In this document: piece after piece, positions 1-64,000 of the stretch
Layout of the letters: each line of letters begins with the position of its first letter
Numbering within the stretch: position 1 is the first letter of the stretch
From: Armatimonadota bacterium
Lineage (GTDB): Bacteria; Sysuimicrobiota; Sysuimicrobiia; Sysuimicrobiales; Kaftiobacteriaceae
Assembly: GCA_031081675.1 (NCBI GenBank)
Contig: JAVHLZ010000011.1
Location: forward strand, 1-64,000
Direction of reading: 5' to 3'
DNA: 64,000 nt
The notes under the pieces: generated by a model
Database searches by the model: none
What the model saw: the letters and a program-made list of their open reading frames with translations, nothing else
What the model was told of the DNA's origin: nothing
Position numbers and translations under genes: made by a program

Positions 1-540
1 ATCGACGCGCACTTCCCCCAGGGAGCCGGTCATTCTCGCCGGGTGGCCGATATCGCTGCCGCGATCGCCAGGAGGATGCGCCTGTCTGACGCCGAGGTCG
101 AGGCCGTCGAACTCGGCGCGCTGCTGCATGATGTGGGCATGATTGGGGTGGACGTCGGGGAAACGAGGGTGCGCGATCCTGAGTACGCTGTCCGCCGCCA
201 CGTCGTGCTCGGGGCCGATGTGGCCGGCGAACTTCGCCGCAAGGATGTTCAGGAGATCGTGCTCCACCACCACGAGCGCTTTGACGGCACGGGTTACCCC
301 CGGGGGCTCGGCGGGGACCGGATCCCTCTAGGCGCGCGGATTGTGGCCGTGGCCGAAGCCTATGACACACTGCTCTCGGGAGGGTCGGACCGCCGGGACC
401 CGATGTCCCCGGCGGCGGCCGTGCGGGAGATTCAGGCCGGCTCGGGGACCGCCTTCGACCCGGCCGTGGTGAGAGCCTTTATGTCTCTCGTGGACGAATC
501 GGGCCGCGTGGTGACAGACCGTGTGGCCGATAGTGGTTAG
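1..540 (+). CDS. HD-GYP domain phosphohydrolase, 5'-truncated by window edge
   Basis: The reading frame is open from base 1, so the gene begins upstream. The visible 179 residues are the HD-GYP core: a leading GHSRR histidine, the LLHDVGMIG metal-binding HD pair, a HVVLG histidine, then HHHERFDGTGYP (the GYP signature with its HH pair) and the AEAYD aspartate. HD-GYP enzymes usually hydrolyse cyclic di-GMP. The stretch between the HD and HHH motifs is shorter than in the next gene, lacking its KP..LT..E segment. The stop overlaps the start of the following HD-GYP gene by 20 bp, so the two are translationally coupled. Any N-terminal sensor or receiver domain lies outside the window. Confidence 0.85.
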   Translation: MDAHFPQGAGHSRRVADIAAAIARRMRLSDAEVEAVELGALLHDVGMIGVDVGETRVRDPEYAVRRHVVLGADVAGELRRKDVQEIVLHHHERFDGTGYPRGLGGDRIPLGARIVAVAEAYDTLLSGGSDRRDPMSPAAAVREIQAGSGTAFDPAVVRAFMSLVDESGRVVTDRVADSG

Positions 541-1756
541 GCGGGGCTTTCGGGCTGTGTTGGGGACGGTCGCCGTGGCGGCTCCCGCGGGCGCACTGGC
601 GGTGCTTCTCCGCCAGGGCGGCCACGTCGGCGACCTTGTCCTGGTGGGACTGGTCGTTCCGGCCGCCTGGCTGCGCATCACGTTGGAGCCGGCAGGGCAC
701 ATGACACTGGCTCCGGTGGTGGTGGCGGCGTCCCTGGCAGTAGGCTCATGGGCCACCCCCCTGCTGGTGGCCCCCCTGGCGGCCGCTCTGGCGGGGGCGA
801 TCGCGCGGGAGCGCCCGAGGGAAGTGCTCCTGGCGGCCGGCGAGGAGGCCTTCGCGGCGGCGTGTGGTGTGGTCGCCGTCGCCGCGGCGACCGCTGCCAG
901 CGCACCCTGGACGGCGCCGTGGGTGATGGGGCTGGCAGGCGGCGTGCTGGCCTATGTCGCCGCCCGGGTAGGCGTGACGGCGCTGTCCGCGCGGATGTTC
1001 GACAGGGTGGCCCTGGGCACGTTTCTGCGCAACGCGGGCCGCACGATCCTGCTGAACTATGCGCTTCTGTCGGCAGCCGGCGTGGGGTTAAGCTATCTGG
1101 TCTTCCGGGACGGCCGTGTCGGCTACTTCGCCCTGGCTCTGCTGGTGGTGGCCCTGGTGGAAGCCTATCACCCTTACAAACTGCTCAGCGACCAGCGGGA
1201 GGCTCTGTACGCCAGCCTCTCCCTGGTGGCCCGGGCCATCGACCTCAAGGACGTGTACACCGGCCGCCATTCCCGGGACGCGGCGGAGATTGCGGTGCGC
1301 ATCGCCCGGGTCATGGGCCTGCCCGAGACCGAGGTGCGCAAGATCCGGTTTGCGGGCATTCTGCACGACATCGGCAAGGTAGGGGTGGACCGCGAGATCA
1401 TCCGTAAGCCGTCGACGCTGACTGCCGAGGAGATGGCGGTCATGCGCACCCACCCGGTGATCGGCGCGAAAATCCTGGACTCCATCGAGTTGCTGGCCGA
1501 GGCGGCCGAGATCGTCCGTCACCACCACGAGCACTACGACGGGTCCGGCTATCCGGATGGCCTGAAAGGGGAGGAGATTCCCATCGGCTCCCGCATTGTG
1601 CTGGTGGCCGACGCCTTCAACGCCATGACCACCCACCGTCCCTATCGCCGGGCCCTGGCGCCGTGGGAGGCAGTGCGAATTCTTGAGGAGAACGCCGGTA
1701 CCCAGTTCGATCCCGCTGTGGTCCGCGCTTTGAAGTCGGTCCTGCAGACGTCCTGA
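521..1756 (+). CDS. Membrane-anchored HD-GYP domain protein
   Basis: 411 residues. Residues 1 to about 220 are hydrophobic with several likely membrane segments, then a full HD-GYP domain follows: GRHSRDAAEI, ILHDIGKVGV (HD), KPSTLTAEE, HPVIGAKIL, HHHEHYDGSGYPDGL and VADAFNAMT. All metal and GYP residues are present, so a cyclic di-GMP phosphodiesterase acting at the membrane is likely. The start is a GTG inside the end of the preceding HD-GYP gene. Two HD-GYP genes in tandem, one soluble as far as seen and one in the membrane, suggests divided sensing or heteromer formation (inference). The input sensed by the membrane part is not recognisable. Confidence 0.88.
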   Translation: MWPIVVRRGFRAVLGTVAVAAPAGALAVLLRQGGHVGDLVLVGLVVPAAWLRITLEPAGHMTLAPVVVAASLAVGSWATPLLVAPLAAALAGAIARERPREVLLAAGEEAFAAACGVVAVAAATAASAPWTAPWVMGLAGGVLAYVAARVGVTALSARMFDRVALGTFLRNAGRTILLNYALLSAAGVGLSYLVFRDGRVGYFALALLVVALVEAYHPYKLLSDQREALYASLSLVARAIDLKDVYTGRHSRDAAEIAVRIARVMGLPETEVRKIRFAGILHDIGKVGVDREIIRKPSTLTAEEMAVMRTHPVIGAKILDSIELLAEAAEIVRHHHEHYDGSGYPDGLKGEEIPIGSRIVLVADAFNAMTTHRPYRRALAPWEAVRILEENAGTQFDPAVVRALKSVLQTS

Positions 1757-1847
1757 CCCCGACGCGCTCCGCCGCCCGGCCTTCTCCCGACGAGTATCAG
1801 TCATGCGGGGGCCGCTGCGCGCGGTCCCCACAGGGGAGGCTCATTAT

Positions 1848-4800
1848 ATGTCCGCGGTCCGCGTGCAGTTGTTGGGGCGGCTGTCCGTCACGGTGGGGGC
1901 GGTGCCGCTGAGCGGCCTCACCGGCAAGGCGGCGGAGGCGCTGGCCTGCCTGGTCCTGGCGGGTACGGAGGTCAGTCGGGAGAAGCTGGCCGGGATCCTG
2001 TGGCCGGACACCGACGAAGGTCGGGCGCGGCGGAACCTGAGCACGGTGCTGTGGAGGTTGAGGGCGCGCCTGCAGTCGGCGGGCGGTCTCAGGCTCCACG
2101 CGCGGCCGCAGGCCGTGTCCGTGCGGGCCGATCAGGTGGAGGTGGACGTGGCCCAGTTCACCGGCCTCCTGGAGCGGGCCCGCAGTCAGCCGCCAGCCGA
2201 CCGCTACGCCACACTGCAGGCGGCTGAAGGTCTGTACCGCGGCGACCTCCTGGAAGACGTGACCGCCGACTGGCTCGAGGACGACCGCCGACACCTGCGG
2301 GAGCTCTACCAGCAGACGCTGCGGGAGCTGGTGCGTCTGTCCATCGAGACTGAGGCCACAGACCGCGGCATCGCCTACGCCCGAAAACTCCTCCGTCTGG
2401 ACCCCCTGGACGAAGAGGCCCATCAGAACCTGATGATTCTTTACCACCTGGCCGGCGACCTGGGGGCGGCTCTGGCGCAGTTCACCCGGCTCCGCCGGAT
2501 CCTGAGGGAAGAACTGGGACAGGATCCCTCGGCCCAGACCGTGGCCCTGTGGCGGTACCTGCGGTCTCGCGCCATCGACGAAGCCCCGGGGCAGGGCGGT
2601 GGTCCCTCCAGCCCCGTGTTGAGCCGGCTGCCGGACGCGCCGCTGGTGGGTCGCCAGGCGGAGCTGGCCGCACTGCTGGACCTCATCGAGGGATGCCGCC
2701 GGGGCGCAGGAGTGGCCGTGGTGGTCCCGGGCGAGGCGGGAATTGGCAAGACCCGACTGGTCGAGGCGCTGGTCGTTGAGGCGCAGCTGCGCGGATTCGA
2801 CGTGCTGGTGGGACGGTGCCCCTATCTGCAGGAGCCGCCCCCGTATCAGGTGTTTGTGCAGGCCCTGTGGCCCCGCCTGGTGCGCCTCGGTGGGGACCGC
2901 CGCGACGTTCCGGGAGCGCTGACGGCTCTCTTGCAGACCCTTCTTCCGGGCGTGTTCCCCGGCGACGTCGGCGCGCCGGATCCGGCGCGGTACAGCGGCG
3001 CGATCGTCGCTGAAGCTGTCCTCAGCCTGTTCGCCACGCCCTACGCCGATCGTCCCACGGTGGTGATTCTGGAGGACGCGCACCGGATTGATAAAGCCAG
3101 CCTCACCCTGCTGGCCGCATTGCTGGACCGCCTCCGGCAGCTGCGGGTGGCCGTGCTCGTGACCGTTCGCGTCGGAGAACCCGGGGCGGATGATGTCGTC
3201 CGGCTCGTGGCGTCGGCAGGGGGGGCACTCCTGGCGCTTGCGCCTCTGACCCGGGAGGCTACGGGTGCGCTGGTGCGGCAGGTCCTCCGAACCCGGCATC
3301 TGCCGGAATCCCTGGTGTCCTACATCTGGGACAGAACCGGTGGTGTTCCGCTGTTTACCCTGGAGTTTCTGAACCTGCTGCGGGCGGAAGGAGTCGTCTC
3401 CCGGGACGCCCTGGGCCGGTGGGCCTGGGTCCCGCGCCTTCAGGGGTCGACCGATGTCCGCCTGCCGGGCCGGGTGCAGGAGGTTGTGCGTCGCCGGCTG
3501 CTGATGCTCGAGCCCGAAACGCGGGATCTCCTGCACGCGGCCGCCGTCCTGGGCAGCGAAGTGTCCCGGGAGCACCTCCAGGAAATCACCGGACTGGACG
3601 ACGAGCGCCTGATGGAGCTGGCCGACCGGCTGCGGTCGGCACGGGTGGTGGACGAGGTCCCGGGTGGGTGGCGGTTTGTGCACGAGAGCATCCGCCTGGT
3701 GGCCCTGGAGATGCTGGCCCCGTCCCGGCGACGCACCCTGCACAGCCGGGCGGCCTCTCTGGTGGAGCGGGTCCGCCCCTGGAACACCGAAGCTCTGGCC
3801 TGGCACGCCCGCGAGGCGGGAGACCGGGACCAGGCGGTGCGCTATGCGGAGCTGTCCGGGGACAAGGCCCGGAGTGTGCACGCCAATGCCGACGCCGCCC
3901 GGTGGTACTCCCGGGCCCTGGACCTGCTCCCGGCCGTTTCCGCCGACGCCACCCTCCTGCGGCGCAGGGTGGGCCTTCTGCTCAAGCGCCAGGCTGTCCT
4001 CGATCTGCTCGGGGAGCGCGATGCCCAGGGGGCGGACATCGACGCCCTCACCGCGGCCGCCGGGACGTTGCGGGACCGCCGCCTGCTGGCTGAAGCCCTC
4101 CGGCTGCGGGCCGGCCTGCTCCTGCGGTTGAACCGCAACGAGCAGGCGCTGGAGGCCGCCCGGCAGGCCACCCAGATCTCCCGGAGCCTGCGAGACCTCT
4201 GCGGGGTGGCCCGGGCCGCCGAGGTCAGCGGCCTGGCCTACATCAATATGCGCCGCTATGACCTGGCGCGGTCCACCATGCTGCGCACGCTGGCGGCCTA
4301 CCGGAGGGCCCGGGACCGGGCGGGGGAAGCGCGCAGTCTGATGCACGTGGCCACGGTCATGGCCTTCCACAACGAGAACAGGCGTGCGCTGGCCTACCTC
4401 GACCGCGCCGCGGCGGTGCTCGAGACGCTCGGCGACAGGCAGTCCCAGGCCTCGGTCTACCTGTTGAAGGGCATTCTGTACCGGTTCCTGGGGCGACTGC
4501 AGCTGTCAGAGACCCTGCTGACGCGCGGAGTCGAGGCGTTGAGGCAGATCGGCGACCGGGTGGGCGAGGCGCGCGGCCTCAGCCAGCTGGCCATCACCCG
4601 CGCTGTCGGGGGGGATCTGCGCCGGGCAATCCTCGAAAGTGAGACCGCTCTGCGGACCGCCCGCGAGTGCAAGGACGTCCGGGCCCAGATCATGCTTCTC
4701 AACAACGCGGCCTACGGCGTGTACCGTGTCGTCGGGGCCTTCACCCGAGCCCGCCGCTACATCCGGACGGCTCTGCAGCTGGTGAGGGAAACGGCGGAAG

Positions 4801-5729
4801 CGGAAAACCAATCTGTCTACCACGACACGATGGCCGGGATCCTCCTGGATCAGGGACGGCCGCGGGAGGCCCTGGCCTGGGCCCGGCGGGCGGAGGCGCT
4901 GAATGCGGCGACGCGCAGGCCTACCTGGGTCGGCTTTGACATCCAGCACCGCCTGGGGGCCATCTACCTCGCTCTGGGGCAGTACCGGGACGCCGAGCGG
5001 CACCTGCAGAAGGCGGCGCGGGCCGTCACCCGCAGCGATGAGGTGGCCTCCCTGGCGGCAGTCCAGGCCGCGCTGGCCCGGGCGCGCCTGGGCCAGGGGA
5101 AAGTGGCGGATGCCCTCGCCCTCGTCCACCGCCTGTCTCGACTCTTGCGCAGGGTGGACGGCCTGGAGCGCGTCCAGCAGATCCACTGGACGCGCTATCA
5201 GGTCTACCGGGCGGCGGGGCTCGACCGCGCCGCGGGGGCCGCTCTGCAGCAGGCCAGCCTGGCGCTGTGGGCGCAGGCGCTGACCCTGAAGGGGCCGCTG
5301 CGCCGGCGGTTCCTGCGTCTGGCCACGTCCCGGGAGATCCTCGCGGAGTGTGCACGCCGGGGCGTGCCCGGCGCCGACGCGGCCGACATCATCCCCTCGG
5401 CCGGTCTTCCGACTCCTGCGACCACCGCGTTAGACGTGGCCGGTCCCGGCGGGATAGACAGGCGCCGCCTGCTGGCGGCCCTCATGCGGACAGGGGGGAT
5501 GACGCGCCGGGACGCAGCCGCGCTGCTGGGGGTCTCCGAGCGCACCATCCGCAACGACCTAGCCGGTCTCGCGATTCAGGCGTCGGATGAGTCGGGGCGG
5601 GCTACGGCGCGTTTCCCGTCTCCGGCGGGGTCTGTGAGACCGGCGAGAGAGAGCCGTGGTACGGTCGGGGTGCCCGATGAGGGTTCCGGATCCCCCGGGC
5701 ACCCAGATGCGTCGGTCCGGGGCTCTTAG
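1848..5729 (+). CDS. BTAD-type (SARP-like) regulator with ATPase, TPR and C-terminal HTH
   Basis: 1293 residues from ATG 1848, which has GGGGAGG 8 bases upstream; an in-frame ATG at 1803 lacks such a site. In order: an OmpR-like winged helix (about 1-95), a bacterial transcriptional activator domain (about 100-245), an STAND/AAA-type ATPase (Walker A GEAGIGKT, about residues 288-295; Walker B VVILEDAH), long helical TPR-like repeats (about 600-1130), and near the C-terminus a second helix-turn-helix (DAAALLGVSERTIRNDLAGL). Family members are signal-integrating transcription activators. A DNA-binding domain at both ends is unusual. It sits 100 bp before a histidine kinase. The target genes and the ligand are unknown. 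Confidence 0.85.
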   Translation: MSAVRVQLLGRLSVTVGAVPLSGLTGKAAEALACLVLAGTEVSREKLAGILWPDTDEGRARRNLSTVLWRLRARLQSAGGLRLHARPQAVSVRADQVEVDVAQFTGLLERARSQPPADRYATLQAAEGLYRGDLLEDVTADWLEDDRRHLRELYQQTLRELVRLSIETEATDRGIAYARKLLRLDPLDEEAHQNLMILYHLAGDLGAALAQFTRLRRILREELGQDPSAQTVALWRYLRSRAIDEAPGQGGGPSSPVLSRLPDAPLVGRQAELAALLDLIEGCRRGAGVAVVVPGEAGIGKTRLVEALVVEAQLRGFDVLVGRCPYLQEPPPYQVFVQALWPRLVRLGGDRRDVPGALTALLQTLLPGVFPGDVGAPDPARYSGAIVAEAVLSLFATPYADRPTVVILEDAHRIDKASLTLLAALLDRLRQLRVAVLVTVRVGEPGADDVVRLVASAGGALLALAPLTREATGALVRQVLRTRHLPESLVSYIWDRTGGVPLFTLEFLNLLRAEGVVSRDALGRWAWVPRLQGSTDVRLPGRVQEVVRRRLLMLEPETRDLLHAAAVLGSEVSREHLQEITGLDDERLMELADRLRSARVVDEVPGGWRFVHESIRLVALEMLAPSRRRTLHSRAASLVERVRPWNTEALAWHAREAGDRDQAVRYAELSGDKARSVHANADAARWYSRALDLLPAVSADATLLRRRVGLLLKRQAVLDLLGERDAQGADIDALTAAAGTLRDRRLLAEALRLRAGLLLRLNRNEQALEAARQATQISRSLRDLCGVARAAEVSGLAYINMRRYDLARSTMLRTLAAYRRARDRAGEARSLMHVATVMAFHNENRRALAYLDRAAAVLETLGDRQSQASVYLLKGILYRFLGRLQLSETLLTRGVEALRQIGDRVGEARGLSQLAITRAVGGDLRRAILESETALRTARECKDVRAQIMLLNNAAYGVYRVVGAFTRARRYIRTALQLVRETAEAENQSVYHDTMAGILLDQGRPREALAWARRAEALNAATRRPTWVGFDIQHRLGAIYLALGQYRDAERHLQKAARAVTRSDEVASLAAVQAALARARLGQGKVADALALVHRLSRLLRRVDGLERVQQIHWTRYQVYRAAGLDRAAGAALQQASLALWAQALTLKGPLRRRFLRLATSREILAECARRGVPGADAADIIPSAGLPTPATTALDVAGPGGIDRRRLLAALMRTGGMTRRDAAALLGVSERTIRNDLAGLAIQASDESGRATARFPSPAGSVRPARESRGTVGVPDEGSGSPGHPDASVRGS

Positions 5730-5831
5730 GACACCGCCCTCCTGTCCAAGAGCAGCTGCCACGGGGGATCCGGACATTCTCCGGTTCGTGGTGGTCATCA
5801 TCCGCACGGTCCCCAGCGGGCAGACGCGGTC

Positions 5832-6503
5832 ATGGCAAGGGTCCGGGCAGAACGTGCGTTCTGGAGGTACCGGCTGCACTCGACGGTCCTGGACTCCATC
5901 GGGGCGGTCATTCTCCAGTCGCGGGTGTGCGAGCAGGCGGTGCAGTCCGGCGCGCCGGACTCGGTGGTGGAGGTCCGCCGGCTCCAGGGGATGCTGGCGG
6001 ACCTGGAGGCCCTGCTGCGGGCGCTGGCTGCCTCCCGCCCGACGGGCCGGGCTCTGCGTCTGAGCGAGGAGATCCGCCGGCTGGTGGACCAATTCCGCCG
6101 CGCCCACCCCGCCATCTCCGTCGAGGTCACCCTCCAGGAATCGCCCGGACGGGTTCCCCACCGGGTGCTGGCGGCCGCCACGGTGGTGCTCCACGAGGCG
6201 CTGCTGAACGCTGCCCGCCACGCCGGGCCGTGCCGGGTCCAGGTCGTCCTGGCGGGTATTCCCGGGGGAGTGCTCCTGCGGATCCGGGACGACGGCTGTG
6301 GATTTGACGTCCGCACCCAGCCCCATCTCTCTGACCCTTCCTCCGGTCGCCTGGGACTAAGGCTGATGCACGAGCATGCCACGATGGCCGGCGGACGGGT
6401 GGAGGTCAGTTCCGCCCCCGGCCGCGGAACCCAGGTCACGCTGTACTGTCCGCTGCCCGCCGCCGCGCGCCGCGACGCCACCCGACCCTCCCCGATGGCC
6501 TAG
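5832..6503 (+). CDS. NarL/DesK-type sensor histidine kinase, cytosolic
   Basis: 223 residues. The C-terminal half is a HATPase_c domain of the HisKA_3/NarX type: N-box HEALLNAARHA, G1 box DDGCGFD, GLRLMHEHA and the final GRGTQVTLYCPLP. The N-terminal third (about 1-95) is helical and probably forms the dimerisation/phosphoacceptor region, with a candidate His in YRLHSTVLDSIG. No membrane segment or PAS/GAF sensor domain is visible. No response regulator is adjacent; the BTAD protein upstream lacks a receiver domain, so the partner is probably elsewhere. It may alternatively act as an ATPase-like regulator. The start is ATG 5832; no strong ribosome binding site is seen. Confidence 0.75.
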   Translation: MARVRAERAFWRYRLHSTVLDSIGAVILQSRVCEQAVQSGAPDSVVEVRRLQGMLADLEALLRALAASRPTGRALRLSEEIRRLVDQFRRAHPAISVEVTLQESPGRVPHRVLAAATVVLHEALLNAARHAGPCRVQVVLAGIPGGVLLRIRDDGCGFDVRTQPHLSDPSSGRLGLRLMHEHATMAGGRVEVSSAPGRGTQVTLYCPLPAAARRDATRPSPMA

Positions 6504-6562
6504 CCGGCCCCCCGTCGGGGCGCGCCAGGGAGGGATGCCGGTGGCGGCGAAAACTATCGCCG

Positions 6563-8350
6563 ATGCGTCCTGCGGTTGTCCGCCTGCTTGTGGCGAATCT
6601 CATCGCCACCTTTACGCTCATCGTCCTGGGAGGTGTGGTCCGCGCCACCGGGGCCGGGCTGGCCTGCCCCGACTGGCCGCTGTGCCACGGCAGGCTCATC
6701 CCGCCCCTGGAGCCGCTGGTGCTGGTGGAGTGGTCTCACCGGCTGGTGGCCTCGCTGGTCGGCGTCCTGACCCTGGCGGCGGTGGTGGTCGTGTGGCGTG
6801 ACCCGTCCTCCCGGGCCGTCCTGGGCCGTCCTGCGGTGCTGGCCGTGCTCCTGCTGGCCGTCCAGGTCGTCCTCGGAGGCCTGACGGTGCGTCTGTTGCT
6901 GTCGGCCTGGCTGGTGGTCGCCCACCTGGGGGCGGCCATGGCCTTCTTCGCCGTGCTGGTGGTCCTGGCCGTCACGGCCTTCACCCTCGGGCCGGCGGCG
7001 CCGCCGCGGGATCGCTTCCGCTGGCTGGCGGTGGCGACGGCGGTGGTCGCCTACGGACTGGTCCTGGCCGGAGGATACGTCAGCGCCACCGGGGCCGGGC
7101 TGGCCTGCCCCGACTGGCCGCTGTGCTACGGCCAGCTTCTGCCGGCGCTGCGCGGTCGGGTGGGACCGCACCTGCTCCACCGGTTCAGCGCCGTGGTGGC
7201 CGGGGCGATGATCGTCGCCACCGCCTGGGTCGCCTCCCGCACCCAGGGCCGCCGTCCGGCGCTGCAGGCGACGTCGGCGGTGGCGGTGGGCTTGTTTGTG
7301 TTGCAGGTCCTGCTGGGGGCACTGAACATCGAGTATGAGCTCGCCGACGCCGTGACCGTCAGCCACCTGGCCACGGCGGCCGCCCTGCTGGGTACGCTGG
7401 TGGCTCTGGCCGTGCTGGCCTTCCGCCTGCCCGAAGGCGAGGTCCTCCCGGCAACCGCCAGGACCCGTCCCCCGGCGCGGACGCGGGCGCAGCGGGTGCT
7501 GGACTACGTGGCGCTGACCAAGCCGCGGATCGTGGTCCTGCTACTGGTGACCGCCCTGGCGTCCATGCTGATTGCCACCCCGGGACGGGTCTCTCCCTGG
7601 CTGGTCCTGCTGACCCTGGCCGGCGGCGCGCTGTCTGCGGGGGCCGCCAACGCCCTCAATCAGGTACTGGACAGGGACATCGACGCGCTGATGTCCCGCA
7701 CCCGCAGCCGACCCATCCCTGCCGGCCGCGTGATCCCGGCCTATGCGGTGGCGTTCGCCGTCCTGCTGGGGGCGGGCGCTTTCGTGGAGCTGGCGGTGCT
7801 GGTCAACCTGCCGGCGGCGGTCCTGGCGCTGGCCGCCTTGCTGTTCTACGTCGGCGTGTACACCGTGTGGCTGAAGCGGCGGACGCCCCACAACATCGTC
7901 ATCGGCGGCGCCGCCGGCGCGGTGCCGCCGCTGGTGGGGTGGGCCGCGGCCGCCGGACGGATTGACCTGCCGGCGGTGCTGCTGTTCCTGATCGTCTTCC
8001 TGTGGACGCCGCCGCACTTCTGGGCGCTGGCGCTGTGGAGGCGGGACGACTATGCCCGGGCCGGGGTGCCGATGCTGCCGGTGGTGGCCGGAGAAACGTC
8101 CACGCACCGCCAGATCCTGGCGTACACGGTGCTGCTGGTCGTCTGCAGCCTGTTGCTGTGGGCGCTGGGATACCTGGGGCCGCTGTACGCGCTGACCGCC
8201 CTGGGCCTGGGCGGGGGATTCGTGGCCCTGGCGGCGCGCCTGGTGCGCGAGAAGTCCACGCCGGCGGCGGTGCGGGTATTCGGCTACTCGGTGGTCTACC
8301 TGGCCCTGCTATTCGCCGCCATGGTGGCCGATCGGTTCCTGACCGCCTGA
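6563..8350 (+). CDS. ctaA-ctaB: Heme A synthase / heme O synthase fusion (CtaA-CtaB)
   Basis: 595 residues that join two enzymes of heme A synthesis. Residues 1 to about 300 are CtaA (COX15), an eight-helix membrane protein made of two similar halves, each carrying ATGAGLACPDWPLC with a cysteine pair, plus the heme-ligand histidines WSHRL, HLGAA, LLHRF and VSHLA. Residues about 310-595 are CtaB (COX10), protoheme farnesyltransferase, with NQVLDRDIDALMSRT (the first prenyl-diphosphate motif), WTPPHFWALAL and DYARAGVPMLPV. CtaB makes heme O and CtaA oxidises it to heme A for the aa3-type oxidase encoded at 55-60 kb. The 3' end overlaps the convergent MFS gene by 42 bp. Confidence 0.93.
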   Translation: MRPAVVRLLVANLIATFTLIVLGGVVRATGAGLACPDWPLCHGRLIPPLEPLVLVEWSHRLVASLVGVLTLAAVVVVWRDPSSRAVLGRPAVLAVLLLAVQVVLGGLTVRLLLSAWLVVAHLGAAMAFFAVLVVLAVTAFTLGPAAPPRDRFRWLAVATAVVAYGLVLAGGYVSATGAGLACPDWPLCYGQLLPALRGRVGPHLLHRFSAVVAGAMIVATAWVASRTQGRRPALQATSAVAVGLFVLQVLLGALNIEYELADAVTVSHLATAAALLGTLVALAVLAFRLPEGEVLPATARTRPPARTRAQRVLDYVALTKPRIVVLLLVTALASMLIATPGRVSPWLVLLTLAGGALSAGAANALNQVLDRDIDALMSRTRSRPIPAGRVIPAYAVAFAVLLGAGAFVELAVLVNLPAAVLALAALLFYVGVYTVWLKRRTPHNIVIGGAAGAVPPLVGWAAAAGRIDLPAVLLFLIVFLWTPPHFWALALWRRDDYARAGVPMLPVVAGETSTHRQILAYTVLLVVCSLLLWALGYLGPLYALTALGLGGGFVALAARLVREKSTPAAVRVFGYSVVYLALLFAAMVADRFLTA

Positions 8351-9514
8351 GACCGGCGCGCTCCGGGGGACGGTCCGGGCGTCCACGGCCAGCACGCCCA
8401 GGGCGGCTACGGTGACCGCTGGCGCGAGCGCAAACGCCCACGCCACCCCGTTTCCGGCCAGCACCCCGCCCGCCACCGGGCCCAGGAAGAACCCCGCATC
8501 TGCGGCCGCATTGAATCCTCCCATGCCGGCGACCATGTGTTCCCGGGGTGTGCGGGCGGCGACCCGCACCGACAGGCCGTGAGGTCCTGCCGCGCCGACG
8601 GCACTGGACAGGACGTTCACCGCCAGCAGCGCGGGAAACGAGTCCAGCAGCGGGGTGATGGCCACGCCCACGCCTCGGGCGAGAAAGGCGGCAGCCAGGA
8701 CCCGGTTCTCCGGCACGCGGGTCCCCAGGCGGCCGACCGCTGCCTGGGCCACGATGAACGCCATGGCTCCGGCGGTGAAGATCAGGCCGATCTCCGCCTC
8801 CGTCCGGCCCCGGCCGGCGGCGTGGAGGGGCATGAAGGTGGCGTAGACGGAAAAGGCGATGGTGCTGCAGGCCGTCAGGGCCCACATCCGGACCACGCCC
8901 GGGCGGCCGCGGATCAGAGCCCGGTAGGACCCCAGCGCCCGCCCGCTCCCGTCGCGGATCGGACGCACGGCTGCCGCCGCCGGGGCCGCCAGCACAGAGA
9001 TCAGGGCGGCGGCAAAGAAGGGGGCGGTCAGCGACAGGCGCTGGCCCAGCACTCCGCCCACGGCCGGGCCCAGCAGCTGGCCGACGCCGAAGTACACCCA
9101 GAAGATGGCCAGAATCGCCGGGCGGCGTTCGGGCGGCCCCGCTTCGGCCACCTCCGTCCAGACCACGGGCCACAGGATCCCCCGCACGGCCCCCAGGAGG
9201 AGCCGGGTGAGGTACAGGCCGGCCAGGCTGGCCGTCAACGGAAACCAGGCAAACATCACCGCGCTGCCCACCAGCCCCACCACGGCAGCCGCCCGCCGGC
9301 CGATCCGGGCGCTGACCGCCAGCGCCATCAGCTCGGTGACGATGAGGGTCAGCGAGAGGGCGCCGATGACGCCGCCCACGTGGGCCGCAGGCAGGCCGCG
9401 GTGGTCCAGGTACAGGGGGATCACCGGGGACGTGACGGTGATGGACATCAGCGCCCCGAGGGCGATCACGCCCAGGGCATGGATGCGCCAGCCGGCGCGG
9501 GCGTCGTGAGCCAC
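8309..9514 (-). CDS. Major facilitator superfamily transporter
   Basis: 401 residues, about 12 hydrophobic segments. The first half shows the SVTSP..PLYLDHRGLP opening and an ARIGRR loop typical of MFS drug/sugar efflux members (the YajR/MdtG-like group). The second half repeats the pattern (GRTEAEIGLIFTAGAMAFI, GRLGTRVPENR). The substrate cannot be told from sequence. The start is GTG 9514 without an obvious ribosome binding site. The 3' end overlaps ctaA-ctaB, a convergent overlap of 42 bp that leaves no room for a separate terminator. It is probably transcribed from the 9515-9646 divergent gap. Confidence 0.85.
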   Translation of the reverse strand: MAHDARAGWRIHALGVIALGALMSITVTSPVIPLYLDHRGLPAAHVGGVIGALSLTLIVTELMALAVSARIGRRAAAVVGLVGSAVMFAWFPLTASLAGLYLTRLLLGAVRGILWPVVWTEVAEAGPPERRPAILAIFWVYFGVGQLLGPAVGGVLGQRLSLTAPFFAAALISVLAAPAAAAVRPIRDGSGRALGSYRALIRGRPGVVRMWALTACSTIAFSVYATFMPLHAAGRGRTEAEIGLIFTAGAMAFIVAQAAVGRLGTRVPENRVLAAAFLARGVGVAITPLLDSFPALLAVNVLSSAVGAAGPHGLSVRVAARTPREHMVAGMGGFNAAADAGFFLGPVAGGVLAGNGVAWAFALAPAVTVAALGVLAVDARTVPRSAPVSGGQEPIGHHGGE

Positions 9515-9646
9515 GGAAGCGGCACCGGGGGTGCGGGGGAACGCGGCCGCCGGTCACCGGCAACCACCACGATGTCTCCGCCCATGATATTCCGGGAAGG
9601 ACAGTAGTACAACCCGCACGACCAGCCGGATCGGGGGAGTCATGGC

Positions 9647-10036
9647 GTGCAGAACCTGCCCGACCTCAGCCAGATCGACTGGGCCAAACTGCTCTCGGTG
9701 TCGTTCACCCTCGCGCCGGCCGTCTACAAGTACCGGGGGGTGCTGGCGCGGGTGACCGACGTCCTGGCGGAGGCGGTGGGCCTGGCGGCGCTGGGGGGCG
9801 GGGTGTACGTCTACACCCGCACCCTCCCGCAGATCCAGCAAGCGGTTGCCCAACTGGCCGCCGACCCGGGCCTCATCACCGCCGAGCGGTTGCAGACCCT
9901 GGACCAGCTGTATTTCGGCTCCGTGGGGCTGATGGGGCTGGGCGGCATGCTGGCGGTCTTCGGCCTCATCGGCCGCATCGGGGCCAGCCTGGCGGGCCAC
10001 CGGAACCGGGCGGGAGCACCCCCGCGGCGGAAGTAG
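9647..10036 (+). CDS. Hypothetical membrane protein
   Basis: 129 residues, not recognised. Two hydrophobic stretches are visible (about 38-56, VLAEAVGLAALGGGVYVYT; about 88-108, the FGSVGLMGLGGMLAVFGLIG region) with an amphipathic connecting segment rich in Gln/Leu. The tail is basic (HRNRAGAPPRRK). The start is GTG 9647 with GGGGGAG 7 bases upstream; a nearby ATG at 9642 is in another frame. It is read divergently from the MFS transporter and stands alone before the rpoZ promoter. Confidence 0.55.
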   Translation: MQNLPDLSQIDWAKLLSVSFTLAPAVYKYRGVLARVTDVLAEAVGLAALGGGVYVYTRTLPQIQQAVAQLAADPGLITAERLQTLDQLYFGSVGLMGLGGMLAVFGLIGRIGASLAGHRNRAGAPPRRK

Positions 10037-10072
10037 CCGGCGCCGGGAGCCAGCCAGGTCGTCCTCCATTGC

Positions 10073-10100
10073 TTGACAGAGCAGGGGTCGTGGATACAAT
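10073..10100 (+). promoter_or_regulatory. Sigma-70-type promoter of rpoZ
   Basis: TTGACA at 10073-10078, 16-bp spacer, TACAAT at 10095-10100. The -35 box is perfect and the -10 box has 5 of 6 consensus bases. It lies 46 bp before the rpoZ start. Confidence 0.75.
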
Positions 10101-10146
10101 ACGATCTGTCCCCATGACGCCCGTGTTCCCATGAGGTGACGTACAG

Positions 10147-10353
10147 GTGATCAAGCCGCCTCTGGAGGCGCTGCTGGAACGCGTCGGCAACAAGTATGCC
10201 CTCGTGATCGTGGCCGCCAAGCGGGCGCGCCAGCTGAAGGAAGGCGCCCTCCCGCTGGTGGACGTGGAGTCGTCCAATCCCGTCACCGTGGCCCTGGAGG
10301 AGATCGCCGCGGGCAAGATCCGGTTTGAGATGCCCAAGGTGGGAGTCAAGTAA
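10147..10353 (+). CDS. rpoZ: DNA-directed RNA polymerase omega subunit
   Basis: 68 residues, the usual length. It shows the omega signature KPPLEALLERVGNKYALVIVAAKRARQL (in part) followed by the VALEEIAAGKIRF segment that contacts beta-prime. Omega helps assemble RNA polymerase and in many bacteria binds ppGpp. The start is GTG 10147, shortly after a strong promoter. In Clostridia rpoZ usually sits after gmk and before coaBC/priA; here those neighbours are absent and a BsuPI-domain gene follows. Confidence 0.9.
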   Translation: MIKPPLEALLERVGNKYALVIVAAKRARQLKEGALPLVDVESSNPVTVALEEIAAGKIRFEMPKVGVK

Positions 10354-10404
10354 CCCCGACGGGAACCCACAAGCCGCGGGGGGCGTATCCCCAGGCGGGA
10401 GAGC

Positions 10405-10878
10405 GTGGACAGAATCCGGGGGTGGGTACTGGCGGGATTGGGGGCGATCGCCCTGGCGGGCGGTCCGCTGGTGGTGGAGCAGGTTGCGGGAGCCCTGCGG
10501 GTGGAGGCCGCACTGCCCCGGCCGGCGTTCGCCCCGGGGGAGCCGGTGGAGGTCACCATCGCCGCCGTCAACCGCGGGGAGGGACCCCTGGCACTGACAT
10601 TCACCAGCGGCCAGCGGTTTGACCTGATCGTGCGCCGGCCCCGGGGCGATGCCGTCTGGCAGTGGTCCCACGACAAGGCGTTCATCCAGGTCGTCCAGAC
10701 CGTCACCCTGCGGCCCGGGGAGCGGCTGTCGGCGCGCCTGACGTGGGACCAGCGCGACTTCCAGGGCCATCCGGTGGATCCCGGTCCCTACGAAGCGGTG
10801 GCGGTCTTCCTGGGCCGGGCGGGTCCCGGGCGGGAGATGCGGTTGCCCCCCCTGGCGTTCGTGATCGTGGAACGCTAG
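10405..10878 (+). CDS. BsuPI-domain protein, probably exported
   Basis: 157 residues. It starts with a signal-like segment (VLAGLGAIALAGGPLVVEQVAG). Residues about 32-155 are an immunoglobulin-like beta sandwich matching the BsuPI family (intracellular proteinase inhibitor of Bacillus): FAPGEPVEVTIAAVNRG, ALTFTSGQRFDLIV, VWQWSHDKAF and GPYEAVAVF. In Bacillus the family inhibits subtilisin inside the cell; here the leader suggests export or anchoring, so the role may differ. The start is GTG 10405 after a GGGAG site. It lies 51 bp after rpoZ and is possibly cotranscribed. Confidence 0.7.
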   Translation: MDRIRGWVLAGLGAIALAGGPLVVEQVAGALRVEAALPRPAFAPGEPVEVTIAAVNRGEGPLALTFTSGQRFDLIVRRPRGDAVWQWSHDKAFIQVVQTVTLRPGERLSARLTWDQRDFQGHPVDPGPYEAVAVFLGRAGPGREMRLPPLAFVIVER

Positions 10879-10904
10879 GGGGACGACGGCGCTGCCGGCA
10901 TCAC

Positions 10905-10917
10905 GAGATCCGCGATC
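10905..10917. repeat. GAGATCCGSGATC dispersed intergenic motif, copy 1
   Basis: GAGATCCGCGATC just downstream of the BsuPI gene. Related copies with a G in the centre occur after two other genes (47160-47172 and 55089-55101). The rest of the 10879-11150 gap shows no gene; only low-complexity GC-rich sequence and a small CTTCCGCG repeat precede the tRNA. Confidence 0.4.
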
Positions 10918-11134
10918 GGGGATCAGGACTGACAGCCCCCTTCACTCTTCCGGGCCTCCATCGCGCCCCCCTGGCACGGCTGCGACCGGGTATCCCCTGG
11001 CCGCCGGCCTTCCGGGATCGGGGAACCAGGAACTACGTTGAAGGTTGAAGGTGAGTCCTTACCTCCTTCCCGCGCGGAGAAGGGACCTCATGCTGGGTCG
11101 CGTTCCCGCGCTTCCGCGGTCCCGCGCTTCCGCG

Positions 11135-11140
11135 TATAAT
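11135..11140 (+). promoter_or_regulatory. -10 box of the tRNA gene
   Basis: A perfect TATAAT 10 bases before the tRNA 5' end. The -35 position (about 11112-11117, TTCCGC) is weak. Confidence 0.5.
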
Positions 11141-11150
11141 GGGATCGCGT

Positions 11151-11227
11151 GGCGGCGTAGCTCAGTTGGTCAGAGCACGCGGCTCATACCCGCGGTGTCG
11201 GGAGTTCGACTCTCCCCGCCGCCACCA
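11151..11227 (+). tRNA. tRNA with CAT anticodon (elongator Met, or Ile2 modified by TilS)
   Basis: A full cloverleaf: acceptor GGCGGCG/CGCCGCC, D arm GCTC/GAGC, anticodon stem CGCGG/CCGCG with loop CTCATAC, T arm GGGAG/CTCCC with TTCGACT, discriminator A and an encoded CCA at 11225-11227. The anticodon is CAT. It is not an initiator: the anticodon stem lacks the three G-C pairs and the acceptor has a normal first pair. It resembles elongator tRNA-Met most, but the tRNA-Ile2 that is converted to lysidine-34 by TilS has the same anticodon, and tilS is the next gene. Confidence 0.93.
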
Positions 11228-11362
11228 CGCCCGGACAGGAGCGGGTCGCCGGGCCTTGCGTGGGCATGGCCCGGGAAGCCCGAGGAAGGTTGGTGGCGGC
11301 GGGGCGGCCAGGGGGCCGCTCCGCTTTGCCTTGGCCGAGGCTGAGGCGCGGCGAGGACATCG

Positions 11363-12772
11363 GTGGTACCTGGGGCCGACCTGGTTGACAAGGTAGAGCG
11401 CACCGTGCAGGCCCACCGGCTGCTGGACCCCGGGGACGGCGTGGTGGTCGCCGTCTCCGGCGGTCCCGATTCGGTGGCGCTGTTGCACGCGCTGGCGGAG
11501 CTGGCGCCCCGGTGGGGGTGGCGGCTGCACGTCGCCCACCTCAACCACCGCCTGCGGCCCGAGGCCGGGGATGAGGCCGCCTTCGTGCGGGAGATCGCCA
11601 CCGGTCTGGGACTGGAGGCGACGGTCGAGGAGGCGGATGTCCGCGCGCTGGCGGCGTCCGAGAAGCGTTCCCTGGAGGACGCCGGCCGCCGGGCCCGCTA
11701 CGCGTTCTTCGCCCGCGTGGCCGCGCTGGCGGGGTACCGGCGGGTGGCCACCGCCCACACCCGGGACGACCTGGTCGAGACCATGGTGATGCGGCTGCTG
11801 CAGGGGGCGGCGTGGGACGAGGCCGGGGGAATCCCGATTCGGCGGCCGCTGGGGCCGGCGGCGGTGGTGCGGCCCCTGCTGGAGTGCACCCGGCAGGAGG
11901 TGGTGGCGTTCCTGCGCCTGCGGGGAATCGCCTGGCGGGACGACCCGAGCAACCGCGATCTGCGCTACCTCCGCAATCGGATCCGCTGGGAGGTCCTGCC
12001 GGTCTTCGACCGCCAGTTTCCGGCGCTGCGGGAGGTTCTGGCCGACCTGGGCCACCTGACCGCCCGGGTGTCGGCGTGGCTGGACGACCTGGCGGCGGAG
12101 GCGCTGGCCCGGGAGGCGGCTCCCGTGCCCGGAGGGGTGCGCCTGCCGGTCGCCGCGTTCGTCCGCCACGCGCCGCCGGTGCGGCGACGGCTGCTGCGCC
12201 TGGCCGTGGCGCAGGTCACCGGAACATCCGCATCCATGACTCGCGTTGAAGAAAGTGGGGCATACGACGTGGCCCTGGGACGGCCTGGCCGGCAGGCGAC
12301 GGGCGCGGGCTGGGTGGTGCGCCGGGCCTACGAGGCGGTGGAGGTGGTGGCGCCCCCGCCGCCGCCCGACAGCCGCGAATATCGCCTCCCGGTGCCCGGC
12401 CGGGTGACGGCGGAGGCTCTGGGCGTGGAGGTGCGCGCCGAGGTCGTGGACCGGGAGGGGGTCGCCCATCTTGAGACCACCCCCGCCCTGGCCTATCTGG
12501 ACGCCGCAGCGGCGGGCAGCGAACTGGTCGTGCGGCCCTGGAGGCGGGGCGACCGGATCGTCCCGCTGGGTCTGCCGGGCAGCCGCAAGGTGCATGACAT
12601 CTATGTGGACGCCAAGGTCCCGCGCTGGCAGCGTCCCCGCATGCCCGTGGTGACCGACGCCGCCGGCCGGATCCTGTGGGTGGTGGGTCACCGCGTGGCC
12701 GAAGCGGCCCGGGTGACCGAGCGCAGCCGGCAGGTGGTGCGTCTGCGGGTCGAGCCTCTGCGGCCGGCTTGA
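11363..12772 (+). CDS. tilS: tRNA(Ile)-lysidine synthase
   Basis: 469 residues. TilS modifies C34 of the CAU-anticodon tRNA-Ile to lysidine with ATP and lysine so that it reads AUA. The N-terminal PP-loop ATPase motif VAVSGGPDSVALLHAL is clear, followed by HLNHRLRPEAGDE, ATAHTRDD and DPSNRDLRYLRNRIR. The C-terminal substrate-binding domain ends with PWRRGDRIVPLGLPGSRKVHD and an IYVDAKVPRW...MPVV segment. The start is GTG 11363. It lies 135 bp after the CAT tRNA and before ftsH, as in Bacillus (tilS-hpt-ftsH), though hpt is missing here. Confidence 0.93.
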   Translation: MVPGADLVDKVERTVQAHRLLDPGDGVVVAVSGGPDSVALLHALAELAPRWGWRLHVAHLNHRLRPEAGDEAAFVREIATGLGLEATVEEADVRALAASEKRSLEDAGRRARYAFFARVAALAGYRRVATAHTRDDLVETMVMRLLQGAAWDEAGGIPIRRPLGPAAVVRPLLECTRQEVVAFLRLRGIAWRDDPSNRDLRYLRNRIRWEVLPVFDRQFPALREVLADLGHLTARVSAWLDDLAAEALAREAAPVPGGVRLPVAAFVRHAPPVRRRLLRLAVAQVTGTSASMTRVEESGAYDVALGRPGRQATGAGWVVRRAYEAVEVVAPPPPPDSREYRLPVPGRVTAEALGVEVRAEVVDREGVAHLETTPALAYLDAAAAGSELVVRPWRRGDRIVPLGLPGSRKVHDIYVDAKVPRWQRPRMPVVTDAAGRILWVVGHRVAEAARVTERSRQVVRLRVEPLRPA

Positions 12773-12778
12773 GCCCGC

Positions 12779-12807
12779 TTGATGTCCGGTGGGAGTCGGT
12801 GTATGGT
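12779..12807 (+). promoter_or_regulatory. Probable sigma-70 promoter of ftsH
   Basis: TTGATG at 12779-12784, 17-bp spacer, TATGGT at 12802-12807. It sits right after the tilS stop and about 86 bp before the ftsH start. Confidence 0.5.
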
Positions 12808-12893
12808 GACGTCAATCCGGCCAGGGGAGACCGGGCGGTGGAGCGAATCTATCGGACGGGAGCCGGGACGGGCTCCGGCAGGGGGCAGGGTTC

Positions 12894-14804
12894 ATGATTA
12901 ACCGGTACCTGCGCAATCTGGCCGTGTGGGCGATCATCCTGGCGGTCGTCCTGTACTTCTTCCTGCCCCTGTACCGCACCCGCGGCCCCCGCGAGGAGAT
13001 CTCCTACACCCAGTTCCTCCAGCACGCCCGGGCGGGGCGCATCGTCGAGGTGACCATCGGCGACGAGACCGTGTCGGGCCGGCTGCGGGACGGCCAGACC
13101 TTCCGGACATACGTGCCGCCGGGGGACACCTCGTACCTGGCGCTGCTGCAGTCCGGGGGCGTCCAGATCCACGTGGAGCCCAAGTCCCGGACCACCCTGT
13201 GGCCGAGCCTGCTGTCCACCATGCTGCCCATCTTCCTGCTCATCGGCCTGTGGCTGCTCATGCTGCGGCAGGCCCAGAGCGGGAGCAACCAGGCCATGTC
13301 GTTCGGCAAGAGCCGGGCGCGCCTGCACACCGAGAACCGACCCAAGGTGACGTTCGACGACGTGGCGGGGGTGGACGAGGCCAAGGAGGAGCTGCAGGAG
13401 ATCATCGAGTTCCTCAAGCACCCCAAGAAGTTCCAGGCCCTGGGGGCCAAGATCCCGCGGGGGGTCCTGCTGGTGGGGCCGCCGGGCAGCGGCAAGACCC
13501 TGCTGGCCAAGGCAGTGGCCGGGGAGGCCGGGGTGCCGTTCTTCTCCATCTCCGGGTCGGAGTTCGTGGAGATGTTCGTGGGGGTGGGGGCCAGCCGGGT
13601 CCGCGACCTGTTTGACCAGGCCAAGAAGAGCGCGCCGTGCCTGGTGTTCATCGACGAGATCGACGCCGTGGGGCGCCAGCGGGGGGCCGGCCTGGGCGGG
13701 GGCCACGACGAGCGCGAGCAGACTCTCAACCAGCTCCTGGTGGAGATGGACGGCTTCGACCCCAACGCCGGCATCATCGTCATCGCGGCCACCAACCGGC
13801 CCGACATCCTGGACCCGGCGCTGCTGCGGCCCGGGCGGTTTGACCGGCGGGTGGTGGTGGACAACCCGGACAGCAAGGGGCGGCGGGCCATCCTGGACGT
13901 CCACGTGCGGGGCAAGCCGCTGGCCGAGGACGTGGACCTGGACCTGCTGGCCAAGCACACCCCGGGCTTTTCCGGCGCCGACCTCGCCAACCTGGTGAAC
14001 GAGGCGGCCCTGCTGGCCGCCCGGCGCAACAAGAAGAAGATCACCATGGCCGAGATGGAGGAGGCCATCGAGCGGGTCATCGCCGGGCCTCAGCGGCGCA
14101 GCCGCATCCTCAGTGCCAAGGAGCGGGAGATCGCCGCCTACCACGAGGGCGGCCACGCCCTGCTGGGCAAACTGCTCCCCAACGCCGACCCGCCCCACAA
14201 GGTGACCATCCTCCCCCGGGGGATGGCCCTGGGCTACGTGATCTCGGCCCCGCCCGAGGACAAGTACACCTACACCAAGAGCGAGCTGCTGGACCGCATC
14301 ACCGCCATGCTGGGCGGGCGGGTGGCGGAGGAGCTGGTGTTCAACGAGGTCACCACCGGGGCCCAGAACGACTTCGAGCAGGCCACCGAACTGGCCCGCA
14401 AGATGGTCACCGAATTCGGAATGAGCGAGAAGCTGGGTCCCCTGTCCCTGGGCAAGCGGCACGGCCCGGTGTTCCTGGGGCGGGACCTGGTGGAGACCCG
14501 CAACTACAGCGAGGAGATCGCCTACGAGATCGACAAGGAGGTCCGGCGCATCATCGACGAGTGCTACGAGCGCGCCCGCGACCTGCTGCAGGCCAACCGG
14601 GACCGGCTGGAGCGCCTGGCCCGGGCCCTGCTGGAGCACGAGAGCCTGGAGGGCGAGGAGATCGACCGGGCCCTGGCCGGTGAACCCGTGGAGCGCCCGG
14701 CCCGCCCGGCGCCCGCCGGCCGGCCGGCGGCAGAGGCTCCCCGCCCCGAAGTGCCTCTGCCGGCCCCCAGTCCCACCCTCAAGCCCAAGCCCGAGGCGTC
14801 CTAG
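12894..14804 (+). CDS. ftsH: ATP-dependent zinc metalloprotease FtsH
   Basis: 636 residues. It is a membrane-bound AAA+ protease that degrades misfolded membrane proteins and regulators. Two membrane segments flank a short external domain (about 5-24 and 103-123). The AAA module has GPPGSGKT (Walker A), [11 protein letters not shown] (Walker B) and the second region of homology LRPGRFDRR. The peptidase has HEGGHALLG, where HExxH keeps the zinc ligands although the usual HEAGH Ala is Gly. The C-terminal tail (last 50 residues) is Pro/Ala-rich. The start is ATG 12894. It probably has its own promoter in the preceding gap. Confidence 0.96.
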
Positions 14805-14955
14805 AGCCATCTGTCCGCGAGTCCCTCCGGACCCGCCGCGGGGGACCTGCGCGACCGCTGCCTGCGGGGAGAGGGAGCGGACCCTGGAGGCGCGAAGTGA
14901 GCCGGTGCTCCCCGATGGTCAGCGGCACGACGTCGCCGCGGGGCAGGAGGATCTC

Positions 14956-15444
14956 ATGTCCACCCGCCAGATTGCCTACGCCGCAGTGCTGGCCGCCCTG
15001 TACGTGGTGGTGGGACAGGTGGTGCGCTACCTGCCCAACCCCATGGTCCCCGGGGCCATCATCGCTCTGAACATGGTGGTGGTGGTGATCGCCGGGATCC
15101 TGCTGGGGCCGGCCGCCGGAGCCCTGGTGGGCCTGGTGGGCACCGGCATCAATGGCTTTTTCACGCCCGCAGGGAACGCGTTCGAGCGCGTGGCCGTCAT
15201 CCCTCATGCCGTCATGGGCCTGGCGGCCGGGGTCGTGGGTCGCCGGTCCGTCCTGGCCGGCGCCTTCACGATCCTGGTGGGGCACGCGCTCAACATCCTG
15301 GGGTTCATCGCCGCGGGCCTGCTGCCGGCCTCGGAGATCGCCGGGGCGGTCTTCGTCTACGGGCTGGCCTTTGAGACGGTGGTGGATGTGGTGGTGATTC
15401 TGCTGGCGGTGCCGCTCCTGCGGCCGCTGGTGACCCGGACCTGA
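14956..15444 (+). CDS. Small polytopic membrane protein, probable ECF transporter S component
   Basis: 162 residues from ATG 14956, which has GCAGGAGG 6 bases upstream; the longer upstream frame is the shadow of ftsH. About five to six hydrophobic segments, with small-residue-rich loops such as GPAAGALVGLVGTGINGF and a conserved-looking NPMVPGAIIALN. Size and pattern fit a substrate-binding S subunit of an energy-coupling factor importer. No EcfA/EcfT genes are in the window, as expected if a shared module is used. The vitamin is not identifiable. The next gene is a nicotinamidase-like hydrolase, which hints at a cofactor-related substrate (inference). The 150-bp leader shows no known riboswitch. 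Confidence 0.5.
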   Translation: MSTRQIAYAAVLAALYVVVGQVVRYLPNPMVPGAIIALNMVVVVIAGILLGPAAGALVGLVGTGINGFFTPAGNAFERVAVIPHAVMGLAAGVVGRRSVLAGAFTILVGHALNILGFIAAGLLPASEIAGAVFVYGLAFETVVDVVVILLAVPLLRPLVTRT

Positions 15445-15510
15445 CGGGTATCCGCCCGGCGCCGGAGGCGGGAGGGGCGGCGCCACAAGCGGCGGTCGGG
15501 AGGTGAGGAT

Positions 15511-16110
15511 ATGCCGACGGTCGAGGCGCCGGAGTATCAGGTGGAACGGCGCGTACTCGTCGACCCCAGGACGACCGCGCTGGTCATCGTGGACATGCAG
15601 AACGACTTCGTCACGGATGGTGGGGCGCTGGTCGTGCCCCAGGCCCGCGAGACCATCCCCGCCATCCAGCGGCTGCTGTCCCTGGCCCGGGGGCACGGGA
15701 TGGCGGTGTTCTTCACCCAGGACACCCACGACCCCGGAGACATCGAATTCGCCATCTGGGGCCAGCACGTGGTGCGGGGCAGCTGGGGCTGGCAGATCGT
15801 GGACGAGCTGGCGCCGCGGCCCGGGGAACGGGTGATCCAGAAGCTGCGCTATGATGGCTTCTTTGGGACATCCCTCGACCATGAACTGCGCCTGCGGGGC
15901 ATCACCACGGTGATCGTGTGCGGGACCGTGGCCAACATCTGCGTCCTCCATACGGCCGGCAGCGCCGCGATCCGGGGGTATCGGGTGATCCTGCCCATCG
16001 ACGCCATCTCCGCGCTGACGCCGTTTGACCTGCAGGTGGCCATCCGGCAGACGTCGTTCCTGTACCGGGGGACCATCACCACGTCCGATGCGATTCAGGT
16101 GGCAGCGTAA
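15511..16110 (+). CDS. Isochorismatase-family cysteine hydrolase
   Basis: 199 residues. The catalytic triad is visible: Asp in VIVDMQNDF, Lys in IQKLRYDGFFGT, and Cys in GTVANICVLHTA. The family includes nicotinamidase, ureidoacrylate amidohydrolase and N-carbamoylsarcosine amidase. The metal-binding motif of nicotinamidase (DxHxxxH) appears only in part (TQDTHDPGD), so a non-nicotinamide substrate is possible. The start is ATG 15511 with GGGAGG upstream. It lies 66 bp after the S component and may be cotranscribed with it and the next gene. Confidence 0.8.
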   Translation: MPTVEAPEYQVERRVLVDPRTTALVIVDMQNDFVTDGGALVVPQARETIPAIQRLLSLARGHGMAVFFTQDTHDPGDIEFAIWGQHVVRGSWGWQIVDELAPRPGERVIQKLRYDGFFGTSLDHELRLRGITTVIVCGTVANICVLHTAGSAAIRGYRVILPIDAISALTPFDLQVAIRQTSFLYRGTITTSDAIQVAA

Positions 16111-16150
16111 AGGCCCTCCCGGGGCCGGACCGAGTGAGAGGAGGTGGAGG

Positions 16151-16840
16151 GTGGCTCGCGCGGGGCGTCTGGCGCGCAAGGCGGGGCTCAGCTGGGGGCC
16201 GATTCTCATCTATCTGGCGGTGGTGGCTGTGGCCACCGGGGGCCTGGTGGCGTGGGACGCAGTCTACCGGCGGCGGGAGGAGGAAGCCCGCCGGCCTCCG
16301 CCGCCGGAGGTCCTGGTCCGCAACCTGATCGAGAACATCATCGGCCGCGGATCGGTCAAGTCTCTCGCCGTGGACGAGGCCGCGGGCACCGTGGATGTCA
16401 CCTTCGAGTCGGCCACGTACCCGCCGGCGGCCCGGGCGCTGGTCAGCGGCGAGGTGGTGGCCAGGAATCTGGATCAGCTGCTGGTGGGCATGCGGGTGGT
16501 CCGGGGAGATCCCCTGGTGTACGTCCGCTCGGCCGACGGCAAGGTGGTCCTGGGCGCTCAGGCCGAGTACACCGGCCGGGTGGTCGCCGTGCTGGTCAAA
16601 GCCGGCGACCGCGTCCAGGAAGGCCGGGCGATGGTGCTCATCGAGCCCGACGACAAGACCGACGCCCGCAAGAACCTGGAGACCGAGGGCCTGCTGGCGT
16701 CCCAGGCGGTTCTGTCCCAGCTGCCGGGGATCAAGACGGTGACGTCCAGGATCACCTACCGGGACATCACCCTGGCCACCGTGGTGGGCACGCGGGGCGA
16801 GCGGGGGGTGACCACCACCTACCACCCGAGCCTGCGGTGA
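16151..16840 (+). CDS. Membrane-anchored protein of unknown function with lipoyl-like hairpin
   Basis: 229 residues from GTG 16151, preceded by GAGGAGGTGGAGG; in-frame codons further upstream lie in the shadow of the hydrolase. One membrane segment (ILIYLAVVAVATGGLVAW, about 17-34) is followed by a charged linker and a soluble domain outside or at the membrane. Residues about 140-165 (GRVVAVLVKAGDRVQEGRAM, then VLIEP) look like the biotinyl/lipoyl hairpin found in membrane fusion proteins. It ends with a helical and beta segment (GIKTVTSRITYRDI). Family not recognised. It sits between the hydrolase and hutH and may be the first gene of the hut transcript. Confidence 0.55.
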   Translation: MARAGRLARKAGLSWGPILIYLAVVAVATGGLVAWDAVYRRREEEARRPPPPEVLVRNLIENIIGRGSVKSLAVDEAAGTVDVTFESATYPPAARALVSGEVVARNLDQLLVGMRVVRGDPLVYVRSADGKVVLGAQAEYTGRVVAVLVKAGDRVQEGRAMVLIEPDDKTDARKNLETEGLLASQAVLSQLPGIKTVTSRITYRDITLATVVGTRGERGVTTTYHPSLR

Positions 16841-16879
16841 CGGCGGCGCGGGGTGCATCCGATGGCCGGGGGAGGACGG

Positions 16880-18423
16880 GTGGACGCGGCGGCCGCACGC
16901 GCGCGGGTCGAGATCGGTGAGCGGCTGAGCATCGCGGACGTGGTGCGGGTGGCCCGGGAGGGAGCGGAGGTTGTCGTCTCGCCTCGGGCCCGGGAGAACA
17001 TGGAGCGGTCCCGCGCGGTGGTGGACCGGATCATCCGCGACGGCCGCGTCGTCTACGGCATCACCACCGGCGTGGGCGACCTGGCCGCCGTCCGCATCTC
17101 GCCCGAGCAGGCCGCCTCCCTGCAGCTCAACGTGGTGCGCAGCCACAGCGCCGGCGTGGGGGAGTCCCTGCCGGAAGAGGCGGTGCGCGCCATGATGCTC
17201 CTGCGGGCCCACGCCCTGGCCCTGGGATACTCGGGGGTGCGCCCGCAGATCGTGGACCTGCTGGTGGCGATGTTGAACCGGCGGGTCCACCCCGTGGTGC
17301 CCTCCCAGGGATCGGTGGGAGCCAGCGGCGATCTGGCGCCCCTGGCGCACCTGGCCCTGGTCCTGGTGGGGGAGGGCGAGGCGGTGACCGACGGCCGGCG
17401 CCTGACGGGCGGGGAGGCGCTGGCCCGGGCCGGGTTGCAGCCTGTGGTTCTGGAGGCCAAGGAGGGCGTGGCCCTGATCAACGGGACCCAGGGAATGACC
17501 GCCCTGCTGGCCCTGGCGGTCCACGATGCCCGGATGCTGGCGGTGGTGGCCGATATCGCCGGGGCCATGACCTTTGAAGCCCTGCGGGGTCTGCCCGACG
17601 CCTTCGACCCCCTGCTGCACCAGGTGCGGCCCCATCCCGGCCAGGCGGCCAGCGCCGCCGTCCTGCGCCGGTTGATCGCCGGCAGCGAGATCCTGGCCCG
17701 GCCCCGGTCGTCCGCCCGGGTGCAGGATGCCTACGCCCTGCGGTGTATGCCCCAGGTCCACGGGGCGTGCCGCGACGCCCTGGGCTACGTGGCCGGCGTG
17801 GTGGACGTGGAGATCAACAGCGCCACCGACAATCCCCTGGTATTCGCCGATGCAGAGCGCGTGCTGTCCGGGGGCAACTTTCACGGGCAGCCGGTGGCGC
17901 TGGCGGCCGATGTGCTGGCGGTGGCCACAAGCGGACTGGCCAGCATCAGCGAGCGCCGCATCGAGCGCCTGGTCAACCCCGCGCTGTCGGGGCTGCCGGC
18001 CTTCCTGACACCGGACGGAGGACTGCACTCCGGCCTGATGCTGGCCCAGTACACGGCCGCGGCCCTGGTGTCGGAGAACAAGGTCCTCTGCCACCCGGCC
18101 AGCGTGGACAGCATCCCCACCTCCGCGGGGCAGGAGGACCACGTGAGCATGGGCATGATCGCCGCCCGCAAGGCCGCCCGGGTGGTGGCGCACACCGGCC
18201 AGGTGCTGGCCATCGAGCTGGTCTGCGCGGCCCAGGCTCTGGAGTTCCACCGTCCGGCCCGGCCGGGCGCGGGTACCGGCGCGGCCTACGCCGCCGTGCG
18301 GGAGGTGGTCCCGCGCCTGGAGGAGGATCGGGCGCTGGCCCCGGATCTGGAGGCCGCAGTCCAGCTGGTGCGCAGCGGCCGCCTGGCGGCGGCGGTGGAG
18401 GGCGCGGTAGGGGAGGTGCGCTG

Positions 18424-18424
<1 letters not shown>
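16880..18424 (+). CDS. hutH: Histidine ammonia-lyase
   Basis: 514 residues. It deaminates histidine to urocanate, the first step of the Hut pathway. The MIO prosthetic group forms from the Ala-Ser-Gly in [14 protein letters not shown]. Other signatures: [34 protein letters not shown] and [11 protein letters not shown]. The start chosen is GTG 16880, which has GGAGG 4 bases upstream; ATG 16862 and GTG 16853 are in-frame alternatives without such a site. The stop overlaps the hutU ATG (ATGA). Confidence 0.96.
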
Positions 18425-20103
<1,679 letters not shown>

Positions 20104-20138
20104 CACCCGCGTCGAGTCCGCATCGGGAGGGAGGCGAC

Positions 20139-20492
20139 GTGTACGCGCTCAACTTCTACTCCGCCGTGTTTGCCGAGCAGCTGCGGGACGGCCGCAAGAC
20201 GGCGACCATCCGGCTGGGGGACAAGCGGGACAAGTATCGCCCGGGGCAAATCGTGTGGCTGACGGTGGGCCGCCGCTTCGGGACCCGCAAGAAGATCGCG
20301 GCAGCCATCGTGGACGCGGTGGAGGTGAAGGCCCTGCGCGATGTCACGCCGCGGGAGATCCAGCGGGACAATCCCGAGCTGCGCCGGCACGACGAGCTCA
20401 TCGACTTTCTCACCAACATCTACGGCCGGGAGCGCCAGATCACCCTGGACGACACGGTGACGGTGATCCACTTCTCCCGGGTGGAAGAGTAG
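20139..20492 (+). CDS. ASCH-domain (putative RNA-binding) protein
   Basis: 117 residues from GTG 20139, which follows GGGAGGGAGG; the longer in-frame version from 20100 has no site. The pattern LNFYSAVFAEQLRDGRKTATI, then RPGQIVWLTVGRR...KKIAAAIVD, matches the ASCH superfamily, beta-barrel proteins related to PUA domains and thought to bind RNA or modified nucleotides. No catalytic role is established for this branch. It is the last plus-strand gene of the first hut segment, 35 bp after hutU, and ends 22 bp from a convergent methyltransferase gene. A link with histidine breakdown is not obvious. Confidence 0.65.
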   Translation: MYALNFYSAVFAEQLRDGRKTATIRLGDKRDKYRPGQIVWLTVGRRFGTRKKIAAAIVDAVEVKALRDVTPREIQRDNPELRRHDELIDFLTNIYGRERQITLDDTVTVIHFSRVEE

Positions 20493-20514
20493 GGGGAGGC
20501 CCCGATCCGGCCGG

Positions 20515-21288
20515 TCAGGCCCGGACCGCCAGGTAGATGGCGCGCCCCGGCTCGCGCAGTCCCCAGTCGCGTTCGGCGTCGGAAACCTCCACCGCCGCAA
20601 ACCCCGCGGCCTGCAGCGCCTCGCGGAGGGTGGCGTCGGGATGGCACCGCTGGGAGAGGGTGAGATCTGTGCGCGTCCACCGGCCCTCCTCCTGGCGGAA
20701 CAGGGCCAGCTGGAACGTGGCCACGCCGGTGGCGGGGTCGAAGCGGGGGCGGGCGGCCAGGACGTGGTCGTCGGCGATGATGCTGAACGACCCCCGCCAG
20801 CGGGCCAGGTAGCCGTCGGCGGTGTTCACGTCAAAGCAGAACCGCCCGCCGGGCCGCACGGCGCCGGCCGCGGCGCGGAAGGCGGCTTCCAGCTCCGCGC
20901 GGTCCATCAGGTGGTTGACGCTGTCGTAGGTGCACAGGACCGCGTCGAACACCGGAGGGAGCGCCAGGCGGCGGACGTCGGCGCAGATGAACCGGGCGTC
21001 CGGGGCCGTCCGGCGGGCGTAGCGCAGCAGCTCCAGGGAGCCGTCCACGCCCGTGACCCGGTACCCCCGCGCTTGCAGCAGGTCCGCCAGCGTCCCGTCC
21101 CCGCAGCACAGGTCCAGGATCCGTGCGCCGGCGGGAACGTGGGGCAAGACCAGGCGGTCCAGGACCGGCAGGATGCGGTAGGCGAACGCGTCGGGCCCGG
21201 ATCCCCAGTAGCGGTGGTAGAACCAGGCAAACCGGTCGTAGGCGGCCGCCGGTGCAGCCGGTCCGGACGACTGCGGTGCCCGGGACAT
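20515..21288 (-). CDS. Class I SAM-dependent methyltransferase
   Basis: 257 residues from the ATG at 21288, preceded on the minus strand by GGAGGTGGGAGG. The Rossmann motifs are clear: ILDLCCGDGTLADLL (motif I), VTGVDGSLELL (motif II), FICADVRRL, and FDAVLCTYDSVNHL (motif IV). The second half (DVNTADGYLARW, then a beta-rich segment) is typical of small-molecule methyltransferases of the UbiE/YodH-like group. Substrate unknown. It is probably cotranscribed with kptA, which ends 172 bp upstream on the same strand. The pair interrupts the hut/folate gene string. Confidence 0.8.
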   Translation of the reverse strand: MSRAPQSSGPAAPAAAYDRFAWFYHRYWGSGPDAFAYRILPVLDRLVLPHVPAGARILDLCCGDGTLADLLQARGYRVTGVDGSLELLRYARRTAPDARFICADVRRLALPPVFDAVLCTYDSVNHLMDRAELEAAFRAAAGAVRPGGRFCFDVNTADGYLARWRGSFSIIADDHVLAARPRFDPATGVATFQLALFRQEEGRWTRTDLTLSQRCHPDATLREALQAAGFAAVEVSDAERDWGLREPGRAIYLAVRA

Positions 21289-21460
21289 CCTCCCACCTCC
21301 TCCGCAGACGGGTGTTCCCGACCCCGCCGCCGCGACGACACGGGGGTCTGACCCCACAATTCCAGGACGCCTCACGGGCGGAGGCCCGCATGTCTGCTGA
21401 GGGTAGCTGTCTTCCGCCGCCGGGCCCCGCCGTCCTTCCGCACGCCTGCGGGATACCCCT

Positions 21461-22057
21461 CTACCCGCCCGGGGGGGTGTCCGCTGGGGTGGGGAGCAGG
21501 AGAAACTCGGGCGGTATGTGCCGCGCCAGGTAGATGGACGGCGACGCCCGGTAGAACTGCACGCCGGCGGCGTGGGCGCGCCGGGCCAGCACCGTGATCA
21601 CCACCGCGTCGGGACTGTGGCGCTGGCCCACCGCCAGCGCGTCCTGCCGCGACGCCGACAGGTGCACGAACTGGCGGGCCTGGGGCTGCAGGCCCCGGGC
21701 GCGGATGGCCTCCAGGGCGGCCGGCGACGTCCCGTGGTACAGCCACTCGGGCGGCACCACCGGCGGGCCCGGGGTGTCCACCGGGACGCTGTGGCCGTAA
21801 CGGGCCCGGATGCGGCCGCCGGACACCTCATAGCGCCGCGGGTCCACGCGGGCCACGGCGCGGATGCTGTCCGCCGTCACCCACGCCCAGCCGGGCTGCC
21901 GGGCCAGGGCGGCGGCCAGCGTGTCGATGTCCACGTAGCCGGAGGGGTCCAGGGCCACACCCACGCTCTCGGGCCGGTGGCGGAGGACCAGGGCCAGAAA
22001 CCGGCTCAGGCGTTCCGTGCGATCCCCCGACCGCGCCGCGGGTGGTCTTCGGCTCAT
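21461..22057 (-). CDS. kptA: RNA 2'-phosphotransferase, Tpt1/KptA family
   Basis: 198 residues from ATG 22057. The conserved pattern is complete: LSRFLALVLRHRPE, the GYVDIDTLA winged-helix part, RYEVSGGRIRARYGHS, LYHGTSPAALEAI, FVHLSASRQDAL and the final FYRASPSIYLARHIPPEFL. KptA transfers an internal RNA 2'-phosphate to NAD+, giving ADP-ribose 1'',2''-cyclic phosphate. In fungi it finishes tRNA splicing; its bacterial substrate is unsettled, and 5'-end ADP-ribosylation of RNA has been reported for family members. Orientation is opposite to the hut genes; the 214-bp gap to ftcD must hold divergent promoters, though none is obvious. Confidence 0.88.
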   Translation of the reverse strand: MSRRPPAARSGDRTERLSRFLALVLRHRPESVGVALDPSGYVDIDTLAAALARQPGWAWVTADSIRAVARVDPRRYEVSGGRIRARYGHSVPVDTPGPPVVPPEWLYHGTSPAALEAIRARGLQPQARQFVHLSASRQDALAVGQRHSPDAVVITVLARRAHAAGVQFYRASPSIYLARHIPPEFLLLPTPADTPPGG

Positions 22058-22271
22058 CCGAATCGCTCCGCGCCGGCGGGCGCTCCGGGCGCACTCCGAC
22101 GCCCGCACCGGCTCGCCCACGCGGGCAGTGGCCGAGTTCGCGGACGCCGGCGGAGCCTCCTCCCGCGCCGCGGCCCGCCGAGGAGGACGCCTGCGGCGCA
22201 CAGAACATACCCACCGTCCACCGTCCGGGGCGCCCGGCGCGGGGCGCCGAGGTGCGGATGGCCGAGGAGCC

Positions 22272-23168
22272 ATGTCCGGGATCCTGGTTGAGTGCGTGCC
22301 CAACTTCAGCGAAGGACGCCGCCGCGACGTCATCGAGGCCATCGCCGAGGAGGTTCGCCGGACACCCGGGGCGCGGCTGCTGGACGTGCAGGCCGACGAG
22401 AGCCACAATCGCTGCGTGCTGTCTTTCGTGGGCGATCTCGAGGCGGTGACAGCCGCGGCCCTGGCCGCCGCCCGCCGGGCGGTGGAGCTCATCGACATGC
22501 GGGTCCACCGGGGCGAGCACCCGCGGCTGGGGGCCGTGGATGTCATCCCCCTGGTGCCCATCGCCGGCGTGACCATGGAGCACTGCGTGGCCGCCGCGCG
22601 GGAGCTGGGCCGCCGCCTGTGGGAAGAGCTGCGGGTGCCCGTGTACTTCTACGCCGAGGCGGCCACCCGCCCCGAGCGCCGGCGCCTGCCGGATATCCGC
22701 AAGGGGGAGTTTGAAGGCCTGGCGGCCAAGATGGCCGACCCTGCCTGGGCGCCCGACGTGGGCGATCCCCATCCCCACCCGACCGCCGGGGCCGTGGTGG
22801 TCGGGGCGCGGCGTCCCCTGATCGCCTTCAACGTCAACCTGACCACCACCGACGTGGAGGTCGCCAAACGCGTCGCCCGGGCGGTGCGCGAGAGCAGCGG
22901 AGGCTTGGTGAACGTGCAGGCGATGGGCGTCACCAGCGAGGGAGGACAGGCCCAGGTGTCCATGAACCTGCTGGACCACACCCGCACGCCCCTGTACCGC
23001 GCATTCGAGCTGGTTCGCACTGAGGCCGCCCGCTACGGGGTGGAGATCCAGGAGAGCGAGGTGGTGGGCCTCATTCCCCTGGACGCGGTGGCCGACGTGG
23101 CGCGCTTCTACCTTCGCCTGCGCGATTTCCGCCGGGACCAGATTCTGGAAGCGAAACTGATGGAATGA
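22272..23168 (+). CDS. ftcD: Glutamate formimidoyltransferase
   Basis: 298 residues from ATG 22272. It transfers the formimino group from formiminoglutamate to tetrahydrofolate, giving glutamate and 5-formimino-THF. Signatures: LVECVPNFSEGRR at the start, DESHNRCVLSFVG, HRGEHPRLGAVDVIP, FYAEAA and DVGDPHPHPTAGAVVVGARRP (in part). It is a stand-alone transferase without the cyclodeaminase domain, which is encoded separately two genes downstream. It starts the second hut segment, and the following genes are tightly packed. Confidence 0.95.
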   Translation: MSGILVECVPNFSEGRRRDVIEAIAEEVRRTPGARLLDVQADESHNRCVLSFVGDLEAVTAAALAAARRAVELIDMRVHRGEHPRLGAVDVIPLVPIAGVTMEHCVAAARELGRRLWEELRVPVYFYAEAATRPERRRLPDIRKGEFEGLAAKMADPAWAPDVGDPHPHPTAGAVVVGARRPLIAFNVNLTTTDVEVAKRVARAVRESSGGLVNVQAMGVTSEGGQAQVSMNLLDHTRTPLYRAFELVRTEAARYGVEIQESEVVGLIPLDAVADVARFYLRLRDFRRDQILEAKLME

Positions 23169-23196
23169 CCCTTCCCCAGCCTCGAGGCCGACCGCC

Positions 23197-24459
23197 ATGA
23201 CAACCGAAGCTGATCTGCTGGTGGTGCACGCAGCCCAGCTGCTCACCCTGGCCGGGCCCAATCACGCGCCCCGCACCGGCGCCGCCCTGGCGGAGGTGGG
23301 GCTGGTCCGGGACGGCGCCGTGGCCGCGGTGGAGGGGATCGTGGTGGCCGCGGGGCCCACGGCCCAGGTTCTGGACGAGGTGACGCCCGCGCCGGGCGCG
23401 GAGGTGATCGACGCCTCCGGGCGGGTGGTCCTGCCGGGCTTCGTGGATCCCCACACCCACCTCATCTTCGCCGGCTCGCGGGAGGACGAGTTCGAGTGGC
23501 GCCTGCGGGGCGCCCGCTACCAGGATATCCTGGCCGCGGGGGGAGGCATCCTGTCCACCGTCGCCGCCACCCGGGCCAGCAGCGAGGACCGGCTGGTGGA
23601 CCTCGCCCGCCCGCGGGCCGACGGCATGCTGTCCCACGGGACCACCACGGCGGAGGTCAAGAGCGGCTACGGGCTGACGGTGGATGACGAGGTCAAGTGT
23701 CTGCGGGCGGCGCACCGCCTGTCGGCATCCCACGACCTGGACCTCGTTCCCACCTTCCTGGGGGCGCACGCGGTCCCTCCCGAATACGCCGGAGAGCCTG
23801 ACCGGTACGTGCAGCTGGTGGTGGAGGAGATGATCCCGGCGGTGGCGGAGGAAGGCCTGGCGGAGTTCTGCGACGTGTTCTGCGATGAGGGGGCGTTCAC
23901 TCCCGAGCAGGCGCGGCGCGTGCTGCAGGCGGGGGCAGACGCGGGGCTGGCGCCGAAGATCCACGCCGACGAGTTCGCCGATACCGGGGGGGCCCGGCTG
24001 GCGGCGGAGGTCGGTGCCGTCTCCGCCGACCACCTGCTGCGATCGTCCGACGACGGCCTGCGGGCCCTGGCGGCCGCGGGCACGGTGGCGGTGCTGTGCC
24101 CGACCACGGCCCTGGTCCTGGGCCTGCCCTACGCCCGCGCCCGCGCCATGGTGGAGCTGGGCGTGCCGGTGGCGCTGGCGTCGGACTTCAATCCCGGGAC
24201 GTCGCCCACCTATGCCATGCCGTTGGTGATTGCGCTGGCGTGCGCGGGCATGCGCCTGACCCCCGCCGAGGCCATCGTGGCCGCCACCATCAACGCCGCC
24301 CACGCCATCGGGATGGCTCCTGAGGTGGGCAGCCTGGAGCCGGGCAAGGCGGCCGACCTGGTGGTGCTGGACGCGCCGGACTACCGGCACCTGGCCATGC
24401 AGGCGGGGGTGCATCTGATCCATACGGTCGTCAAGCGCGGCCGGGTGGTGCGGCGGTGA
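23197..24459 (+). CDS. hutI: Imidazolonepropionase
   Basis: 420 residues. It hydrolyses imidazolone-propionate to N-formimino-glutamate, the substrate of FtcD next door. It is an amidohydrolase-fold metalloenzyme: DPHTHLIFAGSREDEF (HxH metal ligands), SGYGLTVDDE, KIHADEFAD, SADHLLRSSDDG, and ASDFNPGTSPTYAMPL. The start is ATG 23197, 28 bp after ftcD. The stop overlaps the fchA GTG start by 4 bp. Confidence 0.97.
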   Translation: MTTEADLLVVHAAQLLTLAGPNHAPRTGAALAEVGLVRDGAVAAVEGIVVAAGPTAQVLDEVTPAPGAEVIDASGRVVLPGFVDPHTHLIFAGSREDEFEWRLRGARYQDILAAGGGILSTVAATRASSEDRLVDLARPRADGMLSHGTTTAEVKSGYGLTVDDEVKCLRAAHRLSASHDLDLVPTFLGAHAVPPEYAGEPDRYVQLVVEEMIPAVAEEGLAEFCDVFCDEGAFTPEQARRVLQAGADAGLAPKIHADEFADTGGARLAAEVGAVSADHLLRSSDDGLRALAAAGTVAVLCPTTALVLGLPYARARAMVELGVPVALASDFNPGTSPTYAMPLVIALACAGMRLTPAEAIVAATINAAHAIGMAPEVGSLEPGKAADLVVLDAPDYRHLAMQAGVHLIHTVVKRGRVVRR

Positions 24460-25157
24460 GGACGCTGTCGGTGCAGGAGTTCCTGGACCGCCTGGCCTCC
24501 TCCGACCCCACGCCCGGTGGCGGCTCCGCGTCGGCGGTGGCGGGGGCGGCGGCCGCCGCACTGCTGGGCATGGTGGCGCGGCTGTCGGCCGGCAAGGGGG
24601 AGGACGACGCGGCGCTTGCGCAGGCCTCCGCCGCCGCCGACGCCGAGCGGGTGGCCCTCCTGGACCTGGCGGAGCGGGATGCGGCGGCGTTCGATGCGGT
24701 GGTGCAGGCTATGCGGTTGCCGCGGAGCACTCCGGAAGAGCGCGCGCGCCGCCAGGAGGCGGTGCAGGGGGCGCTGCGCGCGGCCGCCGAGGTCCCGCTG
24801 GAGGTGGCCACGCGGTGCGCGGCCCTGCTGGACCTGGGCGCCACCCTGGCGCGGGCCGGGGCGGCCGCCGCCATCAGCGACGTCGGGGTCGCGGTCCTGC
24901 TGGCCTACGCGGCGGCCACCGGCGCGCTGCTCAACGTCCGGATCAACCTGACGTCCCTGCGGGATGCGGCCTATGTGGCCCGGACCGGCGAGCAGGTCCG
25001 CGCGCTGCTCCAGCGGGCCGAGGTGGTGCGCGACGAGGCCCTGGCGGTGGTCGAAAAGCGGCTGGGCCCCATCCCGATGCCCCCGGCCCCTCCCGGCCAG
25101 GACACCTCGGCGGGCGGCCCGCCGGCCTCGGGCGACCGCGCCGGGCGGCGGGAGTGA
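24456..25157 (+). CDS. fchA: Formimidotetrahydrofolate cyclodeaminase
   Basis: 233 residues. It converts 5-formimino-THF to 5,10-methenyl-THF and ammonia, completing transfer of the histidine one-carbon unit to folate. It matches the FTCD_C/FchA family: SVQEFLDRLASSDPTPGGGS, AVAGAAAAALLGMVARLS, then helical repeats typical of the fold with RINLTSLRDAAYV. The C-terminal 20 residues are Pro/Gly-rich and unconserved. GTG 24456 overlaps the hutI stop, so translation is coupled. folB follows after 3 bp. Confidence 0.92.
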   Translation: MRTLSVQEFLDRLASSDPTPGGGSASAVAGAAAAALLGMVARLSAGKGEDDAALAQASAAADAERVALLDLAERDAAAFDAVVQAMRLPRSTPEERARRQEAVQGALRAAAEVPLEVATRCAALLDLGATLARAGAAAAISDVGVAVLLAYAAATGALLNVRINLTSLRDAAYVARTGEQVRALLQRAEVVRDEALAVVEKRLGPIPMPPAPPGQDTSAGGPPASGDRAGRRE

Positions 25158-25160
25158 GCG

Positions 25161-25529
25161 GTGGATCCCACCGACCGCATCATCCTGGAGGGCATGCGCT
25201 TTTTCGGCTATCACGGCGTCCTCCCGGAGGAGCGCGCCCGGGGCCAGGAGTTCGTGGTGGATGTGGACCTGCTGGCGGACCTGAGACCTGCCGGGCGCAC
25301 CGACGACCTGGCCGCCACCGTGGACTACCGGCGGGTGTACGACCTCGTCCGGGAGGTGGTGGAGGGACCGCCGCGCCGGTTGCTGGAGGCGGTGGCGGAG
25401 GAGGTGGCCGCCCGCCTGCTGGGCCTGGGGGCCGTGACCGCCGTGCGCGTGCGGGTGCGCAAGCCGTCGGTACCCCTGCCCGGCCCCGTGGACTACGCCG
25501 CGGTGGAGATCGTCCGCCGCCGGGCGTGA
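25161..25529 (+). CDS. folB: Dihydroneopterin aldolase
   Basis: 122 residues. It cleaves dihydroneopterin to 6-hydroxymethyl-dihydropterin and glycolaldehyde in folate synthesis. Typical features: IILEGMRFFGYHGVLPEER, then QEFVVDVDLL, ATVDYRRVYDLV, and the LLEAVAEEVAARLL helix followed by VRVRVRKPSVPLPGPVDYAAV. The start is GTG 25161, 3 bp after fchA. The stop overlaps the folK start (GTGA). Confidence 0.95.
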   Translation: MDPTDRIILEGMRFFGYHGVLPEERARGQEFVVDVDLLADLRPAGRTDDLAATVDYRRVYDLVREVVEGPPRRLLEAVAEEVAARLLGLGAVTAVRVRVRKPSVPLPGPVDYAAVEIVRRRA

Positions 25530-26092
25530 CACCGCTGGACCGATGGAGCGCTGACCCGTTGAGGCGTCCTGACCCCCGAACCTCGACCCCCGGCATCCCC
25601 CCCGTCCCGCGATCCCGGGTCTTTCTGGGACTGGGCTCCAACCTGGGCGACCGGGCGCGGCTGGTGGAGCAGGCGCTGGCGGCGCTGGAGTCCTCGGGGC
25701 GGGTGCGGGTGGTGCGCCGTTCGTCGCTGTACGAGACGGCCCCGGTGGGGAAGACCGACCAGCCGCCCTTTGTGAACATGGTGGCTCAGGTGGAGACCGA
25801 TCTCCCCCCGCAGGCCCTGCTGTCCCTGGCCCAGGAGGTGGAGCGGTCGCTGGGGCGGGTGCGCGGCGAGCGCTGGGGGCCGCGTTCCATCGACGTGGAC
25901 ATCCTGCTGTACGGGGACCTGGTGGTAAACACCCCGGCCCTGGTCATTCCCCACCCGGAGATCACCCGCCGGCGCTTCGTCCTGGAGCCGCTGCTGGAGA
26001 TCGCGCCCGACGCCGCCCTGCCCGATGGCAGGCGGCTGGACCAGTTCCTCCCGCGGGTGCGCGACCAGGCCGTCCGCCGCCTGTCCCCATGA
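25526..26092 (+). CDS. folK: 2-amino-4-hydroxy-6-hydroxymethyldihydropteridine diphosphokinase
   Basis: 188 residues from GTG 25526, which overlaps the folB stop; upstream in-frame sequence is a shadow of fchA/folB. HPPK motifs: VFLGLGSNLGDRA, SSLYETAPVG, PPFVNMVAQVET, WGPRSIDVDILLYG and IPHPEITRRRFVLEPL. The first 30 residues (Pro/Arg-rich) precede the usual start and are probably a linker. The enzyme pyrophosphorylates the product of FolB. folP (dihydropteroate synthase) is not in the window. The stop overlaps the next ATG. Confidence 0.94.
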   Translation: MTPLDRWSADPLRRPDPRTSTPGIPPVPRSRVFLGLGSNLGDRARLVEQALAALESSGRVRVVRRSSLYETAPVGKTDQPPFVNMVAQVETDLPPQALLSLAQEVERSLGRVRGERWGPRSIDVDILLYGDLVVNTPALVIPHPEITRRRFVLEPLLEIAPDAALPDGRRLDQFLPRVRDQAVRRLSP

Positions 26093-26760
26093 ACGGGGAG
26101 GGCCTGGTCTACCGACCTCCCCCGTCGGCCCAGGAGCCCCTGCTGCCCGAGGGCGTGCCGGTGGTGGCGGTGGAAGGCCCCATCGGCGTGGGCAAGACCA
26201 CCCTCGCCCGGCGCCTGGGAGAGGCCCTGGAAGCGGAGGTGGTGCTGGAGGTGGTGGAGGAGAACCCGTTTCTCTCCCGGTTCTACGAAGACATCCGGGC
26301 CGTGGCCTTCCAGACCCAGATCTTCTTCCTGCTCAGCCGCTTCCGCCAGCAGGAAGCCGTCCGCCAGGCCCGGGCCCGCGGCGTCCCGGTGGTAACCGAC
26401 TACATCTTCGCCAAGGACCGGTTGTTTGCGCGACTGACCCTGGATCCGCAGGAGATGGACCTGTACGATCGGGTGTACGCTGCGCTGGCGCCCCGCGCGG
26501 TCACCCCTTCCCTGGTGGTATACCTGCGGGCGTCGCTGCCGACGCTGCTGGAGCGCATCGCCCGGCGCGGCCGTCCGTTCGAGCGGGCCCTGCAGCCGGC
26601 CTATCTTGCCCGGCTCTGCCAGGCCTACGACGAGTTCTTCGACTCCTACGGCGACGCGCCGGTGCTGCAGGTGGACACGGATCGGGTGGATATCTTCAGC
26701 GACGCGGACCTGCGCGCCATCCTGGCCTATGTGGCGCGGGGCACACCCCGGGTACAATGA
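26089..26760 (+). CDS. Deoxynucleoside kinase (first of pair)
   Basis: 223 residues. It phosphorylates deoxynucleosides for nucleotide salvage. The P-loop is VAVEGPIGVGKTTLARRL, followed by EENPFLSRFYED, QTQIFFLLSRF, VVTDYIFAKDRLFA and the LID-type LLERIARRGRPFER. The DYIFAKDRLF version of the ERS motif is typical of the dGK/dAK branch found in Bacillus (Dgk/Dck pairs). An N-terminal 20-residue extension is present. The ATG overlaps the folK stop. The specific base preference cannot be fixed from sequence. Confidence 0.85.
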   Translation: MNGEGLVYRPPPSAQEPLLPEGVPVVAVEGPIGVGKTTLARRLGEALEAEVVLEVVEENPFLSRFYEDIRAVAFQTQIFFLLSRFRQQEAVRQARARGVPVVTDYIFAKDRLFARLTLDPQEMDLYDRVYAALAPRAVTPSLVVYLRASLPTLLERIARRGRPFERALQPAYLARLCQAYDEFFDSYGDAPVLQVDTDRVDIFSDADLRAILAYVARGTPRVQ

Positions 26761-26791
26761 GGACGCGCGTCCGGAGGGAGGCACCCTGCCC

Positions 26792-27448
26792 GTGGCGTGG
26801 TTCGTAGCCATCAGCGGCAACATCGGCGCGGGAAAGTCCACCCTGACCGCCGCCCTCAGCCGCCGCCTGGGGTGGCGCGCCTGCTACGAGGTGGTGGACG
26901 ACAACCCCTACCTGCCGGACTTCTACGCCGACATGCGCCGCTGGAGCTTCGCCCTGCAGGTGTTCTTCCTCAGCCGGCGCTTCCAGCACCACCAGGAGAT
27001 CGCCCGATCCCCCGTGCCGGTGATTCAGGACCGGACCATCTACGAGGATGCGGAGATCTTTGCCCGCAACCTCTACCTCCAGGGCCTGATGGACGAGCGG
27101 GACTTCCGCACCTACTCCGATCTGTTCGCCACCATGGTGGGCCTCCTGCGCCCTCCGGATCTCGTCATCCACCTGCAGGCCTCGGTGCCGACACTGCTGG
27201 AGCGCATCCGGCAGCGGGGCCGCGCCTACGAGCAGCGGATCCCGCCGTCCTACCTGGCCCAGCTCAACGAACGCTACCGGGAGTGGGTGGACCGCTTCAC
27301 CCTGTGCCCCCTCCTCACCGTGGACGCCGACCGCCTGGACCTCGACAGGCTGGACCCTGTGGTGGAGGCTATCCAGAACCGCCTGGGGACCGGAGCGGCC
27401 GGGGGAGGCGCCGGGCCCGGCAGCCGGAGGGAGGCATGGCCGACCTGA
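26792..27448 (+). CDS. Deoxynucleoside kinase (second of pair)
   Basis: 218 residues from GTG 26792, with CGGAGGGAGG about 10 bases upstream. P-loop FVAISGNIGAGKSTLT, then VVDDNPYLPDFYADM, ALQVFFLSRRFQHH, VIQDRTIYEDAEIFARNL (the Asp-Arg catalytic pair) and LLERIRQRGRAYEQ. It resembles the Bacillus Dck (deoxyadenosine/deoxycytidine kinase) type more than the preceding gene does. Heterodimer formation is known for such pairs in Lactobacillus; here it is an inference. The 3' end overlaps birA by 13 bp. Confidence 0.87.
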   Translation: MAWFVAISGNIGAGKSTLTAALSRRLGWRACYEVVDDNPYLPDFYADMRRWSFALQVFFLSRRFQHHQEIARSPVPVIQDRTIYEDAEIFARNLYLQGLMDERDFRTYSDLFATMVGLLRPPDLVIHLQASVPTLLERIRQRGRAYEQRIPPSYLAQLNERYREWVDRFTLCPLLTVDADRLDLDRLDPVVEAIQNRLGTGAAGGGAGPGSRREAWPT

Positions 27449-28254
27449 CCGAGGCCGCGGTGGCGGCGCGGCTGCGGACGCGCCGATTCGGCCGCCCGGT
27501 GGTGGTTCTGGATCGGGTGGGGTCCACCAACGACCGGGCCCGCGAGATGGCCGACGCCGGCGCGCCGGAGGGGACCGCGGTCATCGCCCGGGTGCAGACC
27601 GCGGGCCGCGGCCGGCGCGGCCGTCGGTGGCTCTCTCCGCCCGGAGGCCTGTGGATGTCCGTGGTGCTGCGCCCGGGCCTGCCGGTGGCGCAGTGGCCCC
27701 TGGTGGGGTTCGCGGTGGCCCTGGCGACGGCCGACGCCGCCGCCGCCACTGCCGGCGTGCGCGCAGCCCTGAAATGGCCCAACGACGTGGTGGTGGGTGA
27801 CAGCAAGCTGGCCGGGGTGCTGGTGGAGGCGGCCGGCTCCGCGGCCGTCGCGGGCGTCGGGGTGAACGCCAACCTCGACGTGGACGCGTTGCCCGCCGAG
27901 GTGCGCCAGGATGCCACGTCCCTGCGGTCTCTTACGGGGAGCGATGTGGACCTGGCGTTGCTGGCGGCCGATGTGTTGTCCCGGTGCGAGGAATACTACG
28001 ACCTGCTGCACCAGGATCCCGCTGCGGTGGTGGCCGCCTGGCGCCGCCGCAGCGCCACCCTGGGCCGGCGCGTGCGGACGGGCGGCGCCCGGGAGGTGGA
28101 GGGGGTGGCGGAGGACGTGGACGACACGGGCGCCCTGGTGATCCGCACGGCGGCCGGCCGCGTGCGGGTGGTCGCCGGAGAGGTGTCGCTGCGTCCCGCG
28201 CCCGCGGCCAGAGAGGAGCGGCCATGGCTCAGATCACCGACGTACCGGGAGTGA
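27436..28254 (+). CDS. birA: Biotin--[acetyl-CoA-carboxylase] ligase, without repressor domain
   Basis: 272 residues from ATG 27436, with GGAGGGAGG upstream. It attaches biotin to carboxylase carrier proteins through biotinyl-AMP. Motifs: VLDRVGSTNDRAREMA, AGRGRRGRRWLSPPGGLWMS (biotinyl-AMP loop GRGRxGR), LKWPNDVVVGDSKLAGVL and GVGVNAN. The C-terminal SH3-like cap is present (LGRRVRTGGAREVEGVAE). The N-terminal helix-turn-helix of bifunctional BirA is absent, so it is an enzyme only. It overlaps the next gene by 31 bp. Confidence 0.94.
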   Translation: MADLTEAAVAARLRTRRFGRPVVVLDRVGSTNDRAREMADAGAPEGTAVIARVQTAGRGRRGRRWLSPPGGLWMSVVLRPGLPVAQWPLVGFAVALATADAAAATAGVRAALKWPNDVVVGDSKLAGVLVEAAGSAAVAGVGVNANLDVDALPAEVRQDATSLRSLTGSDVDLALLAADVLSRCEEYYDLLHQDPAAVVAAWRRRSATLGRRVRTGGAREVEGVAEDVDDTGALVIRTAAGRVRVVAGEVSLRPAPAAREERPWLRSPTYRE

Positions 28255-29174
28255 GCGTCGGTCACGCCACCGACCTGCAGGCGGCCACTGGGTGCACGGT
28301 GGTCCTGTGCGAGCGCGGCGCGGTGGGCGGCGTGGACGTGCGGGGGTCCGCGCCCGGGACCCGGGAGACGGATCTGCTGCGCCCCATGACGCTGGTGGAG
28401 CGGATCCACGCGGTCCTGCTGACCGGGGGCAGCGCCTTCGGCCTGGCCGCCGCCGACGGGGTGATGCGCTTCCTGGAGGAACGGGGGGTGGGCTACGACG
28501 CGCGGGTGGCCAAGGTGCCCATCGTCCCCGCGGCGGTGATCTTTGATCTGGCCGTGGGCAGCCCGCTGGTGCGGCCGGATGCGGCCATGGGATACGCTGC
28601 GGCCCTCGCGGCGTCGGCCGGGCCGGTGGAGGAGGGGAGCGTCGGCGCCGGGACCGGGGCGACCGTGGGCAAGCTGGGCGGGTCGGCGACGGCCATGAAG
28701 GCCGGCGTGGGCACGTGGTCGCTGCGCCTGCCCGGGGACGTGGTGGTGGGCGCCCTGGCGGTGGTCAACGCCTTCGGGGACGTTCTGGACGACCGGACGG
28801 GACAGATCCTGGCTGGCGCCCGGGATCCCGCCAGCGGTCGCTTCCTGGACACGGCCCGGGCGCTGGTGGGCGGCGTGCGGCCGGCGGGGCTGGCCACCAA
28901 CACCACGCTGGCGGTGGTGGCCACCAACGCCCGGCTGACCAAGGAGCAGGCCAACAAGCTGGCCCAGCTGGGCCACGACGGGCTCGCCCGGGTCATCTCG
29001 CCCGTCCATACCCTGTATGACGGGGACACCGTTTTCGCCCTGTCCACCGGCGCCGCCGACGCGGACCCTCTGGCGCTGGGCGCCGCCGCCGCGGCCGCGG
29101 TGGCGGAGGCCGTCAAGCGCGCGGTGCGTCTGGCCCGGGGGCTGGCGGGGATTCCCGGGCTGGCCGACCCCTGA
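28224..29174 (+). CDS. P1-family peptidase (DmpA/NylC-like, self-processing)
   Basis: 316 residues from ATG 28224. The pattern ITDVPGVSVGHATD at the start, TVVLCERGAVGGVDVRG, LLTGGSAFGLAAADGV and GAGTGATVGK matches the P1/S58 family of N-terminal nucleophile aminopeptidases. Processing is expected between Asn226 and Thr227 in GLATNTTLAVVATNA, making Thr227 the nucleophile, as in nylon-oligomer hydrolase NylC; DmpA uses Ser. Substrates may be beta-peptides or amides. It is embedded in a cofactor cluster between birA and an S component. The start lies inside birA in another frame. Confidence 0.85.
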   Translation: MAQITDVPGVSVGHATDLQAATGCTVVLCERGAVGGVDVRGSAPGTRETDLLRPMTLVERIHAVLLTGGSAFGLAAADGVMRFLEERGVGYDARVAKVPIVPAAVIFDLAVGSPLVRPDAAMGYAAALAASAGPVEEGSVGAGTGATVGKLGGSATAMKAGVGTWSLRLPGDVVVGALAVVNAFGDVLDDRTGQILAGARDPASGRFLDTARALVGGVRPAGLATNTTLAVVATNARLTKEQANKLAQLGHDGLARVISPVHTLYDGDTVFALSTGAADADPLALGAAAAAAVAEAVKRAVRLARGLAGIPGLADP

Positions 29175-29195
29175 CCGCCGCCGGGCCGGATGTGG

Positions 29196-29299
29196 TACAG
29201 TATGCAGAGAGCCGGCACCGTCCCGGGGCCGGACTCCCGAACAGAGCCACTCGATCAGGCTCCGTCCGGTACTCGAAGAGACTGGAACGGAGGGATACC
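29196..29299 (+). promoter_or_regulatory. Structured leader of the ECF S component, possible riboswitch or attenuator
   Basis: A -10-like TACAGT sits at 29196-29201 (weak -35). The following leader folds by eye into GAGCC/GGCTC (29244-29248 with 29258-29262) and a long bulged hairpin at 29262-29290: arms CCGTCCGGTACTC and GAGACTGGAACGG with a GAA loop (12 pairs, two bulged A). The last bases of the hairpin join the GGAGGG ribosome binding site at 29289-29294, 5 bases before ATG 29300, so folding could hide it. It does not match a riboswitch class that I recognise. Confidence 0.4.
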
Positions 29300-30082
29300 A
29301 TGGCACAGCCCGGATACGCCCCTTCCGTTCTCCGGAAGGGGTTTCGTCTGTCCGCCCGGGACATCTCGGTGACCGGAGCCCTGGGGGCGGTGGCCGCCGT
29401 CCTGGGCTACGTGCCCGGGTTGGGCTTCATTCCCGCGCCCACCCCCGCGGGCGCGGCCACCACCATGCACATCCCGGCCATCATCGCCGGGGTGCTGGAG
29501 GGCCCGGTGGCCGGCGCGCTGGTGGGTGGCATCTTCGGGTTCTGGAGCTTCTACCGCTCCACCACCCCGATCTTCAAGAACCCCGTGATCGCCTTCGGCC
29601 CGCGGATCCTCATCGGCGTGGTCGCCGCCCTGGTCTTCGCAGCCCTCCAGCGCCGGTACGCCCGGGCCCTGGCGGCGGCCGTTCTGGGCGCCGGCATGTT
29701 CACCATCCTCGGGCCCGGCGCCTCCCGCTTCGAAGAGGCGTATGCCGCCGGGGCGATCGCTCCCAGCTGGCTGATCGCCGCCTACCACGCGGTGGCGGCG
29801 GCCACCGTCGTCCGGCCGTGGGTGGCGGCGGCCGCTGGCGTCGCCGCCGCAGCCATGGCCTACGCCGCCCTGAGGGGAGCCAACGCGGCGCCGGCCGCCG
29901 CGGCGGTGGCGGGCACCCTGACCAACACGGTGGGCGTGCTGAGCCTCATGGTGGCGTTCGGCTACATCCCCGCGGGGGCGGCGTTCGTCATCGGCGCGAC
30001 CCACGGGCTGCCGGAGGTGGTCCTGGCCGTGGTGGTCACGGTGCCGGTGTGCCGGGCGGTGGAGGCGGCGCGGGGGCGGTAG
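29300..30082 (+). CDS. ECF transporter S component, candidate pantothenate uptake
   Basis: 260 residues from ATG 29300 with GGAGGG 5 bases upstream. About seven to eight hydrophobic segments with small-residue loops; PTPAGAATTMHIPAIIAGVLE and GPVAGALVGGIFGFWSF resemble the substrate-binding loop region of S subunits of energy-coupling factor importers. It lies just before coaX (pantothenate kinase) and after birA, so pantothenate or another cofactor precursor is the guess. Energising subunits are not in the window. An alternative is a plain membrane protein. Confidence 0.6.
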   Translation: MAQPGYAPSVLRKGFRLSARDISVTGALGAVAAVLGYVPGLGFIPAPTPAGAATTMHIPAIIAGVLEGPVAGALVGGIFGFWSFYRSTTPIFKNPVIAFGPRILIGVVAALVFAALQRRYARALAAAVLGAGMFTILGPGASRFEEAYAAGAIAPSWLIAAYHAVAAATVVRPWVAAAAGVAAAAMAYAALRGANAAPAAAAVAGTLTNTVGVLSLMVAFGYIPAGAAFVIGATHGLPEVVLAVVVTVPVCRAVEAARGR

Positions 30083-30094
30083 GAGTCCGCTCCG

Positions 30095-30901
30095 GTGAGG
30101 GAGATGCTGCTGGCCCTGAACATCAACAACACCCAGATCAAGGTCGGTGTCTACCGGGACGCGGCGCTGCTGGTCCACTGGCGCCTGGCCACGGTCCTGG
30201 ACAGGACCGACGACGAGTACGCCATGCTCCTGCGGGCGCTGTTCCAGCACGCCGGGATGGAGTTCGCCGGAGTGGAGGCGGCCGCCATCTCCTCGGTGGT
30301 GCCGCCGCTCACCGACGTCTTCGACCGCCTGTGCCGTCGGTACTTCCGGGTCACGCCTCTGGTGGTGGGCCCCGGGGTGCGCACCGGGATCCGGATCCTG
30401 TACGAGAACCCCAAGGAGGTGGGGGCGGACCGGATCTGCAATGCGGTGGCCGTGTACGCCCGGTACGGGGGGCCCGCCATCGTGGTGGACTTCGGCACCG
30501 CCACCACCTTCACCGCGGTGTCCGCCGACGGGGACTTCCTGGGCGGCGCCATCGCGCCCGGCATCGGCATCTCGGTGGACGCCCTGGCCGAGCACACGGC
30601 CCAGCTCCCCCGCATCGAGCTCAGCAAGCCCCGCACCGTGATCGGCCGCTCCACCGTCACCGCCATGCAGGCCGGCATCGTCTACGGTTTCGTGGGACAG
30701 GTGGAGGAGATCATCCGCCGGATGCGGGCGGAACTGGGCGCGCCCGCGGTGGTGGTGGCCACCGGCGGGTGGGCGGAGCTGATCGCCGACGAGTGCCGGT
30801 CCATCGACCACCTGGACCCGCTGCTGACCCTGGAGGGCCTGCGGCTCATCCACGAACGCAACCGCCCGGCGGCCCGGGGCGTGGAGGCGGTAGAGCGGTG
30901 A
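30095..30901 (+). CDS. coaX: Type III pantothenate kinase with altered phosphate-binding motif
   Basis: 268 residues from GTG 30095 (AGGAG upstream); ATG 30104 gives the family-like start MLLAL. CoaX phosphorylates pantothenate, the first step of CoA synthesis. Present: ISSVVPPLTDVF, GVRTGIRILYENPKEVGADR (in place of the usual NP..G.DR), VVDFGTATTFTAV, GGAIAPGIGISVDAL, and a final TGGWAELIA. Odd: the usual DIGNTN of the first motif reads NINNTQ, so Asp6 is Asn and Gly8 is Asn (30119 onward). Either activity tolerates this or the protein is altered. The stop overlaps a possible GTG start of the next gene. Confidence 0.88.
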   Translation: MREMLLALNINNTQIKVGVYRDAALLVHWRLATVLDRTDDEYAMLLRALFQHAGMEFAGVEAAAISSVVPPLTDVFDRLCRRYFRVTPLVVGPGVRTGIRILYENPKEVGADRICNAVAVYARYGGPAIVVDFGTATTFTAVSADGDFLGGAIAPGIGISVDALAEHTAQLPRIELSKPRTVIGRSTVTAMQAGIVYGFVGQVEEIIRRMRAELGAPAVVVATGGWAELIADECRSIDHLDPLLTLEGLRLIHERNRPAARGVEAVER

Positions 30902-30984
30902 CACGCGTGGAACGCGGAGACGGGGGTGGCGGCGCCGCAGTGGGGCAGGAATCCCCCACCGCGGCGCGTAGTAGAGCCGAGGGC

Positions 30985-31950
30985 ATGAAGGTCAAGCGGG
31001 TCGTGTCGGTCAGCCTCGGGAGCAGCAGCCGCGACCACCGCGTGGAACTGGAGATCCTGGGCCAGCGGGTGATCGTGGAGCGCATCGGCACCGACGGCGA
31101 TGTGCGCCGGGCCCGGCGCCTGCTGGAGGAGCTGGACGGGCAGGTGGACGCCCTGGGCCTGGGCGGCACGGACCTCTACCTGACCGCCGGGTCCCGCCGC
31201 TACCGGATCCGGGAGACCGCCGCCCTGGTCCGCAACGTCCGGCGTACCCCGTTCGTGGACGGCGGGGGGCTGAAGGCCTCCTGGGAGCGGTGGCTGATCA
31301 CCGAGTACCTGCCCACCCGGCGGGGGCTGTCCTTCCGGGGGCGGCGGGTGCTGCTGGTTTCCTCGGTGGACCGCTACGGGATGGCGGAAGCCTTCGCCCT
31401 GGCTGGCGCCCAGACGATTTTCGGCGACTTCCTGTTCGCCCTGGGGTTGCCGATCCCCCTGCGCTCGCTGACCTCGGTGAAAATCCTGGCCGCCCTGATC
31501 CTCCCGTGGCTGTCCCAGGCGCCCATCGCCTGGCTGTACCCCACCGGCAAGAAGCAGGAGCGGATCACGCCCCGGTGGGAGCGGTACTACCGGTGGGCTG
31601 ACGTGGTGGCCGGCGACTTCCACCTCATCCGCCGGTACATGCCGCCGGACCTGCGGGGCAAACTCATCCTCACCCAGACCATTACCCGCGCCGACCTGGA
31701 GGAGCTGCGCAGCCGGGGGGTGTGGCTGCTGGTCACCGACGGGCCGGACATGGGCGGGCGGGCGTTCGCCACCAACGTCCTGCAGGGGGTGATCGTGGCC
31801 CTGCTGGAGCGGCCGCCGGAGGCGATCTCCCCCGAGGAATACCTCCAGACCGCGCTGCGGGCCGGATTCGAGCCCGGGTACTACGAGCTCAACCCCGACC
31901 TGGCCCCGCCGTGGGCGCCGGCCCGGCCGGCCGCCGCGGCGACGCCATGA
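30985..31950 (+). CDS. Conserved protein of unknown function, partner of the acyl-ACP-reductase-like gene
   Basis: 321 residues from ATG 30985. An in-frame GTG at 30898, overlapping the coaX stop, would add a low-complexity 29-residue leader. The N-terminal part is beta-rich (VVSVSLGSSSRDHRVELEIL, then VERIGTDGD), followed by GGTDLYLTAGSRRYRIRET, a segment VLLVSSVDRYGMAEAFALAG that looks Rossmann-like, a hydrophobic stretch around SVKILAALILPWLSQAP, and LLVTDGPDMGGRAFATNVLQG. I recall similar proteins next to this same neighbour in Firmicutes, sometimes labelled quinate dehydrogenase, but no dehydrogenase motif convinces me. Function unknown. Confidence 0.6.
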   Translation: MKVKRVVSVSLGSSSRDHRVELEILGQRVIVERIGTDGDVRRARRLLEELDGQVDALGLGGTDLYLTAGSRRYRIRETAALVRNVRRTPFVDGGGLKASWERWLITEYLPTRRGLSFRGRRVLLVSSVDRYGMAEAFALAGAQTIFGDFLFALGLPIPLRSLTSVKILAALILPWLSQAPIAWLYPTGKKQERITPRWERYYRWADVVAGDFHLIRRYMPPDLRGKLILTQTITRADLEELRSRGVWLLVTDGPDMGGRAFATNVLQGVIVALLERPPEAISPEEYLQTALRAGFEPGYYELNPDLAPPWAPARPAAAATP

Positions 31951-31978
31951 CTCCCGGGGGACGCTGGAGCGGCAGACC

Positions 31979-33151
31979 GTGACGCGCGAGCCCGCGACCC
32001 CAGACCTCGACCCGCAGTCCCCCGCCGCGTCGCGGGCGCCGGAGTCCGGAGGATCCCCCGACGGCGGCATCGGCCGGTTCGCGTTCATCATCCACCCCCT
32101 GCGGGTGGAGGACTTTGCCCGCCGCTACCCGGTGACCCGCCGGCTGCCGGCCCGCCTGGTCGAGCGGGTGTTCCGGTGGGTCCCGCCTCGCCTGGTGTCC
32201 CGCATCACGGGCATCCGCTCGCCTACCGGGGCGCGAGCCGAGGGCTGGTTCATCGGCCTCCCCCTGACTCCCCGCACGCTGCTGGAGTCCCCGCTGGAGT
32301 TCGCCTATCGCCGCATCATCCAGGCCGGGCGCCTGGCCGAGGCCCTGGGGGCCCGCATCGTCGGGCTGGGCGCCTTCACCAAGATCGTCGGTGACCGCGG
32401 CGTGACCGTGGCGCGCCACCTCCGCATCCCGGTGACCACGGGCAACAGCTACACGGCGGCCACGGCCGTGGAAGGCGCCCTCCTGGCGGCCCGGCGGATG
32501 GGCATTGACCCCTCCGGGGCCACGGTGGCCGTGGTGGGCGCCACGGGGTCCATCGGCACCGCGTGCAGTCACCTGCTGTCCCGGGAGGCGGGACGGCTGG
32601 TGCTGGTGGCCCGCACCCGGGAGGCCCTCGAGGCGCTGGCGGACCGACTGCGGGGCGGCCGGGCCCGGATCGAGGTGGGGACCGATGTGCGGCAGGCCGT
32701 CCGCGCGGCCGACGTGGTCCTGGCCGTCTCGTCGGCCACCGACGTCCTGATCGAGCCCGAGGACCTGCGGCCCGGTGCGGTGGTGTGCGACGTGGCCCGG
32801 CCCCGCAATGTCTCGCGCCTGGTGTACGAGCGCCGGGACGATGTGCTGGTCATCGACGGCGGCGTCATCCAGGTGCCCGGGGATGTGGACTTTGGGTTTG
32901 ACTTCGGGTTTCCGCCGCGGATGTGCGAGGCGTGCATGGCCGAGACCATCCTGCTGGCCCTGGAGCGCCGCTTCGAGCCGTTCACCCTGGGGCGCGAGGT
33001 GGACCTGGCCCGGGTGGAGGAGATCGCCGCGCTGGCCCGCCGCCACGGGTTTGCCCTGGCGGGCCTGCGGCGGTTCGAGCGGGCGATCCACGACGGCGAA
33101 ATCGAGCGGATCCGCCAGGCCGCCCGCCGCGCCGGCGTCGCCCGCGCTTGA
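31979..33151 (+). CDS. Acyl-ACP-reductase-like protein (cyanobacterial AAR homologue)
   Basis: 390 residues from GTG 31979. Residues about 75-330 match long-chain acyl-ACP reductase of cyanobacteria: SRITGIRSPTGARAEGWFIG, GARIVGLGAFTKIV, VTTGNSYTAATAVEG, MGIDPSGATVAVVGATGSIG (NADPH-binding GxxGxxG, 186-192), LVLVARTREALEAL, and EACMAETILL, whose Cys319 aligns with the acyl-thioester cysteine Cys294 of Synechococcus AAR. AAR reduces acyl-ACP or acyl-CoA to a fatty aldehyde. The N-terminal 30 residues are low-complexity. No aldehyde-deformylating oxygenase is nearby, so the aldehyde would go elsewhere. A shikimate-dehydrogenase-like role is an alternative. It lies 28 bp after the conserved unknown gene. 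Confidence 0.75.
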   Translation: MTREPATPDLDPQSPAASRAPESGGSPDGGIGRFAFIIHPLRVEDFARRYPVTRRLPARLVERVFRWVPPRLVSRITGIRSPTGARAEGWFIGLPLTPRTLLESPLEFAYRRIIQAGRLAEALGARIVGLGAFTKIVGDRGVTVARHLRIPVTTGNSYTAATAVEGALLAARRMGIDPSGATVAVVGATGSIGTACSHLLSREAGRLVLVARTREALEALADRLRGGRARIEVGTDVRQAVRAADVVLAVSSATDVLIEPEDLRPGAVVCDVARPRNVSRLVYERRDDVLVIDGGVIQVPGDVDFGFDFGFPPRMCEACMAETILLALERRFEPFTLGREVDLARVEEIAALARRHGFALAGLRRFERAIHDGEIERIRQAARRAGVARA

Positions 33152-33177
33152 CGGACGCCGGGGCCATGGGATATACT
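33148..33177 (+). promoter_or_regulatory. Promoter of greA
   Basis: TTGACG at 33148-33153, 18-bp spacer, TATACT at 33172-33177. The -35 box overlaps the stop of the preceding gene. Expected start of transcription is near 33184, immediately before the leader hairpins. Confidence 0.6.
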
Positions 33178-33185
33178 GCGTCCCG

Positions 33186-33210
33186 CTGAGGGCGCAGGCC
33201 CTCAGTTTTT
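33186..33210 (+). terminator. Leader terminator-like hairpin 1 before greA
   Basis: Perfect 8-bp stem CTGAGGGC/GCCCTCAG with a GCAG loop, followed by TTTTT at 33206-33210. It lies directly after the expected transcription start, so it would release a very short RNA or act as an attenuator. Confidence 0.65.
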
Positions 33211-33244
33211 GATCGCCGCAAACCGCACAGCAGGGCGCGGGGGG

Positions 33245-33277
33245 CGCTGTAGGCCGGTCGGCCTACGGTGTTTTCTC
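33245..33277 (+). terminator. Leader terminator-like hairpin 2 before greA
   Basis: Stem of 11 pairs (CGCTGTAGGCC with GGCCTACGGTG, two G-U pairs), GGTC loop, followed by TTTTCTC at 33271-33277. With hairpin 1 it makes a double stop in the greA leader, 27 bp before the coding start. Confidence 0.6.
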
Positions 33278-33303
33278 TTCATCCCGTCCCAGGAGTGTGG
33301 GCG

Positions 33304-33786
33304 ATGGCAGAGGCGGAAAAGGAGACCATTCTGACGCCCGAAGGCCTCCGGCGGCTTGAGGAGGAGCTGGAGCACCTCAAGACCGTCCGCCGGAAGGAGG
33401 TGGCCGAGCGCATCAAGCAGTCCAAGGCGTTCGGCGACCTGATGGAAAACTCCGAATACGAGGACGCCAAAAACGAGCAGGCGTTCGTGGAGGGGCGGAT
33501 CCTGCAGCTGGAGCAGCTGCTGCGCAACGCGCGGGTGGTGGATAACCACGGGGTGCCGCCCGACCAGGTCACCGTCGGGTCCACGGTCCAGGTAAAGGAT
33601 CTCGGCAGCGGAGAGGAAATCACGTACATGATCGTCGGCACCGCCGAGGCCGACCCGGCCCGGGCCCGGATCAGCAATGAGTCGCCCGTGGGGCGGGCGC
33701 TCCTCGGCCGGCGCGCCGGGGAGACGGTGGAGGTGACGGTACCGGCGGGGCGGATCCGGTATCGGATCCTGAAGGTGACCCATTGA
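33304..33786 (+). CDS. greA: Transcription elongation factor GreA
   Basis: 160 residues from ATG 33304 with AGGAG 9 bases upstream. GreA enters the RNA polymerase secondary channel and stimulates cleavage of backtracked RNA. The N-terminal coiled coil shows [20 protein letters not shown] and the acidic tip [19 protein letters not shown]; the C-terminal FKBP-like domain shows [29 protein letters not shown] and VEVTVPAG. It appears monocistronic: its own promoter, a double-hairpin leader and its own terminator. Confidence 0.97.
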
Positions 33787-33809
33787 CCGGGCGGTCGGCG
33801 ACGGCCGCC

Positions 33810-33844
33810 CCGGGCAGGGGGACGCCCTGCCCGGTCTTATTTTT
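33810..33844 (+). terminator. Intrinsic terminator of greA
   Basis: Perfect 10-bp stem CCGGGCAGGG/CCCTGCCCGG (33810-33819 and 33825-33834), 5-base loop, then TCTTATTTTT. It lies 24 bp after the greA stop. Confidence 0.85.
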
Positions 33845-33878
33845 CTGCGGCCGGGCACACCGTCCAGGGGAGGGGAAT

Positions 33879-33908
33879 TTGACCCGGTTTTCGGGCGTAG
33901 GATAAGAT
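33879..33908 (+). promoter_or_regulatory. Probable promoter of clpC, with a TTTGACC half-site
   Basis: TTGACC at 33879-33884, 18-bp spacer, TAAGAT at 33903-33908. The -35 region contains TTTGACC, identical to one half of the CtsR operator (TTTGACC spaced by 3 from a second TTTGACC), but the second half is poor (TTTTCGG). No ctsR is in the window. The 33909-34069 leader shows no gene. Confidence 0.45.
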
Positions 33909-34069
33909 GGGTGGGAAACGAGGGAGTCCAGCAGGAGGGATCTCCGCCAGGGCAGAACAGGAAGGGCTAAAGCCGGGTCCGGGTCACCTGACTGCTTCGC
34001 CCCGCGAAGAGGTCGGGACAGCGACTCCGCAGCCCCCGTGGATGTGGCGGAGAGGAGGACGCTGTCGGC

Positions 34070-36529
<2,460 letters not shown>

Positions 36530-36563
36530 CTCCCACGGGCGCCCGGCCGGAGGATACCGCAGG

Positions 36564-37949
36564 ATGGGGGGCCCGGCGGCGCGCCGGGCCCTCGCCGTGT
36601 CGGAGATGAGCAAAGTCCGCTGGCAGTACGTCTGCCAGGCCTGCGGCTATACCTCCCCCAAGTGGTTGGGTCGCTGCCCGTCCTGCGAGGCCTGGAACTC
36701 CCTCGTGGAGGAGGCGGTCGGCGACGGACCGCCGGCGCGGCGGGAGGTCCCGGCTGCCATTCCCGTGCCCGTCACCGACGTCTCGTCCGCCGGTCCCTCC
36801 CGGGTCTCCACCGGGGTCGGCGAGCTGGACCGCGTCCTGGGCGGGGGACTCGTGCCGGGCTCGGTGGTCCTCATCGGGGGAGACCCGGGCATCGGAAAGT
36901 CCACCCTGCTGCTGCGCGCCTGCCAGCGCCTGGCCGCGGGCGGGCTCACGGTGCTGTACGTCAGCGCCGAGGAGTCCCTCGCCCAGGTCAAGCTGCGGGC
37001 CGACCGGCTGGGAGTCGCCGAGCCCCGGCTGCTGCTCCTGTCCGAGACCGACCTGGACGCCGTCCTGGCCGCGTGTGAGAGGGTGCGGCCGGAGGTGGTG
37101 GTGGTGGATTCCATCCAGACCGTGGGGCGCCCGGACCTGCCCTCGCTGCCGGGCAGCGTCGGCCAGGTCCGGGACTGCACCGCCGCGCTGGTCCGCCTGG
37201 CCAAGGAGCGGGCCGTCGCCGTGCTGATCGTCGGCCACGTGACCAAGGAAGGGCAGCTGGCGGGGCCGCGGATGCTGGAGCACATGGTGGACACCGTGCT
37301 GTACTTTGAGGGCGACCGCCACCACGCCTACCGCATCCTGCGGGCCACCAAGAACCGCTTCGGCTCCACCAACGAGATCGGGGTGTTCGAGATGACCGCC
37401 GGCGGCCTTCGGGAGGTGACCAATCCGTCGGCCGCCTTCCTGTCCGGGCGCGCGTCGGACGCGCCGGGGTCGGCGGTGGTGGCCGCCCTGGAAGGGACCC
37501 GCCCGGTGCTGGTCGAGGTGCAGGCCCTGGTGACGCCCACGGTCTTCGGCACCCCCCGGCGGACCGCCTCGGGGGTCGACTACAACCGCCTGGTCGTCCT
37601 GCTGGCCGTCCTGGAAAAGCGGGCCGGGTTGCACCTGTCCGGCCACGATGTGTACGCCAGCGCCGCCGGCGGCATGACGGTGGACGACCCCGCCGCCGAC
37701 CTGGGGATCGCCGGAGCGGTGGCCAGCAGCCTCCGCAACCGGCCGGCGGACCCCGCCGCCGTGGCCATCGGGGAGGTGGGGCTGGCGGGCGAGGTGCGGG
37801 CGGTGCCCCAGCTGGAGATGCGGGTGCAGGAAGCGGCCCGGCTGGGATTCCGCCGGTGCCTGGTGCCCCGCGGCTCGGGGATCGCCGGGCGCGACATCGA
37901 GGTGGTGGAAGTGGGCACCCTCCCCGAGGCGCTGGAGGAGATGATGTAA
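36564..37949 (+). CDS. radA: DNA repair protein RadA
   Basis: 461 residues from ATG 36564 (GGAGG 10 bases upstream); ATG 36606 would give the more family-like start MSKVRWQYVC. RadA/Sms promotes branch migration in recombination. Domains: a C4 zinc finger (CQACGYTSPKWLGRCPSC), a RecA-like ATPase with GGDPGIGKSTLLLR, the KNRFGS motif, and a C-terminal Lon-protease-like domain (TPTVFGTPRRTASGVDYNRL, the HDVYASAAGGMTVDDPAAD segment). It follows clpC by 34 bp, as in Bacillus. The expected next gene, disA, is absent. Confidence 0.96.
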   Translation: MGGPAARRALAVSEMSKVRWQYVCQACGYTSPKWLGRCPSCEAWNSLVEEAVGDGPPARREVPAAIPVPVTDVSSAGPSRVSTGVGELDRVLGGGLVPGSVVLIGGDPGIGKSTLLLRACQRLAAGGLTVLYVSAEESLAQVKLRADRLGVAEPRLLLLSETDLDAVLAACERVRPEVVVVDSIQTVGRPDLPSLPGSVGQVRDCTAALVRLAKERAVAVLIVGHVTKEGQLAGPRMLEHMVDTVLYFEGDRHHAYRILRATKNRFGSTNEIGVFEMTAGGLREVTNPSAAFLSGRASDAPGSAVVAALEGTRPVLVEVQALVTPTVFGTPRRTASGVDYNRLVVLLAVLEKRAGLHLSGHDVYASAAGGMTVDDPAADLGIAGAVASSLRNRPADPAAVAIGEVGLAGEVRAVPQLEMRVQEAARLGFRRCLVPRGSGIAGRDIEVVEVGTLPEALEEMM

Positions 37950-38047
37950 CTCAATCTGCCCAATCTACCCAATCTGCCCGATCTTCTCGATCTCCAATCG
38001 AGCCGATTGAGAAGATCGGGTAGATCGAGCAGATCGCGCAGATTCAG
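37950..38047. repeat. Palindromic 9-bp-repeat element, copy A (convergent gene ends)
   Basis: A 98-bp element filling the gap between radA (+) and the convergent small gene (-). The left half is tandem 9-mers of type RATCTRCYC (AATCTGCCC, AATCTACCC, AATCTGCCC, GATCTTCTC). The right half is their inverse, including the 12-bp perfect arm CCCGATCTTCTC/GAGAAGATCGGG (37977-37988 and 38009-38020). It may serve as a two-way terminator. Related elements lie at 45370-45424 and 55132-55256. Confidence 0.75.
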
Positions 38048-38048
38048 T

Positions 38049-38447
38049 TCAGGTCAGGTTGAACACTCCCAGGGCGCTGACGCGGGCGTGTTCTTTCTGC
38101 AGGATGGCGCGCAGGTCCAGGTTCAGCAGGCTGCACAGGGCCGCCAGGTAGAACAGGGCGGTGCCGATCTCGGTCTCCAGGACTTCCCGGCACCGGTCGC
38201 AGACCTGGCCGTCCAGGTGCGTGGCCATGTACTGCTTCAGCTCCCGCAGGCTGACATCCGCGGGGAACCGCTGGCGGGTGGCATGAATCGAGATGCACCC
38301 GCATTGGGTGACGGATTTGGCCAGGGCGCGGTTGATGCGGGCCGTGGCCTCGGCGAGTTTGGTCTGGACGTCCAGGATGCTGCGGTGGCGCAGGAGATAT
38401 TCGCTGACGGTGGCCTGGAAGCGGGATTCGTCGGTGTCCTTCATCAC
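38049..38447 (-). CDS. Conserved hypothetical protein with cysteine pairs
   Basis: 132 residues (GTG 38447 or ATG 38444). Mostly helical. Two cysteine clusters (TQCGCISIHA and QVCDRCREVLETE) could bind a metal or Fe-S group. The C-terminal helices ETEIGTALFYLAALCSLLNL resemble a MazG/pyrophosphohydrolase-like helical pattern, but catalytic EExxE-type residues are incomplete. I recall similar proteins near radA/yacL in Clostridia; their function is not established. It is read against the radA string from a perfect consensus promoter. Confidence 0.7.
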   Translation of the reverse strand: MMKDTDESRFQATVSEYLLRHRSILDVQTKLAEATARINRALAKSVTQCGCISIHATRQRFPADVSLRELKQYMATHLDGQVCDRCREVLETEIGTALFYLAALCSLLNLDLRAILQKEHARVSALGVFNLT

Positions 38448-38532
38448 GCCCCCCCTGACCGCTGACGCGGGCTCGGTCGCCGGCCGGCGAGATGTCGTCC
38501 TGCGGTGTGCGGACCCGACGCACCGCGATGCG

Positions 38533-38562
38533 ATTATAGGGATCGCCGCGTCGGCGTGTCAA
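38533..38562 (-). promoter_or_regulatory. Perfect consensus sigma-70 promoter on the minus strand
   Basis: Read on the minus strand: TTGACA (38562-38557), 18-bp spacer, TATAAT (38538-38533). Both boxes are perfect. It gives an about 80-base leader before the gene starting at 38447. A separate plus-strand -10 (TATAGT, 38662-38667) may serve the PIN/TRAM gene. Confidence 0.8.
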
Positions 38563-38693
38563 GGAAAGGGCGCAAGATACCGCGCGGGGCCGTAGAGCGG
38601 AGCGGCCACCGACCGCACGCATCGCCCGGGCGAATGCCGTTCCCGCGCTCCGTGGATGGAGTATAGTGATGGGCAGAGGACCTGCGTGAAGGT

Positions 38694-39779
38694 GTGAGGC
38701 CGATGAGGTGGGTCATCCGGCTCGGCGGGCTCATCCTCGGAGGGGCCCTGGGCTACCAGCTGGGCGACGGGGTGGTGGTCCTGGTGCCGCGCCTGGCGGG
38801 CCTGCGGCTGGTCCTGCTGGGCGGGGGCCTGGCCTCCGGCGCGGCCCTGGGGTCGCTGCTGGCCGTGTGGGTGTGGCGCCGGTTTGAAAGCGCCATGGGG
38901 TGGGTCCTGGGGCGCCTGGCCCACGTCTCCCTGCGGGATGTCGGCCTGGGGGTGCTGGGCCTGGGCTCGGGCCTGTTGCTGGCCGCCCTGGTGGGGTTCC
39001 CCCTCTCCCGGATTCCCGGGGTGGGCAACTACCTGGCCCTGACCGCAGCCCTGGTTCTGGGCTACCTGGGCTATCACCTGGTGATGCAGCGCCGGGACGA
39101 GGTGGCCGGATTTCTGCGGCTGGAGCGGGGTGGCCGGCCGGGCGTCCGCGGACGCGGGGTGCCCAAGGTCCTGGACACCAGCGTCATCATTGACGGCCGC
39201 GTGGCCGATGTGGTCAGAGCCGGGTTCCTGGAAGGCCCCCTGCTGGTCCCCCGCTCGGTCCTCCACGAGCTGCAGCGGATCGCCGACTCCTCGGACACCC
39301 TGCGGCGCAACCGGGGCCGGCGGGGGCTGGACATCCTCCACCGGCTGCAGGAGGAGCTGCAGGCCGTCCAGATTGTGGACGACCCCAAGGACGCCGGCGA
39401 CGCGGACGCCGCCCTGGTGGCCCTGGCCCGGGCCGTCCGCGGGTGGATTGTCACCAACGACTACAACCTCAACAAGGTGGCAGCCCTGCAGGGCATCCGG
39501 GTGTTGAACATCAACGAGCTCTCCCAGGCCCTGCGGCCGGTCGTCCTGCCCGGGGAGGAGCTGACCGTGCAGGTGATCCGCGACGGCAAGGAGGCCGGCC
39601 AGGGGGTGGGCTACCTGGAGGACGGGACCATGGTGGTGGTGGAGGGCGGCAAGAAGTACATCGGGGAGACCTCCGAGGTGGTGGTCACCAGCGTCCTGCA
39701 GACGGTGGCCGGCCGCATGATCTTCGGGCGCCCCAAGGACGCTCAGGGCACGGGCGGGACGTCGGGCCAGAGGCGATGA
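38694..39779 (+). CDS. Membrane PIN-TRAM domain protein (YacL family)
   Basis: 361 residues from GTG 38694 (ATG 38703 is an in-frame alternative). Residues 1 to about 145 hold about four membrane segments. A PIN ribonuclease-like domain follows: KVLDTSVIIDGRVADV, VLHELQRIAD, DADAALVALA and VTNDYNLNKVA keep the acidic metal ligands. The C-terminal TRAM domain (GEELTVQVIRDGKEAGQGVG, then VVVEGGKKYIGETSEV) probably binds RNA. YacL-type proteins sit between disA and ispD in Bacillus; the target is unknown. The stop overlaps the ispDF start (ATGA). Confidence 0.9.
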   Translation: MRPMRWVIRLGGLILGGALGYQLGDGVVVLVPRLAGLRLVLLGGGLASGAALGSLLAVWVWRRFESAMGWVLGRLAHVSLRDVGLGVLGLGSGLLLAALVGFPLSRIPGVGNYLALTAALVLGYLGYHLVMQRRDEVAGFLRLERGGRPGVRGRGVPKVLDTSVIIDGRVADVVRAGFLEGPLLVPRSVLHELQRIADSSDTLRRNRGRRGLDILHRLQEELQAVQIVDDPKDAGDADAALVALARAVRGWIVTNDYNLNKVAALQGIRVLNINELSQALRPVVLPGEELTVQVIRDGKEAGQGVGYLEDGTMVVVEGGKKYIGETSEVVVTSVLQTVAGRMIFGRPKDAQGTGGTSGQRR

Positions 39780-40969
39780 CGCCCGCCGGCGCCGCGGCGG
39801 TGGTGGTGGCCGCCGGGCGGGGTGAGCGCCTGGGCGGCGTCACGCCCAAGGCGTTCGTGCCGGTGGCCGGCGCGCCCCTGGTGGTCCGGGCGGTGCGGGC
39901 GGTGGCGGCGTGCCCCGACGTCTCCGATGTGGTGGTGGTGGTCGGCGCCGCCGACGTGGCCCGCGCCCGAGACCTGCTGTCCTCGGCCGGGGTCCAGAAG
40001 GTGGCGGCGGTGGTCCCCGGCGGCCCGCACCGGCAGGCGTCGGTGGCGGCGGGCCTGGAGCAGGTGGCGGCGGACCTCACCGTCGTCCACGACGGCGCGC
40101 GGCCCCTGGTCTCCCCGGCCGTGATCTCCGCCGTCCTGCGGGAGGCGGCGGCGTGGGGAGCCGCGTCGGCCGGCATCCCCCTGCGCGAGACCGTCAAGGA
40201 GGTCGTCGACGGCGTCGCATCCCGCACCGCCGACCGGGACCGCCTGTGGGCGGCTCGCACCCCCCAGGCCTTCCGTACCGCGCTGCTGCGGGACGCCCAC
40301 CGCCGGGCGGCGGCCGACGGGTTCGTGGGCACCGATGACGCCGTGCTGGTGGAGCGGTTGGGACATCCGGTGCGGATGGTGGAGGACGTCCCCTGGAACA
40401 TCAAGATCACCGTCCCCGCCGACCTGACGCTGGCCGAGGCGCTGCTGGGCGCGGGGGAGGTCCGCACGGGGCTGGGCTACGACATCCACCGGCTGGCACC
40501 GGGTCGGCGCCTGGTCCTGGGCGGGGTGGAGATCCCCGGCCCCCGGGGGCTGGACGGGCATTCGGACGCCGATGTCCTGGCCCACGCCATCATGGACGCG
40601 ATCCTGGGAGCCGCAGGCCTGGCCGACATCGGCCATCACTTTCCTCCCCACGACCCCGCCTACCGCGGCGCCGACAGCCTCCAGCTGCTGTCCCGGGTGG
40701 TCCGCATGGCTGGCGAGGCGGGGTGGCAGGTGGTCCACGTGGACGGTGTCGTGGTGGCCGAGTGGCCGCGCCTGGGGCCGTACGTGGAGGCCATGCGGGC
40801 GCGGCTGGCTGCGGCCCTGGGGGTGGAGCCCGATCAGGTCAACGTCAAGGCGACGACCGCCGAGGGCCTGGGAGCCGTGGGCCGCGGGGAAGGCATCGCC
40901 GCCCAGGCCGTCGCCACCCTGCGCCGGGCCGGCGTGCGGGACCGTCAGGCCCCCGGGGGCGCCGGATGA
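39776..40969 (+). CDS. ispDF: Bifunctional IspD-IspF enzyme of the MEP isoprenoid pathway
   Basis: 397 residues. Residues 1 to about 228 are 2-C-methyl-D-erythritol 4-phosphate cytidylyltransferase (VVVAAGRGERLGG, VVPGGPHRQASVAAGL, VHDGARPLVSP, RTPQAFR and TDDAVLVERLGHPV). Residues about 232-397 are MEcPP synthase (GLGYDIHRLAPG, LDGHSDADVLAHAIMDAILG, DIGHHFPPHDP, NVKATTAEGLGAVGRGEG). The two steps are third and fifth in the pathway; the enzymes are separate neighbours in Bacillus, and a fusion is best known in proteobacteria. ATG 39776 overlaps the upstream stop. Confidence 0.95.
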   Translation: MTPAGAAAVVVAAGRGERLGGVTPKAFVPVAGAPLVVRAVRAVAACPDVSDVVVVVGAADVARARDLLSSAGVQKVAAVVPGGPHRQASVAAGLEQVAADLTVVHDGARPLVSPAVISAVLREAAAWGAASAGIPLRETVKEVVDGVASRTADRDRLWAARTPQAFRTALLRDAHRRAAADGFVGTDDAVLVERLGHPVRMVEDVPWNIKITVPADLTLAEALLGAGEVRTGLGYDIHRLAPGRRLVLGGVEIPGPRGLDGHSDADVLAHAIMDAILGAAGLADIGHHFPPHDPAYRGADSLQLLSRVVRMAGEAGWQVVHVDGVVVAEWPRLGPYVEAMRARLAAALGVEPDQVNVKATTAEGLGAVGRGEGIAAQAVATLRRAGVRDRQAPGGAG

Positions 40970-41295
40970 GATCCCGCCGCCGGAGAGAGCCCGTGGACCT
41001 GCTGCTGGTGGAGCGGGCTGTGGTCTGCGAGCCCATCACGGTGGAGGTGGACCCCTCTTCTTCCCCCGCGCGCCCGCGCCTGACGGGATACTGGCGGCGG
41101 GGGGAGTTCTGCGCGGTCCGCAAGGTCCTGGAGATCCGCCCCGAGGTGGGGGAAACCTACTACCGCGTCCTCACCGACCGGGGCGCGGCGGAGCTGCGCC
41201 GCTACCGGCGGGTGGATCCGCGCACCCTGCGGGCGGCGGCGGCCTGGGAACTGTGCGCAGACCTGGACGCGGTCCCCATCCCCCGGCTGCGCTGA
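40966..41295 (+). CDS. Hypothetical protein between ispDF and cysS
   Basis: 109 residues from ATG 40966, overlapping the ispDF stop. Basic start (MRSRRRREP), then VDLLLVERAVVCEPITVEV, a proline patch, and a small beta-barrel-like core around TGYWRRGEFCAVRKVLEIR and TYYRVLTDRGAAELRRYRR. No family recognised with confidence. It occupies the place where gltX/cysE sit in Bacillus. It is translationally coupled, so probably a real gene of the operon. Confidence 0.6.
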   Translation: MRSRRRREPVDLLLVERAVVCEPITVEVDPSSSPARPRLTGYWRRGEFCAVRKVLEIRPEVGETYYRVLTDRGAAELRRYRRVDPRTLRAAAAWELCADLDAVPIPRLR

Positions 41296-41347
41296 CGCGC
41301 CCCGCGGCCGGGCGTCTGGTAGACTGAAAAACGAGGTCGGTGTCGCG

Positions 41348-42889
41348 ATGGCACTGCGCCTGCACAACACGCTCACCCGCACCATCGAGGAGTTCGCCCC
41401 CCGGGAGCCCGGGGCCGTCCGCATGTATGTGTGTGGTCCCAACCTGTACGGGCCGGCCCACGTGGGCCACGGCTTCAGCTACACCGTGTTCGACGTCCTG
41501 CGGCGGGTGCTGGAACGCCGCGGCTACCGGGTGATCCACGTCCAGAACTTCACCGACATCGAAGACCGGATCATCGAGCGCGCCGCCCGCGAAAGGCGCC
41601 CCGTGGCGGAGATCGCCCGGGAGTACGCCGACCGCTTCCTGCGGGAGATGGACGCCCTGGGCGTGCTGCGCGCCCACCACTACCCCCGGGCGTCGGAGGT
41701 GATTCCGACCATCGTGGAGATGGTGCAGGGCCTGCTGACCCGGGGGCACGCCTACCGGGTGAACGGCGACGTGTACTTCCGGGTGACGTCCTTCCCCCGG
41801 TATCTGCGGCTGTCGGGGCGCTCCCTGGAGGAGATGCAGGCGGGGGCGCGCATCGAGCCCGACCCCCGCAAGGAGCACCCCATGGATTTCGCGCTCTGGA
41901 AGGCGGCCCGCCCGGGGGAGCCCAGCTGGCCCAGCCCGTGGGGGCCCGGGCGGCCCGGGTGGCACATCGAGTGCTCGGCCATGAACCTCCAGTACCTGGG
42001 CGAGCAGATCGACATCCACGGCGGCGGCGCGGACCTGATCTTCCCCCACCACGAGAACGAGATCGCCCAGTCTGAGGCCTACACGGGCAAGAGCCCGTTC
42101 GCCCGCTACTGGATCCATAACGCCCTGCTCAAGCCTCCCGAGGGCGAGGAGATGCACCGGCACCTGGGCAACTTCGTGTCGCTGGAGGAGGCCCTGGCCT
42201 CCTACGAGCCGGACGCCATCCGCCTCTTCTACCTCGGCGCCCACTACCGCACGCCGCTGCGCTGGACCGCGGAGGCGGTGGAGGCGGCAGGCCGGGGTGC
42301 CGACCGGCTGCGCACGGCCCTGGCCAACGCCGACCTGGCGGCGGCCCGCGCCACCGACGCCGGGACGGCCGGGCTGGACGAGGCCTGCCGGAGAGCCCGG
42401 GAGGCCTTCGATGCCGCCCTGGATGACGACCTCAACACCCCCCAGGCCCTGGCGGCCCTGTTCACCCTGGCGGCCGAGGTGAACCGGGTCGCCGACGCCG
42501 TCCTCAAGGGGGCGGGGGCGGGGGGAGGGGGGTTGCGGGAGGCGGCCTCGACGCTGCGCGACCTGGCCGGCGTGCTCGGGCTTTCCCTGCGCGGCCCGCG
42601 TCCGGGCCCGGAGATGCTGCCCGGTCTGCGGGCCCTGCTGGAGGAGGTCCGCGCCGCCGCCGCCGACCTGGTGCCTCCGGTGGAGCCGGTCGATCCCGTC
42701 CAGATCATCCACGCGCTGCTGGCTGGCCGCGAGCGTGCGCGTCAGCAGCGGGCCTACGCGCTGGCGGACCGGATTCGGGCGCGGCTGGGCGAGCTGGGTG
42801 TCGTGGTGGAAGACCTGCCGGCTGGCCCCCGGTGGCGGGTGGCCTCCGACGGACGGCGGCCTGCCCCCGATGGACCATCCCGGCCCTGA
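41348..42889 (+). CDS. cysS: Cysteinyl-tRNA synthetase-like protein with altered KMSKS motif
   Basis: 513 residues. Class I synthetase fold: MYVCGPNLYGPAHVGHGFSY carries the first zinc cysteine and a HVGH version of the HIGH motif; FTDIEDRIIERA, GWHIECSAMN (second Cys), and HGGGADLIFPHHENEIAQSE (zinc His and Glu) are normal. Odd: the KMSKS loop, expected before LGNF, reads EMHRH (residues 268-272, 42149-42163), losing both lysines. The anticodon-binding helical tail is present. Either this is a variant enzyme or it is a paralogue with another job and a second cysS exists. The place between ispDF and rlmB is the usual cysS locus. Confidence 0.85.
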   Translation: MALRLHNTLTRTIEEFAPREPGAVRMYVCGPNLYGPAHVGHGFSYTVFDVLRRVLERRGYRVIHVQNFTDIEDRIIERAARERRPVAEIAREYADRFLREMDALGVLRAHHYPRASEVIPTIVEMVQGLLTRGHAYRVNGDVYFRVTSFPRYLRLSGRSLEEMQAGARIEPDPRKEHPMDFALWKAARPGEPSWPSPWGPGRPGWHIECSAMNLQYLGEQIDIHGGGADLIFPHHENEIAQSEAYTGKSPFARYWIHNALLKPPEGEEMHRHLGNFVSLEEALASYEPDAIRLFYLGAHYRTPLRWTAEAVEAAGRGADRLRTALANADLAAARATDAGTAGLDEACRRAREAFDAALDDDLNTPQALAALFTLAAEVNRVADAVLKGAGAGGGGLREAASTLRDLAGVLGLSLRGPRPGPEMLPGLRALLEEVRAAAADLVPPVEPVDPVQIIHALLAGRERARQQRAYALADRIRARLGELGVVVEDLPAGPRWRVASDGRRPAPDGPSRP

Positions 42890-43691
42890 CGTGCGGCCAG
42901 AGACTGTGGTCGGCCGCCGGCCGGTCCTGGAGGCTTTGCGCAGCGGCCGGCCGCTGCACCGGATCCTGCTGAGCCTCTCCGCCCACGGGCCCGTGGTCCG
43001 CGATATCGTGCACCAAGCGCGGAGCCGGGGCGTGGTGGTGCAGACGGTGGACGAGCGCCGCCTGCGGCAGCTGGCCGGGGCTCTCCCCCATCAGGGGGTG
43101 GTCGCCCTGGTGGCGGCCCGGCCCCCGGCAACGGTGGACCAGATCCTCGCCCGCGCCCGCGAGCGGAACGAGCCGCCGCTGGTGGTGGTCCTGGATGGCG
43201 TTCAGGACCCGTTGAACCTGGGGGCCATCATCCGCACGGCGGAGGGTGCGGGCGCCCACGGGGTGATCATCCCCCGCCGGCGCGCGGCCGGTCTCACGCC
43301 CGCCGTGGCCCGGGCGTCGGCCGGCGCCCTGGAGTACCTCCCGGTGGCGCAGGTGACAAACCTGGTCCGCTGCCTGTCCGACCTGAAGGCCGCCGGCCTC
43401 TGGGTGGTGGGCGCAGACCCGCAGGCTTCGGATCTGTATCACCAGGCCCGCCTGGTCCCTCCCCTTGCCCTGGTCCTGGGCGGAGAGGAGCGCGGGATCA
43501 GCCGGCTGGTCCGCGAGCACTGCGACCAGCTGGTGCGGCTGCCCATGCGGGGGCGGGTGCAGTCTCTCAACGTCTCCGCCGCCGCGGCGGTTCTCCTCTA
43601 CGAGGTGGTGCGCCAGGCCAGCCTCACCCGGCCAGCGCGAGAGGGGCGTGCGGCGGCCAGCGGACGTCAGGCGCGCGCACCTTTTCCTTGA
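42870..43691 (+). CDS. rlmB: 23S rRNA (guanosine-2'-O-)-methyltransferase, TrmH/SpoU family
   Basis: 273 residues from ATG 42870, overlapping cysS by 20 bp; GTG 42891 is an in-frame alternative. The N-terminal substrate-binding domain (VVGRRPVLEALRSG) is followed by the SPOUT knot: LDGVQDPLNLGAIIRTAEG, VALVLGGEERGISRLV and LPMRGRVQSLNVSAAAAVLLYE. It methylates the ribose of a 23S rRNA guanosine (G2251 in E. coli); family members overlap in specificity, so a tRNA target is not excluded. The C-terminal 20 residues are unconserved. In Bacillus mrnC lies between cysS and rlmB; it is absent here. Confidence 0.92.
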   Translation: MDHPGPDVRPETVVGRRPVLEALRSGRPLHRILLSLSAHGPVVRDIVHQARSRGVVVQTVDERRLRQLAGALPHQGVVALVAARPPATVDQILARARERNEPPLVVVLDGVQDPLNLGAIIRTAEGAGAHGVIIPRRRAAGLTPAVARASAGALEYLPVAQVTNLVRCLSDLKAAGLWVVGADPQASDLYHQARLVPPLALVLGGEERGISRLVREHCDQLVRLPMRGRVQSLNVSAAAAVLLYEVVRQASLTRPAREGRAAASGRQARAPFP

Positions 43692-43716
43692 CGACGTTTA
43701 GCCTCGTTCGTATAAT
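43688..43716 (+). promoter_or_regulatory. Strong sigma-70 promoter of sigH
   Basis: TTGACG at 43688-43693, 17-bp spacer, TATAAT at 43711-43716. The -35 box overlaps the rlmB stop. It gives sigH its own start, 34 bp before the GTG codon. Confidence 0.75.
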
Positions 43717-43749
43717 GATCACCGAATCTCATACCTGCGGAGGCGAAGA

Positions 43750-44388
43750 GTGGCCCTGACGCGACGCGATGCACCCTCCTACGCGGAAATGGCCGATGAA
43801 GAACTCGTCGCCGCCGCAAAAGCTGGCGACGATCACGCGAGCGAATACCTCATCAATAAGTACCGCAACTTCGTCCGGGTCAAGGCCAAGGCCTACTTCC
43901 TCATCGGGGCGGATCGCGAAGACATCATCCAGGAGGGCATGATCGGTCTGTACAAGGCCATCCGGGACTTCCGGGCCGATAAGCTCTCCTCGTTTCGGGC
44001 ATTCGCCGAACTGTGCATCACCCGGCAGATCATCACCGCCATCAAGACGGCGACCCGGCAGAAACACATCCCGCTGAACTCCTACATCTCGCTCAACAAG
44101 CCCATCTACGACGAGGACTCGGATCGCACCCTGCTGGACGTCATCAGCAGCATCAAGGTCAGCGACCCCGAGGAACTGGTGATCAACCAGGAAACCTCGG
44201 CCCACATGCGGGAGCGTATCCGCAAGAATCTCAGCGAGCTGGAGCACAAGGTGCTCACGGCCTACCTGGAGGGCAAGTCCTACCAGGAGATGGCCAACGA
44301 GCTGAACCGCCACGTCAAGTCCATCGACAACGCGCTGCAGCGGGTCAAGCGCAAGCTGGAACGCAACCTGGAAGGCGAGGCGGACTGA
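43750..44388 (+). CDS. sigH: RNA polymerase sigma factor of the SigH (Spo0H) type
   Basis: 212 residues from GTG 43750 (GGAGG upstream). Region 2 shows ADEELVAAAKAGDDHASEYL, NKYRNFVRVKAKAYFLIGAD and REDIIQEGMIGLYKAIRDF; region 4 shows LSELEHKVLTAYLEGKSYQE and HVKSIDNALQRVKRKL. This is the Bacillus SigH group, which controls transition-state genes and early sporulation in spore formers; whether this organism sporulates cannot be told. Codon third positions use more A/T than the neighbours. In Bacillus it also follows the cysS-rlmB string. Confidence 0.93.
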   Translation: MALTRRDAPSYAEMADEELVAAAKAGDDHASEYLINKYRNFVRVKAKAYFLIGADREDIIQEGMIGLYKAIRDFRADKLSSFRAFAELCITRQIITAIKTATRQKHIPLNSYISLNKPIYDEDSDRTLLDVISSIKVSDPEELVINQETSAHMRERIRKNLSELEHKVLTAYLEGKSYQEMANELNRHVKSIDNALQRVKRKLERNLEGEAD

Positions 44389-44418
44389 CCCCTCACGGAC
44401 CCGCCGGGCGGGCGCGCC

Positions 44419-44559
44419 ATGCTGCGCATCCTGTGTCCGTCCTGCCGGTTCATCTTCCTGCAGCTGACCCCCGTCGGCGAGGGCGGCGTGGTCTGTCCCC
44501 GCTGCGGGACCCTTTTTACCCCCCGCGAAGAGGAACTGGTCGACCCCGAGGATGACTGA
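44419..44559 (+). CDS. Tiny zinc-ribbon protein
   Basis: 46 residues, ATG 44419 to TGA. Two CxxC pairs (LCPSCRF and VCPRCGTLF) spaced 19 residues apart form a zinc ribbon, with an acidic tail (REEELVDPEDD). It resembles the MJ0042-type or zinc-ribbon fragments found in small bacterial proteins. It lies 30 bp after sigH and overlaps the following gene by 8 bp, which supports it as a real gene. Function unknown; a DNA or RNA contact is possible. Confidence 0.6.
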   Translation: MLRILCPSCRFIFLQLTPVGEGGVVCPRCGTLFTPREEELVDPEDD

Positions 44560-45361
44560 GTCCGCCGCCCACTCTGACCGCCGGGCGCGGGGCGATGGCA
44601 ACCCCGGCGATCCCGTGCCCTCCGGGCGCGAGGTCCTGGAGCGGACGATCACGGCCACCGGCGAATGGCAGCTGCAGCGCCGGCGGACACCCGGCGGCGC
44701 GGTCCACTACGAAATCATCTGCAACGGCGTCTTCCTGATGGCGTCCTACAACCGGGCCTCCGACCGCGCCCTGGCGGCTCTGGCCCTGGCGCGGGTCCCG
44801 GGCGTCGGTCTGCGGGTGCTGGTGGGCGGGCTGGGGATCGGCTACACGGTCCAGGCTGCCCTGGAGGATCCACGGGTCCGGCGGGTGGAGGTGGTGGAGG
44901 TGGAGCCGGCGGTGGTGGCCTGGCACCGGGCGTACTTTGCCGATCTGTGCGGCCGTCCCCTGGACGACCCCCGGACGGTCCTGGTGCAGGCAGACCTGGC
45001 AGACCTCGCCCTGCCGCCGGGGGGCTACGACGCCGTGCTGCTGGATACCGACAACGGTCCCGGCTGGCTGATCCGGGAGGCCAACGCCCGCCTGTACGGC
45101 CGGGAGGGCGTGAACCGCTTTCTCCGGGCCCTCAGTCCCCGGGGCGTCCTGGCCTACTGGTCGGCGGCCCCTGCGCCGCGGCTGCGGGACGTGCTGGCCG
45201 CCCGGGGCAGGGTGGAGGAGGTGGAGGTGGCCGACGAGGTGGCCCCCGGCCGCCCCACCTCCGCGTGGATCTACCTGGTCCACCCCCGGCGGAGATCCGC
45301 GCCATCGACGCGATCTGCGCCACCCGAGCAATCGTCCTGGCGCCCCGGAGTGCCCGGGTGA
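44552..45361 (+). CDS. Spermidine-synthase-like SAM-dependent enzyme
   Basis: 269 residues from ATG 44552. The Rossmann core reads RVLVGGLGIGYTVQAAL, VEVVEVEPAVVAWHRAYF, VLVQADLADL, and YDAVLLDTDNGPGWLIREAN, the pattern of SpeE-like aminopropyl/methyltransferases. The short N-terminal part gives only part of the SpeE beta-domain, and the key Asp of the catalytic gate (DxxD) appears as DTDNGP, so an aminopropyl transfer is uncertain. The C-terminal 30 residues are low-complexity. It overlaps the zinc-ribbon gene and ends at a repeat element. Confidence 0.75.
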   Translation: MTESAAHSDRRARGDGNPGDPVPSGREVLERTITATGEWQLQRRRTPGGAVHYEIICNGVFLMASYNRASDRALAALALARVPGVGLRVLVGGLGIGYTVQAALEDPRVRRVEVVEVEPAVVAWHRAYFADLCGRPLDDPRTVLVQADLADLALPPGGYDAVLLDTDNGPGWLIREANARLYGREGVNRFLRALSPRGVLAYWSAAPAPRLRDVLAARGRVEEVEVADEVAPGRPTSAWIYLVHPRRRSAPSTRSAPPEQSSWRPGVPG

Positions 45362-45369
45362 AATGGTGT

Positions 45370-45424
45370 GGATTGCGTAGGTCGCGCAGATCGCGCGATC
45401 GGGCTCATCCCCCGATCTGAATCA
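45370..45424. repeat. Palindromic 9-bp-repeat element, copy B (convergent gene ends)
   Basis: Read on the minus strand it contains GATCTGCGC, GACCTACGC and AATCC in 9-bp steps, and a stem GATCGGG/CCCGATC at 45397-45403 and 45411-45417. It lies between the plus-strand synthase-like gene and the end of moaA (-), overlapping the last codons of moaA. It is the shortest and most diverged of the three copies. Confidence 0.55.
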
Positions 45425-46382
45425 TCGCGCGGTGCTGGGGGTACAGGCGCTCGGCCAGGGCGTGGCCGAAGGGCCGTCGGAAGGCGGCCGCCCGGAAGAT
45501 CTCGCGCAGTTCCTCGTACGACGCTCCCGCCCGCAGGGGTGTCAGCAGATCTTCCTCGTCGTCGCGCAGCAGGCACAGGCGCAGGCGCCCGTCGGCGGTC
45601 AGCCGCAGCCGGCCGCACCGGGCGCAGAAGGGCTGGCTGACCGGGCTGATGAAGCCCAGGATTCCGGCCGCGCCGGCCAGGCGGTAGGTGCGCGCCGGGT
45701 CCCGTCCGGAGGTGTCCAGCGGGTGCAGAGGGCCCAGGGCGGCCTCGATGCGGGCCATGGTCTCCTCGGAGCGGACCACGGAACCTTCGGCGAAGTCGCC
45801 CACCGTGGAGAAGGGCATGACCTCAATGAAGCGCACCTCCCAGGGCCGCTCCAGCGTCAGGGCGGCCAGGGGGACCACGTCCCCCTCGTTGAACCCCCGG
45901 ACGACGACGGTGTTGATCTTGATGGGCTGCAGCCCGGCGGCCTCGGCTGCGGCGACCCCGGCCAGGACGCGGTCCAGCCGGCCCCCCCGGGTGATGCGGG
46001 CGAACCGGTCCGGGTCCAGGGTGTCCAGGCTGACGTTGACCCGATGCAGGCCCGCCCGCGCCAGAGGCTCGGCCAGGGACTCCAGCAGCAGCCCGTTGGT
46101 GGTCATGGCCACGTCACGGATGCCGGGGATGGAGGCGATCTGCGCCACCAGGTCCACCAGGTGCGGCCGGACCGTGGGTTCCCCCCCGGTCAGGCGGATG
46201 CGGCTGACGCCCAGGTCGGCGGCGATGCGGACCAGGAGCACCAGTTCGTGGTCCTGGAGCAGTTCGTCGGCAGGCCGGAAGTCGATGCCGCTGGCGGGCA
46301 TGCAGTACACGCACCGCAGGTTGCAGCGGTCGGTGAGGGAGATCCGCAGGTCAGTCAGTTCCCTGCCGTACTGGTCCCGCAT
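45405..46382 (-). CDS. moaA: GTP 3',8-cyclase (molybdopterin synthesis)
   Basis: 325 residues from ATG 46382. A radical-SAM enzyme that rearranges GTP in the first step of molybdenum cofactor synthesis. The N-terminal cluster motif DRCNLRCVYCMP is complete, as are RLTGGEPTVRPHLVDL, TTNGLLL and NVSLDTLDPDRF. The C-terminal second cluster uses FCARCGRLRLTADGRLRLCLL. A GG dipeptide end (HRAMIQIGG) needed by MoaC partner reactions is present. Other moa genes are not in the window. A -10 box lies 20 bp upstream. Confidence 0.96.
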   Translation of the reverse strand: MRDQYGRELTDLRISLTDRCNLRCVYCMPASGIDFRPADELLQDHELVLLVRIAADLGVSRIRLTGGEPTVRPHLVDLVAQIASIPGIRDVAMTTNGLLLESLAEPLARAGLHRVNVSLDTLDPDRFARITRGGRLDRVLAGVAAAEAAGLQPIKINTVVVRGFNEGDVVPLAALTLERPWEVRFIEVMPFSTVGDFAEGSVVRSEETMARIEAALGPLHPLDTSGRDPARTYRLAGAAGILGFISPVSQPFCARCGRLRLTADGRLRLCLLRDDEEDLLTPLRAGASYEELREIFRAAAFRRPFGHALAERLYPQHRAMIQIGG

Positions 46383-46402
46383 GGGGCCCTCCGGATGGCT
46401 CG

Positions 46403-46408
46403 ATTATA
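46403..46408 (-). promoter_or_regulatory. -10 box of moaA
   Basis: TATAAT on the minus strand, leaving a leader of only about 14 bases. The -35 position is weak (AGCGTC near 46431). Confidence 0.5.
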
Positions 46409-46471
46409 GCACCCGGCCCTGCGGTGACGCTTCCGGCCCCGGCCCCCGTGTCGACCGCCGGAGGATGGGGG

Positions 46472-46499
46472 TTGCGCCCGAGCCCGGGATCGGTACAAT
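46472..46499 (+). promoter_or_regulatory. Probable promoter of the small zinc-protein gene at 46577
   Basis: TTGCGC at 46472-46477, 16-bp spacer, TACAAT at 46494-46499, about 78 bp before the coding start. Confidence 0.45.
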
Positions 46500-46576
46500 A
46501 GCACAGGGCAGAGTTGCCGCCGGAGGGCAGGCTGCCCGCCGGACTGCGGTCCGGAGCAGCGATTTCTGGAGGGACG

Positions 46577-46801
46577 GTGACCTCAGTGGGACGGACAGCA
46601 ACCACGCGGGCGGCTTCCCGTGCCCGGACGGCCCGTAGCGGGGGCGGCCGGTCGCGCAAGGGTCTGACGGAGCGGTGCGAGCACGGCCTCCTGCGGGGAA
46701 CGTGCGCCATCTGCCTGCGGATCGAAGAGACGACCGAGGACCTCCACAACGCCCGGCTGGAGGAGGAAACCGAGGAGGCGGGCCCCGCGGACGAGGAGTA
46801 G
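46577..46801 (+). CDS. Small basic protein with cysteine/histidine motif
   Basis: 74 residues from GTG 46577 (GGAGG 4 bases upstream); a longer in-frame form from TTG 46514 is less likely. The N-terminal 30 residues are Arg/Thr/Ser-rich. The middle carries CEHGLLRGTCAIC, a CxH...CxxC cluster suited to zinc, and the C-terminus is strongly acidic. No family recognised. The next gene starts 5 bp later, so the two form an operon. Confidence 0.5.
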   Translation: MTSVGRTATTRAASRARTARSGGGRSRKGLTERCEHGLLRGTCAICLRIEETTEDLHNARLEEETEEAGPADEE

Positions 46802-46805
46802 GGAC

Positions 46806-47144
46806 ATGAGGCGGATCGGGGCGGCGGTGGGCCGGGCCTGGCGGGCGGTGGTACGCTCCGTGCGACGGATCCTCGACCTGCCGGTGGGCGTGGGGCGCGA
46901 GGACGACCCTCTGCAGACCCTGTACCACCGCCCGATGCCGCCGCGGCTCCAGGTGAACTGGTGGGCCCTGCTGCTGGGGCCGTTCTGGTACCTGTTCACC
47001 GGACTGTGGACCCACGCCCTCATCCTGTTCACCATCGTGCTGTTCAGCGGCGGGCTGCTGGCCCCCCTGGCGTGGCTGTACGCGGGTTTGAAGGCCAACG
47101 AGGACCTGCTCGAAGCCCGCATCGTCCGCCACAGCTACTATTGA
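46806..47144 (+). CDS. Small membrane protein, DUF2628-like
   Basis: 112 residues. The N-terminal half is basic and soluble. The second half (VNWWALLLGPFWYLFTGLWT, then a second hydrophobic stretch LFSGGLLAPLAWLYAGLKAN) has the W-x-GPFWYL pattern seen in DUF2628-type small membrane proteins. The tail has NEDLLEARIVRHSYY. Function unknown. It lies 5 bp after the small zinc-protein gene; tRNA-Thr follows. Confidence 0.6.
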   Translation: MRRIGAAVGRAWRAVVRSVRRILDLPVGVGREDDPLQTLYHRPMPPRLQVNWWALLLGPFWYLFTGLWTHALILFTIVLFSGGLLAPLAWLYAGLKANEDLLEARIVRHSYY

Positions 47145-47157
47145 GGAGATCCGGGCT

Positions 47158-47172
47158 CAGAGATCCGGGATC
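47158..47172. repeat. CAGAGATCCGGGATC motif, copy 2
   Basis: A 15-bp match with 55087-55101. Here it lies in GGAGATCC ... GGATCTCC (47145-47152 with 47168-47175), a possible terminator-like stem after the membrane-protein gene and before tRNA-Thr. Confidence 0.5.
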
Positions 47173-47180
47173 TCCCGTAG

Positions 47181-47186
47181 TATACT
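47181..47186 (+). promoter_or_regulatory. -10 box of tRNA-Thr
   Basis: TATACT 10 bases before the tRNA. No clear -35. Confidence 0.45.
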
Positions 47187-47195
47187 CGGCCCGGG

Positions 47196-47270
47196 GCCGC
47201 CGTAGCTCAACGGCAGAGCACCGCACTTGTAATGCGGGGGTTACCGGTTCAAGTCCGGTCGGCGGCTCCA
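47196..47270 (+). tRNA. tRNA-Thr (anticodon TGT)
   Basis: Full cloverleaf: acceptor GCCGCCG/CGGCGGC, D arm GCTC/GAGC, anticodon stem CCGCA/TGCGG with loop CTTGTAA, T arm ACCGG/CCGGT with TTCAAGT, discriminator T and an encoded CCA at 47268-47270. It reads ACA and other ACN codons. Confidence 0.96.
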
Positions 47271-47304
47271 GCCCCGCGATCTCTCTGTCCGGAAGTCCTG
47301 ACGC

Positions 47305-49026
47305 CTACCACCCCACCGCGTAGGACATCCTCCGGGGATCGGCGGCGGCGGCCACCACGTCCCCGGCGGGGTCGCGCAGCCCCGCGCACACCCCTCCCGC
47401 CTGCGGCGCCCACTCCGGCCAGACCTGTACCCGGTGGCCCCGCGCCTCCAGCCCGGCGCGCGAGGTGTCGGGGATGCGCGCTTCCACCCGAACCAGCCCG
47501 GGCTCATGGCGGTGGGGGTGGGTGGAGGCCGGGAAGCTGTATGTCGCCGCGCGGGCGGCCTCCACCGCCTGCTGGGGATCCATCCCGTACTCGATGAGGT
47601 TCAGAAGGACCTGGAGCATGGCCTGGGGCTGGACGTCGTAGCCGGGCGTGCCGAAGGCCAGCACGAACCCGTCGGGCCGGGTCACGACGGCGGGGCTGGG
47701 GGTCAGCCGGGGCCGCCGGCCCGGACCGACGCAGGCGGGATGGGAGGGATCCAGCCAGGACTGGCTGCCCCGCGCCGAGATGATGATGCCCAGACCCGGC
47801 ACCAGGGGCGTCTCCAGCACCCCGTCGCTGGGGGTGGCCGAAAGCGCGTTGCCGTCTGCGTCCACCACGCACACATAACTGGTGTCCGTGGACCCCTGCG
47901 CGCCCCCGGACACCCGTGGGGCGGGTGAGGGCGCAGGCGCGGCCGGCCGCCCCACGTCCCCGGGGGAGGGCATGTCGGGAAACGCCCGGCGCGGATCGAT
48001 GCGCTCGCGCCAGCGGGCGGCGTAGTCCTTGGACAGCAGCACGTCCACGGGGACCGGCACGAAGTCGGGATCCCCGTAGTAGGCGTGGCGGTCTGCGAAC
48101 GCCGCCAGCAGCGCTTGCAGGATCAGGTGCAGGGCCTCCGCCGAGTTCTGGGGCAGGGCGGCCAGATCAAACCCCTCCAGGATGTTCAGGGCCTGCAGGA
48201 GCACCGGTCCCTGGCACCACGGCCCGCACCCGAAGACGTCATATCCCCGGTAGGTCGTACGTACGGGAGGCTCCGCCCGCACGCGGAAGGCGGCCAGGTC
48301 GTCGGCGGTCAGCAGACCGCCCTCCTGCCGGCAGAAGTCGGCCAGCCGGCGCGCGATGTCCCCCCGGTAGAACCGGTCCCGGACCGCCCGCAGGCCCTCG
48401 GCCCGCGGGGAGGTCGTCCCCTCCGCCTCCACCAGCAGGCGCAACGTGGCGGCCAGCTCGCGCTGGACCAGGACCTCTCCGACCTGCGGCGGGCGGCCGC
48501 GGGGGAGGAACACGGAGGCGGTGGACGGCCAGCGGCGGATCACCGGCACGGCGGAGGCCAGGTTGTCGTGGAGGAACCGGTGGACGGGGACTCCCCGCTC
48601 CGCCAGCTCGATGGCGGGGGCGGCGACGTCGGCAAAGCGCATGGTGCCGAACAGCCGCAGCGCCTCCACCCACGCGTCCAGGGCGGCGGGGACCACGCTG
48701 GCCAGGATGCCGTGGGAGATGTCTCCGCCCCGGCGCAGGACCTCGTCCACGGTGGCCGCCTGCGGCCAGCGCCCCAGCCCGCTGATGGTGGCCACCTGCC
48801 CGTCGGCGCGCCGTACCACGATGGGCGCCACCCCTCCCAGGTTGGTCATGTCGGGCTGCACCACGTTCAGGCACAGGCCGGCCGCCACGCCGGCGTCCAC
48901 CACGTTGCCGCCGGATTCCAGGATCCGCGCCGCCGCCACGCTGGCGAGGTAGTGGCCGGAGGCCACGGCATAGCGGCGTCCCATCACCGTCGGCCGCAGG
49001 GTGGGCAGAGGTCTCAGCTCGATCAC
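47305..49026 (-). CDS. Gamma-glutamyltranspeptidase family protein
   Basis: 573 residues from GTG 49026 (GGAGGAG upstream on the minus strand). An Ntn hydrolase that self-cleaves. Signatures: AVASGHYLASVAAARILESG, LGGVAPIVVR, and the large-subunit segment FCRQEGGLLTADDLAAFRV. The nucleophile Thr lies in GSTDTSYVCVVDADGNALS, the position of TTHYSVVD in E. coli Ggt. No signal peptide is visible, unlike secreted Ggt, suggesting a cytosolic role. It is the last gene of the importer-amidase operon, so its substrate probably enters through that importer. It may be a hydrolase of gamma-glutamyl or cephalosporin-like amides. Confidence 0.9.
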   Translation of the reverse strand: MIELRPLPTLRPTVMGRRYAVASGHYLASVAAARILESGGNVVDAGVAAGLCLNVVQPDMTNLGGVAPIVVRRADGQVATISGLGRWPQAATVDEVLRRGGDISHGILASVVPAALDAWVEALRLFGTMRFADVAAPAIELAERGVPVHRFLHDNLASAVPVIRRWPSTASVFLPRGRPPQVGEVLVQRELAATLRLLVEAEGTTSPRAEGLRAVRDRFYRGDIARRLADFCRQEGGLLTADDLAAFRVRAEPPVRTTYRGYDVFGCGPWCQGPVLLQALNILEGFDLAALPQNSAEALHLILQALLAAFADRHAYYGDPDFVPVPVDVLLSKDYAARWRERIDPRRAFPDMPSPGDVGRPAAPAPSPAPRVSGGAQGSTDTSYVCVVDADGNALSATPSDGVLETPLVPGLGIIISARGSQSWLDPSHPACVGPGRRPRLTPSPAVVTRPDGFVLAFGTPGYDVQPQAMLQVLLNLIEYGMDPQQAVEAARAATYSFPASTHPHRHEPGLVRVEARIPDTSRAGLEARGHRVQVWPEWAPQAGGVCAGLRDPAGDVVAAAADPRRMSYAVGW

Positions 49027-49064
49027 GGTGGGTCTCCTCCGTTCACGGTGGGTCTCCTCCGTTC
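49025..49064. repeat. Exact 20-bp tandem duplication at amidase/GGT junction
   Basis: Two adjacent identical 20-bp units (49025-49044 and 49045-49064) that start ACGGTGGGTC and end TCCTCCGTTC. On the minus strand each unit contains GGAGGAG and a GTG, so the amidase end and the ribosome binding site of the GGT gene are duplicated. Confidence 0.85.
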
Positions 49065-50470
49065 GGGGCGATGTCGCGGTCGATGGGAGGCGGGGGCAGC
49101 GGTACCGCGGGCTGGAGGGCCGCGGCCACGGCCAGCACCGTCCGGTCGGCATGGTGCGGGCCGACGATCTGCACTCCCACCGGCAGTCCCGCCGGCGTCC
49201 GTCCGGCCGGCACCGAGACGGCAGGCAGTCCGGTGAGGTTGAACGGGGCCACGGGCTGGATGCGCCGCCGCAGGGGCTCCCACGAGCCGCTGGCCGCCGC
49301 CTCCTCCGCCGGCGGGGCCTCCCGGAGCATGGTGGGCAGCACCAGCACGTCCACCTGCGCGAACACCGCGGCCAGCTCGCGGGTGATCCGCCGCTGCACG
49401 CGCCGGGCCTGCACGTACTGCCATGCGGGGATGGCCATGCCGCCCAGCAGCAGCTCGCGGACGGTGGCGCTGTAGTCGGGCAGGTGGCGGCGCAGCAAGG
49501 TCCGGTGGTACGCCGCCGCTTCCGCCAGGCACAGCGTCCACCAGGCGGGGACGACCTCCCGCGTCCGGGGCAGGCGGACGTCCCGGACCTCGGCCGCCAC
49601 GGACTCGAGGATCCGCACGGCCGAGCGGACGCAGTCCAGGAAGTCCGGGGAGGCGTCCTGCGGGTCCCAGAAGGCGTCCACGACTCCCACCCGCAGGCGG
49701 GCGACCCGATCCGCGGTGGCCTCCGGTGATCCGGGCGCCGGGGCGATCCGGGTGGCGGGGTCGTCCGGGTCGGGGCCGGCGATGGCCTCCAGCAGGAGGG
49801 CCGCGTCCTCGGCGGTGCGCGCCATGGGGCCCACATGGTCCAGCGACCACGACAGGGGGATGACCCCCGCCCGGCTGACGGCGCCGTACGTCGGTTTCAG
49901 CCCGACGATCCCGCAGTGGGCCGCCGGGCCCCGGATGGATCCGCCGGTGTCGGTGCCGAGAGAGGCAAAGCACAGGCCGGCGGCCACGGCCGCCGCCGAC
50001 CCGCTGCTGGACCCGCCGGTGAACCGGCTCAGGTCCCAGGGGTTGCGGGGCGGCCCGTAGTCGGGGTGGATGCCGGCGAGGGCGAACTCGCTCATGTTCA
50101 GCTTGCCCAGCAGCACCGCGCCCGCCTCCGCCAGCCGCCGCACCACCGCGGCATCGGCGGCAGGTACCCAGTCCCGCAGGATCCGGGACCCGCACGTGGT
50201 CCGGATGCCGGCCGTGGCAAAGATGTCCTTCAGAGCCACAGGCACGCCGTGCAGGGGGCCGCGCCAGTGCCCCCGGAGGATCTCGGCCTCCGCCCGCCGG
50301 GCGTCCTCCAGCGCCCGGTCGGCGGTGACGGTGATGAAGGCGTTGAGGACGCGGTCCAGGCGCTGGATCCGTTCCAGACAGGCCCGGGTGACTTCCACCG
50401 GGGAGACGTCGCGGGCGCGGATCGCCCGCGAGAGGTCGGCCAGGGTCATCCGGGCGAGGGAGTCGGTCAC
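49043..50470 (-). CDS. Amidase signature family amidohydrolase
   Basis: 475 residues from GTG 50470, which overlaps the upstream small gene by 4 bp. The Ser-cisSer-Lys triad is visible: Lys in VPVALKDIFA, cis-Ser in FTGGSSSGSAAAVA, and Ser in GTDTGGSIRGPAAHCG. The family includes GatA, but no gatB/gatC is near and the operon context is a peptide-type importer, so it is probably a catabolic amidase. Substrate unknown. The last six residues (NGGDPP) are encoded within the tandem duplication. The GGT gene follows. Confidence 0.9.
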   Translation of the reverse strand: MTDSLARMTLADLSRAIRARDVSPVEVTRACLERIQRLDRVLNAFITVTADRALEDARRAEAEILRGHWRGPLHGVPVALKDIFATAGIRTTCGSRILRDWVPAADAAVVRRLAEAGAVLLGKLNMSEFALAGIHPDYGPPRNPWDLSRFTGGSSSGSAAAVAAGLCFASLGTDTGGSIRGPAAHCGIVGLKPTYGAVSRAGVIPLSWSLDHVGPMARTAEDAALLLEAIAGPDPDDPATRIAPAPGSPEATADRVARLRVGVVDAFWDPQDASPDFLDCVRSAVRILESVAAEVRDVRLPRTREVVPAWWTLCLAEAAAYHRTLLRRHLPDYSATVRELLLGGMAIPAWQYVQARRVQRRITRELAAVFAQVDVLVLPTMLREAPPAEEAAASGSWEPLRRRIQPVAPFNLTGLPAVSVPAGRTPAGLPVGVQIVGPHHADRTVLAVAAALQPAVPLPPPPIDRDIAPNGGDPP

Positions 50471-50673
50471 GGCAGAGCGTCCTGCGGCCGGTCGGCCGCC
50501 GGCGGGTCGGTGTCGGAGACGTCCGCGGCGGCCAGTGCCTCGCCATCGGCCATCCCCTGCTCCACCAGGGCGACCAGCCGGTCCCAGGTCTCCCGGTCCG
50601 GCGCCGCGCCCGCCTGCCGGCAGACGGCGGCCGCGAGCGCCTCCGCTGCGGATCGTTCCCGCGGGTCCATCAT
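50467..50673 (-). CDS. Small hypothetical protein upstream of the amidase
   Basis: 68 residues. Helical, acidic, no hydrophobic segment. MMDPRERSAAEALAAAVCRQ and WDRLVALVEQGMADGEAL. It overlaps the amidase start (GTGA), so it looks translated as a coupled small partner. Not GatC by sequence. Function unknown. Confidence 0.5.
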   Translation of the reverse strand: MMDPRERSAAEALAAAVCRQAGAAPDRETWDRLVALVEQGMADGEALAAADVSDTDPPAADRPQDALP

Positions 50674-50758
50674 CGTCGGTCGTTCCCGGTCGGCCGCCGA
50701 CTCACCTGCACGCAGGACCGTGCGCGCCGGCCTGCTCCGGACCCGACGCGCCGCGCGG

Positions 50759-51661
50759 TCACAGCTGCCCGCGCAGGCGCGGGTCCAGCACGTCCCGCAG
50801 CCGGTCGCCGATCAGATTGAAGGCCAGGACCACCAGGGTGATGGCCAGCCCGGGGATGGTCGGCATCCACCACGCCTGCCACACCACCTCCTGGGACTCC
50901 CCGAGCATCTGGCCCAGGCTGGGCGTCGGGGGCTGGATGCCCAGTCCCAGAAAGCTCAACGCGGCCTCCCAGATGATCACCACCGGGAGTTGCAGAGTGG
51001 CCAGGACCAGCGTCGTGGGCAGGACGTTGGGCAGGACATGGCGCAGCAGGATCCTCCGCTCGGGGGCGCCGGCCGCCCGCGCCGCGGTGACGAACTCCCG
51101 CTCGGCGAGGGCCAGGACTTCGGCGCGGATGACGCGGGCGTAGGTGGGCCAACCCGCCACGGCGAGGACCAGGACGATTTGCGCCAGCCCGGTGCCCAAG
51201 ACCGCCACCACCGCGATCATCAACAGGAGGGTGGGAACAGCCAGCTGGGTGTCCACGATCCGCATGAGCACCAGGTCCAGCCACCCTCGCCGGAACCCCG
51301 TGACCAGGCCCGCGGCCAGGCCCACGGCGGCGGACAGGGGCACCACCGCCAGCCCCACCAGCAGCGAGATGCGCAGGCCGACCAGCAGGCGGCTGAGGAT
51401 GTCGCGGCCCAGCTTGTCCGTGCCCAGCAGGTGCAGCTGGCCCCGGACCGGGGTCAGGGAGGGGGGATGCAGGGTCAGGCTCAGGTCCTGCGCCGACGGG
51501 TCGTAGGGCGGAACCCAGGACAGGCCCAACGCGGCCACCACCACCGTGCCCAGCAGCGCCACGGCCACCGCGCCCGAGGGCCGGCGCAGCAACCGCCCGG
51601 CCGGGGAGGTTCGCCTACGCCCGGGCTGCGGATGCGCGTAGACGAGGGTCCACCCAGCCAT
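50759..51661 (-). CDS. Peptide-type ABC transporter permease (DppC/OppC family)
   Basis: 300 residues. Six membrane segments. The binding-protein-dependent permease motif is present (EFVTAARAAGAPERRILLRH...LPNVLP), after GTDKLGRDILSRLLVGLR at the N-terminal domain that marks the DppC subgroup. It overlaps the DppB gene by 47 bp. It works with the DppB-like permease and the substrate-binding protein upstream. ATPase genes (DppD/DppF) are not next to it. Confidence 0.92.
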   Translation of the reverse strand: MAGWTLVYAHPQPGRRRTSPAGRLLRRPSGAVAVALLGTVVVAALGLSWVPPYDPSAQDLSLTLHPPSLTPVRGQLHLLGTDKLGRDILSRLLVGLRISLLVGLAVVPLSAAVGLAAGLVTGFRRGWLDLVLMRIVDTQLAVPTLLLMIAVVAVLGTGLAQIVLVLAVAGWPTYARVIRAEVLALAEREFVTAARAAGAPERRILLRHVLPNVLPTTLVLATLQLPVVIIWEAALSFLGLGIQPPTPSLGQMLGESQEVVWQAWWMPTIPGLAITLVVLAFNLIGDRLRDVLDPRLRGQL

Positions 51662-52544
51662 ACAGCAGGTCGATGACGAAGTTCACCGACAGGAACACGG
51701 CGGCCCCCACGATGGTCACGCCCTGCACCACCGGAAAGTCGCGGGCCAGGACCGCCTGTACCGCCAGGCGGCCCATTCCGGGCCAGGCGAAGATGGATTC
51801 GACGATCACCGCGCCGCCCAGCATGCGGCCAAAGTCCAGCCCCAGGACCGTCAGGATGGGCAGCAGGCCGTTGCGCAGTCCGTGCCGCAGGAGCACGGCG
51901 CCTCCGCTCAGCCCCTTGGCCCGGGCGGTGCGGATGTAGTCCTGGGCCAGGACTTCCAGCAGGCTGGCCCGGGTGAGCCTGCTGATCTGGGCGCCGTAGA
52001 AGCCGCCCAGCACCACGGCGGGCATGACCAGGTGGGCCAGGCCGCCATAGCCGGAAATGGGCAGCCAGCCCAGGTGCACGCCGAACACGATGATCAGCAG
52101 CAGCCCCAGCCAGAAGCTGGGGACGCTGGTCCCCAGCAGGGCCACCGTCATGGCGGCGGTGTCCCACAGCGACCCCCGCCAGGCGGCGGCCACCAGGCCC
52201 AGGCTCACGCCCACCCCCACCGCCACCACCAGCCCGGCCAGGGCCAGTTCGAAGGTGGCCCGCAGGCGTTCGAGGATCAACTCGGCCACCGGCAGGCCCT
52301 GTCGGAAAGAGTACCCGAGGTCTCCGCGGGCCACCCGCGCCAGGTAGCGCACGTACTGCACGCCCAGGGGCTGGTCCAGACCGTAGGCCTGGCGGATCCG
52401 CTCCATGTCGTCTCGGGTGGCATCCTGGGACACCAGCAGGGTCACGGGGTCCCCGCTGGCGTGCAGCAGCACAAAGACGATCGACACCACGCCGAACAGG
52501 GCGGTGAGGGACAGCAGCAGCCGACGAAGGGCGAACTCACCCAT
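51615..52544 (-). CDS. Peptide-type ABC transporter permease (DppB/OppB family)
   Basis: 309 residues from ATG 52544. DppB opening FALRRLLLSLTALFGVVSIV, then DPVTLLV, AYGLDQPLGVQYVRYLARVA, GDLGYSFRQGLPV and the EAA-type loop DYIRTARAKGLSGGAVLLRHG. Six membrane segments. It lies 110 bp after the binding-protein gene and overlaps the DppC gene. Confidence 0.93.
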   Translation of the reverse strand: MGEFALRRLLLSLTALFGVVSIVFVLLHASGDPVTLLVSQDATRDDMERIRQAYGLDQPLGVQYVRYLARVARGDLGYSFRQGLPVAELILERLRATFELALAGLVVAVGVGVSLGLVAAAWRGSLWDTAAMTVALLGTSVPSFWLGLLLIIVFGVHLGWLPISGYGGLAHLVMPAVVLGGFYGAQISRLTRASLLEVLAQDYIRTARAKGLSGGAVLLRHGLRNGLLPILTVLGLDFGRMLGGAVIVESIFAWPGMGRLAVQAVLARDFPVVQGVTIVGAAVFLSVNFVIDLLYGWVDPRLRASAARA

Positions 52545-52654
52545 GATCTGTGATCCCGAGAGGACCCTGGTGGGCGCCCGCGGGGCCCGGAGCGGCCGGG
52601 TCGCCCCGGGCGCCACCCGCGGCCGGTGAGAGACAGACCCCCGCCGTCACGGCG

Positions 52655-54196
52655 TCACTTCCAGGCCGCGTCCACCATGGTCAGGAGCAGGTCCGGCCGC
52701 GGCGTCCACTCCAGGCTGCGGTGCATCCCGTAGACGTTGGGCGCGGTGAACAGGGAGATGGCCGGAGCCTCCTCCAAGTACATGGCCTGGATCCGCCGGG
52801 ACACCTCCCGCATCCGGGCCTCGTCGGTCGCCGCGTCGGCGGACTCCACCAGCTGGTCGAACTGGGAGTTGCCGGGCCGCCACAGCGACCACTCCCCCCG
52901 CGAGTAGAAGGCCCGGAACGGGATGATGTAGCTCAGGCCGAAGAAGTCGGTGAAGCGGGTGAACCACCCGTCCTCGGCCAGCTGGCGGGCCTGTACGGTC
53001 CGCAGCTGCACGCCGTACTCGGTCACGTTGACGCGGGCGCGGACGCCGACCCGGGCCAGCTGGTCCGCCACGGCGAGGGTGATATCGCGGTCGCCCGGGT
53101 AGGCGCCGCTGGTGGTGGTGATGGAAAAGTCCACGCCGTCGGCGTAGCCTGCCTCCCGCAGCAGCGCCCGGGCGCGGTCGGGGTTGTAGGAGAATCCTCC
53201 CACCGAGGTATCGCAGCCCAGCATGACCTCTGTGCAGAAAGTGCCGACCGGGGACCCCACCCCCCGCATGACGCTGGCCAGGATGGCCTGGCGGTCCACG
53301 GCGTAGTTGAGGGCCTGCCGGACCCGTCGGTCCGCCAGGGGCTTGCTCGGGGGGATGTTCACCAGGTTGTAGATCACGAAGAAGACGCTCAAACTCCTGC
53401 CGGGCACCAGCTTGGCGCGCCCCGACAGCTGCAGGGGGCGGAACAGCTCCGGAGGCACCAGGTTGATGAGGTGGACCGACCCGGTCAGCAGTTCGGCCAG
53501 GCGCGACGACTCCGAGGGGATGGCGCGGAAGATGACCCGGCCGATGCGCGGCCGGCCGCCCCAGTAGGCGGGGTTGGCTTCCAGCTCGACGCGATCATCC
53601 CGCACCCACCGGACGAACCGGTAGGGACCGGTGCCCACGGGCTGGCGGGCCAGGGCCTCGTCCCCGTTCTGGGTCAGGTAGCCGGGGGGAACGATCATGC
53701 CGTAGTACCCCAGAAAGCGCGGCAGCAGCGGCCAGGGCCGCTCGGTGGTGAAGCGGACGGTGTAGTCGTCCACCACGGTGACGGACTTGATCAGCCGCAG
53801 CGCGCCGGCGCCCGGCCACCGGGTGCGGGGATCCAGCATCCGGTCGAAGGAGAACTTGACCGCCTGGGCGGTGAACGGCTCGCCGTTGTGAAACCGGACG
53901 CCCTGACGCAGTCGGAACTCCCAGGTGGTGGAATCCACGGCGCGCCACGACACGGCCAGCCCGGGGTGGAGGTTCAGGTCCGCGTCCCGGCGGACCAGGG
54001 TGTCGTAGATATTGGCCAGGACGTTCATGGCGTGGGTCAGGGTCGTCTTGTGGGGATCGCCGGTCTGGATGTCGACGCCCTGAGCCACCACCAGGGCCTC
54101 CGGAACGCGGGGCTGGGCCCGGCCAGACGTCCCGACGCCCAAAAACATGAGCAGGATCGCCGCGATCACTCCCGCAGACACTGCACGCACGCCCAT
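52655..54196 (-). CDS. Peptide-type ABC transporter substrate-binding protein (SBP family 5)
   Basis: 513 residues from ATG 54196 (GGAGGG upstream on the minus strand). A signal peptide (VSAGVIAAILLMFLGVGTSG) without a lipobox Cys is followed by an extracytoplasmic family 5 domain: HKTTLTHAMNVLANIYDTLV, LAVSWRAVDSTTWEFRLRQG, VRFHNGEPFTAQAVKFSFDR, PVGTGPYRFV and the RQALNYAVDR segment. It binds peptides or similar solutes and delivers them to the two permeases. It is the first gene of the minus-strand importer-amidase-GGT set. Confidence 0.93.
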   Translation of the reverse strand: MGVRAVSAGVIAAILLMFLGVGTSGRAQPRVPEALVVAQGVDIQTGDPHKTTLTHAMNVLANIYDTLVRRDADLNLHPGLAVSWRAVDSTTWEFRLRQGVRFHNGEPFTAQAVKFSFDRMLDPRTRWPGAGALRLIKSVTVVDDYTVRFTTERPWPLLPRFLGYYGMIVPPGYLTQNGDEALARQPVGTGPYRFVRWVRDDRVELEANPAYWGGRPRIGRVIFRAIPSESSRLAELLTGSVHLINLVPPELFRPLQLSGRAKLVPGRSLSVFFVIYNLVNIPPSKPLADRRVRQALNYAVDRQAILASVMRGVGSPVGTFCTEVMLGCDTSVGGFSYNPDRARALLREAGYADGVDFSITTTSGAYPGDRDITLAVADQLARVGVRARVNVTEYGVQLRTVQARQLAEDGWFTRFTDFFGLSYIIPFRAFYSRGEWSLWRPGNSQFDQLVESADAATDEARMREVSRRIQAMYLEEAPAISLFTAPNVYGMHRSLEWTPRPDLLLTMVDAAWK

Positions 54197-54679
54197 GCAC
54201 CCTCCTCTCACGGGCCTTGCCCGCCGACGGGCGGATACCGTCACAGGCCGCCGATGGTCTCCGGCCGGTCGCGGCGGTGCGGAAAGGGGCGCCCCCGCGC
54301 GACTCACGGCCGGGACCGTGCGACGATCCTGGGTGTTCGACCCGGGCGACGGGCCGCCCTTCCCGCGACCGATGCTCCGGGCGAGGAGGACGATTGTTCT
54401 CCTCTGATCAACGTGATCGGATCCGTGCGCACGAGCTCGGCCCACGGCGCTCCGGTCGCCCCGGCAGCCGGCCACCGGACGGGGATTTTCAGGAAGTTTA
54501 CAATCGCGAATTCTTGTTGATGTTGGGGAGATCCGGCACGCCCGGAGGCGTCTGCGGGAGGCCGCGGCGGGTTCTCCGACAGGGGGGCGGCCTTGCCGGC
54601 GTCGAATGCGGACCCTGAGATCCCTGGACGGGTGCGGCACGGTCTCTTTCTCGTATTCTTCTCTATGGGGGGATGAACG
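54197..54679. other. Gene-free 483-bp divergent region between the binding-protein gene and the ACT gene
   Basis: No convincing coding frame. It contains a 9-bp hairpin GAGGAGGAC/GTTCTCCTC at 54383-54404 (loop GATT, one G-T pair) and an AT-rich stretch at 54491-54525. A plus-strand TACAAT at 54499-54504 has only a weak -35 (CGGACG), and a TATTCT lies at 54654-54659. Divergent promoters for both operons are expected here, but I cannot fix them. Confidence 0.4.
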
Positions 54680-55063
54680 ATGCCGAAGGACCTGACGGTG
54701 ACCCTCGAGGACAAGCCCGGGGAGCTGGCGCGGTTGGGCGAGGCCCTGGGCAAGGCCAAGGTCAACATCATGGGCGGGTGTGCCGTGACCGCCATGGGCA
54801 AGGGGACCATCCACCTGCTCGTGGATGACCGGGCGGTGGAGGCGGCCAGGAAGGCCCTGCAGGCCGCCGGTATCAAGGTGGAGTCCGAACAGGACGTCAT
54901 CGTCCGCAAGATCGCCGACCGGCCGGGGGCGCTGGGCAGGATGGCCCGCAAGCTGGCCGACGCCGGGGTGAACATCTCGCTGTTCTACGTCGCCACCGAC
55001 ACCCGGGCCGTCTTCGGGGTCAGCGACCTGGCCAAGGCCAAGAAGGCGCTGGGAGGCCGCTGA
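54680..55063 (+). CDS. Protein with two ACT domains
   Basis: 127 residues. Two ACT-type beta-alpha-beta units: LTVTLEDKPGELARLGEALG (1-70) and VRKIADRPGALGRMARKLAD (about 75-125). ACT domains bind amino acids to regulate enzymes. There is no catalytic domain, so it is a small stand-alone regulator. The gene ends at a 216-bp repeat-bearing gap before the convergent cytochrome oxidase operon. The ligand is unknown. Confidence 0.85.
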   Translation: MPKDLTVTLEDKPGELARLGEALGKAKVNIMGGCAVTAMGKGTIHLLVDDRAVEAARKALQAAGIKVESEQDVIVRKIADRPGALGRMARKLADAGVNISLFYVATDTRAVFGVSDLAKAKKALGGR

Positions 55064-55086
55064 GGGGCCGCTGAGCCCTGCGGGAT

Positions 55087-55101
55087 CAGAGATCCGGGAT
55101 C
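55087..55101. repeat. CAGAGATCCGGGATC motif, copy 3
   Basis: Exact 15-bp match with 47158-47172, here 23 bp after the ACT gene. Inner palindrome GATCCGGGATC (55091-55101). Confidence 0.5.
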
Positions 55102-55131
55102 CGAGACGCGCGGCGATCGCGGGCGTCTGCG

Positions 55132-55256
55132 GAGGGAAGAGGGAATCTATTCGATCGTCTCAATCTGCTCGATCTACCCCATCTGCTCAATCCGGTAGAT
55201 CCAGACAGATTGAGTAGACGGGGCAGACCTGGATGTGTTGTTTTCCCTCTTCCCTC
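55132..55256. repeat. Palindromic 9-bp-repeat element, copy C (convergent gene ends)
   Basis: A 125-bp imperfect palindrome. Outer arms GAGGGAAGAGGGAA (55132-55145) and its exact inverse TTCCCTCTTCCCTC (55243-55256). Inside lie tandem 9-mers of type RATCTRCYC (AATCTATTC, GATCGTCTC, AATCTGCTC, GATCTACCC, CATCTGCTC) and their inverse. It lies between the ACT gene (+) and the cytochrome oxidase operon (-). Confidence 0.75.
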
Positions 55257-55277
55257 TTCCCTCTTCCTTCTTCCCTC
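55243..55277. repeat. Five tandem 7-bp units TTCCCTC
   Basis: Four exact copies of TTCCCTC and one with a single change (TTCCTTC), directly before the end of the cytochrome oxidase subunit IV gene. The first two units form the right arm of repeat copy C. Confidence 0.8.
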
Positions 55278-55279
55278 AT

Positions 55280-55600
55280 TTACCGTCGGTAGAAGACGCT
55301 GAGGGCGTCGGGGCCGATGAAGGCGAACAGGACGATGGCCAGGAAGAACATGGGCGTGACCACGGCGTAGACCAGGCTGAGCTTCTCGTAGCGCAGGTGC
55401 ATGAAGTACGCGATGATCAGCGCGGCCTTCATCAGAGCCAGGATCAGCAGGCTGCCGATCAGCAGGGCCCGGGGGACGTGGACCAGGACGATCCCCAGCT
55501 CCAGCAGGGTGATGACCAGCAGCCAGAACCACACCACCCCGTAAATCCGGTATCCTTCGGGGTGGGCTGCGCGCTCCAGTCGGTCGGTGCTGTGCTCCAT
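55280..55600 (-). CDS. Cytochrome c oxidase subunit IV (CtaF/CoxD type)
   Basis: 106 residues from ATG 55600. Three hydrophobic segments with the prokaryotic subunit IV pattern: IYGVVWFWLLVITLLELGIV, LIGSLLILALMKAALIIAYF and MHLRYEKLSLVYAV. It is an accessory subunit that stabilises the copper site. Last gene of the minus-strand operon ctaC-ctaD-ctaE-ctaE-ctaF; the downstream repeat element may end transcription. Confidence 0.88.
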   Translation of the reverse strand: MEHSTDRLERAAHPEGYRIYGVVWFWLLVITLLELGIVLVHVPRALLIGSLLILALMKAALIIAYFMHLRYEKLSLVYAVVTPMFFLAIVLFAFIGPDALSVFYRR

Positions 55601-55634
55601 CGCCGTTCCCCGCTCTGTGTCTGTGATCTGTCGC

Positions 55635-56255
55635 TCAGATGAGGTACAGCAGGGTGAAGATGAATACCCACACCAGGTCCACGAAGTGCCAGTACAGCCC
55701 CGCAATCTCCACGCTCTCGGGCTGGATGCGCCGCAACCCCCAGCGCAGGGCGGTGGCCAGCAGGTAGAGGACCCCTACCGAGACGTGTCCTCCATGGAAC
55801 CCCGTGATGATGAAGAAGGTGGCCGAGAACTGCGGCACGCCCCACGGATTTCCGGACAGGCGGGCGCCCTCGTGGATGAACTTGGTCCACTCGTAGGCCT
55901 GCCCGGTCAGGAACAGCAGACCGCCCAGGGCCGTCAGCAGGAGAAAGGGGATGACGCGGCCCCGGTCGCCGCGCCTGGCCGCGGACACGGCCACCGCCAT
56001 GGTGGCGCTGCTGCAGATCAGGATGAACGTCATGGCGCCGACCAGGTACAGGTCGAAGATCTCCGCCTGCGCCGGCCAGCGCCCCAGCGACAGGCGCAGC
56101 GCGCCGTAGCCGGCCAGCAGGCCGGCGAAGGTCAGGGTGTCGGACACCAGGAACACCCACATCATCAGCTTGGGCCAGCCCACCCCAAACGGTGACCGAC
56201 CGCCGCCCCAGTCCGATGCCAGCACCTGGTTGTGCTCCACCGCCTCGTGCGCCAT
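55635..56255 (-). CDS. ctaE: Cytochrome c oxidase subunit III (first of two)
   Basis: 206 residues from ATG 56255 (GGGAGG upstream). Seven membrane segments: MMWVFLVSDTLTFAGLLAGY, GQAYEWTKFIHEGA, FFIITGFHGGHVSVGVLYLL, AGLYWHFVDLVWVFIFTLLY. The WHFVDLVWVFIF and TGFHGGHV motifs are typical of subunit III. It shares the oxidase operon with another subunit III-like gene just upstream. Confidence 0.93.
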   Translation of the reverse strand: MAHEAVEHNQVLASDWGGGRSPFGVGWPKLMMWVFLVSDTLTFAGLLAGYGALRLSLGRWPAQAEIFDLYLVGAMTFILICSSATMAVAVSAARRGDRGRVIPFLLLTALGGLLFLTGQAYEWTKFIHEGARLSGNPWGVPQFSATFFIITGFHGGHVSVGVLYLLATALRWGLRRIQPESVEIAGLYWHFVDLVWVFIFTLLYLI

Positions 56256-56277
56256 CAACGCCTCCCGCGCCCGTCCG

Positions 56278-56910
56278 TCACAGGCCGAACAGGATCACGA
56301 ACACATAGACCCACAGGCCGGCCAGGGAGTGCCAGTAGGTGGCCGCCGGCTCGGCGACGTCCAGGACGCGCTCCGCCGGGGCTCCCGAGCGGGCCAGCGC
56401 GTACAGGAGGGCTCCCAGCCCGCCGGCCAGGTGCAGGCCGTGGGTTCCGGTCAGCAGGTAGAAAAACGCGCTGTGGGGACTGCTGGCCAGAAAGACTCCC
56501 GCCCGGGCAAGGTCCCGCCAGCCCAGGAGCTGACAGATCAGGAACACCCCGCCCAGAACCGCGGTGGCCGCCAGCCCGCGGCGCAGGGTCCGCCGGCGGC
56601 CCCGGCGGCCGGCGCGCAGGGAGGCGGAGAGGATCAGGCTGCTGGCCAGGATCGCGGTGGTGCTGGCCCACAGGATCCGCGGCATCGGCGCCGGCGTCCA
56701 GTCGGGCTCGGCCCGCCGCGCCAGGTACGTGCTGGTGAAGGCGGCGAACAGGACGACCACCGCCGCGACCACCAGCCACACCGCCACCCGCGCCGGGTGC
56801 GCCGGCCGGCCGGCCGGCCCGTCCTCGCCCGGCCCCCGGTCCCCCCGTTCTGGTGCGCGGGGAGGCGGGGGGACCCGGGGCAGGTCCAGGATCTGGGGCG
56901 CCCGGGACAC
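56278..56910 (-). CDS. Second subunit III-like protein
   Basis: 210 residues from GTG 56910, overlapping the last base of ctaD. A Pro-rich 40-residue leader precedes about five membrane segments. The subunit III pattern is recognisable but more diverged: SAFFYLLTGTHGLHLAGGLG and YWHSLAGLWVYVFVILF. In related operons two consecutive subunit III genes can encode CtaE and a NorE/CoxC-like companion. It probably stays with the oxidase; alternative partner unknown. Confidence 0.82.
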   Translation of the reverse strand: MSRAPQILDLPRVPPPPRAPERGDRGPGEDGPAGRPAHPARVAVWLVVAAVVVLFAAFTSTYLARRAEPDWTPAPMPRILWASTTAILASSLILSASLRAGRRGRRRTLRRGLAATAVLGGVFLICQLLGWRDLARAGVFLASSPHSAFFYLLTGTHGLHLAGGLGALLYALARSGAPAERVLDVAEPAATYWHSLAGLWVYVFVILFGL

Positions 56911-58730
56911 TACGGATCTCCCTCCCGCGCAGGGGGCGGGCCCTCCGGTGCGCCTCCGGCCACGGCCGGGACGGGCGCGGGAGCGGTCTGGGGGACGTAG
57001 TCCTCGGCCGCATCCGGCAGGCTGTAGTCATACGGCCAGCGGTACACCACCGGCAGCTCCCGGCCCCAGTTGCCGTGGGGCGGAGGGGAGGGGGCCTGCC
57101 ACTCCAGGGTGTTGGCCTGCCACGGGTTGCGGGACGCCCGCGGTCCCCGCACCAGGCTGTAGGCGAAGTTGGCGACGAAGATCAGCTGAGCCAGTCCCAG
57201 CCCGAAGGAGGCCAGGGACACGACGACGTTCAGAGGCTGCAGCGGCCGCAGGAACTCGTACATCTGGGGGGAGTAATAGCGCCGCGGCTCGCCGGCCAGC
57301 CCCAGGAAGTGCATGGGGAAGAAGGTGGCGTAGATTCCCGCAAAGGTCAGCCAGAAGTGGATCCGGCCCAGCCGCTCGTTCATCATGCGCCCGAACATCT
57401 TCGGGAACCAGTGGTACAGCCCGGCAAACAGGCCGAACAGGGCCGCGCTGGCCATGACGAAGTGGAAGTGGGCGACCACGAAGAACGTGTCCTGGAAATA
57501 GGTGTCCACCGCCGGCGATCCCAGGAACAGTCCCGTCAGGCCGCCGGTGACGAACAGGGAGACGAATCCGATGGCGAACAGCATGGCGCTGGTGAAGCGG
57601 ATGCGCGCCCGCCACAGGGTCGCCAGCCAGTTGAAGGTCTTGACCGCCGAGGGGATGGCGATGGCCAGCGTGGTGACCATGAAGGCGGTGCCCACCAGGG
57701 GGTTCATCCCGCTGGTGAACATGTGGTGACCCCACACCACGAAACTGAGGAACGCGATGGCGCCCATGGACAGGACCATGGCCCGGTATCCGAAGATGGG
57801 CTTGCGGCCGTGGACGGCCAGGACCTCCGACACGATCCCCATGGGCGGCAGGATCAGGACGTACACCTCCGGGTGGCCCAGGAACCAGAACAGGTGCTGC
57901 CACAGCAGGGGGTTGCCGCCCTGGTGGGTCAGCAGCTGGCCGCCAACCACGAGGCCCGACGGCACGAAGAAGCTGGTGCCGGCGTGACGGTCGAACAGCA
58001 GCATGATCACCGCCGCCAAGAGCACGGGGAAGGACAGCAGCATCAGGACCGCGGTGATGAACTGGGCCCAGGTGACCAGGGGGAGGCGGGTCATGGACAT
58101 GCCCCGGGTGCGCAGCTGCAGGACGGTGGTGATGTAGTTCAGGGAGCCGAACAGGAAGGCCACGATCAGGATGCCCAGGCTCACCAGCCACAGGGTTTGC
58201 CCCAGCCCGGACCCCGGCGCCGCCTGGGGCAGGGCCGACAGGGGCGGGTACGCCGTCCACCCCGAGTTGGGAGCGCCGCCGGCGACGACAAACGCCGCCA
58301 GCAGGACCAGGATCGCCGGCGGGTACAGCCAGTAGGAGAGCATGTTCATGAACGGGAAGGCCATGTCCCGGGCGCCGATGGTCAAGGGGATCAGGAAGTT
58401 GCCGAAGCCGCCCGACAGGGCCGTGGTCAGCACGAAGAAGATCATGATGGTGCCGTGCATGGTCACCACGGCCAGGTAGAAGTCCGGCTTCATCACCCCG
58501 GCGTCGGTGAAGCCTCCCGGGAACAGCCAGCGGACCAGACCCCACTGGTGGCCCGGCCAGCCCAGCTGCATGCGGATGAGCATGGCCAGAATACCGCCCA
58601 CCGCGGCCATCACCAGGGAGGTCATCAGGTACTGCAGGCCGATGATCTTGTGGTCCTGGCTGAAGATATAGCGGCGCACGAACCCCATCGGGTGCGCCTC
58701 AGGCTCGTGCACGGCCGCGCGAGATCCCAT
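56910..58730 (-). CDS. ctaD: Cytochrome c oxidase subunit I
   Basis: 606 residues from ATG 58730. Heme-copper oxidase core: 12 to 13 membrane segments, HGTIMIFFVLTTALSGGFGN (low-spin heme His), GHPEVYVLILPPMGIVSEV (CuB His and Glu of the D-pathway, A1 type), VWGHHMFTSGMNP (CuB HH pair), AIPSAVKTFNW (K-pathway Lys; the usual Thr before it is Ser), and VVAHFHFVMASAALF (heme ligands). It reduces oxygen to water and pumps protons. It needs heme A made by the CtaA-CtaB fusion. Confidence 0.97.
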   Translation of the reverse strand: MGSRAAVHEPEAHPMGFVRRYIFSQDHKIIGLQYLMTSLVMAAVGGILAMLIRMQLGWPGHQWGLVRWLFPGGFTDAGVMKPDFYLAVVTMHGTIMIFFVLTTALSGGFGNFLIPLTIGARDMAFPFMNMLSYWLYPPAILVLLAAFVVAGGAPNSGWTAYPPLSALPQAAPGSGLGQTLWLVSLGILIVAFLFGSLNYITTVLQLRTRGMSMTRLPLVTWAQFITAVLMLLSFPVLLAAVIMLLFDRHAGTSFFVPSGLVVGGQLLTHQGGNPLLWQHLFWFLGHPEVYVLILPPMGIVSEVLAVHGRKPIFGYRAMVLSMGAIAFLSFVVWGHHMFTSGMNPLVGTAFMVTTLAIAIPSAVKTFNWLATLWRARIRFTSAMLFAIGFVSLFVTGGLTGLFLGSPAVDTYFQDTFFVVAHFHFVMASAALFGLFAGLYHWFPKMFGRMMNERLGRIHFWLTFAGIYATFFPMHFLGLAGEPRRYYSPQMYEFLRPLQPLNVVVSLASFGLGLAQLIFVANFAYSLVRGPRASRNPWQANTLEWQAPSPPPHGNWGRELPVVYRWPYDYSLPDAAEDYVPQTAPAPVPAVAGGAPEGPPPAREGDP

Positions 58731-58794
58731 GCTCGCCTCTCTCCCCCGGCGTCCGGACCTTCACCCCGTCGTCACGCCGAATCCGGCATTCTCC

Positions 58795-59613
58795 TCAGCG
58801 CCCCTGCTGGGCCAGCCAGGCCTGGAAGGCTTCGGGGGTGTCCACGACGATCCGACCCCGCATGATGTAATGACCCACCCCGCACAGCTCGGCGCAGGCG
58901 ATCTCGTACGCCCCGGGCCGGGTGGGGGTGAACCACAGCTCCACCGTCATCCCCGGCACCGCGTCCTGCTTGACCCGCAGCGCCGGCACGAAGAAGCTGT
59001 GGAGGACATCCTTGGAGCGCAGCCGCACGCGGACCGGCCGCCCGGCGGGCAGGTGCAGCTCCCGGACCACGATGTCGTCGGCGCCGGCCGGGTCGGCGGG
59101 GTCCAGGCCCATGGGGTTGTCCCGGGTCCGGATCTCCGCCGGATCCACCCGCCCGAAGGCGCCGTCGGGGCCGGGGTACCGGAACAGCCACCCGAACTGC
59201 TCGCCCCGCACGTCCACCGTCAGGGCGTCCGCCGGGGCGGGGCTGTGCAGGCGCGCCCACACGGCGCTGCCCATCAGGATCAGGGTGGTGAGGACCGCCG
59301 CGGGGACCAGGGTGTAGGTGAGTTCCAGGGTGCGGTTGTCGGGCCAGTAGGCCGCCCGCCGCCCGCGCTCGGCGTACCGCCAGACGAAGGCCGCCAGGAT
59401 CACGTGCACCAGGACGAAGGCCAGGCCGGTGACGATCAGGGTGGTGTAGATCAGGCGGTCGACCTCGACGCCGTGGACCGAGGCGACCGGCAGCAGCCAC
59501 CAGCGGTTGCGGGCGGCCACGAAGGAGGCCGCGCCGCCCACCGCCAGCAGGAGGATCACCCAGCCGAGCCACCGCCCGGTGTGCCGGTCCGTGTCGCTGC
59601 GACTCTCTGCCAT
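58795..59613 (-). CDS. ctaC: Cytochrome c oxidase subunit II
   Basis: 272 residues from ATG 59613. Two membrane segments (LGWVILLLAVGGAASFVAA and YTTLIVTGLAFVLVHVILAA) anchor the external CuA domain: EFGW-like EQFGWLFRYPG, VLHSFFVPALRVKQDAVPGM, and CAELCGVGHYIMRG with both Cys, the His and the Met of CuA. No fused cytochrome c domain is present, so a separate electron donor is used. It is the first gene of the operon; a promoter near 59650-59690 on the minus strand is likely but not clear. Confidence 0.95.
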   Translation of the reverse strand: MAESRSDTDRHTGRWLGWVILLLAVGGAASFVAARNRWWLLPVASVHGVEVDRLIYTTLIVTGLAFVLVHVILAAFVWRYAERGRRAAYWPDNRTLELTYTLVPAAVLTTLILMGSAVWARLHSPAPADALTVDVRGEQFGWLFRYPGPDGAFGRVDPAEIRTRDNPMGLDPADPAGADDIVVRELHLPAGRPVRVRLRSKDVLHSFFVPALRVKQDAVPGMTVELWFTPTRPGAYEIACAELCGVGHYIMRGRIVVDTPEAFQAWLAQQGR

Positions 59614-59733
59614 GGGGAACCGACCCTCAAAAAAACAGGCGGGCATCCGCCGCCATACATATAGCGTATTCGGCGGGGGGCCGAAAGATCTCCTGCGCGG
59701 CCGCCCAAAAATTCCGGGCAAGTTAGCGCAGGC

Positions 59734-59770
59734 AAAAAGAGGCGCAGGCGGAACGTCTCCGCCTGCGCCT
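59734..59770 (-). terminator. Intrinsic terminator of the DoxX gene
   Basis: Perfect 13-bp stem AGGCGCAGGCGGA/TCCGCCTGCGCCT (59740-59752 with 59758-59770), 5-base loop, followed on the minus strand by CTTTTT. It lies 25 bp after the stop of the DoxX gene and separates it from the cytochrome oxidase operon. Confidence 0.85.
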
Positions 59771-59795
59771 GGGGCGACGCGGCCTGTTCAGCGGA

Positions 59796-60383
59796 TCAGG
59801 CCGCCTGCGGCTGCTGGCGGGTCCGGAAGACCTTGCCCGGCCTCCAGGGGGTGCCCAGCAGGGGTAGCAGCCAGCGGTCCAGGCCGTAGTACCCGGCCAC
59901 CTTCCACGCCAGGATCAGCAGGATGGCGGCGGTGAACAGCAGCGGGTTGGTGCTGGCCGTGCCCGCCATCATGAAGTTCCAGTTCATGAAGCCGGCGAAG
60001 AAGGCGGCGATCCCCACGAACGCGCCCAGGACCAGGGCCACCCCCACCAGCAGCTCGCCGTAGGCCACCAGCTTGGCGAACCAGGTGTAGGCCTGGATGT
60101 CCAGCAGCCACTGGAGGAAGGCGCGGTACCAGGGGAAGGCCACCGGCGGGCGGGCCGGGGGCGGGGGCACCTGGATGGCGCGCTCCCAGAAGGCCTTCAG
60201 GGCCGCCCCGGTGCCGGTCCAGGCCTCGACGCCGATCTTGTGGCGGGCGGCGTCGATCCACTGCCAGCCCAGCCACACCCGGATCAGCGCCCACAGCCAG
60301 GCGTACCGCGTCGACGCGAACAGGGCGCGCGCGAACGGCGGGTCCTGGTAGTGGTCCAGGACTTCGGTCCGCACTTCTGCCAC
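59796..60383 (-). CDS. DoxX-family membrane protein
   Basis: 195 residues from GTG 60383, which has GGGAGG 8 bases upstream; GTG 60392 begins directly at that site and is less likely. Four membrane segments: ALIRVWLGWQWIDAARHKIG, the ELLVGVALVLGAFVGIAAFF segment, GFMNWNFMMAGTASTNPLL and AAILLILAWKVAGYYGLDRW. This is the DoxX/DoxD group seen in thiosulfate:quinone oxidoreductase and in redox-stress complexes. No thiosulfate-oxidation gene is nearby. The conserved internal His/Asn pattern could bind a quinone (inference). Confidence 0.75.
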   Translation of the reverse strand: MAEVRTEVLDHYQDPPFARALFASTRYAWLWALIRVWLGWQWIDAARHKIGVEAWTGTGAALKAFWERAIQVPPPPARPPVAFPWYRAFLQWLLDIQAYTWFAKLVAYGELLVGVALVLGAFVGIAAFFAGFMNWNFMMAGTASTNPLLFTAAILLILAWKVAGYYGLDRWLLPLLGTPWRPGKVFRTRQQPQAA

Positions 60384-60604
60384 GGTGCTCACCTCCCGGT
60401 GTCATTTATGGTGCGATCCGCTTCCAGGGTATGGCCCGAACGGGCATGCCCGCCATCGGGTCAACGGAGGAATCTCCTCTCCGGCAGAACCCGTTTCCCT
60501 CCGGCGCGCGCCCGAGGATCGCCCTCGGGCGCGGACCCGATCCCCCGTCTAGAACCCCTCCCCGGCGGGCAGGACACCGGACACCGGGGTTCCTTCTGTT
60601 CACG

Positions 60605-61309
60605 ATGCGCACCCGCAGCGTCCTGATCGTGCTGGCGGCGACCGTTGTCCTGGCGCCTCCCGTGCCCGCGGCGGTGGAGGGTCCGCCGGTGGCCGGCGAT
60701 TCCGCGCCGATCTCCTTTGTGAAGGCTGTGCGGAGCCAGGCGCGCCGGGACGCTCTTCTGGCGTCGGCGGCCAGCGGGCGGCCCGCTCCCGCGGTGCCCG
60801 CCGGCATCCGGGTCGCCCAGCTGTCGGCGGCGGTTCTGCCGGTGGACGCCGATCCTGCTGCCCCTCCGTCGTCACCGCGCCTGGCGGGGCTGTCCCGCGA
60901 TCCCCGCCGCCTGCCTTCCCGGGGCGGGCGGGCCAGCCTGGTGGCATCGCCCCTGCAGTGGCCGGCCACGGGCGACCTGAGTTCCTTTTTCGGACTGCGG
61001 TGGAACGCACAGCACCGGGGGATCGACATCGCGGCGTCGCCGGGGGCGCCCATTTTCGCCGCGCGGTCGGGGCGCGTGGTGCTGGCGGGGTGGTACGGAG
61101 GGTACGGCCTCACGGTGATCGTCGACCACGGGCGCGGGTACCAGACGCTGTACGCTCACGCGTCGGCGGTCCTGGTGCGTCCCGGCCAGCAGGTGCGCGC
61201 CGGCCAGCTCATCGCCCGTGTGGGCAGCACCGGGGTGTCCACCGGTCCCCACCTGCACTTTGAGTTCCGCGTCAACGGCCGCCCGGTAAACCCGCTGCGG
61301 TACCTGTAG
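60605..61309 (+). CDS. M23-family metallopeptidase (cell-wall hydrolase)
   Basis: 234 residues from ATG 60605; longer in-frame starts lie upstream but the signal peptide (MRTRSVLIVLAATVVLAPPV) begins here. A linker of low complexity precedes the LytM-type domain (about 120-234): LSSFFGLRWNAQHRGIDIAA (the H..D zinc ligands), GGYGLTVIVDHGRGYQTLYA, and TGPHLHFEFRVNGRPVNP (HxH). It cleaves peptidoglycan cross-links outside the cell. It ends 62 bp from a convergent TlpA-like gene. Confidence 0.88.
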   Translation: MRTRSVLIVLAATVVLAPPVPAAVEGPPVAGDSAPISFVKAVRSQARRDALLASAASGRPAPAVPAGIRVAQLSAAVLPVDADPAAPPSSPRLAGLSRDPRRLPSRGGRASLVASPLQWPATGDLSSFFGLRWNAQHRGIDIAASPGAPIFAARSGRVVLAGWYGGYGLTVIVDHGRGYQTLYAHASAVLVRPGQQVRAGQLIARVGSTGVSTGPHLHFEFRVNGRPVNPLRYL

Positions 61310-61371
61310 CCCCCTGCGGGAGACTTCACCCGGGCGTGGCGATGGCCATCAGGCCCACGCGACCTCGCGGG

Positions 61372-61944
61372 TCAGGGTGCTGTCCCGGAGGCGCGGACGA
61401 GGGTGAGGATCTGGCGGCGCAGGGTGGCGTAGCCCTCGGCGCCCAGATATCCGCCGGGGACCGTGGCGCGGATCCGCATCTGGCGGTCGATGAACGCGGT
61501 GGTCGGCAGCCCGGTGACCCGGTAGGCCGTCATGCGGGTCTGCGCGGGGTCGAAGACGTTGGGATAGGTGATGCCCAGCGAGCGCAGGAACGCCGCCGCG
61601 TCGTCGTAGTCGTCGGCGACATTGATGCCCAGCACCGTCACCCGCTGGGACCGGAACTCCCGCCAGGCGCGCTCCAGGTTGGGCATCTCTTCCCGGCACG
61701 GCACGCACCAGGAAGCCCAGAAGTTCAGCACCACCACGTCGCCCCGGAAATCCGACAGGGAGATCAGCGATCCGGTAAACGACCGCAGGCGGAAGTCGGG
61801 AGCGGGGCGCAGGGTCGTGGACGGCGGTGGCGTGGGCCCCGGGGCGACAGGCCGCTGGATGGTGCGGGCGGCCAGCACCACCGCGACGGCCAGGGAGGCG
61901 GCCACAAGCCCGCCCAGCACGGTACCCCAGGAAGGGCGTCCCAT
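61372..61944 (-). CDS. TlpA-like thioredoxin family protein, membrane-anchored
   Basis: 190 residues. The N-terminal segment (WGTVLGGLVAASLAVAVVLA) anchors the protein outside the membrane. The redoxin domain shows LRSFTGSLISLSDFRGDVVV, NFWASWCVPCREEMPNLE (CxxC), GINVADDYDDAAAFLRSLGI and GLPTTAFIDRQMRI. It probably reduces disulfides for cytochrome c or CuA assembly, as ResA/TlpA do. Start ATG 61944. Confidence 0.88.
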   Translation of the reverse strand: MGRPSWGTVLGGLVAASLAVAVVLAARTIQRPVAPGPTPPPSTTLRPAPDFRLRSFTGSLISLSDFRGDVVVLNFWASWCVPCREEMPNLERAWREFRSQRVTVLGINVADDYDDAAAFLRSLGITYPNVFDPAQTRMTAYRVTGLPTTAFIDRQMRIRATVPGGYLGAEGYATLRRQILTLVRASGTAP

Positions 61945-62047
61945 CGCTTACCACTATAGGGACAGCCCTGCCCCCTGGCCAGCCAGCGGGGGGCGGATCG
62001 GCAAAATACGTCGGCCGCCCGATAGCCGCGGGCGCGGGGGGAGCCGT

Positions 62048-62728
62048 ATGGTGATGGCGTCAAAAACGCCACATCGGGGCAGATCTGGGCCTGCCGTGGA
62101 CGACTCGCCGACCCGGGAACGCCTGGTGCGGTTGCTGAGCGAGGCCGGAGGGTGCACCATCGCCGACCTCCAGCGGCTCACGGGCCTGTCGCGATCAACC
62201 CTGCGCCAGCACCTGGCGCGCCTGCTGCGGCAGGGGGTGATCCGGGGACAGCTGGTGCGCCGGGCCGCCGGCCGCCCTCCGCGGGTCTACCGCCTGGTCT
62301 CGCCCCTGCCGTCCGCCGGCGTGCCCGAGGACTACCCGGCGCTGCTGCGGTCGCTGCACGAGGCCGGGCAGCACAGGGGTCGCCGGGAGGTGGAAGCCGC
62401 ATTTGCGGAGGTCGCGGCCCGGATCGCGGCCGCGCACCCGGAGATCCGCCAGATCCCCGACGTCGCCGCCCGTCTGGAGGCCGCGTGCCGGGTGTTCTTC
62501 CGCGGCGTGGAGCCCCAGCCCGTCACGCGGACCGAGGGGCACTGGCAGGTCTCGATCACCACCTGTCCGCTGGCCCCCCTGGCCCTGGAGTTCGCCGATC
62601 TCTGCCAGCTGGCCCGTCTCTCCCTCGCGGAGCTCACCGGGCTGGAGGTAGAGCAGTCCGAATGGATCACCCGCGGCGACCCCCGCTGTACCTTCGAGGT
62701 CCGTCTGCCCCGCCCCGTCCCATCCTGA
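62048..62728 (+). CDS. SufR-like helix-turn-helix regulator with incomplete Fe-S ligand set
   Basis: 226 residues from ATG 62048 (GGGGGGAG upstream). A winged helix-turn-helix (ERLVRLLSEAGGCTIADLQR, then LTGLSRSTLRQHLARLLRQG) is followed by the SufR-type ligand domain with cysteines at 173, 186 and 214 (C-x12-C-x27-C). SufR proteins usually bind a [4Fe-4S] cluster through four cysteines/His; the third ligand position reads EWITRG with Trp in place of Cys. It may control iron-sulfur or metal genes; the neighbours are DtxR and Nramp genes. Confidence 0.65.
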   Translation: MVMASKTPHRGRSGPAVDDSPTRERLVRLLSEAGGCTIADLQRLTGLSRSTLRQHLARLLRQGVIRGQLVRRAAGRPPRVYRLVSPLPSAGVPEDYPALLRSLHEAGQHRGRREVEAAFAEVAARIAAAHPEIRQIPDVAARLEAACRVFFRGVEPQPVTRTEGHWQVSITTCPLAPLALEFADLCQLARLSLAELTGLEVEQSEWITRGDPRCTFEVRLPRPVPS

Positions 62729-62782
62729 CGAATCGGGTCCGCGCCCGATTGCCGCGACTGCCCAGGACCACTAGCGTTCCTT

Positions 62783-62798
62783 GTTAGCCGAGACTAAC
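62783..62798 (+). promoter_or_regulatory. GTTAG-N6-CTAAC palindrome, probable DtxR/MntR operator
   Basis: A perfect 5+5-bp inverted repeat (GTTAG/CTAAC) with 6 bases between, next to the DtxR-family start. The half site is the same as in DtxR/IdeR boxes. It would cover the transcription start of a weak promoter TTGCCG-N17-TAGCGT (62749-62777). Confidence 0.6.
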
Positions 62799-62810
62799 AT
62801 GGAGGCCGGA

Positions 62811-63230
62811 ATGATGGGCCGGGCAGTGGTGACCGGACGGGCAGTGGAAGACTACCTGAAGGTCCTGTACGCCCTCACGGAGCCGGGCGGGGGGGCGACC
62901 GTGGGGCAGATCGCCGAACGGCTGGGGGTCTCCCCCCCATCGGTCACGAACATGATCAAGCGCCTGGCGCGGCAGGGCTTGGTCCGCCACGACCCGTACC
63001 GGGCCGTGTATCTCACCGACGCAGGCCGCGCGGCGGCGGAGGCCGTGGTCCGCCGCCACAGACTGCTGGAGCTGTACCTTAGCCGCGCCCTGGGCATCGA
63101 CCCGAGCCAGGTGCACGATGAGGCGGACCGTCTGGAGCATGCCCTCTCCGAGTCCCTGGAGCGCCGCCTGGACGAGCTTCTGGGGCATCCCGACACCGAT
63201 CCCCACGGCGAGCCCATCCCTCGAGGATGA
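62811..63230 (+). CDS. mntR: DtxR/MntR-family metal-dependent repressor
   Basis: 139 residues from ATG 62811 (GGAGG 5 bases upstream; in-frame ATG at 62799 lies in the operator). A winged helix opens with [15 protein letters not shown] and [20 protein letters not shown], followed by the metal-binding dimer domain ([39 protein letters not shown]). The family represses metal uptake genes when Mn2+ or Fe2+ is high. There is no C-terminal SH3-like domain, so it is the short MntR type. The stop overlaps the Nramp start (ATGA). Confidence 0.9.
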
Positions 63231-64000
63231 AGCCGCGACCTCGGTCTCCGTCCCCCGGAACGACCGGGGGGGACCCCAGCCGTCCGGCCGACGCCGGACT
63301 GCTGGCCACCGCCGCCGACGTGCTGGAGGGGCGCACCACCCGGCGGGGGCTGGCCCGGATCCTGCCCTTCCTGGGGCCGGCGTTCGTGGCCAGCGTCGCC
63401 TACGTGGATCCGGGAAACTTCGCCACCAACATCCAGGGCGGCGCCGCTTTCGGCTACACCCTGCTGTGGGTTCTTCTGGCCAGCAACCTCACGGCGATGC
63501 TGGTGCAGGCCCTGTCGGCCAAACTGGGCATCGCCACCGGGCGCAACCTGGCGGAGGTGTGCCGGGACCGGCTGCCGCGCCCGGTCGTGTGGGGGATGTG
63601 GGTGATCAGCGAGCTCGTGGCCATGGCGACGGACCTGGCTGAGTTTCTGGGGGCGGCCCTGGGGCTCAACCTCCTGCTGGGGATCCCTCTGCTCCCGGCG
63701 GCCCTGCTGACCGGCGTGATCACCCTGGTCATCCTGGCCCTGGAACGGCGGGGGTACCGTCCCCTGGAGGCCGTCATCACCGGGCTGGTGGGCGTCATCG
63801 CCCTCTGCTACGTGATCGAGACGATCCTGGACCGCCCCGACTGGCGGGCGGTGGCGCGGGGCGCCCTGGTCCCGCAGTTTGCGGGCACCGAGAGCGTGCT
63901 GCTGGCCACCGGGATCCTGGGGGCGACGGTGATGCCCCATGTGATCTTCCTGCACTCGGCCCTCACCCAGCACCGCATCGTCCCCCGGACCGCAGCCCAG
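63227..64000 (+). CDS. mntH: Nramp-family divalent metal transporter, 3'-truncated by window edge
   Basis: The first 258 residues. Start ATG 63227 overlaps the mntR stop, so the two are one operon. A 45-residue unconserved leader precedes the membrane part: [20 protein letters not shown] has the DPGN metal-binding motif of helix 1, and [14 protein letters not shown] has the Met-Pro-His motif of helix 6, with [16 protein letters not shown] and [14 protein letters not shown] between. The Asp/Asn/Met set fits Mn2+/Fe2+ import with protons. Regulation by the upstream repressor is likely. Confidence 0.93.

Follow-up and report, generated by a model that had tools for sequence, protein, structure and literature searches.

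To our knowledge, few enzymes of the AAR/PigE kind have been characterized: the long-chain acyl-ACP reductase AAR in cyanobacteria, and PigE and TamH in pigment clusters (prodigiosin and tambjamine, respectively). In AAR, Cys294 carries the acyl group as a thioester, and NADPH is bound by the loop 162-GATGDIG-168, with its phosphate held by R189, R193 and R314 and with Y247 supporting binding (PMC7089970). A thioester-cysteine mechanism has likewise been argued for PigE (Cys296; PMC8341465) and for TamH (Cys887; PMC9594044), and glutamyl-tRNA reductase (HemA) is also a cysteine-thioester reductase that yields an aldehyde (PMC8341465). Here we analysed a 64,000-nucleotide stretch of DNA (the window) from an Armatimonadota bacterium (contig JAVHLZ010000011.1), in which a first-pass annotation had proposed an acyl-ACP-reductase-like protein that keeps the catalytic cysteine.

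A predicted AAR/PigE-type reductase

The candidate reductase is encoded by an open frame at 31979-33151 on the plus strand, which contains every segment quoted by the first-pass annotation in the order given there. The genes of this part of the window run in the order birA, S58 peptidase, ECF component, coaX, partner, reductase and greA, then clpC and radA, and the features are as follows:

26797-28254: birA, neighbouring gene
27984-29174: S58 peptidase, neighbouring gene
29192-30082: ECF component (transporter), neighbouring gene
30095-30901, plus strand: type III pantothenate kinase (coaX), 83 bases upstream of the partner gene
30985-31950, plus strand: partner protein gene, 321 aa, with a predicted two-domain Rossmann-like fold
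31979-33151, plus strand: putative AAR/PigE-type NAD(P)H-dependent acyl-thioester reductase, 390 aa, GTG start
33148-33177, plus strand: sigma-70-like promoter match TTGACG-18-TATACT, probably serving the downstream greA
33185-33206, plus strand: terminator-like hairpin followed by a T run, directly 3' of the reductase
33268-33786, plus strand: transcription elongation factor GreA, downstream neighbour of the reductase

A ribosome-binding-like GGAG motif lies 9 nt 5' of the GTG, and the frame is intact across many genomes, in homologues of 35-79% identity. Given the terminator-like hairpin at 33185-33206 and the promoter-like match of greA, the partner and reductase genes probably end one transcript; the reductase is thus probably the last gene of an operon that we infer from these signals.

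In agreement with the AAR-like sequence that had been claimed, the best match among curated models was the reductase half of PigE in NCBIfam (E value of 2.5e-69, residues 74-383), and TIGR04058, the model of long-chain acyl-ACP reductase AAR, matched residues 67-359 (4.4e-40). Solved structures of both enzymes were also recovered by sequence (4ppm, PigE, 8.3e-39; 6jzq, AAR, 3e-30), so that the resemblance to AAR and PigE greatly exceeds what chance would give, and the similarity to this superfamily spans the N-terminal, Rossmann and C-terminal parts of the protein. The closest characterized relative is the PigE reductase domain, ahead of cyanobacterial AAR. Cysteines occur at residues 196, 270, 316 and 319, and the last of these, the cysteine of EACMAE, aligns in the PDB alignments with the PigE cysteine and, as the first-pass annotation had stated, with AAR Cys294. 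It is present in 49 of the 49 family members that cover the position, and the GxxGxxG pattern of the dinucleotide loop (here GATGSIG, residues 187-193) is invariant. Across 49 to 51 aligned reductases, the invariant or nearly invariant residues comprise Cys319, G187, G190, G193, H39, P40 and G129-G131, together with T153, G155, N156, D271, P275 and G357. The scores fall far under the equivalog cut-offs (138 bits versus 449.7 for TIGR04058; 234.5 bits, for the reductase half only, versus 850 for the PigE model NF053554), and we therefore place the window reductase in a separate subfamily. Structural support for the AAR fold comes from a model of a fused homologue (L046, 690 aa; pLDDT 88.5, pTM 0.63) and not of the window protein itself: the reductase half of this model matched the AAR structures 6jzy, 6jzu and 6jzq with a TM of 0.75-0.77 by target length and E values down to 2e-19. 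Taken together, the sequence comparisons make a strong case for assigning the window frame as an acyl-thioester reductase, with support from the homologue model, and the mechanism of the family suggests, by analogy, that its product is very probably an aldehyde.

Residue by residue, the window reductase resembles AAR in having the Cys294 equivalent and a GATGxIG loop, and it retains two of the three arginines that hold the NADPH phosphate (R189 and R314, here R212 and R339), whereas R193 is replaced by alanine and Y247 by R274, and its N terminus is longer. With PigE and TamH it shares the same cysteine, the position of the dinucleotide loop and an HGF segment; unlike them, it is not fused to a class III aminotransferase and has a different partner. 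AAR acts in an alkane pathway with aldehyde-deformylating oxygenase (ADO), which was found in none of the 43 genomes searched here.

The nearest relatives of the reductase come from metagenome-assembled genomes of Terrabacteria group bacterium ANGP1 (placed by the NCBI taxonomy in Ca. Segetimicrobium of the phylum Ca. Sysuimicrobiota) and of Armatimonadetes, and relatives in Bacillota also exist. The genome had been described as Firmicutes-like, but it groups with Ca. Sysuimicrobiota. A tree of the reductases comprised Sysuimicrobiota with Thermaerobacter-like sequences, a Desulfotomaculum-like group, and partner-fused, aminotransferase-fused and PlsY-fused groups, and the window reductase clustered with sequences from ANGP1 and from its own family (99/98). 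AAR and PigE lie very far from the rest of this tree (end branches of about 3.7); because these branches are so long, we do not trust the exact placement, and because the enzymes are so distant, the substrate range of the window reductase may differ from theirs.

The reductase is tightly linked to a partner protein

The first-pass annotation had paired the reductase with an unknown gene, which corresponds to the partner at 30985-31950. In the list of open reading frames, this gene appears within a longer frame (29017-31950, 977 aa) but accounts for just the C-terminal third of it, the final 321 aa, which is the conserved part. The rest of that frame is an out-of-frame read-through across the ECF component and coaX in a G+C-rich genome, and, given the 977-aa frame, a gene caller could misplace the start of the partner in the window. 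Searches with the partner returned no match in Pfam, NCBIfam or PDB sequences and none that was convincing in plasmids. A confident model (pLDDT 90.2, pTM 0.87) predicts a two-domain Rossmann-type protein without the GxGxxG loop, and its comparison with PDB and viral fold libraries gave broad, weak Rossmann-type matches, the best TM among the matches listed being 0.48 by query length.

Counted without regard to shared ancestry, and therefore less independent than they appear, 44 of the 61 genomes around the window hold both genes, 16 hold neither and one (G031) holds the partner only, which lies there at a contig end. The partner is also held by 19 of 20 more distant genomes, all of them selected for holding the reductase (18 picked as having a reductase without an obvious partner nearby, and 2 as having the partner); the twentieth, G075, carries an aminotransferase-reductase fusion. 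Wider co-occurrence tests around G057 covered only 3 genomes at the level of class and 2 at the level of phylum. In Blastocatellia, Desulfosudis, Azohydromonas, Oligoflexus and Bacteriovorax, partner and reductase form a single protein of around 680-800 aa, and such fusions occur in Acidobacteriota, Bdellovibrionota and others, whereas in Bacillota the two genes are mostly unlinked. Five genomes (G012, G014, G020, G023 and G036) have the partner away from any window-type reductase, and in three of these (G012, G020 and G023) the other reductase has a length that would accommodate a PlsY fusion and clusters with the proteins of that type (L074, L126 and L072). The partner is a genuine protein with a tight link to the reductase across several phyla, and the reductase branch is large, uncharacterized and nearly always accompanied by this same, previously unnamed protein.

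Lipid-type fusions and neighbours in other genomes

Four loci encode a PlsY-like acyltransferase joined to a diverged AAR-type reductase:

L074, 3773-5581, minus strand: PlsY-like acyltransferase and diverged AAR-type reductase
L072, 6145-7911, plus strand: PlsY-like acyltransferase and diverged AAR-type reductase
L085, 7346-9082, minus strand: PlsY-like acyltransferase and diverged AAR-type reductase
L126, 7030-8772, minus strand: PlsY-like acyltransferase and diverged AAR-type reductase

The acyltransferase domain was checked against Pfam on L074 alone (PF02660, 3.5e-23), and the cysteine is kept in all four members read. In the PlsY fusions, which come from several Sysuimicrobiota genomes, TNGGA and GANGVVG replace TTGNS and GATGSIG. 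Neither the partner nor the PlsY-reductase fusion is described in the open-access literature that we searched, which is weak evidence of absence.

In nine Bacillota loci, genes for SCP2-type lipid-binding proteins (cluster n2; three checked against Pfam) adjoin a stand-alone partner; in the window's own phylum, SCP2 was found in 4 of 43 genomes. An amino-acid-permease-like transporter (cluster n5) also adjoins the partner and the SCP2 gene in Bacillota (L110, L111, L112, L113, L121 and L124). Other Bacillota loci encode fusions arranged as in TamH, with a class III aminotransferase domain preceding the reductase (L037 6651-9320, L041 and L051), and a helix-turn-helix protein of 179-189 aa, a possible regulator, is encoded just 5' of the reductase, partner or fusion (L051 5963-6502, L026, L030 and L041). 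In Bdellovibrionota, the gene for the fused partner-reductase is adjoined by genes for a DAGK-type lipid kinase, an NAD_binding_4 SDR and a DUF3419 protein. Some members of this cluster type (L042-L049; for example, L044 from 5132) add an alpha/beta hydrolase-AMP ligase fusion and a PPDK_N protein, and the whole is a possible unusual lipid cluster. No lipid-type neighbours of this kind were seen in the window's phylum, where housekeeping genes immediately flank the pair. The reductase most likely functions in lipid synthesis, a view drawn mainly from the other phyla.

Alternative roles for the partner and the reductase

Two readings compete over the partner, and they leave the reductase assignment unaffected. 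The partner could be a second enzyme that uses up the aldehyde, with channelling between the two, a role that we regard as possible but short of probable. The characterized relatives all pass their aldehyde on to a partner enzyme (ADO for AAR, the aminotransferase for PigE and TamH, and GSAM for glutamyl-tRNA reductase), and the partner described here is fused or adjacent where those enzymes sit. Stand-alone partners keep motifs such as VDRYGMAEA, YPTGxKQ and GDFHxIRRYMP, but these fade in the fused versions, the sequence matches no enzyme family, and the fold matches, all with a TM below 0.5, are of a broad Rossmann type. We consider just as tentatively that the partner may be a degenerate sister of the reductase, lacking the cysteine and the dinucleotide loop and now serving as a structural or regulatory subunit. 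When profiles were compared, residues 88-242 of the partner scored 31.5 over 133 columns against the Rossmann part of the reductase; none of 40 column-shuffled decoys exceeded 19.4, and none of 20 other families, an SDR among them, exceeded 23.8. The comparison of the two also gave an E value of 0.0014, and the score hints at common ancestry. Set against this, hhalign assigned the match a probability of only 14-18%, AAR was absent from the best 50 structural matches of the partner, and a test of secondary-structure order was not significant, with one shuffle outscoring the real pair.

For the reductase itself, a working shikimate/quinate dehydrogenase, which the first-pass annotation had raised as a competing placement, or a glutamyl-tRNA reductase is scarcely credible. 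Pfam Shikimate_DH (3.5e-12) and, distantly, TIGR01035 hemA (1e-10) do match, but only in the Rossmann part, whereas AAR and PigE align over most of the length with far better scores; no whole-length aroE match above cut-off was obtained. Elsewhere the genome has a true gene for each activity, aroE at 222.9 bits and hemA at 323 bits, both above cut-off, and either role was ruled out on that basis. The absence of an aldehyde oxygenase, remarked on in the first pass, extends genome-wide: ADO was found in 0 of 43 genomes by a search that recovered the Synechococcus elongatus control, which makes alkanes through an AAR-ADO route unlikely, and this route was dropped. It is also unlikely, although less so than a dehydrogenase role, that the substrate is a non-lipid thioester on a cofactor- or amino-acid-type carrier, such as a pimeloyl-, lipoyl- or pantothenate-derived group. 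The neighbouring birA, ECF transporter component and coaX could hint at such a substrate, but the birA/coaX/dusB/greA/lysS order is kept in Bacillota that have the partner or reductase elsewhere, G023 keeps the partner in that neighbourhood with the reductase missing there, and the fusions and neighbours in other genomes are of lipid type. Because the coaX/birA neighbourhood persists without the pair, we judged the adjacency uninformative and set aside a cofactor role based on it. Of the undescribed lipid or cofactor step that had been suggested, the lipid part is likely and the cofactor part is unlikely.

Proposed mechanism and implications

We think it probable that the window encodes an acyl-thioester reductase that uses Cys319 and NAD(P)H and works with its co-inherited partner, and that its aldehyde is destined for lipid more likely than for alkanes. 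Homology, catalytic residues, co-occurrence and fusions are read from the sequence, and from them we infer substrate, direction, partner role and lipid end product. A fatty acyl group would pass from acyl-ACP or acyl-CoA to Cys319 as an enzyme thioester, and NAD(P)H bound at GATGSIG would donate a hydride, releasing a fatty aldehyde. The partner from 30985-31950 would act together with the reductase, either as a subunit that is not itself a reductase and that docks the carrier or the lipid, or as the recipient of the aldehyde. The aldehyde, or an amine, alcohol or ether derivative of it, would then most likely enter lipid and not alkanes.

More speculatively, and with the odds somewhat against so broad a statement, this may be a widespread, undescribed two-component fatty acyl-thioester reductase through which Sysuimicrobiota, Bacillota, Acidobacteriota and Bdellovibrionota supply their membrane lipids with chains derived from aldehydes, a reading that includes one-polypeptide forms and, sometimes, a paralogue built on PlsY. 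Conservation of the reductase branch extends over one uncultured phylum and several more, its co-inherited partner fits no curated family searched, and natural fusions to a phospholipid acyltransferase exist. If active, the system would suggest that lipid synthesis in bacteria includes an unrecognized step that depends on an aldehyde, and it would be a source of new fatty-aldehyde enzymes.
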